In this document: in pieces, positions 1 to 39,925 of the stretch
Numbering within the stretch: the stretch's first letter is position 1
Layout: the number at the start of each line of letters is the position of its first letter
Virus record (IMG/VR): IMGVR_UViG_3300042691_025766
Span: 1-39,925 of that record
Strand: one strand, 5' to 3'
Length of the DNA stretch: 39,925 bases
Source of the DNA: a virus
Made by a program: the position numbers and the translations under genes
The notes under the pieces: generated by a model
What the model saw: the letters and a program-made list of their open reading frames with translations, nothing else
Database searches by the model: none
Told to the model about the DNA's origin: nothing

Positions 1-2600
1 TCTTCTATTGCAGCTAAATTCATAGCCTTATTGTCTGATAATTGCCATAATGCAGACTTTTCTACCATAGATGCGCCCTTAAAATTAGTAATCGCTCCAA
101 TAGTTAATAGCCCAGCAGAACTTGTAAGAATATGTTTAACTGATTCAAAAGCATTGTCTAATATTTGGTCATTACTTATATTTTGACCATACATTTCTCT
201 ATTAATAACATCGCTTGCAATAGAAGTACCTGCGCCAAATGTTGCTGCCATACCACCCGCTTCTTTAACAGTATGGCTTACTGAATTTTTAATTCTTGTA
301 AGTAATTGACTATTTTTATTTACTACATCATTCCATGTTTTTTCAGAAACTCCAGCCAACATTTTGCCTGCTGCCGAATTAACGCCAACAGCTCTTTTTA
401 CTATTTTCAAACTAGGATTTATCAATCCTGCTAAAAACATAATACTTGCATTTGTAAATGCATAACTATTGGGATCTTGAACTCCTATTTCAAGCCCTTC
501 TTTATAAAAATCATCTTGAGATGTAGTCCACATTGGTATAGCCGATGCCATTGCATCACTAGCTACTCCCACTCCCTTTAAAATACCAGCTTGAGCTGCA
601 AAAGAAGCTATATCGCCAAGCATTCCAGTATTTGAATATAATGTAGCTAAACTGAAAAAATTCTTGTCTTTACCCGCTTTTGGATTTGTGATTGTTTTAA
701 TTTGGTCTTGATTATCCATCATGACTTGCGTCATTTTATTCTTTTCGCTATCTGTCAAATCTGAATAATCTTTCCCCTTTGTTATATCATCTAATTTTTG
801 TTTTAATGATGGGCTATATTGAAATAAAAAATCAGGATTTTTACCTTGATATTTTTCGGGCATATACATAGCAAAATTCTCAAAATCTCTTTCGCCTATT
901 TCAGACAACCTAATTCTTTTTGTAACTTCATTTTCTGGTAATGCTGATATTAATAAATTAGATAAAGACTTTCCTGTTTTGCTTAACGATAGCCCAAATT
1001 TCGTAACGCCATATTCAAGTGCATTCATACCAGATTGATCCAAATAATCTTTTACTCTTGTCTGATATTGCATGGTATTTAGTAAAGGATATTTATTTTT
1101 ATCCTGGCTAAAATCATATCTAATACCTTGAATTAATGCATTATTATCATCATATTGTTGTTTGATGCTATCAAGTTGTTCTTGTGATGTAGCATTTTTG
1201 CTTGCGTCTATTAATTTTTCATTTTGTCTTTGTAAGTCTAACATTGAATAATTCCTACCTTCATCAGATAACTTTTTCAATATTTTCTCTTTGCCTAATC
1301 TAGCAAAAACAGAAGTTGTCGTTTCGCCCTTTTCTCCCAATTTCATACCTTCTAATGCTTCAGCGCCTCTACCTATACTGACTGGAGTTGGAGTTTCTAT
1401 ATAATCTATTGTTTGTTTATATTTTTCAGGTTCGTATAATCTCATAACTTCCAATGCAGAAAACTGATTAATATCAACTTTACCTTTCAAAGGAGATTGA
1501 TCGTATGCTTTTTGAACATCTAAATTATTGGGAGTAATGAACATAGCTGCATTATCCTTTGCTCTATTTAATGCAGCTCTTCTTTCTTCCATTGTAGGAA
1601 GATATGTATTGATAAGTTCTTGTTGTTTTATGAAATTTTGCTCTAATTGATCAAATGTAGGAGCTTGATTCAATGAGTTATATAATTCGCTCAAATAAAC
1701 TGCATCCGTTGGCGTACCTTCTTCTGTAAGCTTTTTTGCTGCATTCTTAAGCGCAAATCTGTTTTTAAATGTATTTACGGCATAATCAAAACTTACTGGA
1801 GATTCAACTGCCATTTTAGTAAGATTCTCTTTAGAATACTTATTATAAACAGTTCCGTCTGATTTTTTAACCTGGATGTTATAAACATCTTCTGGGAGGT
1901 CTTTTACCTTATTATAAAGTTCATTAGCTTCTATTCCGTAACTCTTTAGCTCTTCGTCTACTTTTTTTGATTGTCCTATTGCTTCTTCATCTGGTTCTTC
2001 TGTGATTGTAGTAATATCCTGCCCCATGACATTTTTGCTAGTAGTCATTTTGCTTTTCTTCCGATTCTTCAAATCAAAAGATTCCATTGCCTTGCTTATT
2101 GCATCATATCCTTCTGGGATTGGTAATGGGCCTACTTGGGCTGGAGGTGGGGTTTCTTCAGTTTCAGTTGCTATATCAACTTGAGGTATGTTTGTTGTAT
2201 ATTCTGATACGCCAGCCTGAGAGCCAGTAACAGGCTCTTGATATTGCTGAGTAGATTCGATTTGATTTTTTTTTTCAATAGGGGTAATTAAACCCATTTT
2301 TAGTCCGTTGGCAATTCTATCTGCTCCAACTCCTTGGCCTGCAAAATCTTTTACCGAAAAAATCCTACCATCTTTATGCTTAAATTGTTGTTCAGGATCT
2401 TCAGTATCGCCTATTTGCGATATCAATCCTTTTGATAATCCTGTACTAATTCTATCCTCAGTTACCCCTTCACTCAAAAATTGGCTTTTTGTAAATATGC
2501 GACCATCTTTGTGTTTGTAAATAGGCTCTATAGTAGTTTCAGTTGTTGTTTCTGTAACTTCTGGTTGATCTATTTCTGTTGGATTGATTTCGTTTGGCAT
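1..2600 (-). CDS. Large internal virion / ejection-type protein, partial (C-terminus beyond window)
   Basis: The reading frame starts at an ATG at 2600 and stays open to position 1, giving at least 866 codons; the stop lies outside the window. The N-terminal 180 residues are rich in Thr, Glu and Pro and hold a duplicated unit (residues about 28-60 and 73-105) with the shared core HKDGRIF. Next come Lys/Glu-rich helical segments, and near the visible end several hydrophobic or Ala/Gly-rich helices (for example SLATLYSNTGMLGDIASF). Size, helix content and position as the last of three genes after the nozzle gene fit the large cargo/ejection proteins of podovirus-like phages, which leave the virion with the DNA. 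No lytic transglycosylase motif was recognised. The role is inferred from context; the open frame is certain. Confidence 0.8.
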   Translation of the reverse strand, partial: MPNEINPTEIDQPEVTETTTETTIEPIYKHKDGRIFTKSQFLSEGVTEDRISTGLSKGLISQIGDTEDPEQQFKHKDGRIFSVKDFAGQGVGADRIANGLKMGLITPIEKKNQIESTQQYQEPVTGSQAGVSEYTTNIPQVDIATETEETPPPAQVGPLPIPEGYDAISKAMESFDLKNRKKSKMTTSKNVMGQDITTITEEPDEEAIGQSKKVDEELKSYGIEANELYNKVKDLPEDVYNIQVKKSDGTVYNKYSKENLTKMAVESPVSFDYAVNTFKNRFALKNAAKKLTEEGTPTDAVYLSELYNSLNQAPTFDQLEQNFIKQQELINTYLPTMEERRAALNRAKDNAAMFITPNNLDVQKAYDQSPLKGKVDINQFSALEVMRLYEPEKYKQTIDYIETPTPVSIGRGAEALEGMKLGEKGETTTSVFARLGKEKILKKLSDEGRNYSMLDLQRQNEKLIDASKNATSQEQLDSIKQQYDDNNALIQGIRYDFSQDKNKYPLLNTMQYQTRVKDYLDQSGMNALEYGVTKFGLSLSKTGKSLSNLLISALPENEVTKRIRLSEIGERDFENFAMYMPEKYQGKNPDFLFQYSPSLKQKLDDITKGKDYSDLTDSEKNKMTQVMMDNQDQIKTITNPKAGKDKNFFSLATLYSNTGMLGDIASFAAQAGILKGVGVASDAMASAIPMWTTSQDDFYKEGLEIGVQDPNSYAFTNASIMFLAGLINPSLKIVKRAVGVNSAAGKMLAGVSEKTWNDVVNKNSQLLTRIKNSVSHTVKEAGGMAATFGAGTSIASDVINREMYGQNISNDQILDNAFESVKHILTSSAGLLTIGAITNFKGASMVEKSALWQLSDNKAMNLAAIE
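2286..2519 (-). repeat. Tandem 45-residue protein repeat with HKDGRIF core
   Basis: Residues 28-60 and 73-105 of the partial ejection-type protein align at a period of 45 residues. Both contain (Y/F)KHKDGRIF, a short linker, DRI, then a G-L-(S/K)-(K/M)-G-L-I segment. The DNA copies at 2421-2519 and 2286-2384 have diverged, so the duplication is old. It looks like two small folded units, perhaps binding modules, at the N-terminus. Confidence 0.7.
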
Positions 2601-2612
2601 TTTTATTTTTTA

Positions 2613-4073
2613 TTAAAATCCTAAGTTAGTTGTTGCTTTACCGGCTGGGGTTTTAATAGTTACTTTTTCAGTACTCTTTTTAGGAATTATTTGATTTATA
2701 GTTGATTTAACTCCTGCTTTCTTTAATTCCTCTTGCAATAAATCATTTCTTGACATAAAGCCCATAAATGGGTTAGCTGCGGATTGAGTAGTACCATTTG
2801 TTACATCTAGATCTAGGTATTGTACTATCAATGGTTTAGTTCCTGTGGGATAAGCATTCTTAATGCGTACTGGGATTTGTTTGCCTACTATTCTAACTTG
2901 GTCGTCTTTTGTTGATGAGTAAGGAGTTCCGTCTGCATTTACCCATTGGCCATTCCTTCTATATACATCTTTATTTTTAGTTGTTTTATAATCACCATCT
3001 GGTATTACATCGAGCGCAGTTTCTACATTAGCTATGTTAATTTGATCATCCTTAGACAAGCTTTTCTTAAATACCTCCATTCTTTTTTGCGATTCCTCTC
3101 TTTTCTTATCAAGGAATGCATCATATGCAACTCTATCAAATTCTTTTTCTCTTTTTACCCCTTCGGCATCAGCCATTTTGATTGCGTTGGCTATGAATAA
3201 ATCCTTATCACTACTTATATCTTTATCTGGGAATGCTTTTTTATAATAGTTATTCAAATCAGTAAGTTCATTTTCATTCAACTTTTCTAATGGCATTTGT
3301 TTATGCATGGTAAACTCTGCGCCTCTACTCCATCTTGCATTTGCCTTTGAAGCTATTTGTTGATAACCTTCTGGAGCTATTTCAGTTGTGGTTATTTTTG
3401 TTTTAGAAAAAGGCTCTGTACTTGGCTCATAAGTTTCTACTGAGCTTTTAGGAACGCCCTTAGATGCTTCTTCCCATTCTTTAGCTAAGTCAACTTCTTG
3501 TGGATTGACTTGTACTTGACTTAAATCAAAATGCTTAAACTTAGGATTTTTAATTACCGCTCCATTTGGAGCTACTGAATATATTGGCTGATTATGAGCA
3601 TTTAATCCTGTAGGATTGCCATATTCATCCAATTTGGCTTGTCCTGTACCTTTATCTATTCCTGTAGTTTCATCAGTCCATCTTGCAAATGCATCTGGAT
3701 TACTTGCACTAACTTGGGCCGCTGTTTTTGCGGTAGCTAAGGCTTCTCTACTTTCCGCTGCTATTTTACTTGGAAATTTAGCTAACTCCTGTGCTTGTAT
3801 TTCTAAATCAGGCCTTCTTCCACTTGTCAGAGCTTCTTTATTCTTGGTATAAAAATCTTTATAATTCTGAATTGCTTGATAAAATGCAGGCCCTTCTTTA
3901 TCTGCTCTCATTCCAGTATCAGTAGCTTTATCTCCTAAAGTACTAAAATACTTATCTAATGTGGCTCTTTTAGCTTCTTGTTGAGCCATTAGTTTAGCAT
4001 ATATGTTTATGGCTGGAGCAGCATTTATACTAAAAACTCCTTCAGTATATAATCCAGCAGGAATGTTTACCAT
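2613..4073 (-). CDS. Putative internal virion protein, 486 aa
   Basis: ATG start at 4073, 12 nt upstream of the large ejection-type gene. The protein is hydrophilic and Lys/Glu/Ala-rich, with long predicted helices (about residues 25-120 and 290-345) and no clear membrane segment or catalytic motif. The C-terminal 150 residues look more beta-rich (NKDVYRRNGQWVNADGTPY, then QVRIVGKQIPVRI). Position between a short Ala/Gln-rich protein and a giant helical protein matches the usual set of three internal (ejected) proteins in podovirus-like phages. I do not recognise the family; the role is inferred from gene order only. Confidence 0.7.
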   Translation of the reverse strand: MVNIPAGLYTEGVFSINAAPAINIYAKLMAQQEAKRATLDKYFSTLGDKATDTGMRADKEGPAFYQAIQNYKDFYTKNKEALTSGRRPDLEIQAQELAKFPSKIAAESREALATAKTAAQVSASNPDAFARWTDETTGIDKGTGQAKLDEYGNPTGLNAHNQPIYSVAPNGAVIKNPKFKHFDLSQVQVNPQEVDLAKEWEEASKGVPKSSVETYEPSTEPFSKTKITTTEIAPEGYQQIASKANARWSRGAEFTMHKQMPLEKLNENELTDLNNYYKKAFPDKDISSDKDLFIANAIKMADAEGVKREKEFDRVAYDAFLDKKREESQKRMEVFKKSLSKDDQINIANVETALDVIPDGDYKTTKNKDVYRRNGQWVNADGTPYSSTKDDQVRIVGKQIPVRIKNAYPTGTKPLIVQYLDLDVTNGTTQSAANPFMGFMSRNDLLQEELKKAGVKSTINQIIPKKSTEKVTIKTPAGKATTNLGF

Positions 4074-4098
4074 TTCTAAAAATTTATTCTTATTTCAA

Positions 4099-4791
4099 TT
4101 AATAATTCAAGATACCTGGCTTACCATACCCCTTTCTATAAGTCATTGGATTGCCCGATTCGTCAGTTCCTAAATTCCCTCCGGTTTCATATTGATTATT
4201 ATCACCTCCGCCATTTTTACCATACATACTTTTATAAGCAGCAAGCTGCGCTCCACCCATTGCTAAATTAGATAAATTTTGCCATCCAGCTCTTTCTTGT
4301 TGTGCCGCACCAGCCGCCTTAGCTCCCAAAATATTAGTTTGTAATTCCCAAGGTTTCATTTGATTTATATCAAACTTTCTTTGCCCTTCAGCAGCTTTCA
4401 TTCCAACTATACTACCTAATCTAGCCATTCTTTGCTCTTTCTGTTGTTCTGCGGCAGCAGTTGCTCTCATAGATGCATCGGTAGCGCCTTGGGTTAATTT
4501 AGATACTAAAGACTGCCCACCCCTAGCTACATTACTTCCTGCTAATCCCTGAGCCATACTTCTACCTATTTGCTGTTGTTGTTGTTTATATAATGCACTA
4601 TCTTGAGCAGGGGTCATTGCCTGTTGAAGATTTTGCTGATAGTATTGGTCTAATTCTGGGCTACCTTCAAACTTAGGTTGCTTTTTAGACATCTCTTCAA
4701 ATGCCTTTTGTTCTTTTTTCTTTTTTATTGCACCACCTATTATTTGATATGCGGCAGTACCAGCTCCTACTGCTAATGATACCCAGCTCAT
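4099..4791 (-). CDS. Small Ala/Gln-rich internal virion protein with N-terminal hydrophobic helix
   Basis: 230 aa. It opens with a hydrophobic Gly/Ala helix (MSWVSLAVGAGTAAYQIIGG) followed by KKKK, then a long Gln/Ala-rich helical region (YKQQQQQIGRSMAQGLAG; ATAAAEQQKEQRMARLG) and a Gly/Asn-rich tail. The pattern of one membrane-active N-terminal helix, Ala/Gln coiled coil and glycine tail is typical of the smallest ejection protein in podoviruses (T7 gp14 / P22 gp7 class by analogy, not by recognised homology). The ATG at 4791 overlaps the end of the cupin gene by 4 nt, so the two are translationally coupled. Confidence 0.7.
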   Translation of the reverse strand: MSWVSLAVGAGTAAYQIIGGAIKKKKEQKAFEEMSKKQPKFEGSPELDQYYQQNLQQAMTPAQDSALYKQQQQQIGRSMAQGLAGSNVARGGQSLVSKLTQGATDASMRATAAAEQQKEQRMARLGSIVGMKAAEGQRKFDINQMKPWELQTNILGAKAAGAAQQERAGWQNLSNLAMGGAQLAAYKSMYGKNGGGDNNQYETGGNLGTDESGNPMTYRKGYGKPGILNY

Positions 4792-5261
4792 AAGCTTTCT
4801 GTTTTACTTTGTGAATAATTTATTTGTCTTATAATTTCTTTCAAATCACTATCAATCAATTTATTATCTCTTTTCTCGATTATCCTTTCTTCTATTTGCT
4901 CCAAATTTTCATTATCTGGATTAGGATGCGCGGTAGCCCAAATGCAATCCTCCCACACATACAAAACTCTTCTAGTACCTGGTTCTGTTGTACCTATATA
5001 TGGAGCTTCTATAAAAATCTCCTCCCCCTCATCTATCCAAACTGAAACTGACCCCTTTAAAACAAAATATTGATGTTGAGTTTTATGTATTTTGCTTGTT
5101 ATCAAAGATCCAGCAGGCATAAATATTTCTCTAACATACAACCCATTTGTAAATCTATGATTTAAAGGGCAAACTACTGGCTCTAAATTTTCGGCCATAG
5201 CGGCTTCCAATTCATCTATTTTTTCATCCATAGTTTTTTCTATACCCAATACTTCATCCAT
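4788..5261 (-). CDS. Cupin-fold protein of the tail module
   Basis: 157 aa. The core at about residues 36-115 has the cupin pattern: LYVREIFMPAG, then IHKTQHQYFVLKGSVSVWID, then EAPYIGTTEPGTRR and ATAHPNP. Histidines fit an H-x3-H motif and a later H, but the usual glutamate of cupin motif 1 is replaced (HQYFVLKG), so metal binding is uncertain. Small cupins of this kind are common beside tail genes in many phages; their role is not established. A Glu-rich helix precedes the barrel and a charged helix follows it. The gene lies directly after a GNAT-like gene (1 nt gap) and overlaps the next gene by 4 nt. Confidence 0.75.
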   Translation of the reverse strand: MDEVLGIEKTMDEKIDELEAAMAENLEPVVCPLNHRFTNGLYVREIFMPAGSLITSKIHKTQHQYFVLKGSVSVWIDEGEEIFIEAPYIGTTEPGTRRVLYVWEDCIWATAHPNPDNENLEQIEERIIEKRDNKLIDSDLKEIIRQINYSQSKTESL

Positions 5262-5262
5262 A

Positions 5263-5706
5263 TTAATAATTTACCAAGGTAACTGTCTTATATTGTTCGT
5301 CAGTATCAATTATTTTCATCCTATTCTTTTCCAAAAACTTTATTGCCCTATCATTGCACTCGTACAATCCACAATAAAATGTTTCTCCTAATTCTTTCTG
5401 TACTTTTTCCCACCATTTAGTCAAAATATCTTTCTTTCTGTACTTTTTGTTAATCGCAAATGAATATAGGAAATTATCATCAAATGTAACAAAATATCCT
5501 ATAGGCTTTTTTTGATAAATAACTTTGTAGCAATTTACCTTCTTCATGCTAGACATCTGATAAATATATACTAAAGTAGTATTTATCATATCTTGAAAAC
5601 CTAATCTAATATGGTAGTACTTATGCAATAGGTCTGAATCGCCTTCATAAGACATAGCTACCAAGTTTGGCAACTCATTAATACTTATTTTTTTAATTGT
5701 TATCAT
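5263..5706 (-). CDS. GNAT-like acyltransferase-fold protein
   Basis: 147 aa. The pattern fits a small GNAT fold: an N-terminal strand and helices, a central strand pair (KKPIGYFVTF, then NFLYSFAINKKYRKK), the helix TKWWEKVQKEL, a strand (FYCGLYECND) and the typical C-terminal RAIKFLEKNRMKII. The acetyl-CoA loop Q/R-x-x-G-x-G/A is not intact (RKKDIL instead), so activity is doubtful. GNAT-like proteins are often found among tail genes of podovirus-like phages, with unknown substrates. The ATG at 5706 overlaps the upstream small gene by 4 nt. Confidence 0.65.
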   Translation of the reverse strand: MITIKKISINELPNLVAMSYEGDSDLLHKYYHIRLGFQDMINTTLVYIYQMSSMKKVNCYKVIYQKKPIGYFVTFDDNFLYSFAINKKYRKKDILTKWWEKVQKELGETFYCGLYECNDRAIKFLEKNRMKIIDTDEQYKTVTLVNY

Positions 5707-5975
5707 GGTGGCAATGGCACTCCTCCTTCTACAAAAAGGATTCTATCTTCATTTATAATGTTATAAAATTGATTAGTATCACTAGAATAAATAATAGGCA
5801 CATCTTGTGGGTTGTAAAATACAACATTGCCTTCAACTACATTTAATGTATTAGGATTTACTTGCACTACTGTTGCCCAAGCGCCTATATTGTTAGCCAA
5901 AAATAAATTCAATCCGCTATAAATCGGCTGAAGAAGTACATTTGGCGGTTGCATATATATATTAAACGGCAACAT
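5703..5975 (-). CDS. Small beta-rich hypothetical protein after the nozzle gene
   Basis: 90 aa, not recognised. It starts MLPFNIYMQPPNVLLQPI and is rich in Asn, Pro, Val and Ile with alternating hydrophobic residues, ending in a Pro-rich tail (GGVPLPP). This suggests a small beta-sheet structural or fibre-attachment protein. The ATG is 4 nt after the end of the 1405-aa gene and the 3' end overlaps the GNAT-like gene by 4 nt, so it is part of the late operon. Confidence 0.6.
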   Translation of the reverse strand: MLPFNIYMQPPNVLLQPIYSGLNLFLANNIGAWATVVQVNPNTLNVVEGNVVFYNPQDVPIIYSSDTNQFYNIINEDRILFVEGGVPLPP

Positions 5976-5979
5976 CTAT

Positions 5980-8900
5980 TTAACGTACATTTAGCGGTGA
6001 ATTAATATATTTCAAAGATACACTATTCAGATAATACAATCCATTACCATTTGAGGTTTGGAATCTAACTTTTAGATAATTACCTTTCATTGTATAGCCA
6101 TTTATTAATCCACCTGGACTATTTACATCTCTAGGAATGGCGGCATTATACTGCCCTTCTAATAAGCTAAATCTTGCGCCTACAATATAAGTTGACTGCG
6201 GAGAACCTCCTGTTGTTGCTTGAGATATTATAGATGGGCAATGCCATAAGACATTACTTGTCTGCATTATTGCCAAATAAGTTTTTTTGTCTAGTGGGGC
6301 ATCATTAAATACGGTATCAATATAAACATCATAATCAGTACCATAAAAGTTACAATGTATTGGATTATCTTGAGTCCAAACATCTCCGTCTTTAAAGGTC
6401 AAAAGGAGATTGTTTAATGCTCCTATATTTTCTGGATAATAACTATAAAAAGATTCAAACCCTTCTTTATAATCTCTTGAATCTAAAAATGCTATAGTAT
6501 ATGGACTTTGACTTAAATCGTCTCTGTCTATTTCAGACATACAAATTATATACTTATTAGTAAATGCATCATAAGCGCCATATACTGTTGGAGTTCCCGT
6601 TTCGGGAATTGTTGTATTTAAGTTGCTGTTATAATTTGCTAGTAATGGTACAAAAAAGGCATTCATCTTATACAAGATAGAAATAGGCGTAATACCATCT
6701 GTACTTAATCTACAAACTACTCCTTTATTATTATCTACAAAGAATTTAGCGTGCTTACCATATGCAAAGCTTTCTGGTACATTACCTATACCATATCCAC
6801 CTATGTAAGGATATACTATTTTATTAAGTAGCTTATCGCTTTGAGCCGACAATGGATTCCCGGCAGTATCTCTTACTATTTGCGTCAATACCGTTACTAC
6901 TCCTACATCAAATTGCTGAAAAACATATTGATTCCTACCCTCAATAAACATTTTTTGAATAGATCCACGGCTTCTATCATAAACATCAAAGTTCTCTTCA
7001 TAAAATCTATTTACATCATTTATAGTTGTACCAATTTGAAATTCACCACCGAATCTTATAAGCGTTGGGTTGAAACTTTGTTTAGCATTAGGATCATATT
7101 TCCAAGCTCTACCATTTGGAGAAGCTCCGCTATCATATGTATCAGAAAAGTTAGTATCAATAATACCTTGAAGTATGCTATTATTTATTGTTATTTCAAA
7201 ATCCCATGATTTTATAGTGCCTTGAAAAAAAGCATTATTAAAAGGAGGGTTGCTTAATCCATGATATAATTGAGTATTCCCTAATATATTTGTAATTTCA
7301 ATACTATATGTTATGGTAGTTTCAACTCCTGCTATTAATGGGCCACTATAAAAATAAGTTTGATTTACTGAAGGCAAAGGAGTATTTGTTGCTGCATAAA
7401 ATGCCATTGTGCTTAAATTTACGCTTGGCACTACTACCGCTGTCCCTTTTATAAAAAAGGTAAATACTTTTGTTGAGTTAATAACTAATGCATTATATGA
7501 TCCCGTAGGCGCTTGGCCACTAACCACCAAAGAAATTGTATTTTGAGGAGTAATATCCGTATTTGTATTAGTATTAGAATATAATGTACTATTTAATGAA
7601 TATGGATTATTACCTGTAAAAGCTTCTGATTTCCACCTCATAGAACCTTCTCTTGGAAATGACCTATACTTAAAATAACTATCGCCTTTATATAAATTAT
7701 ATAAAGCTGGTTGAGTAAGACTATCATCTTGATTCTGAATCATTCCTTCATGATAAGCCAATGTTGTTCCAGAATTACCTATATTATATTTTTGTCCAAA
7801 TTCGTAGTATAAGTTATTATCATTTGATAGGCTTATTGCAGGAGTGTATAATTCAATTAAATAATTTTCAAATCCAGTTCCAAAATCAAAAGAAGATGAA
7901 TTTAAGTTATTTGGCAATAATATTTTTATTACTTGACCTACTATTTCTACGCCATTTATTTTAGGATTTATAACCGATTCTACTATTTGATAATCTCTAT
8001 TATCTAAATATCCATATTTTTGAGCAGTTGCCCCCAATCCATTGTATAACTTAACAAATCTAATTCTATCTCCAGGCGTAAATTCATATCCAAGCGTTTT
8101 TATGCTTGGATTGTCAATGAGGTAATTGGTTAAATTGCTTATAGATATATAGGCATATTGATTGCCTAACTGGTTGGGGATAGCGTCTTTATAAGTTCTA
8201 TAGCTTACCCAATATAAAAAATTAGATTTAGTGAGATTTTTTGTTCTTACTATTTCAAAATAAGAAGCCCATATTGGTGGCCTGCTATTAATTTCTAATT
8301 GTTGAATAGGCAAATAAACTGGTTGTCCTACTGTGGAATTTAATTCATCGTATTGCTGTGTCTGAATAGGGCTTTGAATTGAAGTTATCACTCCATTTGT
8401 CCTTCCCTTTTCATCAAAATAAACAACACCATATGCGTATCTTGAAAACCAATCATATGCAAATTGGGAATCTTTGCTTTGGGTTAAAAGGGCTGGTACT
8501 ACGCTTGTAGGTAGATTTACATCCAATATATCTGGAGATGCGCTCACTATTTGATTTCCATCAGAATCATTGCTTACCGAATATCCTAATCCAGTAAAAT
8601 AAGTAAATACATCTGATTTTAATGTGGTTGGGGTACTGCCACTTGATGTTATTACTGCTGTTTGCGGAGACCCATTTAATGTATAGTTTATAGTATAAAT
8701 ATCACCTACTGATGGATTACCAGCTATAACTATTTTTAAGGCATCAATTGGTTGTGTAACATGATATACCCTAACTAAGGCTGTTTGATTTATTCTTGAA
8801 GAAAGTAAATTATTATTTAATACCGTAGTTTGATAGTCGGGTATTATTAAATCATAATTTTCGGTAATTGCTCCATAATCTAATACGTTACCATTGGGCA

Positions 8901-10197
8901 AAGATTGAGCAAATGCTTTTTGAGGTACATTATCAAATGGCTGTATGCTTTCAATAATGGGTATTAAGTTATATGCTTGATCATTATAAAATTTAAACTG
9001 AGCAGTATTATTACTTAAAATACCCAATTCAGACTTATCTAAAACTGCGACTAAAAAGAAATCTGAATAAGTTTCTCCTAAACTTTCTGCACCTAAAATT
9101 TCTATTTTAGTTACATTCTCAGCACCAGAATCCATTAATATAAAAATACTTGAATTTTTAGTTGGATCTGTTGCCGTTGTTTGGTTCATATAATCCTTGG
9201 GGATAGGAACTTCGCATTGAGCAGATGTTACACTTTTTTCTAAATCATCAAATACATATCTATATTTAAACTTAAATTGCTTATTGTTTAAGTTATTAAC
9301 TGTTACGCTTGCGTTATCTTGATATACGCAATATGGCGGAGTAGATGGTGGTTCTTTGGCTACATCTATATAACTTCTTTGTATTATACCATATGCTCCG
9401 ATTGTAGCTGTTTTTACATTTATTTTAGATGGTGGATTTAATCCATCAGTCCAAAAAAGTAAATCTCCATCTTCATCTCTATAGATAATATCTATGTGAT
9501 TTATTCTATAAGATGGGTCAAAGTTAAGAACGCCTACGTTATCCGTATCGGTTAAATCTTCCATGACAACAACCGTTGAATTAGTTGTGCCATCATAATA
9601 ACTTATTCTATTATATCCTTCGTCATTCCAATTAAAAAAGTATTGTCTATTTCTAACCTTATCCGCGTAATTACCTATTGTTTTTGAAACACCCCCATAA
9701 TGATAACCCGTTACAGTCATTATAAGATCAGAATATCCATATACCGGATCTGTATCATAAGTTACTTCTAGTGTATCTGGGGCTACTGATGCATAGGCTA
9801 AAGTATATGGTAAGCCAGTTTGATTAGCAATCAATCCATTTACTATATCAGTTATGTTGTCTGTAGATGATGCTACATAGGATGTAAGCAAAACAAAATT
9901 GCCTGTAGAAACTTCTCTTACTAGTATCTCTATGTTTGCTCCATAAAAAGCAGTTCCAATAAATAAAATGTCATTTATAGATGTGTGCGCAAATACATTT
10001 GTAGTAATAGTATATTGCAAATCAGTACCTGGGCTTGGAACATTTAAGTTGCCTAATATATTAGACACTACTTCATCTTGATTATCACTTTGAGCATCTC
10101 TTGTTATATTAAGGGCATCAGAATAGTCTCCTTTGGGCAATCTGTAAGGATTGTCGTCATAATTCATTTTGCCACCAAACGTTCTTACTTCTATCAC
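5980..10197 (-). CDS. Stabilisation / tail nozzle (muzzle-type) protein, 1405 aa
   Basis: The longest complete gene here. The N-terminus IEVRTFGGKMNYDD followed by YRLPKGDYSDALN matches the recurring RTFGG-N-D...LP-GDY-AxN opening of the phage 'stabilisation protein' family (crAss-like and related podoviruses), which forms the distal tail nozzle. The body is beta-rich with many short Asn/Thr/Tyr-rich strands, as in propeller and nozzle proteins. This conserved opening supports the GTG start at 10197 (4 nt after the previous stop) over the ATG 10 codons later. It sits after connector/ring genes, as expected for the last-added tail part. Function is inferred from family likeness and position. 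Confidence 0.8.
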   Translation of the reverse strand: MIEVRTFGGKMNYDDNPYRLPKGDYSDALNITRDAQSDNQDEVVSNILGNLNVPSPGTDLQYTITTNVFAHTSINDILFIGTAFYGANIEILVREVSTGNFVLLTSYVASSTDNITDIVNGLIANQTGLPYTLAYASVAPDTLEVTYDTDPVYGYSDLIMTVTGYHYGGVSKTIGNYADKVRNRQYFFNWNDEGYNRISYYDGTTNSTVVVMEDLTDTDNVGVLNFDPSYRINHIDIIYRDEDGDLLFWTDGLNPPSKINVKTATIGAYGIIQRSYIDVAKEPPSTPPYCVYQDNASVTVNNLNNKQFKFKYRYVFDDLEKSVTSAQCEVPIPKDYMNQTTATDPTKNSSIFILMDSGAENVTKIEILGAESLGETYSDFFLVAVLDKSELGILSNNTAQFKFYNDQAYNLIPIIESIQPFDNVPQKAFAQSLPNGNVLDYGAITENYDLIIPDYQTTVLNNNLLSSRINQTALVRVYHVTQPIDALKIVIAGNPSVGDIYTINYTLNGSPQTAVITSSGSTPTTLKSDVFTYFTGLGYSVSNDSDGNQIVSASPDILDVNLPTSVVPALLTQSKDSQFAYDWFSRYAYGVVYFDEKGRTNGVITSIQSPIQTQQYDELNSTVGQPVYLPIQQLEINSRPPIWASYFEIVRTKNLTKSNFLYWVSYRTYKDAIPNQLGNQYAYISISNLTNYLIDNPSIKTLGYEFTPGDRIRFVKLYNGLGATAQKYGYLDNRDYQIVESVINPKINGVEIVGQVIKILLPNNLNSSSFDFGTGFENYLIELYTPAISLSNDNNLYYEFGQKYNIGNSGTTLAYHEGMIQNQDDSLTQPALYNLYKGDSYFKYRSFPREGSMRWKSEAFTGNNPYSLNSTLYSNTNTNTDITPQNTISLVVSGQAPTGSYNALVINSTKVFTFFIKGTAVVVPSVNLSTMAFYAATNTPLPSVNQTYFYSGPLIAGVETTITYSIEITNILGNTQLYHGLSNPPFNNAFFQGTIKSWDFEITINNSILQGIIDTNFSDTYDSGASPNGRAWKYDPNAKQSFNPTLIRFGGEFQIGTTINDVNRFYEENFDVYDRSRGSIQKMFIEGRNQYVFQQFDVGVVTVLTQIVRDTAGNPLSAQSDKLLNKIVYPYIGGYGIGNVPESFAYGKHAKFFVDNNKGVVCRLSTDGITPISILYKMNAFFVPLLANYNSNLNTTIPETGTPTVYGAYDAFTNKYIICMSEIDRDDLSQSPYTIAFLDSRDYKEGFESFYSYYPENIGALNNLLLTFKDGDVWTQDNPIHCNFYGTDYDVYIDTVFNDAPLDKKTYLAIMQTSNVLWHCPSIISQATTGGSPQSTYIVGARFSLLEGQYNAAIPRDVNSPGGLINGYTMKGNYLKVRFQTSNGNGLYYLNSVSLKYINSPLNVR

Positions 10198-10200
10198 TTG

Positions 10201-10971
10201 TTATATTTTTACGGTGAGGCGAGTCGACTCTTGACTCCATTGATAAGCAGATTCCAAATCAACTGGGCGATATCTTGCATTAGCTATTCTTCTTTCATTA
10301 TGATATTGCCTTCTTCTTTGTTCCTTATCCCCCAAAGTTCCTTTACGGCTATTGGGAAGCATAGCTATATCATTATAAGCTATGTACCACATTAAAGCAG
10401 TCTTGAATTGAATAGGAATATAATATTCTTCACCTTGTTTTGGTGTAGCTACATATTCAAGCATTATATAATCATATCCAAAATTTTCACTTAAAAGTAA
10501 AACTCCGTTGTGATTATCTATCTTAAAGCTACCTATGAATGGTGATCCCGATGGAATCCCATACAACGTAGAAAATGCACCATTATTCCAGTAATTATAC
10601 CATATTGGAGTATTAAATTGAATTATATCTATAATGGTATTGTCTTGAGTTTGACTTAATCTATTAGGCTGCAAATCAGCATATGTAGTTAGATTGCTAT
10701 TATATCCCATTGGGATTATTTCGCCTACACTATTTAATACACCTACTTTTGAATAATTAAGATAATCGTCAGGAAGAGAAACGGTAAGATTAGAAAGTAC
10801 TGGGAGTTTGACTGATTTGATTTGATAAAAAAAGTCAAGCCCCATTTCCTCCATACCAGAGAATGCTAGCTGCCAACATTTGTAATATTTGTGTGCGCTT
10901 TGTTCTGAACGGTCTAGATATAAATTCACCACAGTATCTAACGATACATATTGTTGGTGCGTATTGCTCAT
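10201..10971 (-). CDS. Ring / tail-tube connector protein (crAss-like type)
   Basis: 256 aa. It opens YVSLDTVVNLYLDRSEQS, then a helical stretch (KCWQLAFSGMEEMGLDFFYQ) and a beta-rich middle with LPDDYLNYSKVGVLN. I recognise this order as typical of a conserved structural protein of crAss-like phages placed just before the stabilisation gene, thought to form a ring of the short tail. The C-terminal part is helical and basic (RKGTLGDKEQRRRQYHNERR). ATG at 10971, close behind the GroES-like gene (12 nt gap). Confidence 0.7.
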   Translation of the reverse strand: MSNTHQQYVSLDTVVNLYLDRSEQSAHKYYKCWQLAFSGMEEMGLDFFYQIKSVKLPVLSNLTVSLPDDYLNYSKVGVLNSVGEIIPMGYNSNLTTYADLQPNRLSQTQDNTIIDIIQFNTPIWYNYWNNGAFSTLYGIPSGSPFIGSFKIDNHNGVLLLSENFGYDYIMLEYVATPKQGEEYYIPIQFKTALMWYIAYNDIAMLPNSRKGTLGDKEQRRRQYHNERRIANARYRPVDLESAYQWSQESTRLTVKI

Positions 10972-10983
10972 TTTGCATAAGTT

Positions 10984-11247
10984 TTAAAGTGTTGCTAAAA
11001 TAGCACTATCATCCATTAAATAAAAAGATTCTCCATCTTTTTCTACTAAAGTTCCCCACTCATGCACTCTAAATGCAGTCATACCCTTTTGTAATCTCAT
11101 TGGCCTTTCTTTTGTCCCAGGCCCTACTTCTACAATCAATCCTTTGTCAGAATCTTTCAAATAACTTTCTGGTAAAAATAAGCCACCTTGAGTTACTTTG
11201 TTGTCATTAATTGGTTTAAATAAAATCTGATTTTTAATTGGTTTCAT
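10984..11247 (-). CDS. Phage co-chaperonin, GroES (Cpn10) family
   Basis: 87 aa, close to the length of bacterial GroES (about 95). It aligns over its whole length: KPIKNQILFKP (first strand), mobile loop NDNKVTQGGLFLPE with the Gly-Gly plus hydrophobic tripeptide that binds GroEL, KGLIVEVGPG (G-x-V-x-x-V-G-x-G motif), QKGMTAFRVHEWGT and the closing FYLMDDSAILATL. T4 gp31 is the known precedent of a phage co-chaperonin that helps GroEL fold the capsid protein. The gene lies between two connector/ring genes, so it probably serves virion assembly with the host GroEL. ATG at 11247. Confidence 0.85.
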   Translation of the reverse strand: MKPIKNQILFKPINDNKVTQGGLFLPESYLKDSDKGLIVEVGPGTKERPMRLQKGMTAFRVHEWGTLVEKDGESFYLMDDSAILATL

Positions 11248-11252
11248 ATGTG

Positions 11253-11879
11253 TTAAACTTTGTCGTTTCCATCGTTAGCTGAATCTTGTATTTGCGCTCT
11301 AGCCGCAATAAGCGACTTAACAACATAGTCTACAATAATAGGCACATAATCATCTGGCACATTCAATGTGCTTGACAAATCGCTGCTATCGCCTCCAGAA
11401 ACTATCGTAGCTGTTGCTGTATATTGATTCAGAATTAAAGTACTGTAAATTCTTACTATATCTCCATTTTGAGCCGCCAATATCTTACCCGTTGGCTGTT
11501 GAAGAGATTGAAAATAAGTAACTTGATTTTGTGAAAGTAAAATTACAGGCTTAGATATTTCGCCTGCGCTATTTTTTATTTGTAAATTAGAAAGCCCTTC
11601 ATTCTTACCAATTGCCAATGGAACTTGAGGTAATGTTAGCTTCCATATAAAATTTTCTTCTTGAGTAATTGCAAGTCCTTTAAACGTAGAATAAAAGCTA
11701 TTGTTGATATAACCAACCCCATCTAATTGAACTGCGTCTTTATAATTCTGTTTAACTGCTATGCCTATCCCTTGGTTTATTAATTGATTGACTAATCCTG
11801 GCGTAATAGTACTGTCGTCTGTGGGTTGTGTCCCGTAAACTTGACGGATTATTTGCTCTATAAGATGTTTTCTAGTCAT
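11253..11879 (-). CDS. Head-tail connector / ring structural protein
   Basis: 208 aa. It has an N-terminal helix typical of small connector proteins (RKHLIEQIIRQVYG), a middle of beta strands (YSTFKGLAITQEENFIWKLT; GDIVRIYSTLILN), and a C-terminal region DDYVPIIVDYVVKSLIAARA that resembles the end of connector/tail-tube monomers. The same gene order (capsid, connector-like, ring, nozzle) is seen in crAss-like phages. The specific ring identity cannot be assigned by eye. ATG at 11879; the small basic gene ends 8 nt upstream. Confidence 0.6.
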   Translation of the reverse strand: MTRKHLIEQIIRQVYGTQPTDDSTITPGLVNQLINQGIGIAVKQNYKDAVQLDGVGYINNSFYSTFKGLAITQEENFIWKLTLPQVPLAIGKNEGLSNLQIKNSAGEISKPVILLSQNQVTYFQSLQQPTGKILAAQNGDIVRIYSTLILNQYTATATIVSGGDSSDLSSTLNVPDDYVPIIVDYVVKSLIAARAQIQDSANDGNDKV

Positions 11880-11887
11880 TTTATTTT

Positions 11888-12010
11888 TTATTTTCCTTGC
11901 CCACGATATTTAGATACTAGCTTATCTTTTGGTCCTTTACTTTTTTGTGCTTTCCCTCCTTTTCTTTTGCCAAATGTAAGTTTTTGTGAATTTGCAGTAG
12001 CTTTTGCCAT
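11888..12010 (-). CDS. 40-residue basic protein in the connector block
   Basis: A complete small frame starting at ATG 12010. The protein starts MAKATANSQKLTFGKRKGG and contains about one third Lys/Arg, many Gly and no acidic cluster. The start codon shares a base with the stop of the upstream connector gene (TAATG overlap) and the stop lies 8 nt before the next gene, so it fits the operon exactly. Such short basic proteins can be packaged DNA-binding or assembly peptides; no family was recognised. Confidence 0.65.
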   Translation of the reverse strand: MAKATANSQKLTFGKRKGGKAQKSKGPKDKLVSKYRGQGK

Positions 12011-12681
12011 TATTGACCTTGATTTTTAATATCCATAGAATATTGCATTACCGTATTCAATTGTAAATTTACACCAATTATAGCTAATGCTCTAACGATA
12101 ATTTCAAGAATTGATGCATCGTCCCAAACGGGTTGTACGCTGTTTATGGGATCATATACTGGTATTCCATTACCATCTAATGTGTAAGCCCATTCCATAT
12201 TTGGAGGGTTTCTTACATAGCTTAATTTAGCTTCATTAATATCTTCTGGGAAAAACCTAAATCCTAAATCTTCTAGAATATAAATTGGGTTGCTAGCTAT
12301 AGGATCTATAACTGAGTTATAATAAGAATAGAGCGAGTCCTGCTGAACCGCTCTTATTCTATTGTAATTTCCGTAAGTAAACATTGCGTCTGTCTGGAGA
12401 TAATCGCCAGGATAGTCAGAAAAACCATCAGGATCTACACTAAGGTCATACCAATAAATTATTGGAGCTAACCTAGTACGAATGATTGTGTTCTGTCCGA
12501 ATTCTACCCTAGCGACTGGTCTGCCAGGCATATATTGCTGAAATGAACCAAGTAAATATGCTACATAGCTTTGTTGAGCTTGATTAATCGTAAGATTAAA
12601 ATCATCTGGACTTACATAGCCTTGAGATGCATTTTTTGCTGTAGCATAAAGTGTAATCTGGTAAATTTCATCTATCGTCAT
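12010..12681 (-). CDS. Head-tail connector / adaptor-like structural protein
   Basis: 223 aa. N-terminal helices (TIDEIYQITLYATAKNAS; DDFNLTINQAQQSYVAYLL) resemble adaptor proteins that dock on the portal. The rest is mixed, with Tyr/Pro-rich strands (PIIYWYDLSVDPDGFSDYPG) and a C-terminal helix (ASILEIIVRALAIIGVNLQL). It overlaps the upstream 300-aa gene by 4 nt and the downstream 40-aa gene by 1 nt. Position between capsid and ring genes supports a connector role; the assignment is inferred. Confidence 0.6.
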   Translation of the reverse strand: MTIDEIYQITLYATAKNASQGYVSPDDFNLTINQAQQSYVAYLLGSFQQYMPGRPVARVEFGQNTIIRTRLAPIIYWYDLSVDPDGFSDYPGDYLQTDAMFTYGNYNRIRAVQQDSLYSYYNSVIDPIASNPIYILEDLGFRFFPEDINEAKLSYVRNPPNMEWAYTLDGNGIPVYDPINSVQPVWDDASILEIIVRALAIIGVNLQLNTVMQYSMDIKNQGQ

Positions 12682-13580
12682 TTCATTGTTTCATTTAACT
12701 GCTTTTGGAATAACCTTCCTTCTTCGGTGTTGGTTAAAGCCAATTCAGTTAGATATTCTGCTGGTTGTTTGCTTGATGGGATGACTCCTATCAATCCACC
12801 TCCGTTTGCCCAGAATGCTCTTCCTGGTTGACTACCAATATCAATTTTAGCAGAAAGAATTCCTTTTTTAACTAAATAGGATATCTCTACTTCTTTTGAT
12901 TTACTATTCACCAAATTTTGAAAGATCTTGGGGTTTCTTTTGGCGTACAACATCAATTCTTTTCTAAGAAGATCAGTTGTTTTTAATTCGCCTATTTCAT
13001 CATACATTGGTATTTTGACAAAACTAACATATTTTTTCATTGTTATTTCATCCATATCTCTTGCTACCAATGCCATTTCTATTTCTAAGCTTTCTCTTTC
13101 CAGAGCTTCTGCTGCTTGCTTTGCTGGATCATATTCAAAAAACTCAAACTTGCTTCCGCTTTTCCTATTTGGACTACCTATATTATGTCTGCATAAGCGA
13201 GCAAACTGTAGTGCCGTCTTATCCCAATCTGGTATTCTCAAGCATTTTGCACCTCTAGGAAACACTAAGCTTTTTGCATTTTGCTTAATATAATCAGCGT
13301 CCAAATGCTTTTGATCTTTAATCCAAATAGAATCAACTCCTGTCAATAATCTTGCTCTTTCCTCTCTTCCGGTTTCTGGGTTTATTACATCGTCAATATT
13401 TGGGATGTAAGTTCCTCCTTTCTTTTTTGTGTCCACAAGTTTAAAGATATGATATTTTATTTCTTGTGGAGCTGGATTTTCGTTTACCGCCGTTTGGGCG
13501 ATTTCCATTTGATGGACTGCATTTAGCGAGTCTTGTGTTTCTCCTGTTATAGAGAATTGCACATCTTTTAATTTTGCCAT
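12678..13580 (-). CDS. Hypothetical head protein downstream of the capsid gene, 300 aa
   Basis: The protein is basic with mixed structure: KYHIFKLVDTKKKGGTYIPN near residue 45, a long helical stretch at about 165-215 (AAEALERESLEIEMALVARD) and a C-terminal region ending in a charged helix (TNTEEGRLFQKQLNETMK). I do not recognise a family. It is the first gene after the hairpin-rich 3' region of the capsid gene and overlaps the adaptor gene by 4 nt, so a head-completion or head-vertex role is possible but only inferred. ATG at 13580. Confidence 0.6.
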   Translation of the reverse strand: MAKLKDVQFSITGETQDSLNAVHQMEIAQTAVNENPAPQEIKYHIFKLVDTKKKGGTYIPNIDDVINPETGREERARLLTGVDSIWIKDQKHLDADYIKQNAKSLVFPRGAKCLRIPDWDKTALQFARLCRHNIGSPNRKSGSKFEFFEYDPAKQAAEALERESLEIEMALVARDMDEITMKKYVSFVKIPMYDEIGELKTTDLLRKELMLYAKRNPKIFQNLVNSKSKEVEISYLVKKGILSAKIDIGSQPGRAFWANGGGLIGVIPSSKQPAEYLTELALTNTEEGRLFQKQLNETMK

Positions 13581-13597
13581 TTTTATTATTAGATTTA

Positions 13598-13665
13598 AGG
13601 CTTTTAGCCTCCCACATACATGGGATATGTTTTAAAATAGCCACTAGCTTTTTAGGGCTAGTGGC
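13598..13665 (-). terminator. Three stacked hairpins between capsid gene and next gene (leaky terminator or RNA-processing region)
   Basis: On the minus strand, just after the capsid stop, a 9-bp stem GCCACTAGC/GCTAGTGGC with an 8-nt loop (13640-13665) is followed by TATTTTAAAA. Two smaller hairpins follow: CCCA/TGGG (13611-13624) and AGGCT/AGCCT (13598-13610). The first is a plausible intrinsic terminator with a weak U tract. All three lie in a 103-nt gap in an otherwise tightly packed operon, so they may set capsid expression above that of the connector genes or protect the mRNA 3' end. Confidence 0.6.
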
Positions 13666-13683
13666 ATTTGATTTTAAGTAGGA

Positions 13684-15114
13684 TTAGCTAGCTTGAACGA
13701 TAACGAACTGGTTTGCTGCACATACACGAGTACCACGGTAAGTGATAGTTTCGATGTTGTCAGTCATTGTTCCAGATGTTGGGTTCTGAGAAGCACCACC
13801 CCATTGCCATACACGGATAGCGTTACCAACAGTTCCGCCTTTTGGAGGAGCTTGGTACATAACTGTGATGTTTTTGTAAGCTTTAGTTACATCTTTTGCA
13901 TCGCGAGTTTCACCTTGAGGGCAAATGATACCGAAGTTACGGAAGTAGTCATTCACAGGAGTAAGACCAGTAGTCATCTCTGTATTGAATTGCTTGTACT
14001 TCTTAACTTTAAACATATAACCATCAATTCTCAAAGTATCTACTCCGTAGTTGATAGCAGCATCTTCTGATTTTTCGTTCTTACCCCAAACGTAAGCACC
14101 GGCTGGGAATTCTTTGAACAAACCGTCAGAGAAGTTTTGACGCTGATAGATATCTTGCAACCACATATTTTCATTGGCGCAACCATTGATATCCATGATA
14201 CGAGTGATTTCATGCAACTTAGCAATATCCAAAGTACCAGGAGTATATCCTATTGTTTCGCCATCAGAAAGAACTTTAGGGATGATACCTTCAGAACCTA
14301 CAGATGAACTTGTAGACAATCCTGTGTTGTTTACGATATTACCACGCATGAGTTTGAACTCTACGTTATTAATGAAACGCTGGTTGCTCTTTACGAGGCC
14401 TTTGTAAGTGAAGTAGCTAGTGCCAGCTTGTGCGCCACCTGCCATTTCCATTCCAGATACGCCAGTATTGTAGAACACTTCTGTCATTTCAGCCAAGTCT
14501 GTAGCAGACCATGACTCTCTCATTTCAGTAATGTTGTTATCATACTTTTGATCCAAGTGGATAAGAGGGTTGATGCTTGTAGAAGCTTCACCAGCATCCA
14601 TATCACCGCCAAGAAGCAATACATCAGTAGCAAGGAAGCTTCCTGAACCAGCAGAAGCCAAAGACTGAGTAGAGATTTTTGGACGAACTGTGAATGTAAA
14701 TGCAAAAGCAGTAGTGCCTGTAATTGCAAGGATTTCACCTTCTACGTTTGTAGAGGCAACACGAACAGTTTCACCAGCACGGAGCGGAGATTCTGTACCG
14801 CTATTGTAATGATCGCCAGAAGCCAAAGTAAGAGTGATAGTAGCACCAGCAGAAGCGGCAACATTGCCAGCAGACTGAATACCAACCATCAATTTACCAC
14901 GGTTCTCGAACCAAAAATAGTTACGGTTTTTAACTTCTTCCATTCCACCATAGGTAGCAAGCCACCAAGTGAAATCTTCGTTACCGTATTTTTCAACGTA
15001 CTGCTTGTAGTACTGAGGAGTCAGCAATTGAAGATCAGAGATCAACTGCCTATTTGCATACTGGGCGGCAATTGCACCCGGTTGCAAAATGTTTGAGGTA
15101 GGAATTCCTGCCAT
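13684..15114 (-). CDS. Major capsid protein (HK97-fold type)
   Basis: 476 aa. N-terminus MAGIPTSNILQPGAIAAQY; middle Gly/Ala/Thr-rich strands (ASAGATITLTLASGD), a segment with YFTYKGLVKSNQRFINNVEF, and a C-terminal region with WQWGGASQNP and RGTRVCAANQFVIVQ. It follows a Gln/Glu-rich scaffold-like gene and portal, the standard order. Its codon choice is clearly richer in G and C at third positions than its neighbours (many GAC, TAC, AAC, GGT), a sign of selection for high expression. The hairpins after its stop would help set dosage. Capsid identity rests on position, size and composition; the fold was not computed. Confidence 0.8.
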   Translation of the reverse strand: MAGIPTSNILQPGAIAAQYANRQLISDLQLLTPQYYKQYVEKYGNEDFTWWLATYGGMEEVKNRNYFWFENRGKLMVGIQSAGNVAASAGATITLTLASGDHYNSGTESPLRAGETVRVASTNVEGEILAITGTTAFAFTFTVRPKISTQSLASAGSGSFLATDVLLLGGDMDAGEASTSINPLIHLDQKYDNNITEMRESWSATDLAEMTEVFYNTGVSGMEMAGGAQAGTSYFTYKGLVKSNQRFINNVEFKLMRGNIVNNTGLSTSSSVGSEGIIPKVLSDGETIGYTPGTLDIAKLHEITRIMDINGCANENMWLQDIYQRQNFSDGLFKEFPAGAYVWGKNEKSEDAAINYGVDTLRIDGYMFKVKKYKQFNTEMTTGLTPVNDYFRNFGIICPQGETRDAKDVTKAYKNITVMYQAPPKGGTVGNAIRVWQWGGASQNPTSGTMTDNIETITYRGTRVCAANQFVIVQAS

Positions 15115-15149
15115 TTTGAATAAGTTTTAAAAGTGTTTTTAATAAGTTT

Positions 15150-16322
15150 TTATTTGGCAAACATTATAGCCGCAAGTTTATCCATTTCGGATTGTCTATT
15201 GTCTGGCGCAAATGTGCCTTGATCCGTACTGCCAAAATTAATATTGCTTTGCTTTTTTAAATGCATTGCTAATCTTTTGTTGGCAGCATCGTTTACATAC
15301 TTCTGAGTTATCTTGCCTTCATTTTGCAACAAAAACAAATCTTTAGCCATTTGTTTTGTATTGATAGTGCCATCATCATTTACCCATCTGTCGGCAAATA
15401 TCATGTTGGCATCTAAATTGTTTTCGGCAAAATACTTCATCTGTTGAGCAACGACCTGTTTTTCTTCATCAGATGGAACATACGCCACATTAAAATCCGC
15501 TCCTTCATCTTTTACTGTAGCTGTAAATCCTTCAAATGAATTTATAACCTCATTAACAGAACCATAATAATTATCCATGTATTTCTTTTGAGCCTCCAAT
15601 ACTTCTGGAGTAATCTCAGGTTGAACTTGCTTGGGATTTATATCTGGTAATACTAATGAACTTTTTATTTTTTCAAGCTCTGGTTTAGCTAATTTAGCCT
15701 CTATAACCAATCGCTTGTCAATTTCATTTACCCTACTTTCCCACGCTGATACTCTTTCTTCAAATTCAGAATCAAGCTCATCTAATCTTTGTTGTGGTTT
15801 TTCTGGCTTTTGAAATTTCTCATTAAACAAAAAATCTATCTCTGATTGATCAAGATCTTTGTTCTTTTGATACATACTTAATTTTACAATCTCTTCGGCA
15901 ACACTTGCGTTTTTGATTTCAGAGGTAGCAAGTCTGTCTATTTTTTTCTTCTCTTGTAAAAAATTAAGTAACTCATCTTCTTTCTGCTCTTTTGCATACT
16001 CATAAAACTTTCTGCTTTCTTCGTTTTCAAAATCAATCTTTGGCGAAGATTTTAGTCTTTCAATCTCTTGAGCAGCAGTTTCCCAACTTTCAAAACCAAG
16101 CTTTTGCTTTAAGTATTCATCAGCATCATAAATCTCTTCATCTGTTTGAGTTTGTGATTGCTGAGTTTGGTTTTCTAATGGAGAACTTTCTTGCGATTGA
16201 ATGTTTGATTCACTACTATTTACGGATGAGTCTACCCAACTTTCTTCTGAGAAAGGATTGGCAAGCGTTTGTTGCTGCTCAATTGTAGTTGTTTCTTGTT
16301 CAATTGTTGTTTGTTCTGACAT
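15150..16322 (-). CDS. Scaffolding-type protein
   Basis: 390 aa, strongly acidic and Gln/Glu/Ser-rich at the N-terminus (MSEQTTIEQETTTIEQQQ), with long coiled-coil stretches (residues about 80-215, many E-x-x-K heptads) and a short basic C-terminal section (NKRLAMHLKKQSN) before a final helix. Acidic helical proteins with a basic C-terminal end directly upstream of the capsid gene are typical scaffolds. Position immediately before the capsid gene (35 nt gap) supports this. No protease domain was seen. Confidence 0.7.
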   Translation of the reverse strand: MSEQTTIEQETTTIEQQQTLANPFSEESWVDSSVNSSESNIQSQESSPLENQTQQSQTQTDEEIYDADEYLKQKLGFESWETAAQEIERLKSSPKIDFENEESRKFYEYAKEQKEDELLNFLQEKKKIDRLATSEIKNASVAEEIVKLSMYQKNKDLDQSEIDFLFNEKFQKPEKPQQRLDELDSEFEERVSAWESRVNEIDKRLVIEAKLAKPELEKIKSSLVLPDINPKQVQPEITPEVLEAQKKYMDNYYGSVNEVINSFEGFTATVKDEGADFNVAYVPSDEEKQVVAQQMKYFAENNLDANMIFADRWVNDDGTINTKQMAKDLFLLQNEGKITQKYVNDAANKRLAMHLKKQSNINFGSTDQGTFAPDNRQSEMDKLAAIMFAK

Positions 16323-16340
16323 ATATCTATTAATTGTTAA

Positions 16341-16718
16341 CTAGCTTAATGTAAGCAAATATTGCGTTTTAGCAAATAGACCGCTTAATGCTTGCGCGGT
16401 ATTTTCTACATCGCAATATCCTTTGTCTTCTGCCCATTTTCCCAATTCAGAAGAAAATGCAAGGCCTTCTTTTATAAATGCGCTTACATTATCTCCATTA
16501 TAATTGGGTATTTCATCAATTTTCAGCTTGCCTATTCTTTTCCCATTTTGATATCCCATAATAAGCTCTGAAATATCATCTCTAAATGCAATCAATCCCT
16601 CGTAATTTGATTTGAAAGCCATATGCTCCGCAAATGAACGAGTTTCATGATGGAAAAAATGAGCTACATCTGAAAAATAAAATAGCTTGTTTCTAATAAT
16701 TTCTGGGTTAAGTATCAT
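16341..16718 (-). CDS. Helical ferritin/Dps-like phage protein (DUF5856-like), possibly disrupted by neighbour endonuclease
   Basis: 125 aa, almost entirely helical. VAHFFHHETRSFAEHMAF followed by YEGLIAFRDDISELIMG resembles the H-x-x-H-x-x-T-x-S-(Y/F)-A-x-H-x-A-(x)-Y-E pattern of a four-helix phage family (DUF5856-like). Family naming is from memory and uncertain. Its first 24 nt (from ATG 16718) match 20 of 24 nt at the start of the adjacent GIY-YIG endonuclease gene, suggesting that the endonuclease inserted at or near this gene's 5' end. The endonuclease gene ends only 3 nt upstream. The fold suggests a small structural or oxidative-protection role; no function is known. Confidence 0.65.
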   Translation of the reverse strand: MILNPEIIRNKLFYFSDVAHFFHHETRSFAEHMAFKSNYEGLIAFRDDISELIMGYQNGKRIGKLKIDEIPNYNGDNVSAFIKEGLAFSSELGKWAEDKGYCDVENTAQALSGLFAKTQYLLTLS

Positions 16719-17465
16719 TTTTTATATTTTTTTCCAGTAATAACCATACCTAATTTTATTAAATTTAATACCAGTACTTAAATTACCAGTATTGCCATTT
16801 ACGAATAACGCAGCTTCAGCAATACTATTGAATTCTTTAAATAATTTTTCATTTTTATATGCTGCTACTTTTTTCATTAATTTTTTAACAGCTTTTTCTC
16901 TACTTTCTTTAGTATGAAAATGAGAACATCCTCTTTTTTTAGCAGCAATAGACATATTTAATTTTGATAAAACAGAATGCTTCCTTCCTGTATTACTTTC
17001 AAACGCTTTTCTTACCGCTTTTTTTGAATTTTCTATTAATAAAGGATTTTTTTTAAATTTATACTTACTTTTTATTGATATTTTTAATTTAGTTTCTTCA
17101 GAATGATAAAAAGCATTGTTTTCAACTTTTGCAATATTATAATCTGGGGTAAATATAGATATTAATTTTTTTTCTCTTTCAAGTAATTTATTATAATCAA
17201 TGCAATTTTCTAAAACTTGAAAATAAAAATTATTTTCACCATATAAATTCCATGCATTTTGCAAATGTTGATTAGGATGTTTATTGTGTCTTAATCGGCT
17301 TTTGTGCGATGCTAATCTATTTTTTAAATTTCTTGAACTGCCTATATATTCCTCGTTAGTAATTTCATTAAATATTTGATATACACCACAATTATTGAAT
17401 ACTTTTTTTAATTTTTGTTTTTCAATAAAAAAATTTTCATCAATAATTTCTGGTGTAAGTGCCAT
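16695..17465 (-). repeat. 24-nt imperfect direct repeat at the starts of the endonuclease gene and the next gene
   Basis: Starts at 17465 and 16718 read ATGgcACTTAcaCCAGAAATTATT and the same with at/ac at the lower-case pairs, in pieces: identical ATG, ACTTA and CCAGAAATTATT blocks, 20 of 24 bases equal. The encoded openings are MALTPEII and MILNPEII. The copies occupy 17442-17465 and 16695-16718 and flank the endonuclease gene. Confidence 0.85.
16722..17465 (-). CDS. GIY-YIG homing endonuclease with NUMOD repeats
   Basis: 247 aa from ATG 17465, 2 nt after the previous stop; a TTG 9 nt earlier is less likely. GIY-YIG domain: GVYQIF (about 27-32), EEYIGSSRNLKNRLASHKSR with the catalytic Arg near 50, and the metal-binding Glu in FQVLENC (about 86). 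Next come NUMOD3-type DNA-binding segments (SEETKLKISIKSK; GRKHSVLSKLNMSIAAKKRG) and a C-terminal NUMOD1-like segment (FKEFNSIAEAALF ... GYYWKKI). Such enzymes spread by cutting alleles that lack them. It lies free-standing inside the head gene block, is more A/T-rich and Lys-rich than its neighbours, and so looks like a recent invader. Confidence 0.92.
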   Translation of the reverse strand: MALTPEIIDENFFIEKQKLKKVFNNCGVYQIFNEITNEEYIGSSRNLKNRLASHKSRLRHNKHPNQHLQNAWNLYGENNFYFQVLENCIDYNKLLEREKKLISIFTPDYNIAKVENNAFYHSEETKLKISIKSKYKFKKNPLLIENSKKAVRKAFESNTGRKHSVLSKLNMSIAAKKRGCSHFHTKESREKAVKKLMKKVAAYKNEKLFKEFNSIAEAALFVNGNTGNLSTGIKFNKIRYGYYWKKI

Positions 17466-17467
17466 TA

Positions 17468-17839
17468 TTAACAAATTTTATGGAAGTGAACTAATACTCT
17501 TGTTGCTGCTGCACTTGCTCCACCAAACTTTACAAAGTTGGCCACATGATCAACTCTATACAATCCAGCGGTAGATACAGCACTAACGTAAGTAACGGTA
17601 GTTTGACTTAATTGCTGGGCTACTGCTGTTTGGAAGTTTGTTGCAGTTAATGAACTTCCCGAAAATGTAGATGGCGCACTTGACGCTGGCTCTCCATTAT
17701 CGTTTGTAGCAGTTACGCTGACTGTTCCCGATGGACTTACGAATTGCCAAATTGCATAATCCCAATTTGACAAATCTATAACATAGCCATTTCCTGCATT
17801 GAATTCGGCAGTTACATCTTGGGTTAAACTTAATGCCAT
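17468..17839 (-). CDS. Small beta-rich head protein (possible decoration or fibre base)
   Basis: 123 aa. It starts MALSLTQDVTAEFNAGNGYV and is rich in Thr, Ser, Ala and Val, with alternating strands (YAIWQFVSPSGTVSVTATND; GLYRVDHVANFVKFGGASAA). The pattern fits a small beta-sandwich. It lies between the portal and scaffold genes together with another small beta-rich protein, where head decoration or head fibre proteins are often coded. The family is not recognised. ATG at 17839; stop 2 nt before the endonuclease ATG. Confidence 0.6.
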   Translation of the reverse strand: MALSLTQDVTAEFNAGNGYVIDLSNWDYAIWQFVSPSGTVSVTATNDNGEPASSAPSTFSGSSLTATNFQTAVAQQLSQTTVTYVSAVSTAGLYRVDHVANFVKFGGASAAATRVLVHFHKIC

Positions 17840-17857
17840 TTTTTTTCTTTTTAAATA

Positions 17858-18121
17858 TTAATAAGTTACTGTTACAGAAGCAGCAAGTTGCCCTTGCGCT
17901 GTTCCGTCAAATCTTTTATTGGGTTGTATTGGAGTTACTTCAAATGAAGTGCCATATACATCAATTGAACTGATAACGCCTGTATTTGAAGATCCGCTTG
18001 CAGTACAAACAGTTCCCAATACCATTGTTGCCAATTGAGCAGAATCAGTAGAATCCAATGTTACTTTTACAGATTGACCGCGTAATGCTGATGCGGCTAC
18101 TCTATTTGTTACTGTTGCCAT
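17858..18121 (-). CDS. Small Ala/Ser/Thr/Val-rich head protein
   Basis: 87 aa, MATVTNRVAASALRGQSVKV followed by repeated short beta strands and a C-terminus ASVTVTY. Composition and length resemble the preceding 123-aa protein and small phage head-decoration proteins; no family was recognised. The start codon overlaps the stop of the 52-aa gene (TAATG), and 18 nt separate it from the next gene. Confidence 0.55.
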   Translation of the reverse strand: MATVTNRVAASALRGQSVKVTLDSTDSAQLATMVLGTVCTASGSSNTGVISSIDVYGTSFEVTPIQPNKRFDGTAQGQLAASVTVTY

Positions 18122-18279
18122 TATTTTTTCTTTTTAAATTTTGCTTGAACTATTTTACCAGGCAATTTCATGCCTTTGCTTTCTTTATCCCATTCAGCTA
18201 CTTTTGCTGCCCCTCCTAATGCTTTCATACCTTTTTCGGTATGCGCCCATTTTCTTTGAGCATCTGATGAATAAGGCAT
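18121..18279 (-). CDS. 52-residue phage protein of the SSDAQRKW type
   Basis: ATG at 18279, stop sharing base 18121 with the next start (TAATG). The opening MPYSSDAQRKWAHTEKGMK followed by VAEWDKESKGMKLP matches a small, very widespread phage protein type (MPF/YxSxxQRRW...ALGG...EWDxxS) usually found among structural genes. The C-terminus is strongly basic (KFKKKK-like). No function is established; a short DNA- or capsid-associated peptide is one possibility. Confidence 0.75.
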   Translation of the reverse strand: MPYSSDAQRKWAHTEKGMKALGGAAKVAEWDKESKGMKLPGKIVQAKFKKKK

Positions 18280-18293
18280 AATATTATTTTTTA

Positions 18294-20714
18294 TTATTGT
18301 ACCATTTCTTGTTCAGAAACTTCTTGTTCTTCTTGCGGTTGTTCTTGTGTCTCTTCTTGCGCTTCTTCTCCAGGGCCTTCTTCTGCTTGCATTTGTTGTT
18401 GTGCTGCTTGTTGCTGGCCTTGGGCTATCGCATCTTCACTACCTATATTTTCCGCAAATAAAGGTAAAGCAATATTTTGTATAATTTCTGATTCTAATGC
18501 TTTTAATTCTTGAGGAACTGGGACTCCTTTTTGATACAACCCAAACAATCCAGATACCATTGATTTTTTAATATCATTGGTAGTTTCCATATCACTAATC
18601 ATTTTCTTCATTTCTAATTCCATTTCCAATGACTTACGCTTTTCTTGCTCTGCAACTTGGGCTGCTTGCATTTGACCTTGTATTGTCATTTGCTGATTTT
18701 GAATTGCTTGCTGTTGCTGAGATTCAAGCATTTTTTTCATTGAAATTCTATAATATTCTTCAGCAAGTTTAACATCTTCTTTAGCAATCCTAATTATCTT
18801 AAATGTATCAATATACATAGCAAATTGCGGATTAGATGCAATGGCTTGATTCATTTTAGCATCAAGCATCATTATTTCTTGGCCGGTAGGTAAAAGCCTT
18901 ATATCGCTATTAAATACTCTTGAATCAACATCTCTTTCGCCCAACAAATGCCTATATGCTTTTGCTCCATATTTTACTGACTGACTCAATAAACAACTAA
19001 TTTTTCTAGCAGTTTGTTTCATGCACTCTACATAAGCATCGTACATATAATCAGTAGCGTTTGCGGCAACTTGCTGTGCTGTATCAATATTACCACTAGT
19101 GACTCTAGGCTGCAATGCACTTGCGGCCAAGTTTGGATCTTCTCCTAATTCATCTTTTAATACACTATAGTGGAAGTTATAAAGCTGAATTAATCCTTGC
19201 ATTTGCGGTAAAAATCCAGAATTGCTTAACTCTGTAATAGGTACTGGAATTGGATTACCCTCATCATCTCTGCCACGATAATAAAGCGTACCAGTTTGGT
19301 CGTACAGCTTCATTACATCTATTGTTTTATTAGCATCTCCTAATCCGTAATCTATTGATTGAAGCGCATCCCAATTTATCAAAGCACCTGTTGGTCTCAT
19401 TTTAGCTACCAACTGCTGGATCTTTAATCTAGCCAAAATCATTTGATCAGAAGGCTCTTCTATTTTTTCAGGTACAGCCATATTCGTAAGGCTATAATTC
19501 TGATACATATAGAACGAATATGAAAATTCAGCATTACCCGATTCTTTAGGATCTTGAGGCCTAATCATATTTCTCTTTAACCCCCACTCTAACATTACAT
19601 TACGAACACGAACCATTACACCTCTATAAATATTCCATTTAGTATCATCTATCTGTTCTTCATTATCGGCTAATTTTTCTTCTCTGCTTTTCTTTAATAG
19701 AGTACTTTTATTTTTCTTGGTAGTAACCACGGTGTATTTATCCGTGTCTACAGTTTTAATTTCAAAATCAAGTACATCAACATTAAATTCATCATATGGC
19801 CTAAAGAATGTAACATTCCAGTTTACATCCCAACGAAGCTTATCATTATATTGAAAATCTTTAGATGTGGCCGCTATTTCCCATATTTGTTCTTCTGTTA
19901 ATGAGCCGCCAAACTCCTTGCCATACTTTCTTCTTATTTCGCTTATCTTCAATGATTTCACTTGGCCGCGCCATGCTGTATCTCTTAAATCATTATAATC
20001 ACTATAAGAATAAATCATGTTTTCTGGCTTTACATAGTCAACATGAATTACTCCTTGATCATCCATCCAAGTGTAAGTACCTACTAACCCAACCTCTGCA
20101 CTATCATGAAGCATTTTTGTTTTTAATGTATCAAACCAGCCATTAGCTCTCAATATATCATTACAAGCAAGTTCATAAATTATTTCCTCTGGAAGCTTTT
20201 GAAATTGAGTGGCCCAAAGATTTAATTCATCTTTAGTTTCTGGAATGTCTTTGTCTGGAATCAATCTCATGCCAGATTCTTGCTCAAGCTTATCTAGATA
20301 TTCTCTATTTGAAATCAAAAAGTCTAATTCCTTGTATTCTTCAACTTTTTCTTTTGTAGAAAGATTATCTATTGCTTGTATTTGAATCTTTTCATTTCTC
20401 TGCATCCATCTACCTACCAATCCAGATATAATTCTATTGACAATTTTTATTGACTGCCAATTAATATTAGCATAATTTATTTTGCCATTAAAATCAAGCA
20501 TATCCTGGAACTTGGCCATGTTGATTTTACCGTTAGCTGCATTTCTATTAAGCTTAAATCGGTTGTTCCTTGCCCAATAATAAGAACTAATTCCACCACC
20601 GATGGTAGAATCAATATACATGGCTATTTTCAAGCCATAGGCGGGATCTGATTTATCTTTTATAGATATATTCCCTAATTGGAATTCTTTTATTATTGGG
20701 CCTGTATTTTCCAT
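18294..20714 (-). CDS. Portal protein
   Basis: 806 aa, within the size range of podovirus portals with long C-terminal barrels. The N-terminal part includes YYWARNNRFKLNRN, IVNRIISGLVGRWMQRNEK and a long helical wing; the middle has YDQTGTLYYRGRDDEGNPIP and LIQLYNFHYSVLKDELGEDP followed by SGNIDTAQQVAANATDYMYD, a stem-helix pattern typical of portals. The last 150 residues are a Gln/Glu-rich coiled coil (barrel-like). It follows TerL, as usual. The minus-strand hairpin and A/T tract at 20719-20747 end only 5 nt before its ATG, so its expression may be controlled there. Confidence 0.85.
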   Translation of the reverse strand: MENTGPIIKEFQLGNISIKDKSDPAYGLKIAMYIDSTIGGGISSYYWARNNRFKLNRNAANGKINMAKFQDMLDFNGKINYANINWQSIKIVNRIISGLVGRWMQRNEKIQIQAIDNLSTKEKVEEYKELDFLISNREYLDKLEQESGMRLIPDKDIPETKDELNLWATQFQKLPEEIIYELACNDILRANGWFDTLKTKMLHDSAEVGLVGTYTWMDDQGVIHVDYVKPENMIYSYSDYNDLRDTAWRGQVKSLKISEIRRKYGKEFGGSLTEEQIWEIAATSKDFQYNDKLRWDVNWNVTFFRPYDEFNVDVLDFEIKTVDTDKYTVVTTKKNKSTLLKKSREEKLADNEEQIDDTKWNIYRGVMVRVRNVMLEWGLKRNMIRPQDPKESGNAEFSYSFYMYQNYSLTNMAVPEKIEEPSDQMILARLKIQQLVAKMRPTGALINWDALQSIDYGLGDANKTIDVMKLYDQTGTLYYRGRDDEGNPIPVPITELSNSGFLPQMQGLIQLYNFHYSVLKDELGEDPNLAASALQPRVTSGNIDTAQQVAANATDYMYDAYVECMKQTARKISCLLSQSVKYGAKAYRHLLGERDVDSRVFNSDIRLLPTGQEIMMLDAKMNQAIASNPQFAMYIDTFKIIRIAKEDVKLAEEYYRISMKKMLESQQQQAIQNQQMTIQGQMQAAQVAEQEKRKSLEMELEMKKMISDMETTNDIKKSMVSGLFGLYQKGVPVPQELKALESEIIQNIALPLFAENIGSEDAIAQGQQQAAQQQMQAEEGPGEEAQEETQEQPQEEQEVSEQEMVQ

Positions 20715-20718
20715 ATAT

Positions 20719-20756
20719 AAAAAACCATTAGCCTTATCAACTAATGGATTTTTTTT
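20719..20756. terminator. Bidirectional hairpin terminator abutting the portal start
   Basis: Perfect 7-bp stem CCATTAG/CTAATGG (20725-20731 and 20741-20747) with a 9-nt loop. On the minus strand it is followed by six T, on the plus strand by A then eight T, so it can end transcription both ways. It lies 102 nt after the TerL stop and 5 nt upstream of the portal ATG, so the U tract forms part of the portal ribosome-binding region. Confidence 0.85.
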
Positions 20757-20813
20757 ATTGTTTACTTATTTTAAGCATAGGGAGTCTATTGGAATAAAAC
20801 CTAATATACAGCC

Positions 20814-20842
20814 CAAATATATAAAAAATTTAAACGCCAAAA
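20814..20842 (-). promoter_or_regulatory. Likely late promoter, TTTTG-N16-TATATTTG
   Basis: On the minus strand TTTTG (20838-20842), 16 nt and TATATTTG (20814-20821) match the Bacteroidota -33/-7 consensus, with the same spacing as the promoter of the rightward gene at 28.5 kb. It lies 7 nt past the TerL stop in a 134-nt gap. Transcription would start near 20807 and meet the hairpin at about +60 before reaching the portal gene. Confidence 0.6.
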
Positions 20843-20848
20843 TATTTT

Positions 20849-22945
20849 TTATTTTGTTACAAATGGCATATGAATATTTGAGGTAGGCGCATTATTGAAT
20901 ATTCTAACCAATGGCACGGATAAGGTTTTTTCGGCTGGCATAGGCTCTAAACTACTAACTAAAGTAATCATAGCGCTTACCGCTCTATCCGATGGAGTTC
21001 TTTTGTATGGCTTAAATTTCAATAAATCATCCAATAATTCTTCGTAATAAATCTTATTTGCATAATGCTCAATGTAGGTTATCATGGCATCATTTTGCTT
21101 TGTAAGGGCAAATTCTGTAGTTGGGAAACCAAAGTGGCGTTCAATTTTGTCTTTTTTAAGCCTTACTGGATCTATTGAATTTTTAGGGAAACGACCTAAA
21201 TACCCCAATCTTCCTCTGTTTTTAAAGTAAGTGTAATAATCATCTGATACAAACTCAAAGTATGTAGGGAAGCTCATATATTCAGAACAAAGCAAAATCT
21301 GATTATACATATCTTCTTTTTCGTTTGGCCTACCATAAATATGGCCTCCAAAAAGCCCTGTATTTTCTGGATCATTCATGTCAAATTTTATGAAATACCA
21401 CCCAGATAGTTTTGATCCATATTCTTTACCTCCTTGAGAATTTGAATAACCATCCACACCAATCACACCTACATTCCCCCTAGTTGGCATCCTCATATTA
21501 ACATTCATTTTATATTGGTTATCTTGCCCATTAGGTGGTAATACCAATACTTTCCAAAATAAATCAGTTCTATTTGGATCAACATCTCGCCATTTTACTT
21601 TTTGCGTATCTATATCTCTATAAAAATTAAGATACCTAAATCTTTGAACTGGATATTGCCTTAAATAAGCTATTTGAGCATTAATATTTTGGACATTAAA
21701 AATACAATCATCGGCATCGTTACTAAAGGCTTCTTCAATAGTCCTAGCTTCTTTTTTAATACGCTTTGCTAATGCTCTTGTATTATGCTTTACTGATTCT
21801 CTATCAGCAATAATTTCTTTTATTGTCTTTTCTACATCTGGAATGCCATATAAATCAAAGTTCTTGGCTCTATCCGCAGACATAAAAAACCTATAAAGAC
21901 CACTAGGAGTACGGCCATTACCTTGTTTAGCGTTTTGGTCGCTATCGTCCCATAGCTTTCTTGCAGCATCTTGAATACCGTCTCTTTCGGTTTCTAATTT
22001 TTCTACAGTAGAGCTATAAAGAGCTTTACCTATTATTCGGCCTTCATCATCTAAAAGACAATAACGAACAACCTCATGCCTATCATAAATATTAGTTTCT
22101 GTTGTTTTTGCAAACTCGTCTGCAAAATACCTATGTAATTTTTGACCATCGTAATGAATAGCATCCGCACTACCCCAATCTATCATTGAACCTAATTCTT
22201 CTTTTTCAATATTATCTTCAGCTTTCTTACCCCTTACGTTTGTTTGTTGAAATCTAATTTCTGATTTAGGGGTAATACCTAAGCTTGTATCGTATTCAGG
22301 CCTAAAAAATTTGGGAAGTTTCTTAAATGGAGCAACTACAGCTTTGGCAAATACTTTTTTGGCATCATTACCAGTTTTACTTTGAATTGCTCCATTCGTC
22401 ATTCTTGTTCTGGTAATGTATTCATAAAGGAAAAGACCTCCACGATACGTTTTACCAAAACGCCTTTTTGTTACTTCAAGCATCCCCATACATTCGGGAT
22501 CTTCTATAACATATTGCAAGAAATAAAAGTATTCTAAATCAGGTTGGCGAAATCTTGGATATCCAATGTCTATTTGAAACCATTGCATATACATATAATG
22601 CGCTCCAGTTATGTACGTTGGTTTCCCATTGTTCATAAACCAAAAACCATTAAGCCTTCTATCCCATTCTTGTTGTTTGTATTTTTCTAATTGCTCATCA
22701 TAGAAAGGAGGATCATCTTCTTTACGCTTTTTTTCATAAGCATCCTCTCTCTTCATAACATCCTTGTACCATCCAGGCAAAGGAGTTCTTTCCCAATATT
22801 GTTCTTTTGGATTGTTGGAGCGCTTGTAAACGCCTCTGTGTTCGACCTTACGAGTAGCTAAATTAAATACATACCCTTCAGCAGGAATATGACAATTTAA
22901 CCCTTGTATGTCTATTGATGAGCCACCTTCTATTGGACTAAACAT
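20849..22945 (-). CDS. Terminase large subunit (TerL)
   Basis: 698 aa. The ATPase domain has a Walker A-like VTKRRFGKT (about 158-166) and Walker B YFADEF (about 273-278); the nuclease domain starts with VIGVDGYSN, whose Asp (about 498) is the first metal ligand. The packaging motor uses ATP to push DNA into the prohead through the portal. The long N-terminal extension and the KRRFGKT form of Walker A are like TerL of crAss-like phages. Its start overlaps the end of the 114-aa upstream gene by 8 nt. The portal gene follows after a promoter and terminator. Confidence 0.9.
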   Translation of the reverse strand: MFSPIEGGSSIDIQGLNCHIPAEGYVFNLATRKVEHRGVYKRSNNPKEQYWERTPLPGWYKDVMKREDAYEKKRKEDDPPFYDEQLEKYKQQEWDRRLNGFWFMNNGKPTYITGAHYMYMQWFQIDIGYPRFRQPDLEYFYFLQYVIEDPECMGMLEVTKRRFGKTYRGGLFLYEYITRTRMTNGAIQSKTGNDAKKVFAKAVVAPFKKLPKFFRPEYDTSLGITPKSEIRFQQTNVRGKKAEDNIEKEELGSMIDWGSADAIHYDGQKLHRYFADEFAKTTETNIYDRHEVVRYCLLDDEGRIIGKALYSSTVEKLETERDGIQDAARKLWDDSDQNAKQGNGRTPSGLYRFFMSADRAKNFDLYGIPDVEKTIKEIIADRESVKHNTRALAKRIKKEARTIEEAFSNDADDCIFNVQNINAQIAYLRQYPVQRFRYLNFYRDIDTQKVKWRDVDPNRTDLFWKVLVLPPNGQDNQYKMNVNMRMPTRGNVGVIGVDGYSNSQGGKEYGSKLSGWYFIKFDMNDPENTGLFGGHIYGRPNEKEDMYNQILLCSEYMSFPTYFEFVSDDYYTYFKNRGRLGYLGRFPKNSIDPVRLKKDKIERHFGFPTTEFALTKQNDAMITYIEHYANKIYYEELLDDLLKFKPYKRTPSDRAVSAMITLVSSLEPMPAEKTLSVPLVRIFNNAPTSNIHMPFVTK

Positions 22946-23282
22946 CTTGCGATTTATTATCCCCTAATTGATTAGCAATACTTTCTGGCGTAGTTATTAT
23001 TTTTACCTTTTTGATATCTTTTTCTTCATCACCGGTTATCCCTATTGCCATTGCTAATCCTGTTATAGCCGTAGTAATGCTAGTGGCATCATTCCAAATA
23101 ATTTTCATTCTTTCAAATGTTTTATCTTTTGCATCAGATAAATCCAATGCCTTAAGACTTGTATTATTTAGAATATCAGCCATTTCATTGGCTTTTCTAT
23201 TCAAACTATAATAGAGTTTGGCTGGCCCGTTTTGTTCATACAGATCCAGCCTTCTCTTTAAATCCTCTATGGATTCGGCCAT
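22938..23282 (-). CDS. 114-aa protein preceding TerL (candidate small terminase subunit)
   Basis: A charged N-terminal helix (AESIEDLKRRLDLYEQNGPA) is followed by KANEMADILNNTSLKALDL and another helix (DATSITTAITGLAMAIGI), then a Lys-rich tail. Position just before TerL with an 8-nt overlap, short length and helical content fit a small terminase subunit, but no DNA-binding HTH is visible and the family is not recognised. TerS assignment is by position only. Confidence 0.6.
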   Translation of the reverse strand: MAESIEDLKRRLDLYEQNGPAKLYYSLNRKANEMADILNNTSLKALDLSDAKDKTFERMKIIWNDATSITTAITGLAMAIGITGDEEKDIKKVKIITTPESIANQLGDNKSQDV

Positions 23283-23286
23283 AATT

Positions 23287-23910
23287 TTATTTATTTTTAA
23301 CCGAAAGCTTTACTGGGGGGGTTTGTGCGCTATTTCTTTCGTTCATCATTCTTTCATAATACTTACCCATAACAGAGGGCAGTTTTTTCATATCTATAGT
23401 TCCTTTTATTTGAGGGCTTGTTTGATATTTATATAAAAAATCAAGATCGTTTTTATTAGCTCCTTTTAATAATTCTTGGAAAGAAGCCTCAACTTGTGTT
23501 CCTGTTTTTAAATTGGCTTTTTCGGCTTGCCTCATAATATGATCTGCTATATTATCAAGCTTAACTGCTGCTGGAATATCTTCTTTATCTAACTCTATCA
23601 TTTTAGCTCCAGTTTCACCTAATCCTCTTTCTTTTGCAGTTTGCTCTTTTGCTCTTTGCTCTATTCCAGCAAAACTACTCGGTCTAGCAAAATCACCCAT
23701 TACAGCAGATGGATCTATTTTACTTAATTCTACTGATATGCCTGCTACTTTTCCCTTGTTTTTGTCTTTTACATAATCAGCAACTGTTTTTGTAAGTAAT
23801 GTAGGTGGCTCGGATGCCATTGGTGATGTTGGCGGTGTACGATTAGCATTATTTTTTGCTTCGGCTATTTTATTTGATAAAGATTGCATCAAATTTGGAT
23901 TCAGTCCCAT
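23287..23910 (-). CDS. Hypothetical protein upstream of the terminase genes, 207 aa
   Basis: I place the start at ATG 23910 (MGLNPNLMQSLSNKIAEAKN), 13 nt after the previous stop, because an upstream TTG extension would overlap the preceding gene by 47 nt. The N-terminal third is Pro/Thr-rich and probably unfolded (RTPPTSPMASEPPTLL); the rest is helical (AAVKLDNIADHIMRQAEKAN; VMGKYYERMMNERN). No catalytic motif or family was recognised. Its place ahead of the terminase genes suggests a packaging or assembly role. Confidence 0.6.
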   Translation of the reverse strand: MGLNPNLMQSLSNKIAEAKNNANRTPPTSPMASEPPTLLTKTVADYVKDKNKGKVAGISVELSKIDPSAVMGDFARPSSFAGIEQRAKEQTAKERGLGETGAKMIELDKEDIPAAVKLDNIADHIMRQAEKANLKTGTQVEASFQELLKGANKNDLDFLYKYQTSPQIKGTIDMKKLPSVMGKYYERMMNERNSAQTPPVKLSVKNK

Positions 23911-23923
23911 AGTTTTATATTTT

Positions 23924-24730
23924 TTATAGTGTAAATATAATGTATTTTGCGTCTTTTGGCGAAATCCCAACTAATAATTCTGATTTTAAAGTTTTTTTGG
24001 TCAAAATTGGATCTATTGCTATTATTTCTTCTCTTTCGTTTATTTCGTTTTCAAAATGTCTACATCTTATAATTCTTTCTTCATAACCGTTATTACCCAT
24101 AAATATAACTTCATAATCACAAGCTTTCAAAGTATGTACAACCTTACCTTTTAATTCTCCTGATGTTATATACAGAACATTTTTTATTTGCTTTGGCTCT
24201 ATACCAACAATCGGGCCTTTGTATGGTTCAAACACCCTAAAAGCCGTTACATATCCTTTTAATGGTTGCCATTCGCCTTCATTGTCTTTCCAAAGATAAC
24301 ATTGTTCTTCTGGTATAGAATAATATTTTACGTCTGAATCATCTTCAATAAAACTGTAAATCTTGTTAGATTCATTAATAGCATTAGGATGAATTAATAT
24401 TTCAACTCCGCTGGGAATTTGATCTGAACTGATAACAACTGCATTTACTGGCTCTGTTTCTCGCCTGTTTAAATTATTAAACTGCCTGCCTATATATATT
24501 TTTTGTCCACTACCAAAAGTGTGAGAATTTTTACCCTCTAAATTTATTGATATTATAACCTTACCGTAGACATTTTTTAACCCTACTTGCTCTTTTAGCT
24601 TTTTTTGATTTATCTCTTCAAGTCTTTTTTGATTTTTTAGCAATTTCTTTTGCTTGTCTTTTTCAATTTGATTAATTTCTCTTTTAGATAATTCTTTTTT
24701 TTCAATGAAATCAAAGTACTTTTTATTCAT
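23924..24730 (-). CDS. Protein with tentative GroES-like beta-barrel segments, 268 aa
   Basis: An N-terminal Lys-rich coiled coil (about 1-50) is followed by two beta-rich halves. Half 1: VNAVVISSDQIPSGVEILIH then YYSIPEEQCYLWK, which resembles the GroES order (G-x-V-x-x-V..., VGDxVLFH, closing strand). Half 2: GKVVHTLKACDYEVIFMG then EREEIIAIDP has a similar rhythm. Between them KGYVTAFRVFE recalls QKGMTAFRVHE in this phage's own GroES. The likeness is by eye and could be chance among beta-barrels. It lies between the glycosyltransferase cassette and the packaging genes. Possible role: a chaperone-like or virion protein. Confidence 0.6.
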   Translation of the reverse strand: MNKKYFDFIEKKELSKREINQIEKDKQKKLLKNQKRLEEINQKKLKEQVGLKNVYGKVIISINLEGKNSHTFGSGQKIYIGRQFNNLNRRETEPVNAVVISSDQIPSGVEILIHPNAINESNKIYSFIEDDSDVKYYSIPEEQCYLWKDNEGEWQPLKGYVTAFRVFEPYKGPIVGIEPKQIKNVLYITSGELKGKVVHTLKACDYEVIFMGNNGYEERIIRCRHFENEINEREEIIAIDPILTKKTLKSELLVGISPKDAKYIIFTL

Positions 24731-24736
24731 ATTTTA

Positions 24737-25498
24737 TTATTTATATACTCTTTTTTTAGCCCAATCTTTAATTAATTCAGGTAAAGGTTCGTCTATTGGT
24801 TTTAAATCTTCTTTAGGATTAAACCATCTATCTGGTTCAAAATAATCAATACCATCTAGCTTTTTATCATAATCTAACTTAAATACATCTCTTTGAATAT
24901 GTATTGCCTTGTCTTTCATTATTTTTCTATCCCTAACAAAGCCCATATGATATATTCTTATATCGTGAATATACTTAATGCTGACATTTGGTACACCTAG
25001 ACTTTCGGCATCATCAACGCTTCTGTAATTTGTTTTTGCCAAACGAATTATTTCTGTAGAGCAAGGCTTTCTATTTTGAGGGACGCTTAATTGCAAATAT
25101 GGACTTTTCCATAAATTAATTCTACTGACCATAAATCCATTATCGTTTTCTTTTATTGCTTTCTTAATAAAAGAATAACTTTTTTCATGAACTATTTCAT
25201 CGGCTTGAAGATTAAAATTCCACTCATAACCATCTTTTTGAGCTTGATCTATAGCTATATTGGTAAAATAATTCAATTTCTCTTTGCCTATTTGAGAATC
25301 CCATTCTTTTTTATCCCTTAAAATAAGAGTCAAATTATCTTGTCCTATTGAAACTATTTCGTCTATAGTCCCATCTTCAGAACCAGCATCTACAACATAA
25401 ACATGGTCGCAAAATTCCAATAATGACTTTATGCTTTCTTTGAAATTATAGTCATACCTAACTCCATTATAAACAAACAATGTACCCGCTAATTTCAT
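24737..25498 (-). CDS. Family 2-like glycosyltransferase (GT-A fold)
   Basis: 253 aa. The start is typical of GT2: strand KLAGTLFVYNG, then DHVYVVDAGSEDGTIDEI (nucleotide-sugar loop, about 31-48), and NFNLQADEIVHE (about 94-105) in the place of the DxD metal motif, here with DE. The C-terminal region holds KYIHDIRIYHMGF, as in GT2 enzymes with a His-rich acceptor side. The enzyme would transfer a sugar from a nucleotide donor to an unknown acceptor in the cytoplasm. It overlaps the methyltransferase by 4 nt and belongs to the 28.5-24.7 kb cassette. Confidence 0.85.
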   Translation of the reverse strand: MKLAGTLFVYNGVRYDYNFKESIKSLLEFCDHVYVVDAGSEDGTIDEIVSIGQDNLTLILRDKKEWDSQIGKEKLNYFTNIAIDQAQKDGYEWNFNLQADEIVHEKSYSFIKKAIKENDNGFMVSRINLWKSPYLQLSVPQNRKPCSTEIIRLAKTNYRSVDDAESLGVPNVSIKYIHDIRIYHMGFVRDRKIMKDKAIHIQRDVFKLDYDKKLDGIDYFEPDRWFNPKEDLKPIDEPLPELIKDWAKKRVYK

Positions 25499-26091
25499 AA
25501 AAGATGTTTTAGTTCATTTGATACTCTTTCAAAATCATTTTCTAAATTTTCACAAGTCCAAAAAAAGAAAGCCCCAAGACCGTTTTCGGCTAATGTCGGA
25601 TGCCATTTAGGAAAAGTTAAAAAAGCCCATTTGCCTGGCATCATTTTTTCTAATTTTTCTGGAGTCCATTCTGATTTATGAGAATCTGGATTATTATCAT
25701 TAGAGTCTGTTGTCATTAGGTATTCTCCCAATGGCGTAAACCAAATTTGCTTATTAGCAATCTTTGATGTTAAGTCAACAAAATTAAGCGCATCTTTTTC
25801 TCTAAAATGTTCTATGGTATCTGTGCTTATTGATACATCAAACCTTTGGTTAAATTTTTTAGCTGATTTTAGATACTCAATCACATCCATTACTATTAAC
25901 TCGCCTCCGCCAATAAGCTCTCTGTCTACACAATCTACATGAGTCTTTTCTTTAAAAATTATTCTTCCGGTTTGTGGTGCATTTCCGCAAGCCAAATCAA
26001 TCATTTTTTGATTTTCGCAATCCCCGCAAATAGCTTTTAAAACTTCTATTTGAAGTTCGCCACTACCATTTTGATTAAATATCAGTTCCAT
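25495..26091 (-). CDS. SAM-dependent class I methyltransferase
   Basis: 198 aa. Motif I is KMIDLACGNAPQTG (about 29-42), with an acidic residue after strand 2 (VDCVDRE, about 56) and a post-motif FDVSISTDTIEHF where class I small-molecule enzymes carry the D-x-I/L-E-H segment. The Leu/Phe-rich C-terminal half likely forms the substrate lid (AENGLGAFFFWTCE). Its overlap of 17 nt with the DUF5672-GT9 gene and 4 nt with the GT2 gene suggests it modifies the same glycan or its sugar. Substrate unknown. Confidence 0.8.
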   Translation of the reverse strand: MELIFNQNGSGELQIEVLKAICGDCENQKMIDLACGNAPQTGRIIFKEKTHVDCVDRELIGGGELIVMDVIEYLKSAKKFNQRFDVSISTDTIEHFREKDALNFVDLTSKIANKQIWFTPLGEYLMTTDSNDNNPDSHKSEWTPEKLEKMMPGKWAFLTFPKWHPTLAENGLGAFFFWTCENLENDFERVSNELKHLL

Positions 26092-27502
26092 TTAATTTTG
26101 GTTTATGTAAATTATTAATTGCTTCTATAACTTGCTCTGTTTCGGCTATACAGCATGGAGGATAATCTTTGTCTATCACACAGTCTTTACCTACTGTAGT
26201 TCCTAGAGTTGAATGATAACAATGCTGATAAATACATGGTTGTTGAATTATTTCAAGGCCATTTGTATCTGGATGCACATATTCTGGGTTAACGCTACCA
26301 AAAAATCCTACACATGGTTTATTATATGCCATTGCTATATTTAAAGGCCCGCTATCAATTCCTAAAAATATATCACAACCGGCAATTACAAATTTAAGGA
26401 ATCCCAATGAAGATGTGTTTATTTCAATGCCTATACTTTCGTGATTTTCTTTTCCTATTTGAACTACTAAATATCCATATGCTTCTAAATGCTTTTTTAC
26501 TGCTTTCCAATTTACCCCATAAATATTTCTATGCGGAATATTTTTTTGGTCTATATGAATAACAGCATATTTTTTAAAAAGCTTTGTTTTTTCATCAATT
26601 AATGGAAATAATGTAGGCCTAGTAAGTTTATAATCTTTTATACCACAAAATTCAAAATAACTTTTTAATCTATTTTGCTTAGGTTTTACCTCGTAAGCGA
26701 AATCTAAATTAAATTCTTTTTCTGGGATTATTCGTTCTCTATCAAATTGAGATATATGAGTAACTGGGAAATAATGCTTGTTAAATAATTCAAAGAACTC
26801 CAATGGTGTATCTAAAACAACATTATAGCCTTTAGTTATAAAGTACCTCATAATAGGTTCTACCAATATAACATCACCAATTGCTGCTGTTCTTTTTATT
26901 AATACCGTAGGCTTGTATGGTTGATGAAAATGACCATGAAAGCCAAATGTAGGCTGATTCGGCTGCCTTAGTTCATAAGCAAATGATTCTGCAAGTTTTC
27001 CAGGAGCAAACTTTATTCCATATTTTTTTTCAAGATAAGGTCTGTATAATCTACATATCGCATCATCTTCTGGATGCAAATTAGAAATTTCTGGATCTAT
27101 TGCAAGTATATCGAGCAGTTTCTTTGACCTCAAGCTAAAACCGCCGTTACCCACATTTCTTCCATCAGAATAAAGCCAAGGAGCGCCAATATAATCATAT
27201 TCTAAAAATTCTTCGTCCCAAGCTTTTTCATTTAAGACATATCCATCCCATTGAATAAGTAAACAATATGGTGTTTGTACATATTTATAAAGCTCTTTAA
27301 TACAGAACTCACTATATTCTTCTTTTGATTTTATCGAATCAATTAATATCGTTTTAATGCCATCAACCTCAATATCAATGTCTGTTAAAAAAATAGCCTC
27401 TTCGAACTTAATCTTTTCTGTACTTTTTTGTAACGCGGATATAGCTTTGCCGTAATTATAACAATCAATGCAGACTATTGTTACGTCCAATAAATTTCTC
27501 AT
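26075..27502 (-). CDS. Two-domain glycosyltransferase: DUF5672-like domain fused to GT9 (heptosyltransferase-like)
   Basis: 475 aa. Residues about 1-195 fit a DUF5672-type domain: LLIQWDGYVLN, YDYIGAPW, GNGGFSLRSKKLL and HPEDDAICRLYRPYLEK. From about 200 a GT9 domain follows: VLIKRTAAIGDVILVEPIMR (the GDxxxxxP loop of ADP-heptose transferases) and the donor-binding end DIFLGIDSGPLNIAMAYNKP then VGFFGSVNPEYVHP. Both halves are putative sugar transferases, so the protein may add two sugars in turn. It overlaps the small 76-aa gene by 38 nt and the methyltransferase gene by 17 nt. Domain names are from memory of the families. Confidence 0.85.
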   Translation of the reverse strand: MRNLLDVTIVCIDCYNYGKAISALQKSTEKIKFEEAIFLTDIDIEVDGIKTILIDSIKSKEEYSEFCIKELYKYVQTPYCLLIQWDGYVLNEKAWDEEFLEYDYIGAPWLYSDGRNVGNGGFSLRSKKLLDILAIDPEISNLHPEDDAICRLYRPYLEKKYGIKFAPGKLAESFAYELRQPNQPTFGFHGHFHQPYKPTVLIKRTAAIGDVILVEPIMRYFITKGYNVVLDTPLEFFELFNKHYFPVTHISQFDRERIIPEKEFNLDFAYEVKPKQNRLKSYFEFCGIKDYKLTRPTLFPLIDEKTKLFKKYAVIHIDQKNIPHRNIYGVNWKAVKKHLEAYGYLVVQIGKENHESIGIEINTSSLGFLKFVIAGCDIFLGIDSGPLNIAMAYNKPCVGFFGSVNPEYVHPDTNGLEIIQQPCIYQHCYHSTLGTTVGKDCVIDKDYPPCCIAETEQVIEAINNLHKPKLNGTDI

Positions 27503-27695
27503 CTTTATTTATTTTGTAGGTTTGATTATTCCAAATTCTTATTTGGTCTGTAGTGAAATGTTTGACTTGGCCGCCATTCATTAAAATACAGGTTACTTCA
27601 TCATTTTCTAAAAACCCATTAGGTTTTATATACCAAACATATGCGTCCCCCAGTGGAGTTGTGCAAGATATTGGGTTTTTTATTTCATGTATCAT
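27465..27695 (-). CDS. 76-aa phage protein in the glycosyltransferase cassette
   Basis: IHEIKNPISCTTPLGDAYVWYIKPNG followed by NDEVTCILMNGGQVKHFTTDQIRIW (given in parts: DAYVWYIKPNG; HFTTDQIRI). This small beta-rich pattern recurs in phages of this type, without known function. It overlaps the upstream GT-B gene by 4 nt and the downstream gene by 38 nt, so it is co-translated with the glycosyltransferases. Partner or regulator of them is a guess. Confidence 0.7.
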   Translation of the reverse strand: MIHEIKNPISCTTPLGDAYVWYIKPNGFLENDEVTCILMNGGQVKHFTTDQIRIWNNQTYKINKDEKFIGRNNSLH

Positions 27696-28495
27696 TTATT
27701 AAAGTGCTTAAAGGCGAAATATTCTAAAGCCTTTTGATTATAAAAAGAATACCCATTAGCTCCAGTAGGGAATGTATTCGGGAATTGAGGGCAAAGTTCA
27801 AGGATTCTTGGAAGCTTCATGGCATCAGCTAAGTGCCACAAAAAACTTTGATTATAAAATCCGCCCTTGTACAAAATCATTTCACTTGCTAAATCCAAAA
27901 AATTATTAGACTCAAAGTATTCAATATGTAACTTATAGGTTTCGCAGAACAATTCATATTCTGATTTAGCGCCCATAAAAATTAATCTATCTCCGAAATG
28001 CTTTAAAAAATAATAATTTATATAGGCATTATTATAGCGTTGAGTTCTATTTACTATTATTTTATCTACGCAATTTATTTTTCTTCTTGGCACATCTATC
28101 CATTTCTCAGACAAATCACAACTCATTTCAGGGAATACAGAAAAAGCATAATGATGTATAAGGCCGGCTGGCATAGGTATCATTCTACTATCTCTAGTTA
28201 AATCAATATTAAAGTCTATATCTTGACCTTCAAATATCTCAAAACTATCTATATATTCTTGGTATTCAATTAATGGCTTTAGTCTATTAAACATCTCAAG
28301 ATTCATACAAACTTGAGTGCCTTCTTGATCTACTATAGGGCTTACTGCGCCTTGATAATAAAAAGCTGGCATATTAATGACTTGGCAAACTTTTACTTTT
28401 TTGCCAAAAGCTTTATAAAGTTGCCTTAATCCAGCCATTAGCACAATAAGATCGCCCGCATTGTAACTATGCTTTATGGTAATTTTATCATTCAT
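27692..28495 (-). CDS. GT9-like glycosyltransferase (GT-B type)
   Basis: I choose ATG 28495 (MNDKITIKHSYNAGDLIVLM); a TTG 39 nt upstream would lie in the divergent promoter region. 267 aa. The loop SYNAGDLIVLMAGLRQLYKA resembles the GD-x(4)-P/A opening of GT9 and other GT-B sugar transferases; the C-terminal half has YKGGFYNQSFLWHLADAMKL, where GT9 has its donor pocket (GxxSxxxHLAxAM). Last gene of the cassette reading upstream. It is divergent from the rightward 79-aa gene. Assignment to GT9 is likely but not certain. Confidence 0.7.
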   Translation of the reverse strand: MNDKITIKHSYNAGDLIVLMAGLRQLYKAFGKKVKVCQVINMPAFYYQGAVSPIVDQEGTQVCMNLEMFNRLKPLIEYQEYIDSFEIFEGQDIDFNIDLTRDSRMIPMPAGLIHHYAFSVFPEMSCDLSEKWIDVPRRKINCVDKIIVNRTQRYNNAYINYYFLKHFGDRLIFMGAKSEYELFCETYKLHIEYFESNNFLDLASEMILYKGGFYNQSFLWHLADAMKLPRILELCPQFPNTFPTGANGYSFYNQKALEYFAFKHFNK

Positions 28496-28523
28496 TTTGT
28501 TTTGTAAAATTATATTATATTTG
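28495..28523 (+). promoter_or_regulatory. Promoter of the isolated rightward gene, TTTTG-N16-TATATTTG
   Basis: TTTTG at 28495-28499, 16 nt, then TATATTTG at 28516-28523 matches the Bacteroidota -33/-7 promoter and has the same spacing as the 20.8-kb promoter on the other strand. The start codon follows 39 nt after the -7 box. Confidence 0.7.
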
Positions 28524-28562
28524 TGACCTAACAATCATTCTTTCATTCAAAAACCATTCATC

Positions 28563-28802
28563 ATGGCACAAGCAATGTTCGCAGTTTCAATTTATGGTGC
28601 AAACCAAAATGATTGGAACAATTCAAATGGTGTTACTATGGGGTTCTCTCCAACACAAGTTGTTTTGCGTAATTTGCCAGATCAACCTAGTTATTCTGGG
28701 GTGACTTGCAAAACCGCTATTCAATTGTTGCCAACAGCACCAAGTCCAATCCAGCCGGTTTATTACACCGCAAAAACTGTTGCTGAAATCATAGCTCTTT
28801 AA
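28563..28802 (+). CDS. 79-aa rightward moron-type gene, unknown small protein
   Basis: ATG at 28563 in a short A-rich leader. Sequence MAQAMFAVSIYGANQNDWNN ... CKTAIQLLPTAP and YYTAKTVAEIIAL; no membrane segment and few charged residues. It seems to be a small beta-type protein. It is the only gene between 33 kb and the left end that reads rightward, with its own promoter 40 nt upstream and a strong terminator 24 nt after the stop. Its codon use looks stronger than its neighbours (GGT, GTT, CCA, AAC). Possible roles: highly expressed head decoration or host-takeover peptide. Not recognised with confidence. Confidence 0.75.
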   Translation: MAQAMFAVSIYGANQNDWNNSNGVTMGFSPTQVVLRNLPDQPSYSGVTCKTAIQLLPTAPSPIQPVYYTAKTVAEIIAL

Positions 28803-28825
28803 GCATTGATTCAAATCTAGTTTAG

Positions 28826-28846
28826 CCCCCAGAAATGGGGGTTTTT
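28826..28846 (+). terminator. Strong intrinsic terminator of the rightward gene
   Basis: CCCCC (28826-28830), a 6-nt loop AGAAAT, GGGGG (28837-28841) and TTTTT (28842-28846). This is a perfect 5-bp GC stem plus U tract in the plus-strand direction. In the minus direction it lacks a U tract. Confidence 0.92.
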
Positions 28847-29084
28847 AATTATCCCTTTTCCAAAACGTTTCAAACAATTGCCATTCTTTGGTTTTTATCA
28901 TAAGAGGATAGGATTTTAAGGGGCATTCTTCTGGAGTAATTAAATCTTCATTTTTATCTTCTTCTATCATCAAGAATTTTTCAGAATCATCAAAATACGG
29001 ATGGCCGCAAAAATAAGTAAGCCCAAAATTTAATTTAGTTAATGGACAATCATTACAACTAGATACTAAATATTCTGTACCCAT
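28845..29084 (-). CDS. Cys-rich small protein (possible zinc-binding), 79 aa
   Basis: Start at ATG 29084 (MGTEYLVSSCNDCPLTKLN), not the TTG upstream. It has CNDCP (9-13 region), FCGHP and ECPLKS, i.e. four Cys and one His that could bind a metal. The C-terminus is Glu/Lys/Trp-rich. Not recognised. It is the end gene of the replication operon and lies tail-to-tail with the rightward moron; the moron terminator overlaps its last two bases. Confidence 0.6.
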   Translation of the reverse strand: MGTEYLVSSCNDCPLTKLNFGLTYFCGHPYFDDSEKFLMIEEDKNEDLITPEECPLKSYPLMIKTKEWQLFETFWKRDN

Positions 29085-29111
29085 TATCAATTCTTTAGGT
29101 AAATATATGAT

Positions 29112-29276
29112 TTATTTACCTTTAAACTCATTGATTTTTTTAATGTCAATTACCCAATTATAAGGTACAGGACATAGCTTTTTTATATCTCTTATATAAA
29201 TATAAACCTCATTCAAATTGTTTTCAACAATTGTTTTTTCGCCTGTATTAATTATAATTCTTTTCTTTTTGCTCAT
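29112..29276 (-). CDS. 54-aa hypothetical small protein
   Basis: MSKKKRIIINTGEKTIVENN opens a short Lys/Ile-rich protein with alternating strands (NEVYIYIRDIKK; VPYNWVIDIKKI). The start codon shares a base with the stop of the winged-helix gene (TAATG overlap), so it is probably real. No family was recognised. Confidence 0.6.
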   Translation of the reverse strand: MSKKKRIIINTGEKTIVENNLNEVYIYIRDIKKLCPVPYNWVIDIKKINEFKGK

Positions 29277-29581
29277 TAAAATAACTCTAAAACGGAATAC
29301 TTCTTTTCTTTATTAATTAACTGATAAACGTATGCATTTCGGCCATACTTGGTTTTTCTTTTTTCTCCAGGTTTAAAAACAATGCTATTTGCTTCTAACT
29401 CTGACATTCTTCTAGCCGCTCTATTTCTATCTTCCCAATTCAAATAAGCCGCTATTTCTTCTGAAGTAGCTCTGCCTAAAACCTGAAGAGCAAGTATAAT
29501 TTTAGAATGATGCTCTGAAAGCATTTCGGGTGTAGCCATTTTATAGGCTTCGTGCGATGTGTCTGGTATGTTTTTATTCAT
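29276..29581 (-). CDS. Winged-helix DNA-binding protein (MarR-like fold)
   Basis: 101 aa. SEHHSKIILALQVLGRATSE then EEIAAYLNWEDRNRAARRMS forms a helix-turn-helix with a third recognition helix, and the wing follows (NSIVFKPGEKRKTKYGRN, then YVYQL). This is the pattern of small phage winged-helix repressors or replication-associated DNA-binding proteins. ATG at 29581 overlaps the upstream exported-protein gene by 8 nt. Likely an operon regulator; target sites unknown. Confidence 0.75.
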   Translation of the reverse strand: MNKNIPDTSHEAYKMATPEMLSEHHSKIILALQVLGRATSEEIAAYLNWEDRNRAARRMSELEANSIVFKPGEKRKTKYGRNAYVYQLINKEKKYSVLELF

Positions 29582-30008
29582 ATTTTACTTCTGAAAAATA
29601 AAAATAAGCAAATTCATTATCCTCTTTTTTAGGAAAATATACTACAGCTACAGCTATTCTTTTATCATCATCACAAAAAAGCCATTGATCATTTCCTCTT
29701 GGCTTCATGGTCTTATTATAAAAAAATTTACTAACATTATACATAGAATCATTGATAGGGACATATATTGTTTTATCGCAAATAGTATCTTCATCAAAGA
29801 AATATGCAAAATAACCTAAATCAGATGTCATCAAATAACAATAGCCTGTATCATTTTCATTCCTCTTAAATACTTGTCTTGAATATTCTGGGGTGTCAAA
29901 ATCCTTTCTGATTTCTTCAAAAGTAAACCCAATTCTTGACTGTGAATTTGCATTTGAAAAAATACAAACCATTGCGATTGTGGCGATAATTGTTTTCATT
30001 GCTTTCAT
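29574..30008 (-). CDS. Secreted/periplasmic protein with N-terminal signal peptide, 144 aa
   Basis: Start at ATG 30008. MKAMKTIIATIAMVCIFSNA followed by NSQS is a typical Sec signal: two Lys, a 14-residue hydrophobic core, and a cleavage region near NSQ-S. The mature part is acidic and Tyr/Phe/Asp-rich (FAYFFDEDTICDKTIYVP) with no membrane anchor. A replication operon that codes for an exported protein is unusual; it could alter the host envelope (superinfection control or surface change). Family not recognised. A possible -7 box (TATGTTTG) is at 30046-30053. Confidence 0.7.
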   Translation of the reverse strand: MKAMKTIIATIAMVCIFSNANSQSRIGFTFEEIRKDFDTPEYSRQVFKRNENDTGYCYLMTSDLGYFAYFFDEDTICDKTIYVPINDSMYNVSKFFYNKTMKPRGNDQWLFCDDDKRIAVAVVYFPKKEDNEFAYFYFSEVKYE

Positions 30009-30045
30009 AATTTTACTTTTTATGTTATCAATTTCGTTTCCATCA

Positions 30046-30053
30046 CAAACATA
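30046..30053 (-). promoter_or_regulatory. Possible -7 box (TATGTTTG) for the exported-protein gene
   Basis: TATGTTTG on the minus strand fits TAnnTTTG. No clear -33 TTTG lies 16-20 nt upstream. The nearby plus-strand repeat TTTACCAC ... TTACCAC (30069-30088) could be an operator. Weak evidence. Confidence 0.3.
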
Positions 30054-30105
30054 CAACATAAAAACACATATTTACCACTTTTTACCACACTTAACAATAC
30101 TTTAA

Positions 30106-32163
30106 CTAAAACTCTTCGTTTGCGTTAATTGGCCTCCATCCGCTTTCTATTAATTTTTCTTCAAAAGGCATAGGTTTTTGTACTAATTCATTTTTTAAAT
30201 GCCATGAATAAACTGGATCTACAGCAGTACCGCCCTCTTCTAATCTTTCTACAAAAGCACACCCGCCTTTATACATTTCAAATTTTACTGGGAAATCTTG
30301 TGGTGTTGGCCTTCCGCCCGTTTCGGTATCTTTTATTTTTCTTACATGAAGTTCAGTTATCATCCAATCTGTAGGATGTTGTGTAATTCTATGAATGGTA
30401 AGAAAATCATCCGCTTTATTAGCAACTTTTTGGCCACCTTCGGTGTCTTGTTTACCGGGGGCTAAAACGTATTTTTTATCAGCGTCTTTTGTTCTTGCAG
30501 CGGCAGTTACAGCGTGATGATTTACAAACCAGCCAAAGTTGTTTTTTTGCCCATATGCCTTTATTTCGCTTAGGGCTTCATAATGATATTCATGGGTATT
30601 TAGTTTACTGAACCCGCTTAAATCAATTTTTAATGAGTTATAAGGATCTATCATGCCATAGTTGTGCCTTTTTAATTTTTGCGCCTTTTTAACCATATTT
30701 ATGATATCCTTATAATTGTATAAATCTTCTTGAGCTTTTATCAAAGTAAAATGCTCTTCTATAAATTTTTTAGCTATTTGATATTCGGTTTCACTCATAG
30801 CAAACTTACCTTGCAACGGCTTCCCCCAATAGAACTGAATCATCTTGCGCATAAAAGCGCCTAATGTATTTTCGCTTGAAAAAATTATTCCTTTCCACCC
30901 GTGATATAAGGCTGCTAATAAGCATAAATACCAAGTAAAGACGGATTTACCCGTATTATCTATACCATTTGTCATTACCAAATTACCCTCTTTAAACAAA
31001 AAATACTGATCAAGGAAAGGGCTTCCAGTAGTGAGTCCCATTTGTAAAGTTCCTTCTCTAACTGATTGTAGATACGAATCATAATCTTCTGGTTTTGCTA
31101 AAAATGAATAATCTTGATCTTCAACATCAACCCTAGATGTAATAACCCTTGTGCTTTGTGGCTTTTCTTTTACTTCCTCTCTATCGCCATATCCTAAATC
31201 ATATAATTTCTTAGCTGCCTCAGTAAAATTACTATTACATTCAAGTATCGCAAAAACAGCATAGGGCAAATAAGCTTTTTCTGGCTCAAATTCAGTACTT
31301 GTAGTAAATACACTAAACCACCTTTTACCATCATCAAAATTACCAGATGTCTGAGATGTAGTTTGACCAGGCCTTAAAAATATAGTTTTTTGCCCTTGTC
31401 TTTTAACTACTCTCCATCCATGACTTTCCAATAAACCCACCACATCACCCCTGTTGTTATAATCATCAAATGAAGTTTGGCCCTTTATTTTTTTGGGTAA
31501 AGCCGCTTTTGGGACGCTAATTTCGTTTACTACTTGATTAAATTCCCTAGCTACTCCAATTAAAATTTCTCTTTCTTCTTTGGTAATATTTGTCAAACTA
31601 TAATAATCCCCATGAATCAGCTCATATCCCTCAGACGGATTACAGACTATAAATCCGCCCAATCCTCTGGTTTCGATAAGAACCCTTACCTTGTCATTTA
31701 TCTTTGATTTTTGGGCCGTTTCCGTGGCTCTGGCGTGGTCTTTACCATTTGTAACCTCGTTTTCGTAAGTTTTTTTGAAAGTTTCCTCTTTTTCAGCATC
31801 AGTTGTCGGCCTATTTGCCAATTTCATATTTCCCTCTATTGAATCACATCGGTAAAGAAAATGATAACCACCATTTTTTGTTTTCTGAACTACAAGTTTG
31901 GCAAGTAGCTTTGGATCAACTTCGTGAATTAGCCTTTTGTAATTTTTGAAAAGATTCCCATCAAGACTATACTTTTCATCAATGTCTATTACCTCTAAGT
32001 TTTCGCTGAGTAAACCACAAACTATTCCTATTGCTTCGCAATTGCTGAGATCGTAGGTTATGTTGTTAGTTTGCCAGTTTTTGTGAATTGGTTGTTTGTT
32101 TGCTCTAACTGGCATGAATTTAATGCCAGGAATTTGGTTTAATTCTTCACAGTTCATAACCAT
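30106..32163 (-). CDS. Primase-polymerase / RecA-type (DnaB-like) helicase fusion
   Basis: About 685 aa. N-terminal prim-pol (AEP) domain: EAIGIVCGLLSENLEVIDID (about 45-63) and VQKTKNGGYHFLYR (about 93-106), then IETRGLGGFIVCNPSEGYEL, the usual AEP order. After a linker (about 220-370) comes a RecA core with Walker A TNGIDNTGKS (about 399-408) and Walker B YGMIDPYNS (about 503-511), and the motif WFVNHHAV. It would prime and unwind at the phage fork in one protein. Overlaps the preceding gene by 17 nt. ATGs at 32163 and 32157 are possible starts. Confidence 0.88.
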   Translation of the reverse strand: MVMNCEELNQIPGIKFMPVRANKQPIHKNWQTNNITYDLSNCEAIGIVCGLLSENLEVIDIDEKYSLDGNLFKNYKRLIHEVDPKLLAKLVVQKTKNGGYHFLYRCDSIEGNMKLANRPTTDAEKEETFKKTYENEVTNGKDHARATETAQKSKINDKVRVLIETRGLGGFIVCNPSEGYELIHGDYYSLTNITKEEREILIGVAREFNQVVNEISVPKAALPKKIKGQTSFDDYNNRGDVVGLLESHGWRVVKRQGQKTIFLRPGQTTSQTSGNFDDGKRWFSVFTTSTEFEPEKAYLPYAVFAILECNSNFTEAAKKLYDLGYGDREEVKEKPQSTRVITSRVDVEDQDYSFLAKPEDYDSYLQSVREGTLQMGLTTGSPFLDQYFLFKEGNLVMTNGIDNTGKSVFTWYLCLLAALYHGWKGIIFSSENTLGAFMRKMIQFYWGKPLQGKFAMSETEYQIAKKFIEEHFTLIKAQEDLYNYKDIINMVKKAQKLKRHNYGMIDPYNSLKIDLSGFSKLNTHEYHYEALSEIKAYGQKNNFGWFVNHHAVTAAARTKDADKKYVLAPGKQDTEGGQKVANKADDFLTIHRITQHPTDWMITELHVRKIKDTETGGRPTPQDFPVKFEMYKGGCAFVERLEEGGTAVDPVYSWHLKNELVQKPMPFEEKLIESGWRPINANEEF

Positions 32164-32653
32164 CAATTTTGTTTTGAAGTTTTCTGTCTAAAAGGTTTCT
32201 GATTGTTAGGTAGTTTGATAAAACTTTGGCAACGTAATCAACGTTTATGCAATTCCCGTAAAAAGATATTTGCTCTATGTCTAACCCAATAAAATTTGCA
32301 TAATTCTTAAAATTACCTTTGGCGTTAATCCTGAAAGCAAGTATTATTTCGGCTAAAGTCAATTCAGCATATCCAAAGTCTAAAATAAATGCTGAGATTT
32401 CTTCGGCTATAAATTTAGCAAAAAAATCTGTATCTGGAATGTTGCACCCGCAAACAGCAGCCCCCCTGAGCATAATCTGATCTACCGCTAATTTTTGATC
32501 TTGCTTAGAAAGCTGAAAAAAAGAAAACCCCTCAATTCTCGCCTTGATTATTAGAGTCTCTATCTTGGACGGCTTTAAGGTGTTTGTAATATCGGTAAGC
32601 AAGTAGCTCTTCCCCCTGTGCTTTATAATTGCCGCTTGGTTTGAATTTTCCAT
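32147..32653 (-). CDS. Replication-operon protein that overlaps the initiator-like gene, 168 aa
   Basis: Start ATG 32653 (MENSNQAAIIKHRGKS). The protein is helical with a central segment LRGAAVCGCNIPDTDFFAKF and AELTLAEIILAFRIN, then NYANFIGLDIEQISFYGN. Pattern and place (between an initiator-like protein and primase-helicase) suggest a helicase loader or partner, but no family is recognised. If this start is right, its first 122 nt overlap the end of the 189-aa gene in another frame, a long overlap for this phage. A downstream ATG (about residue 61) would shorten the overlap and cannot be excluded. Confidence 0.6.
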   Translation of the reverse strand: MENSNQAAIIKHRGKSYLLTDITNTLKPSKIETLIIKARIEGFSFFQLSKQDQKLAVDQIMLRGAAVCGCNIPDTDFFAKFIAEEISAFILDFGYAELTLAEIILAFRINAKGNFKNYANFIGLDIEQISFYGNCINVDYVAKVLSNYLTIRNLLDRKLQNKIDGYEL

Positions 32654-33101
32654 TTTCTTCAAAAGTTTCGTTTTTGTTAGTTAGACTAAAATCTTTATCC
32701 TTATCTTTATCTTTATCCTTAACCCTTTCCTTTACCTCTTTTAGACCTCTAATTGTAGACAATTTGACCTCATATCTATTATATAGCTTTTCGATACTAT
32801 CATGAACCCTATTATTAAGGTTTAAAACTTCGCCATATTGATAAAAAAAGAAGTCCTCTATAAGCCATAAATTATCATTTATAACCCTAATTCTATCCTT
32901 GCCATTATTGTAAAAATTAAGTGCTTTATTTAAGTCTAACTTTACGTCATTTAAGCTACAAAACACTCTAAGATTTACCTTGAAAATACCGGCATGATTA
33001 CAATTTGATAAAATATAATACCAAAATAATTTATATTCTATTGGCATATCCAAAAACCAATCTTCTCCCCATATTTCGGTTGAAGTAAATCTTTTGGCCA
33101 T
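32532..33101 (-). CDS. Replication initiator / DnaD-like organiser protein with KD-repeat linker
   Basis: 189 aa. Start ATG 33101. The N-terminal winged-helix-like part reads MAKRFTSTEIWGEDWFLDMP, then EYKLFWYYILSNCNHAGIF, as in phage replisome-organiser N domains. The middle is basic (STIRGLKEVKERV) followed by KDKDKDKDKD, an exposed charged linker coded by five 6-nt units. The tail (GNYKAQGEELLAYRYYKHLK) may bind the helicase. It is the second gene of the operon after the HTH protein. Its 3' end overlaps the next gene by 122 nt. Confidence 0.7.
   Translation of the reverse strand: MAKRFTSTEIWGEDWFLDMPIEYKLFWYYILSNCNHAGIFKVNLRVFCSLNDVKLDLNKALNFYNNGKDRIRVINDNLWLIEDFFFYQYGEVLNLNNRVHDSIEKLYNRYEVKLSTIRGLKEVKERVKDKDKDKDKDFSLTNKNETFEENGKFKPSGNYKAQGEELLAYRYYKHLKAVQDRDSNNQGEN
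32691..32720 (-). repeat. Five 6-nt units coding a KD linker
   Basis: On the plus strand ATCTTT and ATCCTT units run in tandem (ATCTTT ATCCTT ATCTTT ATCTTT ATCCTT). They code (Lys-Asp)5. Replication slippage could lengthen or shorten the linker in steps of two residues without a frameshift. Confidence 0.85.
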
Positions 33102-33111
33102 AATTTATTTT

Positions 33112-33303
33112 TTATAATTCAAATTTGAAATTCAATCTAGTTTCAATTCTTTTTAATTCATCTTGCGTAAAAGGAAGAAATCCTTTCATTTTTCTTGACA
33201 ATTCCACCTCTGGGATTCTAACTTCAAATGATAGCCATCTCTGTGTTCTGCCATCTAAAGCAATTGTGATTTGTTCTTTAATTGTTTTCTTTTCTTTTTT
33301 CAT
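33112..33303 (-). CDS. Small HTH (XRE/Cro-like) protein, first gene of the leftward operon
   Basis: 63 aa. TIKEQITIALDGRTQRWLSF followed by VELSRKMKGFLPFTQDELKR and IETRLNF has the two-helix HTH spacing and the closing L-N-F of Cro-like proteins. It lies 9 nt from the end of a good TTTTG-N18-TACATTTG promoter, so its mRNA leader is very short. It may regulate the divergent rightward genes and itself. ATG at 33303. Confidence 0.75.
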   Translation of the reverse strand: MKKEKKTIKEQITIALDGRTQRWLSFEVRIPEVELSRKMKGFLPFTQDELKRIETRLNFKFEL

Positions 33304-33318
33304 GTTTTATATTTTGAA

Positions 33319-33349
33319 CAAATGTAGATATATTTCTTATTATTCAAAA
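33319..33349 (-). promoter_or_regulatory. Leftward promoter TTTTG-N18-TACATTTG
   Basis: On the minus strand TTTTG (33345-33349), 18 nt, TACATTTG (33319-33326) fits the Bacteroidota consensus. Transcription would start near 33312, about 9 nt before the ATG of the HTH gene. Confidence 0.75.
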
Positions 33350-33405
33350 TTATTTTTTTTAATTTATAAAATCTATTTACTTTGCACTCATAAAAACCAA
33401 ATAAC

Positions 33406-33606
33406 ATGATTTGTAAAAACTTTTCTGAATTAAGTCCACTTGAAAAAGTATTATTTATTGGAGAATTAACTCATGCTTGCATGAACGAAGATTTGTTTTT
33501 TAATATGGGCAAAAAAGTTATAGAAATGGCTAAAGACCAAGGTGTGTTCGACAATGTGAAAATAATGCCTAATAGCGAAAAGGAAAATAATGATACCGAG
33601 AACTAA
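33406..33606 (+). CDS. 66-aa conserved small phage protein
   Basis: First gene of the rightward island. LSPLEKVLFIGELTHACMNE then FFNMGKKVIEMAKDQGVFD resembles a small protein often seen near replication genes in Bacteroidota phages (SPLEKVxFIGELTHAC). No function is known. A degenerate -7 (TTACTTTG, 33377-33384) is upstream. It overlaps the NinG gene by 17 nt, so the two are coupled. Confidence 0.75.
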   Translation: MICKNFSELSPLEKVLFIGELTHACMNEDLFFNMGKKVIEMAKDQGVFDNVKIMPNSEKENNDTEN

Positions 33607-34174
33607 ATTTGGCGATTGCAGTAATCCAGATTGTGAAAAAACTAATACCGAATGCATAAAAGTTGGTAAGGAATTGTTTTGCATAAATTGTAGGAATAAA
33701 CAAAAGGCAAAAAAACAATTAAATAAAAGTCAAGTAAGAAGCATTGCTAATAAACTTTATAAAATACAAGATAGGCAGGAAGCAGAAAGGTCTTATTTAA
33801 TTCACGATCTGGATGATGTGGTAAGCAAATACATAAGAATTAGGGAAAGTGATAAAAATGGATATGTATCATGTTATACTTGTGGGGTTATTGATTTATG
33901 GAATAATATGGATTGTGGGCATTACATATCTAGAAAATTTATTGGGCTTAGATGGGATGAAAGAAATCTTAGGCCTCAATGTAAAAAATGCAATCAATTT
34001 TTAGACGGCAATATTAATATTTATGAAAGTAATTTAGAACTGGAATCTCCTGGAGTAACAGATCAATTAAAAGAAGAATCTAGAGATATCTCAAAAGTAT
34101 CAAAGGATGAACTGAAACACATGATTATTAATTTCAGAGAAAAGCTTAAATTAGCAAAAAATAGATTTAACTAA
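33590..34174 (+). CDS. ninG: NinG/Rap-family recombination nuclease
   Basis: 194 aa. An N-terminal zinc-ribbon-like segment (CSNPDCEK ... FCINCRNK) is followed by a basic helix and the NinG core: GYVSCYTCGVIDLW then NNMDCGHYISRKF and WDERNLRPQCKKCNQFLDGN, with the Cys/His pairs of a zinc-bound HNH-like fold. In lambda, Rap (NinG) cuts recombination junctions. Here it is the main gene of the rightward island, next to but divergent from the replication operon, which suits a role in recombination-dependent replication or concatemer resolution. Confidence 0.88.
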   Translation: MIPRTKFGDCSNPDCEKTNTECIKVGKELFCINCRNKQKAKKQLNKSQVRSIANKLYKIQDRQEAERSYLIHDLDDVVSKYIRIRESDKNGYVSCYTCGVIDLWNNMDCGHYISRKFIGLRWDERNLRPQCKKCNQFLDGNINIYESNLELESPGVTDQLKEESRDISKVSKDELKHMIINFREKLKLAKNRFN

Positions 34175-34278
34175 TGAAGCCAAAACTATCAATAATAATG
34201 ACATATTTTTTTATATTATTGATAACTATTGTCCTATGGTCATTTATATTGATGGCTTTACTTGACCTTCGTATATGA
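34174..34278 (+). CDS. 34-residue single-pass membrane peptide
   Basis: ATG shares base 34174 with the NinG stop (TAATG). MKPKLSIIMTYFFILLITIV then LWSFILMALLDLRI: one long hydrophobic stretch with a basic N-terminus, so a small inner-membrane peptide. Its last 35 nt overlap the convergent gene. Could be a holin-type or regulatory peptide, but length alone cannot tell; a chance frame is possible. Confidence 0.4.
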   Translation: MKPKLSIIMTYFFILLITIVLWSFILMALLDLRI

Positions 34279-34495
34279 GCGTTTTTTCTCCATTTTTTAT
34301 TTTATTTATGTAGTAATGCAAAGAGCTTTTTCTAGCCATTAATTCTACTCTTTCTTTTAATACGTTAATGCTTTCTTCATCATTTAATTTATTAGTTACA
34401 AATGAATAAATATATTCTCTTTTAGTTGATAAAACATATTTTGTTCTTTTATTGCGATCTATGTCCATTATATATTTTAATCTTTCCTCGTTCAT
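34244..34495 (-). CDS. Hypothetical 83-aa protein
   Basis: MNEERLKYIMDIDRNKRTKY followed by helical, Lys/Glu-rich sequence ending KTLIYEGQVKPSI. No motif or family was recognised. It is the first of the leftward small genes right of the NinG island and converges on the rightward membrane peptide with 35 nt overlap. ATG at 34495. Confidence 0.55.
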   Translation of the reverse strand: MNEERLKYIMDIDRNKRTKYVLSTKREYIYSFVTNKLNDEESINVLKERVELMARKSSLHYYINKIKNGEKTLIYEGQVKPSI

Positions 34496-34507
34496 AATTT
34501 TTAAATT

Positions 34508-34846
34508 TTAAATGATTTTTACTTCTTCTCCTTTTCTCATTGATTCAAGTAAATTTTCAATAAAATCTCTTTGTTTTGTATCCAAGTGAATTAATTTGTC
34601 TATAATAGACTCCAGGGCAATCGAATCTTCTAATTCTTTTTTTAATATAGACCGGCTTTCTTCATTTAATCGGTCTTTCATATCATTCAATATCCAATCT
34701 GTTTTTTGAACATATTGATTAAATACTGATTTTACAGCACCAGTAGTACCTAACCTAACATCTTCAAAATAAGCTTTTGCAATATTAATATGATGAAGTC
34801 CCTTTGCTAATGAGTATGTATTATCAACAAATCTATCTTTGCTCAT
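34508..34846 (-). CDS. Hypothetical helical protein, 112 aa
   Basis: Strongly helical and charged: SLAKGLHHINIAKAYFEDVR, VFNQYVQKTDWILNDMKDRL, then NEESRSILKKELEDSIAL. This sequence pattern is familiar in small phage proteins but has no known function. Overlaps the upstream 51-aa gene by 14 nt. ATG at 34846. Confidence 0.6.
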   Translation of the reverse strand: MSKDRFVDNTYSLAKGLHHINIAKAYFEDVRLGTTGAVKSVFNQYVQKTDWILNDMKDRLNEESRSILKKELEDSIALESIIDKLIHLDTKQRDFIENLLESMRKGEEVKII

Positions 34847-34988
34847 CTGAAATTAACGTTTTGTATTTTTCTATTATTTTGATACAATCTTGATAAGCTT
34901 CATAATTCGACTCAAACAAATGCTCATCATTAGATTTTTTTTGTATCAGTTTTATTTCATCTATAATCTGATTAATTATTTTATCCAT
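34833..34988 (-). CDS. 51-aa coiled-coil hypothetical protein
   Basis: I prefer ATG 34988 (MDKIINQIIDEIKLIQKKSN) over a start 33 nt upstream, because the latter would lie close to the end of the next gene. A single Lys/Glu-rich helix followed by a second (YEAYQDCIKIIEKYKTLI). Overlaps the 112-aa gene by 14 nt. Confidence 0.5.
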   Translation of the reverse strand: MDKIINQIIDEIKLIQKKSNDEHLFESNYEAYQDCIKIIEKYKTLISDEQR

Positions 34989-35004
34989 TTTTAATAATTT
35001 AAGG

Positions 35005-35181
35005 TTAATTAATTTCTTCATTCAGCCTATTAATCTCTTCGTAAAATTGATCCCATGTAAAAGTTGATCCTAAGAATCCAGATCTAAACAAATCAAACAT
35101 TTCTTTAACACCTACCTGTCTTTGATTAGAATACTCTACTGTTACTTTGATTCCTTCGTGTTCAATAGTTAATTTTGTCAT
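35005..35181 (-). CDS. 58-aa hypothetical protein
   Basis: MTKLTIEHEGIKVTVEYSNQ followed by VKEMFDLFRSGFLGSTFTWD. Two strands, then helices. The exact fit between neighbours (16 nt to the next, 17 nt to the previous) and normal composition make it a likely gene. Not recognised. Confidence 0.55.
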   Translation of the reverse strand: MTKLTIEHEGIKVTVEYSNQRQVGVKEMFDLFRSGFLGSTFTWDQFYEEINRLNEEIN

Positions 35182-35198
35182 TTTTTTTGGTTTAATTG

Positions 35199-35324
35199 TT
35201 ATTGATAGTAATTCTTATAGCAAGAAAGTTTATGCATACCATTAATCATTCCGCAAACATGGCATTTAGGTGGCTTTTCTTTGATTTTAAATACCTTTTT
35301 GAGTAATTTAATAATAGCTTTCAT
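35199..35324 (-). CDS. 41-aa basic Cys-containing peptide (possible zinc knuckle)
   Basis: MKAIIKLLKKVFKIKEKPPK is a basic amphipathic helix, followed by CHVCGMINGMHKLSC, a C-x2-C ... H-x3-C set of metal ligands. The ATG overlaps the end of the 106-aa gene by 4 nt. No family recognised. Confidence 0.5.
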   Translation of the reverse strand: MKAIIKLLKKVFKIKEKPPKCHVCGMINGMHKLSCYKNYYQ

Positions 35325-35641
35325 TTTATTTTTTTTATTGATTTACAAGATATAACACCTTCCATTTTTCTGGTTGACATTCTAGGATATCCATCTGAAA
35401 TATAAACATCTTTACCGCCAAGTAGCTCCATGCACTTTTCATTAGCCGTTCTTACTGCCACAGGGAAGTTAAAGATAGTATGTTTATGTAGCTTTGTTTT
35501 TAGACTATAAGCGTTCCACATTCTACTAGAGTTCCATGTGCTTGCCTCAGAAAAAACATATCTAGCAGCCACAGCAAATGTCCTAAATACACCTATTAGT
35601 TCCTTTTTTTGAGTATTGTATAGAGCTATTGATGCTTCCAT
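35321..35641 (-). CDS. 106-aa hypothetical protein (possible NUMOD1-like DNA-binding)
   Basis: IALYNTQKKELIGVFRTFAV then AARYVFSEASTW resembles the strand-turn-helix of NUMOD1-type segments (Y-N...G-x-F-x-(S/T)-F-x-x-A-A-R), followed by a basic region KTKLHKHTIFNFPVAVR. The likeness is short and by eye. A DNA-binding role is therefore only suggested. It overlaps the small Cys peptide by 4 nt. ATG at 35641. Confidence 0.6.
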   Translation of the reverse strand: MEASIALYNTQKKELIGVFRTFAVAARYVFSEASTWNSSRMWNAYSLKTKLHKHTIFNFPVAVRTANEKCMELLGGKDVYISDGYPRMSTRKMEGVISCKSIKKIK

Positions 35642-35643
35642 AA

Positions 35644-35790
35644 TTAAAAAGTATTGTCGTAGTCTATTTTGATTTTACCTAACATCTTGTGTATTAATTC
35701 GTTTCCCATCTTCCATCTGCAAAATGTTTTCCATCTTGGAAACTTTTTCCTACTAGCTCTTCCTTTTTTTATAAATAATTTCTTATTCAT
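35644..35790 (-). CDS. 48-aa very basic hypothetical peptide
   Basis: MNKKLFIKKGRASRKKFPRW then KTFCRWKMGNELIHKM. About a third of its residues are Lys/Arg. It sits 2 nt upstream of the next gene's start. A nucleic-acid-binding peptide is possible. Not recognised. Confidence 0.45.
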   Translation of the reverse strand: MNKKLFIKKGRASRKKFPRWKTFCRWKMGNELIHKMLGKIKIDYDNTF

Positions 35791-35801
35791 TTGTAAAGTT
35801 T

Positions 35802-35999
35802 TTAATGCATTTCACTTGACTCTTCACCTTTATCTTGTTCCCAATACCTACAATAAAAAAATTCTCCTAATTCATCTATAGCACTCTGAGGATATCCATT
35901 CTCTACTAACCATGTTAGAGAGTCATAACGTCTGTTTTCAGGGATAGGCTTTGGGAATCCGTATCTCCATCCGAATGGTGGGTCAATTATTAGTGCCAT
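35802..35999 (-). CDS. 65-aa conserved small phage protein (PPFGWRYGFPKPIP type)
   Basis: MALIIDPPFGWRYGFPKPIP followed by WLVENGYPQSAIDELG. The combination of a Gly-Trp-(R/K)-Tyr-Gly-Phe-Pro-Lys block and a later NGYP is familiar from many phage small proteins, without a known function. ATG at 35999; normal spacing to both sides. Confidence 0.65.
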   Translation of the reverse strand: MALIIDPPFGWRYGFPKPIPENRRYDSLTWLVENGYPQSAIDELGEFFYCRYWEQDKGEESSEMH

Positions 36000-36014
36000 A
36001 ATGAAAAAATTTAT

Positions 36015-36305
36015 CTAATTTATCTTTGTTAGTGGGAAAAAGTCAACACAGAACACCTTAATTACATCTAATTGTGGGATTTTCTCATCTCTGATTATAC
36101 TATCCCACTTGTAGGTGTAATGTCCTTCGTATGATTCAGGATACTTTGTTTCGTATGGGGAAAACCCTAAACATATAGCACTAGTTCTTCCCACAGCATA
36201 GTAGTCATCTAATCCTTTTCTAAGGTCATCAAAGTTTTCTGCTGTCATAATAGGCTTATACCCATCTACATCCATAGCTACATATGTTACTTTTATTCTG
36301 CTCAT
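36015..36305 (-). CDS. 96-aa hypothetical protein
   Basis: Start at ATG 36305 (MSRIKVTYVAMDVDGYKPIM), directly after a repeated leader AAAACAAAGACA. A mixed alpha/beta sequence with acidic and aromatic residues (FDDLRKGLDDYYAVGRTSAI; YTYKWDSIIRDEKI). No recognised family. An upstream TTG/other start would overlap the previous gene. Confidence 0.55.
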   Translation of the reverse strand: MSRIKVTYVAMDVDGYKPIMTAENFDDLRKGLDDYYAVGRTSAICLGFSPYETKYPESYEGHYTYKWDSIIRDEKIPQLDVIKVFCVDFFPLTKIN

Positions 36306-36315
36306 TGTCTTTGTT

Positions 36316-36558
36316 TTAATCTTGTTTGGGAAATAATGATTTCTGAATCCTATCAAACAGCTCTTGCAGTTCCCCTACATTATCAATACTCCATCCTTCT
36401 GTTTTAAGGACATAAAAGCATTTACCATCTGTTCTGTCAATACCAATATCAGACAAGCATTTTATCTCTAAAAATTCTGCATCGTCTGCATGGCTCATAC
36501 AATTACCCTCTTGACTAAATTCAAAAGAGCATTCTTCTAATAGTGGCTTTGGTGTCAT
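36316..36558 (-). CDS. 80-aa hypothetical acidic protein
   Basis: Start at ATG 36558 (MTPKPLLEECSFEFSQEGNC). Acidic with several Cys (EECSF, GNCMS, IKCLSD, GKCFY) and a C-terminal helix (GELQELFDRIQKSLF). No family recognised. The leader carries a close copy of AAAACAAAGACAATG (here AAAACAAAAACAATG). Confidence 0.55.
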   Translation of the reverse strand: MTPKPLLEECSFEFSQEGNCMSHADDAEFLEIKCLSDIGIDRTDGKCFYVLKTEGWSIDNVGELQELFDRIQKSLFPKQD

Positions 36559-36568
36559 TGTTTTTGTT

Positions 36569-36763
36569 TTAATTGTTCTCTGAATTGTTTGGGAGGCTAT
36601 GACCAAGTTTTTCTAAAATACTTTGGTGTCTTTTCCAATATTGTTCTTTGTTGCCATAGTACCATCCTTCTCTTTCGTTTTCCATAAGAACTACAATAAG
36701 ATGATTTATCTCACCAATTGAGAATGTTCTTTTATGTATTTTTGGTTTACTTTGTTTCTCCAC
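36569..36763 (-). CDS. 64-aa hypothetical protein, GTG start
   Basis: MEKQSKPKIHKRTFSIGEIN followed by EREGWYYGNKEQYWKRHQSI. The GTG at 36763 is the natural start: it overlaps the end of the upstream 74-aa gene, and the next ATG (about residue 27) would remove the first helix. The EREGWYYGNKEQYWKRH block recurs in small phage proteins of unknown role. Confidence 0.55.
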   Translation of the reverse strand: MEKQSKPKIHKRTFSIGEINHLIVVLMENEREGWYYGNKEQYWKRHQSILEKLGHSLPNNSENN

Positions 36764-36971
36764 TTCCCTTACTTTTTAATTGTTCAATAGATGTAATTAT
36801 AGTGTGTCTAATTGGATAATATGCAACAACCTCATAAGTATTATCTTTGTTTACAAAAAACTCATAGCAACCTGCTTGTGAATATTTTATACCATCGCAT
36901 ATTATAGATGTTTGATGTGTTCCATCTGAGTTATTGTAATACATAAGTATTGTTAAATGATATTTTTTCAT
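36747..36971 (-). CDS. 74-aa hypothetical protein
   Basis: KKYHLTILMYYNNSDGTHQT then IICDGIKYSQAGCYEFFVNK, NTYEVVAYYPIRHTIITSIE. Strongly beta-rich with Tyr/Ile. Start at ATG 36971 just after the shared AAAACAAAGACA leader. Overlaps the 64-aa gene by 17 nt. Not recognised. Confidence 0.6.
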   Translation of the reverse strand: MKKYHLTILMYYNNSDGTHQTSIICDGIKYSQAGCYEFFVNKDNTYEVVAYYPIRHTIITSIEQLKSKGSGETK

Positions 36972-36981
36972 TGTCTTTGTT

Positions 36982-37242
36982 TTATAGTTTTTCTAGTTCT
37001 TGTTTTACTTCAGCCCACCATTTACCACTATCTTCAAGTTTTTGTGGATACCAATATTGTGCAGAAGATCCTGCTTCATCCCAATCTGTATCTGCTGGTT
37101 CAAACGGGGCAGATAGTATTATCTCATCTACTGCTATCAAGGCACATTGTTTAGCTAATCCTACATGAAACCATTCTTTAGTATCGTTATCAATCCTTAA
37201 AAATTTAAGTACTAATTCTTCTGCTTTTTCTTTTGGTGTCAT
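36982..37242 (-). CDS. 86-aa conserved small phage protein (MTPKEKAEEL type)
   Basis: MTPKEKAEELVLKFLRIDND then AKQCALIAVDEIILSAPF and WWAEVKQELEKL. This arrangement is familiar from many small proteins of Bacteroidota phages (TPKEKA...CALIAVDEI...EVKxEIEKL) with no known function. Its 5' leader carries the tandem hairpin module at 37266-37339, which may regulate it. ATG at 37242. Confidence 0.7.
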   Translation of the reverse strand: MTPKEKAEELVLKFLRIDNDTKEWFHVGLAKQCALIAVDEIILSAPFEPADTDWDEAGSSAQYWYPQKLEDSGKWWAEVKQELEKL

Positions 37243-37265
37243 TGGTTTAAATTTTATTGTTTTTT

Positions 37266-37339
37266 GGTACTATTAGTACCTTATAATGGAAAATTTTAAA
37301 CTATTTATCGGATAATATCCGTTATAGTGGAAAATTCTT
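37266..37339. repeat. Tandem module: hairpin plus conserved 15-nt tail, two copies 41 nt apart
   Basis: Plus strand: GGTACT-ATT-AGTACC (37266-37280) runs straight into TTATAATGGAAAATT (37281-37295). The second copy is CGGATA-A-TATCCG (37309-37321) running into TTATAGTGGAAAATT (37322-37336). The tail differs at one base; the stems are unrelated in sequence but both perfect, as if structure and not sequence is kept. On the minus strand the module reads AATTTTCCAYTATAA before each hairpin and lies in the leader of the 37242 gene. Could be an operator, leader RNA or tandem binding site. Confidence 0.75.
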
Positions 37340-37351
37340 GACATTTTTAGT

Positions 37352-37418
37352 AGTCAGGAGCAGTTCTGAGCTGCATCTCCCATACCAATATGGGGCTCTA
37401 ACCTTGAGCTATCCTGAC
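37352..37418 (-). tRNA. Compact tRNA-like element (anticodon unclear)
   Basis: 66-67 nt on the minus strand. Acceptor GTCAGGA/TCCTGAC (7 bp), TA, D-arm GCTC-AAGGTTA-GAGC with the classical TAGCTCA...AGAGC context, a central CCCAT/ATGGG stem with 6-nt loop ATTGGT instead of seven, a 3-4-nt variable part and a T-arm stem of only 4 bp (GCAG/CTGC). Canonical tRNAs have about 72 nt, so several nucleotides are missing. The loop would suggest Pro (TGG) or Gln (TTG). Working or decayed tRNA cannot be told by eye. Confidence 0.55.
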
Positions 37419-37550
37419 TAAATTGGTCTTTTCCTTACCCCTTACTACCCACATGTGCCAGTCTGACGTTACCTTCAGATGCTTACTATGTTCATCTAGA
37501 GTGGATGGTACATTATACACTTCCTTTGCAGTTTTGTCAGTGAGAACCAT
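37398..37550 (-). CDS. 50-aa small ORF between the tRNA-like elements (tentative)
   Basis: ATG 37550, TAG 37398. MVLTDKTAKEVYNVPSTLDE then VTSDWHMWVVRGKEKTNLVR. Its G+C content looks higher than that of the neighbours and its amino-acid use is ordinary for a coding frame, but the 3' end overlaps the tRNA-like element by 21 nt. It might be a small gene of foreign origin or chance. Confidence 0.35.
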   Translation of the reverse strand: MVLTDKTAKEVYNVPSTLDEHSKHLKVTSDWHMWVVRGKEKTNLVRIAQG

Positions 37551-37557
37551 TTAGCTG

Positions 37558-37618
37558 TAGAGTAGGTAGGATTCAAACCTACAACAAAATGGTTTTAATC
37601 AATTAAACTACTACTCTA
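37558..37618 (-). tRNA. tRNA-like remnant lacking an anticodon arm
   Basis: 61 nt on the minus strand. Acceptor TAGAGTAG/CTACTCTA (8 bp), TA, D-arm GTTT-AATTGATTA-AAAC, then only nine nt (CATTTTGTT) before a perfect T-arm GTAGG-TTTGAAT-CCTAC. The T-loop TTTGAAT is close to the canonical TTCGAAT. A normal tRNA has about 23 nt between D- and T-arms, so the anticodon arm is deleted or unfolded here. Could be a decayed tRNA or a tRNA mimic. Confidence 0.5.
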
Positions 37619-37645
37619 TAAAGACCCATTTTCAAGGACACCAAC

Positions 37646-37746
37646 GATATAGAAACTTAGGTTTTTGGATATTTTCCTTTCGGTATATACCTCACTCGAC
37701 CATATTTCCCACCTTATTTGGTTGTAAATGGGCAAACCTTTATATC
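37646..37746. ncRNA. Candidate branched structured RNA of about 100 nt
   Basis: Outer helix: GATATA (37646-37651) with TATATC (37741-37746) and AGGTTT (37659-37664) with AAACCT (37734-37739), separated by a 7-nt bulge on one side and 1 nt on the other. Inside: the self-complementary GGTATATACC (37682-37691), a CCCA/TGGG stem (37708-37732) holding ACC/GGT. Stems are few and partly A/T, so this is a candidate only. It overlaps the stop codon of the 80-aa gene upstream on the minus strand. Confidence 0.35.
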
Positions 37747-37987
37747 AATGAACTAATTCGTCTAAATTAATACCTCTTTCATTCATAATTTCCCATAGCT
37801 TAGAAAACACTTCTTCTACCGCTTCGTATGCATCTAATTTGTCAAATTCTACCTTGCTATGTATTTTTTTCTTAGTATTATAAGCTATTTCCCATAATAC
37901 CAAAGCCATATCCATAGACTTAACTGCTCTTAAATGAGCATCAACATCTTCTTCCCTATCTAAATCAAATTCTAATATAGCTTTCAT
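37745..37987 (-). CDS. 80-aa conserved small phage protein
   Basis: MKAILEFDLDREEDVDAHLR then AVKSMDMALVLWEIAYNTKK and FSKLWEIMNERGINLDELVH. The first strand plus acidic residues and the C-terminal W-(E/D)-x-M-x-x-x-G-I-N-L-D pattern are familiar from small phage proteins of unknown function. ATG at 37987. Confidence 0.65.
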   Translation of the reverse strand: MKAILEFDLDREEDVDAHLRAVKSMDMALVLWEIAYNTKKKIHSKVEFDKLDAYEAVEEVFSKLWEIMNERGINLDELVH

Positions 37988-38020
37988 TGTTATCGTTTAA
38001 ATTTATTATCGGTTATTTAT

Positions 38021-38281
38021 TTACAATTCATCTGGAATGGGTACGTTAACATAGTTTTCGCTATAGTATTCCTTATAATCATTAATATCAACTCCATTAT
38101 AATTTCCAAACATTTCGCAAGCACTTATTATTTGTTTTTCCTCTAAATCCATACACTCTACATACAATTCCCTCCATTGATCACATGATATATCTATTCT
38201 CATTTGGCCCTCTTTATAATCAACCAGGGCAAATCCCATAAGCTTTTCGGCAAATAAATCAATAGCTGTTGTCTTTTTCAT
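38021..38281 (-). CDS. 86-aa hypothetical protein
   Basis: KKTTAIDLFAEKLMGFALVD then CDQWRELYVECMDLEEKQIIS and NDYKEYYSENYVNVPIPDEL. A mainly helical protein of a type common beside phage early genes (AEKL...EEKQIIxA...YxEN). Role unknown. ATG at 38281; 16 nt after the methyltransferase gene's stop. Confidence 0.6.
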   Translation of the reverse strand: MKKTTAIDLFAEKLMGFALVDYKEGQMRIDISCDQWRELYVECMDLEEKQIISACEMFGNYNGVDINDYKEYYSENYVNVPIPDEL

Positions 38282-38297
38282 TATTAATGTGTTTTTA

Positions 38298-38942
38298 TTA
38301 AAATAATTCAGTTTGATTAATATTTTGCTTGTGTATTATATTCCTTGCTACATCGAAAATAGTTTTACCGGCTTGGTAATCAACAAGATTTCTTGCTATT
38401 TTTATCATACTTTGTTCACCTTTATATGATGATATTTCAATTTTATGAAATTCACACAATCTTTTTAATTCATTTGTTCCAGCACCAATCTGAATTCTTC
38501 TATCATTTAATTCATTTGGTAATTTGAAATTTGTCCAATATAAATGTCTACCTCTTTTTTGTGCTGATATTAATGGCTCATAATATGGTATTACATTTTC
38601 AACCACATATTTTCCATTCCTATAATAATGCTGTAGAAATAATATTTCTTCATATAATTTCATATCTGGGTAAACAGGCTCTGTTGTAGTATCGTAATTT
38701 GAGCTATTCCAATACCTTGCTCTTGAGTGAGTTGGGCATGGCGGACTGCTCCATATAAAATCAAATTCCTTGTAATGGTCTAAAAGATATTGATGTGCAT
38801 CTGCAATAATCACCACATCATTTGGGAATCTTTCTTGATACAATCTTGCAAGCTCGGGGTCTAACTCAACAGCAGTTACTTTGCAATTATTCCACAAATA
38901 ACGATTTCCACCAAGACAAGCGTATAAATTTAATACATTCAT
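38298..38942 (-). CDS. C5-cytosine DNA methyltransferase (small Dcm-type)
   Basis: 214 aa. Order of C5-MTase motifs: NLYACLGGNRYLW (motif I, about 5-17), TAVELDPELARLYQERF (II), FIWSSPPCPTHSRARYW (motif IV, catalytic Cys about 69), YVVENVIPYY (motif VI, ENV about 115-117), GRHLYWTNF (motif VIII). The target-recognition domain is short, so this is a compact version compared with typical 300-400-aa enzymes, as in some phages. It would methylate phage DNA (restriction evasion). A small membrane protein precedes it by 12 nt. No cognate endonuclease is seen. Confidence 0.85.
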   Translation of the reverse strand: MNVLNLYACLGGNRYLWNNCKVTAVELDPELARLYQERFPNDVVIIADAHQYLLDHYKEFDFIWSSPPCPTHSRARYWNSSNYDTTTEPVYPDMKLYEEILFLQHYYRNGKYVVENVIPYYEPLISAQKRGRHLYWTNFKLPNELNDRRIQIGAGTNELKRLCEFHKIEISSYKGEQSMIKIARNLVDYQAGKTIFDVARNIIHKQNINQTELF

Positions 38943-38954
38943 AGTTAATATTTT

Positions 38955-39116
38955 TTAATCTTCAGTAACCCATTCCATATAAAACTCAAATATTTCATAG
39001 AATTTAGAATCCCCAGTAACTATATACCTCAATACACTAAACAAAGCCACCGGAACACAAGCAACCAAAGCTACTGGCACGCTAACTATCTTAAATATCC
39101 TTTCAATTACTTTCAT
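38955..39116 (-). CDS. 53-aa membrane peptide
   Basis: MKVIERIFKIVSVPVALVAC then VPVALFSVLRYIVTGDSKFY: one hydrophobic stretch of about 20 residues (residues 9-28) followed by an acidic C-terminus (EIFEFYMEWVTED). ATG 39116, stop 38955, 12 nt before the methyltransferase start. Possible small membrane regulator or lysis helper; no family was recognised. Confidence 0.55.
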   Translation of the reverse strand: MKVIERIFKIVSVPVALVACVPVALFSVLRYIVTGDSKFYEIFEFYMEWVTED

Positions 39117-39126
39117 AAATACTTTT

Positions 39127-39525
39127 TTAATAAGGTAATCTTGGATCAGATATCCCTTCTATACCAACTTCTGGATTAAATTCGGGCAATTCAATTCCAT
39201 GAAAATATCCTTTAGTGGCGGGAGATTTTATTATTTTTTGCAACTGTTCTTTCTTATAAGATAAACTATCAGCTTCTTTTGTAATTAAATCTTCTTTAAC
39301 TATTGATTTTTTATGCAAAACGATATTGCCTTTTTTAAAAGTTAATGGATCTGGTATATCTGATTCTAAAAATCTTTTTAATCTAATTTCATTTTTCTTA
39401 GAAAGACCTCTTTTGCCAGACAATACACTAGCTAAACTGTTTTTAGTAACACCAGAAAGATGTTCAATATCTGATTTAGAAAACCCGCTATCTAATAACT
39501 CTTGTATTGATTCTAAAATATTCAT
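39127..39525 (-). CDS. HTH transcription regulator (Cro/CI-like), 132 aa
   Basis: Start at ATG 39525 (MNILESIQELLDSGFSKSDI); a TTG nine nt upstream is less likely. The HTH reads SDIEHLSGVTKNSLASVLSG followed by KKNEIRLKRFLES. The C-terminal half is Lys/Ile-rich and low-complexity. It is the first gene of the leftward series, just downstream of the iterated TAnnTTTG/TTATGCAAAATT region, so it is a likely regulator of that region by autoregulation. Not recognised as a known repressor. Confidence 0.75.
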   Translation of the reverse strand: MNILESIQELLDSGFSKSDIEHLSGVTKNSLASVLSGKRGLSKKNEIRLKRFLESDIPDPLTFKKGNIVLHKKSIVKEDLITKEADSLSYKKEQLQKIIKSPATKGYFHGIELPEFNPEVGIEGISDPRLPY

Positions 39526-39925
39526 TTTATTCAATTTTAAGCAAACTTAAAATAAATTATTCAAATTTATGTAAAATTAATTAATGTTATTTTTATTTAA
39601 TTATTTATTGTTAAGTTATTTTACGCAAAATTATCCTTTATTATGCATTTTTAGCTATTTATTGTTATGCAATTTTATGCAAATTTAATATTTTTTATTC
39701 AATTTCAATTTTTTTTCTGTTAAAATATTCTAAATAAAAATTCAAATTAATTAACCGAACAAATAGGCTTATTTTAGGGCGATTTAAAGCCATTCCCATC
39801 CTTTTGGCCACCACCCTACCGCTCGATATTATATCCGCCCTTTTTTCCCTCTTTCTTCCCTCCTACATACATAAACCCCTACCATACATACAAAGCAAGT
39901 AAGTACATACAACCGAGCGCGTAAG
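39526..39925. other. Non-coding 400-nt region, A/T-rich then C-rich
   Basis: No convincing gene. 39526-39760 is A/T-rich and holds the iterated boxes. From about 39770 the plus strand becomes pyrimidine/C-rich (for example CCGCCCTTTTTTCCC at about 39837-39851), a composition unlike the rest of the window. Three TACATACA copies lie near 39864, 39884 and 39903. It may be a phage terminus or origin region, or the flank of a contig end. Confidence 0.5.
39542..39688 (-). promoter_or_regulatory. Iterated promoter/operator-like array upstream of the HTH gene
   Basis: Four TAnnTTTG-like boxes on the minus strand: 39542-39549, 39562-39569, 39626-39633 and 39680-39687 (third is TAATTTTG). Three sit in a longer block TAAnTTTGCnTAAAAT; two also share the plus-strand TATTTATTGTTA (39602-39613 and 39656-39667), giving a 54-nt-spaced bipartite repeat TATTTATTGTTA...TTTTAYGCAAAWTTA. 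It could be a tandem promoter/operator region for the HTH regulator or iterons of an origin. Confidence 0.6.

Follow-up and report, generated by a model that had tools for sequence, protein, structure and literature searches.

The window, by which we mean the whole 39,925-nucleotide stretch of viral DNA that was analysed, carries on its minus strand a cassette of transferase genes in the order GT9L, a 76-aa orphan gene, a DUF5672+GT9 fusion, a methyltransferase and a GT2-type enzyme, followed by a GroES-like gene and, further on, the terminase. The host of the virus is probably a member of the Bacteroidota. The features of the locus are as follows.

28824..28843, plus strand: intrinsic terminator, a hairpin immediately behind SMALL with a T run after it
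28563..28802, plus strand: SMALL, a 79-aa orphan divergent from the cassette (family A7, 26 members)
28516..28523, plus strand: TAnnTTTG motif, 47 nt before the SMALL start
27692..28495, minus strand: GT9L, 267 aa, predicted GT9 fold, no Pfam match; heads the operon
27465..27695, minus strand: orphan gene of 76 aa that lies within the operon
26075..27502, minus strand: DUF5672+GT9 fusion, 475 aa (DUF5672 at about 26936-27340, GT9 Pfam core at about 26240-26410)
25495..26091, minus strand: methyltransferase, diverged class I SAM-dependent type, by profile similarity
24737..25498, minus strand: GT2-type glycosyltransferase, by GT2 profile matches in family members
23924..24730, minus strand: GroES-like gene, the next operon gene after GT2, by family profile comparison
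13684..15114, minus strand: major capsid protein, assigned from its place, its conservation and a 'virion structural' PHROG match; the codon-usage reference

Neighbouring frames of the cassette overlap, in order, by 4, 38, 17 and 4 nt. An operon of four overlapping transferase genes had been proposed for this locus, and all four frames, together with the 76-aa frame, are present on the minus strand as listed. The proposed placement between the replication and packaging modules was likewise borne out, with the cassette sitting between the primase and terminase genes. No donor-synthesis gene was found within the window's operon, and a megablast comparison with isolates found nothing. Gene pairs formed with a few close relatives give dN/dS values of 0.04-0.22 where these are computable, many synonymous distances being near saturation, and indicate purifying selection.

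Both halves of the fusion score above the Pfam cut-off (DUF5672, E = 4.7e-19; GT9, E = 1.7e-7 and 31.3 bits, the cut-off being 22), and its GD and DSG motifs are invariant in all eight aligned members. D(S/T)G is the donor motif of GT9. At the position of the fusion's GT9 DSG motif GT9L carries NQS, and because of this replacement its donor, and even its activity, is uncertain. The model of GT9L has a GT9-type GT-B fold (pLDDT 91.9), which matches 3tov (Z 16.7 over 233 residues), WaaF (16.4), WaaC (16.1) and TibC (15.5). Since GT9L gave no Pfam match at E 0.1 and has NQS at the motif place, we describe the predicted enzyme as GT9-like and do not class it as GT9. Searches of PHROG and NCBIfam at E 0.1 likewise returned no match, a profile comparison with the fusion was not significant and no bacterial relatives were found in genome contigs scanned with two short peptide patterns. 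Chains of the plant NDH complex also match the GT9L model, with Z 13.8-15.0.

The window's methyltransferase has no Pfam match, and one of five family members gives a weak one (E = 0.054). A 16-member profile of the family matches the c14 family, which occupies the same gene slot (hhalign probability 91.5, E = 8.4e-7) and a member of which matches Pfam Methyltransf_23 at 1e-10; the profile did not match two other methyltransferase families, and a smaller comparison was not significant. GT2 models are matched at E <= 0.1 by three of the eight aligned members of the GT2-type family (best E = 2.3e-8), among them the window protein with E = 0.0045, which is below the cut-off. The ADE of a QADE stretch is invariant in all eight, and a profile comparison between two GT2 families was not significant. 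The GroES-like protein has no Pfam match; its family profile matches annotated GroES genes directly before the terminase in Panino (E = 4.7e-9) and elemoE (E = 5.6e-5) and a like-placed gene of MW202828 (E = 2.5e-7), with no match to the like-placed gene of phi18:3.

The original prediction drew attention to a small conserved gene within the cassette. The 76-aa gene is indeed conserved and embedded, but a key role in the cassette is rejected because relatives occur elsewhere and without a cassette: they lie away from it in L057-L062 and are present in the cassette-less L098-L101, some as weak matches (E = 2e-4 to 6e-13). It looks like a passenger and is not peculiar to the cassette. The informative small gene at this locus is SMALL, just outside the interval that had been singled out.

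To place these genes in context we compared 47 loci and the window, a set collected by searching for the cassette. Loci with the DUF5672 part only (L068-L090) or with distant GT9L matches (L024-L032) were left out, and the counts refer to loci unless clusters are named, near-copies such as L042/L043/L064 and L099-L101 included. The fusion is present in 41 of the 48 loci of this cassette-selected set, and at least one methyltransferase-type gene accompanies it in 38 of those 41. It lies on the same strand as the terminase in 32/32 loci showing both, 2.3-5.6 kb apart, and is opposite to the primase gene in only 10 of 21. Variants of the cassette have an added GT17+methyltransferase fusion, other methyltransferases or other GT2 genes.

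GT9L and SMALL stand next to each other in divergent, head-to-head orientation in 34 of the 38 loci, or in 24 of 27 clusters when a 90% identity level is applied. Where the other cassette genes have moved, GT9L has mostly stayed next to SMALL, the exceptions being L021, L041 and L044. The pair is kept with the remaining genes on its other side (L053, L055, L057-L062), with these genes 1.8 kb away and on a different strand (L052) or with none of them seen (L014, L015); the record of L014, a 19-kb fragment, holds GT9L and SMALL without the fusion. SMALL is also carried by L098-L101, where the four records, three of them 11-18 kb fragments, showed no fusion or GT2 gene and the four loci showed no GT9L. 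The pairing may therefore be partly shared synteny, since SMALL occurs in L098-L101 and, in L041 and L044, stands a long way from the cassette. These loci also rule out SMALL as a gene found only with the cassette.

SMALL apparently represents a virion-like family that has had no annotation until now. No PHROG match was found for 10/10 members, no Pfam match above the cut-off and no NCBIfam match. It is under purifying selection (dN/dS 0.10-0.13), and its fold model has a pLDDT of 83.5. A 324-aa protein of the virion module begins with two SMALL-like domains, and the C-terminal module of this protein recurs behind other N-termini and is widely swapped. The SMALL profile was found in 25/25 distinct uncultured-virus records, most of which had contributed to it and which include the cassette-less L100, and in none of four related isolates. 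A tblastn search of 50,697 phage records with two family members other than the window's found no isolate with SMALL.

Sequence signs of high expression accompany this gene. Within the window, none of 19,843 equally long stretches from 35 other genes matches the capsid-like codon use of SMALL, the reference being the major capsid protein, for which a 'virion structural' PHROG match was obtained in 20/20 records. In 15 of 17 records (L044, L020 and L056 of the 20 were left out, and kinship is ignored) SMALL takes first place for capsid-like codon use in a comparison of 16-26 neighbouring genes. In some records the signal is weak, being reached by 2-4% of background stretches in L033, L035, L039, L054 and L067 and by 8-10% in L055 and L052. 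The terminator hairpin behind SMALL has a folding energy of -14 kcal/mol (z -2.95). Terminators stand behind 26 of 42 SMALL genes, a count in which the distance limit of the scan missed the window's own, and behind 12 of 1002 other ORFs, which are mechanical frames and not proven genes; by a count of the same kind, few SMALL genes are preceded by the complete two-part promoter pattern (5/42 versus 52/1002), and kinship is ignored in both. The TAnnTTTG before SMALL, which we take to be the Bacteroidota -7 promoter motif, is not enriched across the window (72 found, 65.5 expected).

From these signs, its low charge and the SMALL-like domains of the virion-module protein, we take SMALL to be probably an abundant surface protein of the virion, of the decoration type. 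We considered whether it might instead be a DNA-binding regulator of the RemA or FlbD kind, for which the structure matches are weak. RemA is the sole PDB chain with Z >= 5 (Z 5.3, 54 residues), Foldseek gave no PDB match at E 0.001, and its viral matches named FlbD (E = 0.25-0.62) rank below unnamed ones at 0.11 and 0.20. Charged residues average 8.2% in the 26 members, compared with 26.5% for other ORFs 60-120 aa long (n = 424), and DNA binding is disfavoured because only 8% of the residues are charged. Threonine-rich tails on SMALL are confined to the cassette-less L098-L101, and such a tail is thus ruled out as the glycan site in the phage of the window.

The idea of a cassette that builds and methylates a glycan is supported by these data. 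As to its target, originally left between virion, phage DNA and host surface, we lean towards the phage particle, whichever the acceptor. The virion is the best of the three because the fusion and terminase share a strand wherever both are seen, a co-chaperonin-type gene is a neighbour and a virion-like gene lies head-to-head with the operon; the set most likely decorates the particle since it adjoins a small, apparently abundant virion-like protein. The operon would then be a soluble, probably late-expressed pathway, its product a short O-methylated glycan on the particle. In the host cytoplasm GT9L would probably place the first sugar on a protein of the virion, after which both the fusion and the GT2 enzyme would lengthen the glycan and the methyltransferase would methylate it, in an order of steps that we infer, with sugar donors supplied by the host. 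SMALL, as a putative small and abundant surface protein, is our leading candidate for the acceptor.

A rather unlikely alternative is that the transferases and methyltransferase alter the lipopolysaccharide core or another surface glycan of the host during infection, with SMALL a mere neighbour; the purpose, equally doubtful, would be to block superinfection or to spare new virions from the receptor. GT9 is the classic heptosyltransferase family of the lipopolysaccharide core, on which soluble GT9 and GT2 enzymes can act. WaaC and WaaF are among the closest folds of GT9L, the best NCBIfam matches of the fusion's GT9 half are lipopolysaccharide heptosyltransferases, all far below the cut-off, and SMALL exists where no cassette was found. 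Against this, the cassette is oriented like the packaging genes, a timing that would presumably be too late to exclude other phages, and GT9L has in most rearranged loci kept its place next to SMALL. Furthermore, a GtrA-type flippase (PF04138) was found in 0/16 related records, which are of 46-77 kb, possibly fragments, and do not include the window, itself a fragment; the control was positive in 7/14. The same 16 records bear on DNA hypermodification, in which sugars would be placed on a hydroxymethylated base and then methylated. Phage glycosyltransferases that hypermodify DNA with diverse glycans have been reported (Pyle et al., 2024, as cited in an excerpt of PMC12619734), but we judge this target very improbable because thymidylate synthase/dCMP hydroxymethylase (PF00303) was found in 0/16, with a control positive in 9/14 genomes. 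Tet/JBP was also found in 0/16, in a search without a positive control.

If the particle is the target, SMALL competes with the capsid or another structural protein as the glycosylated component. With one of the latter as acceptor, SMALL would be a core gene beside a site permissive for insertions, and its head-to-head arrangement with GT9L would reflect a shared promoter region, a possibility that we hold with some doubt and whose probability forms part of that given to the particle as a whole. The presence of SMALL in every uncultured-virus record searched, the cassette-less L100 included, is in keeping with a core gene, with the proviso that most of these records helped to build the profile, and mycobacteriophage glycans are reported to sit on capsid and tail-tube subunits (PMC12619734). 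On the other hand, L014 has GT9L and SMALL without the fusion and in L052 the pair is separated from the other genes, which suggests that the two are linked more tightly than by common position. We also put forward, tentatively, a glycoprotein system with SMALL as carrier and GT9L as committed initiator, in which the other genes are exchangeable and write different methylated glycans.

Were SMALL such a carrier, the small protein shared by these phages would bear a different glycan coat in different lineages, as a shield or receptor mimic. Such a system would be compact and cytoplasmic, would cap its glycoproteins with methyl groups and would give a reason for the repeated swapping of sugar genes beside the packaging genes of such phages. 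The GT9L-SMALL pair, head-to-head across many uncultured phages whose hosts are probably Bacteroidota, offers a specific, testable acceptor. We know of no case in which the genome points to one acceptor. Available excerpts of the literature describe few demonstrated cases of phage virion glycosylation (PMC11256854; PMC12619734; PMC13313380; PMC10568470). In a literature search under broad terms the cassette was absent among the matches listed, and SMALL had no name to search by.

Several known systems invite comparison. WaaC and WaaF, the GT9 heptosyltransferases of lipopolysaccharide, have the fold predicted for GT9L, and the fusion retains the GT9 Pfam core; in contrast, GT9L has NQS for D(S/T)G and the fusion stays far below the NCBIfam heptosyltransferase cut-offs. 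The GT9L model also aligns with TibC, a bacterial autotransporter heptosyltransferase (Z 15.5, 225-227 residues), a likeness of fold at 10-11% identity, with WaaC, WaaF and 3tov as close or closer. TibC is reported to glycosylate proteins (PMC4358343). Autotransporter heptosyltransferases are dodecameric, iron-containing enzymes of protein O-heptosylation, whereas the candidate acceptor here is no autotransporter. Among the papers searched, one names DUF5672; it deals with effectors secreted by Streptococcus suis. Eight isolate or single-virus records, five of them Synechococcus phages, match the fusion's N-terminal part, as do many bacteria; in the bacterial matches (best 80 of 260) the alignment extends little, if at all, beyond DUF5672; among the matches listed, the full fusion occurs only in viral contigs.

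The glycosylation of mycobacteriophage virions (Che8 and relatives) was reportedly described by Freeman and colleagues in 2023. As excerpts of later accounts describe it, that system likewise has phage-encoded glycosyltransferases and glycans on structural proteins (PMC11256854; PMC12619734; PMC13313380; PMC10568470). Phage-encoded glycosyltransferases are found here too, in the fusion, the predicted GT9L fold and the GT2 family matches. Set side by side by their descriptions, the systems would differ in host phylum, and here a small orphan protein, encoded separately and head-to-head with the gene of a GT9-fold enzyme, is the candidate acceptor. We regard the cassette as a probable variant of known phage glycosylation.

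The genes discussed here are as follows.

23924-24730, minus strand, 268-residue GroES-like protein
24737-25498, minus strand, GT2 protein
25495-26091, minus strand, methyltransferase
26075-27502, minus strand, 475-residue fusion of DUF5672 and GT9 (the fusion)
27465-27695, minus strand, 76-residue orphan
27692-28495, minus strand, 267-residue GT9-fold protein (GT9L)
28563-28802, plus strand, upstream of GT9L, 79-residue orphan (SMALL)

Read from 28495 to 24737, the five cassette frames overlap by 4, 38, 17 and 4 nt; the GroES-like gene starts 6 nt beyond them and is separated from the terminase by two further genes. The cassette is flanked by primase/helicase genes on one side and, on the other, by the genes for terminase, portal and virion proteins. 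The terminase of this 39,925-base virus record shares 26-29% identity with those of the 20 records listed (87 were found); nearly all of these are flavobacteria phages, which points to a probable host in the Bacteroidota. Elsewhere in the window, the virion genes upstream of the capsid gene include a GIY-YIG gene (16722-17474; Pfam E 1.3e-10), and a frame that by eye looks similar directly follows the capsid gene of a related record (L218:2607-3548). There is also a 214-residue frame (38298-38942) whose match to a cytosine-C5 DNA methylase profile (E 1.2e-7) covers only positions 1-79 of 324, and a tRNA-like structure for which ARAGORN gives an undetermined anticodon (37350-37419).

Pfam recognizes DUF5672 and GT9 in the fusion and matches the GT2 protein weakly; it gave zero matches for the window methyltransferase, the 76-residue protein and GT9L, and little was gained from PHROGs for the cassette proteins. 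The AlphaFold model of GT9L (pLDDT 91.9) has as its best folds 3tov, a GT9 (Z 16.7), WaaF (16.4), WaaC (16.1) and TibC (15.5), with plant NDH-complex chains lower (13.8-15.0) and then epimerases (about 10). GT9L keeps the N-terminal GD of GT9 but has NQS at the place of the DSG of the fusion. A 16-member methyltransferase profile matches a Pfam-recognized methyltransferase family, c14 (E 8.4e-7), and neither of two others; a comparison using fewer sequences was not significant. Genes of c14 often occupy the same cassette slot, and the single one scanned matches Methyltransf_23. Of eight GT2 family members, three reach E <= 0.1 against Pfam GT2 models, the best at 2.3e-8.

The GroES-like gene is so called because its family profile matches phage GroES genes, namely those immediately upstream of the terminase in Panino and elemoE; it also matches a like-placed gene of MW202828, and there was no match to the GroES of phi18:3. 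In L040 a GroEL gene lies two genes ahead of the GroES-like gene. The window has two co-chaperonin-type genes, a clear Cpn10 among the virion genes (10984-11247; Pfam E 8.3e-12) and this diverged one ahead of the terminase.

Scanning viral records with the window fusion protein, a GT9L alignment and a fusion alignment gave 7, 24 and 58 loci, respectively. The detailed set of 48 loci (47 and the window) was gathered by cassette scans, so that its counts are no measure of prevalence: the fusion occurs in 41, GT9L in 38, GT2 in 27 and the methyltransferase family in 18. In 38 of the 41 loci the fusion is accompanied by one or more methyltransferase-type genes, as assigned by cluster with one scanned representative each, and in 27 of 41 by a GT2-type gene. 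The middle of the cassette is freely exchanged, with a GT17-methyltransferase fusion, other methyltransferases or another GT2 family in its place. The fusion and terminase share a strand in all 32 loci having both, 2.3-5.6 kb apart (median 3.1), and the fusion lies on the strand opposite the primase in 10 of 21. In the best 80 of 260 bacterial matches to the fusion, the DUF5672 part or little more is aligned.

SMALL is divergent from and directly upstream of GT9L in 34 of 38 GT9L loci (24 of 27 clusters at 90% identity); in the other four it is downstream and convergent (L021), elsewhere in the record (L041, L044) or cut off (L043). The pair lies behind the remaining cassette in eight loci (L053, L055, L057-L062) and 1.8 kb from it in L052; the remaining cassette was not seen in L014, a fragmentary record, or at the L015 locus. 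In L054, L065 and L111, with no GT9L in the locus, SMALL is divergent from the fusion instead. The reverse search from SMALL gave 22 loci, including eight new contigs, of which three have it divergent from GT9L (L110, L114, L116) and one from the fusion (L111). The other four (L098-L101) carry two tandem copies in the same place, between the GroES-like gene and replication genes, and a cassette was looked for there and not found. All 25 distinct uncultured-virus records searched with the SMALL profile contain the gene, most of them having been used in building the profile; it was found in none of four related isolates. From its pairing with GT9L, its occurrence in loci with no cassette found and its presence in these 25 records, SMALL looks like a core gene of this group of phages, one that usually has the cassette attached to it.

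SMALL is under purifying selection, with dN/dS 0.10-0.13, and Tyr11 is the sole invariant residue among 26 aligned sequences. For the ten members scanned, PHROGs had no match at E 10 and Pfam none above the cut-off (one weak match, E 0.034); NCBIfam had none for the window protein. The predicted model has a beta-rich fold and a helix at the C-terminus, and weakly resembles RemA/FlbD-type proteins. Between L035:6688-6927 and L036:6704-6943 the pS of SMALL is 0.10 and that of the adjacent GT9L genes 0.70, which suggests recent exchange of SMALL, with strong codon bias as an alternative cause.

We think that SMALL is an abundant virion protein because of its low charge, capsid-like codons, terminator and the SMALL-like domains of a protein in the related record G010. 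Charged residues average 8.2% (26 members, range 3-16%) versus 26.5% in 424 similar-sized ORFs, 1.9% of which are at or below that mean. In codon use the window copy is nearer to the capsid gene (13684-15114) than are all 19,843 equal-length windows of 35 other genes. In each of 17 related records SMALL was ranked by codon use among the 16-26 neighbouring genes compared: it takes first place in 15, second place in L067 and fourth place in L055, and when windows are compared L052 and L055 show a weak signal. With close relatives included in all counts, 26 of 42 copies have an intrinsic terminator behind them (versus 12 of 1002 other ORFs) and 19 of 42 have TAnnTTTG in front (versus 128 of 1002), but the full two-part promoter pattern stands before only 5 of 42 (versus 52 of 1002). 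TAnnTTTG is not enriched in the window as a whole.

The G010 gene (L218:5185-6159), among those after the capsid gene, encodes 324 residues beginning with two SMALL-like domains (profile E 2.3e-5, probability 76), the first matched by HMM at 1.8e-6 and the second read mainly by eye. Its last ~174 residues recur at 69-100% identity in the best 80 of 147 loci (L221-L300), preceded by a SMALL-like domain in four of these 80; the 14 N-termini examined among them otherwise differ, one bearing a collagen-like and one a Ser/Gly/Thr repeat. This C-terminal module resembles a mobile unit for surface display, and we infer that proteins of the G010 type may pair an anchor domain with a surface module that can be exchanged. 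One of the two tandem SMALL copies in L098:6705-7025, L099:2080-2433, L100:7640-7966 and L101:3271-3606 bears a Thr-rich C-terminal tail, the length of which varies between these closely related phages. In L100 a protein after the portal gene likewise ends in a Thr-rich tail, as does its counterpart in L098.

Since soluble glycosyltransferases and methyltransferases are encoded on the packaging-gene strand, head-to-head with a virion-like gene, we lean towards the cassette glycosylating the phage particle. SMALL would be the leading candidate acceptor, and GT9L mostly stays beside it when other cassette genes move; this proposal is tentative, holding about half of the probability given to particle glycosylation. 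The rest falls to a glycosylated virion in which the capsid or another structural protein, not SMALL, would be the acceptor, a reading that is also doubtful when taken singly. Two findings speak against SMALL as the acceptor: its presence where no cassette was found, and the restriction of its Thr-rich form to L098-L101, where none was found.

Modification of phage DNA is disfavoured because a hydroxymethylase-type gene was found in none of 16 related records; a Tet/JBP search of related records found none and, having had no positive control, says little. No GtrA-type host-surface system was found in the 16 related records, but the soluble cassette enzymes may modify LPS.

Our literature search on this combination of genes found no paper among the matches listed. 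For glycosylation of the particle, the nearest described kind is the virion glycosylation of mycobacteriophages (Freeman et al. 2023, as cited elsewhere). The nearest enzyme precedent for the GT9L fold working on a protein is TibC (PMC4358343). Set beside these, the window combination is a variant, in which a GT9-fold enzyme stands by an orphan, apparently abundant protein, together with a DUF5672-GT9 fusion and exchangeable methyltransferases.
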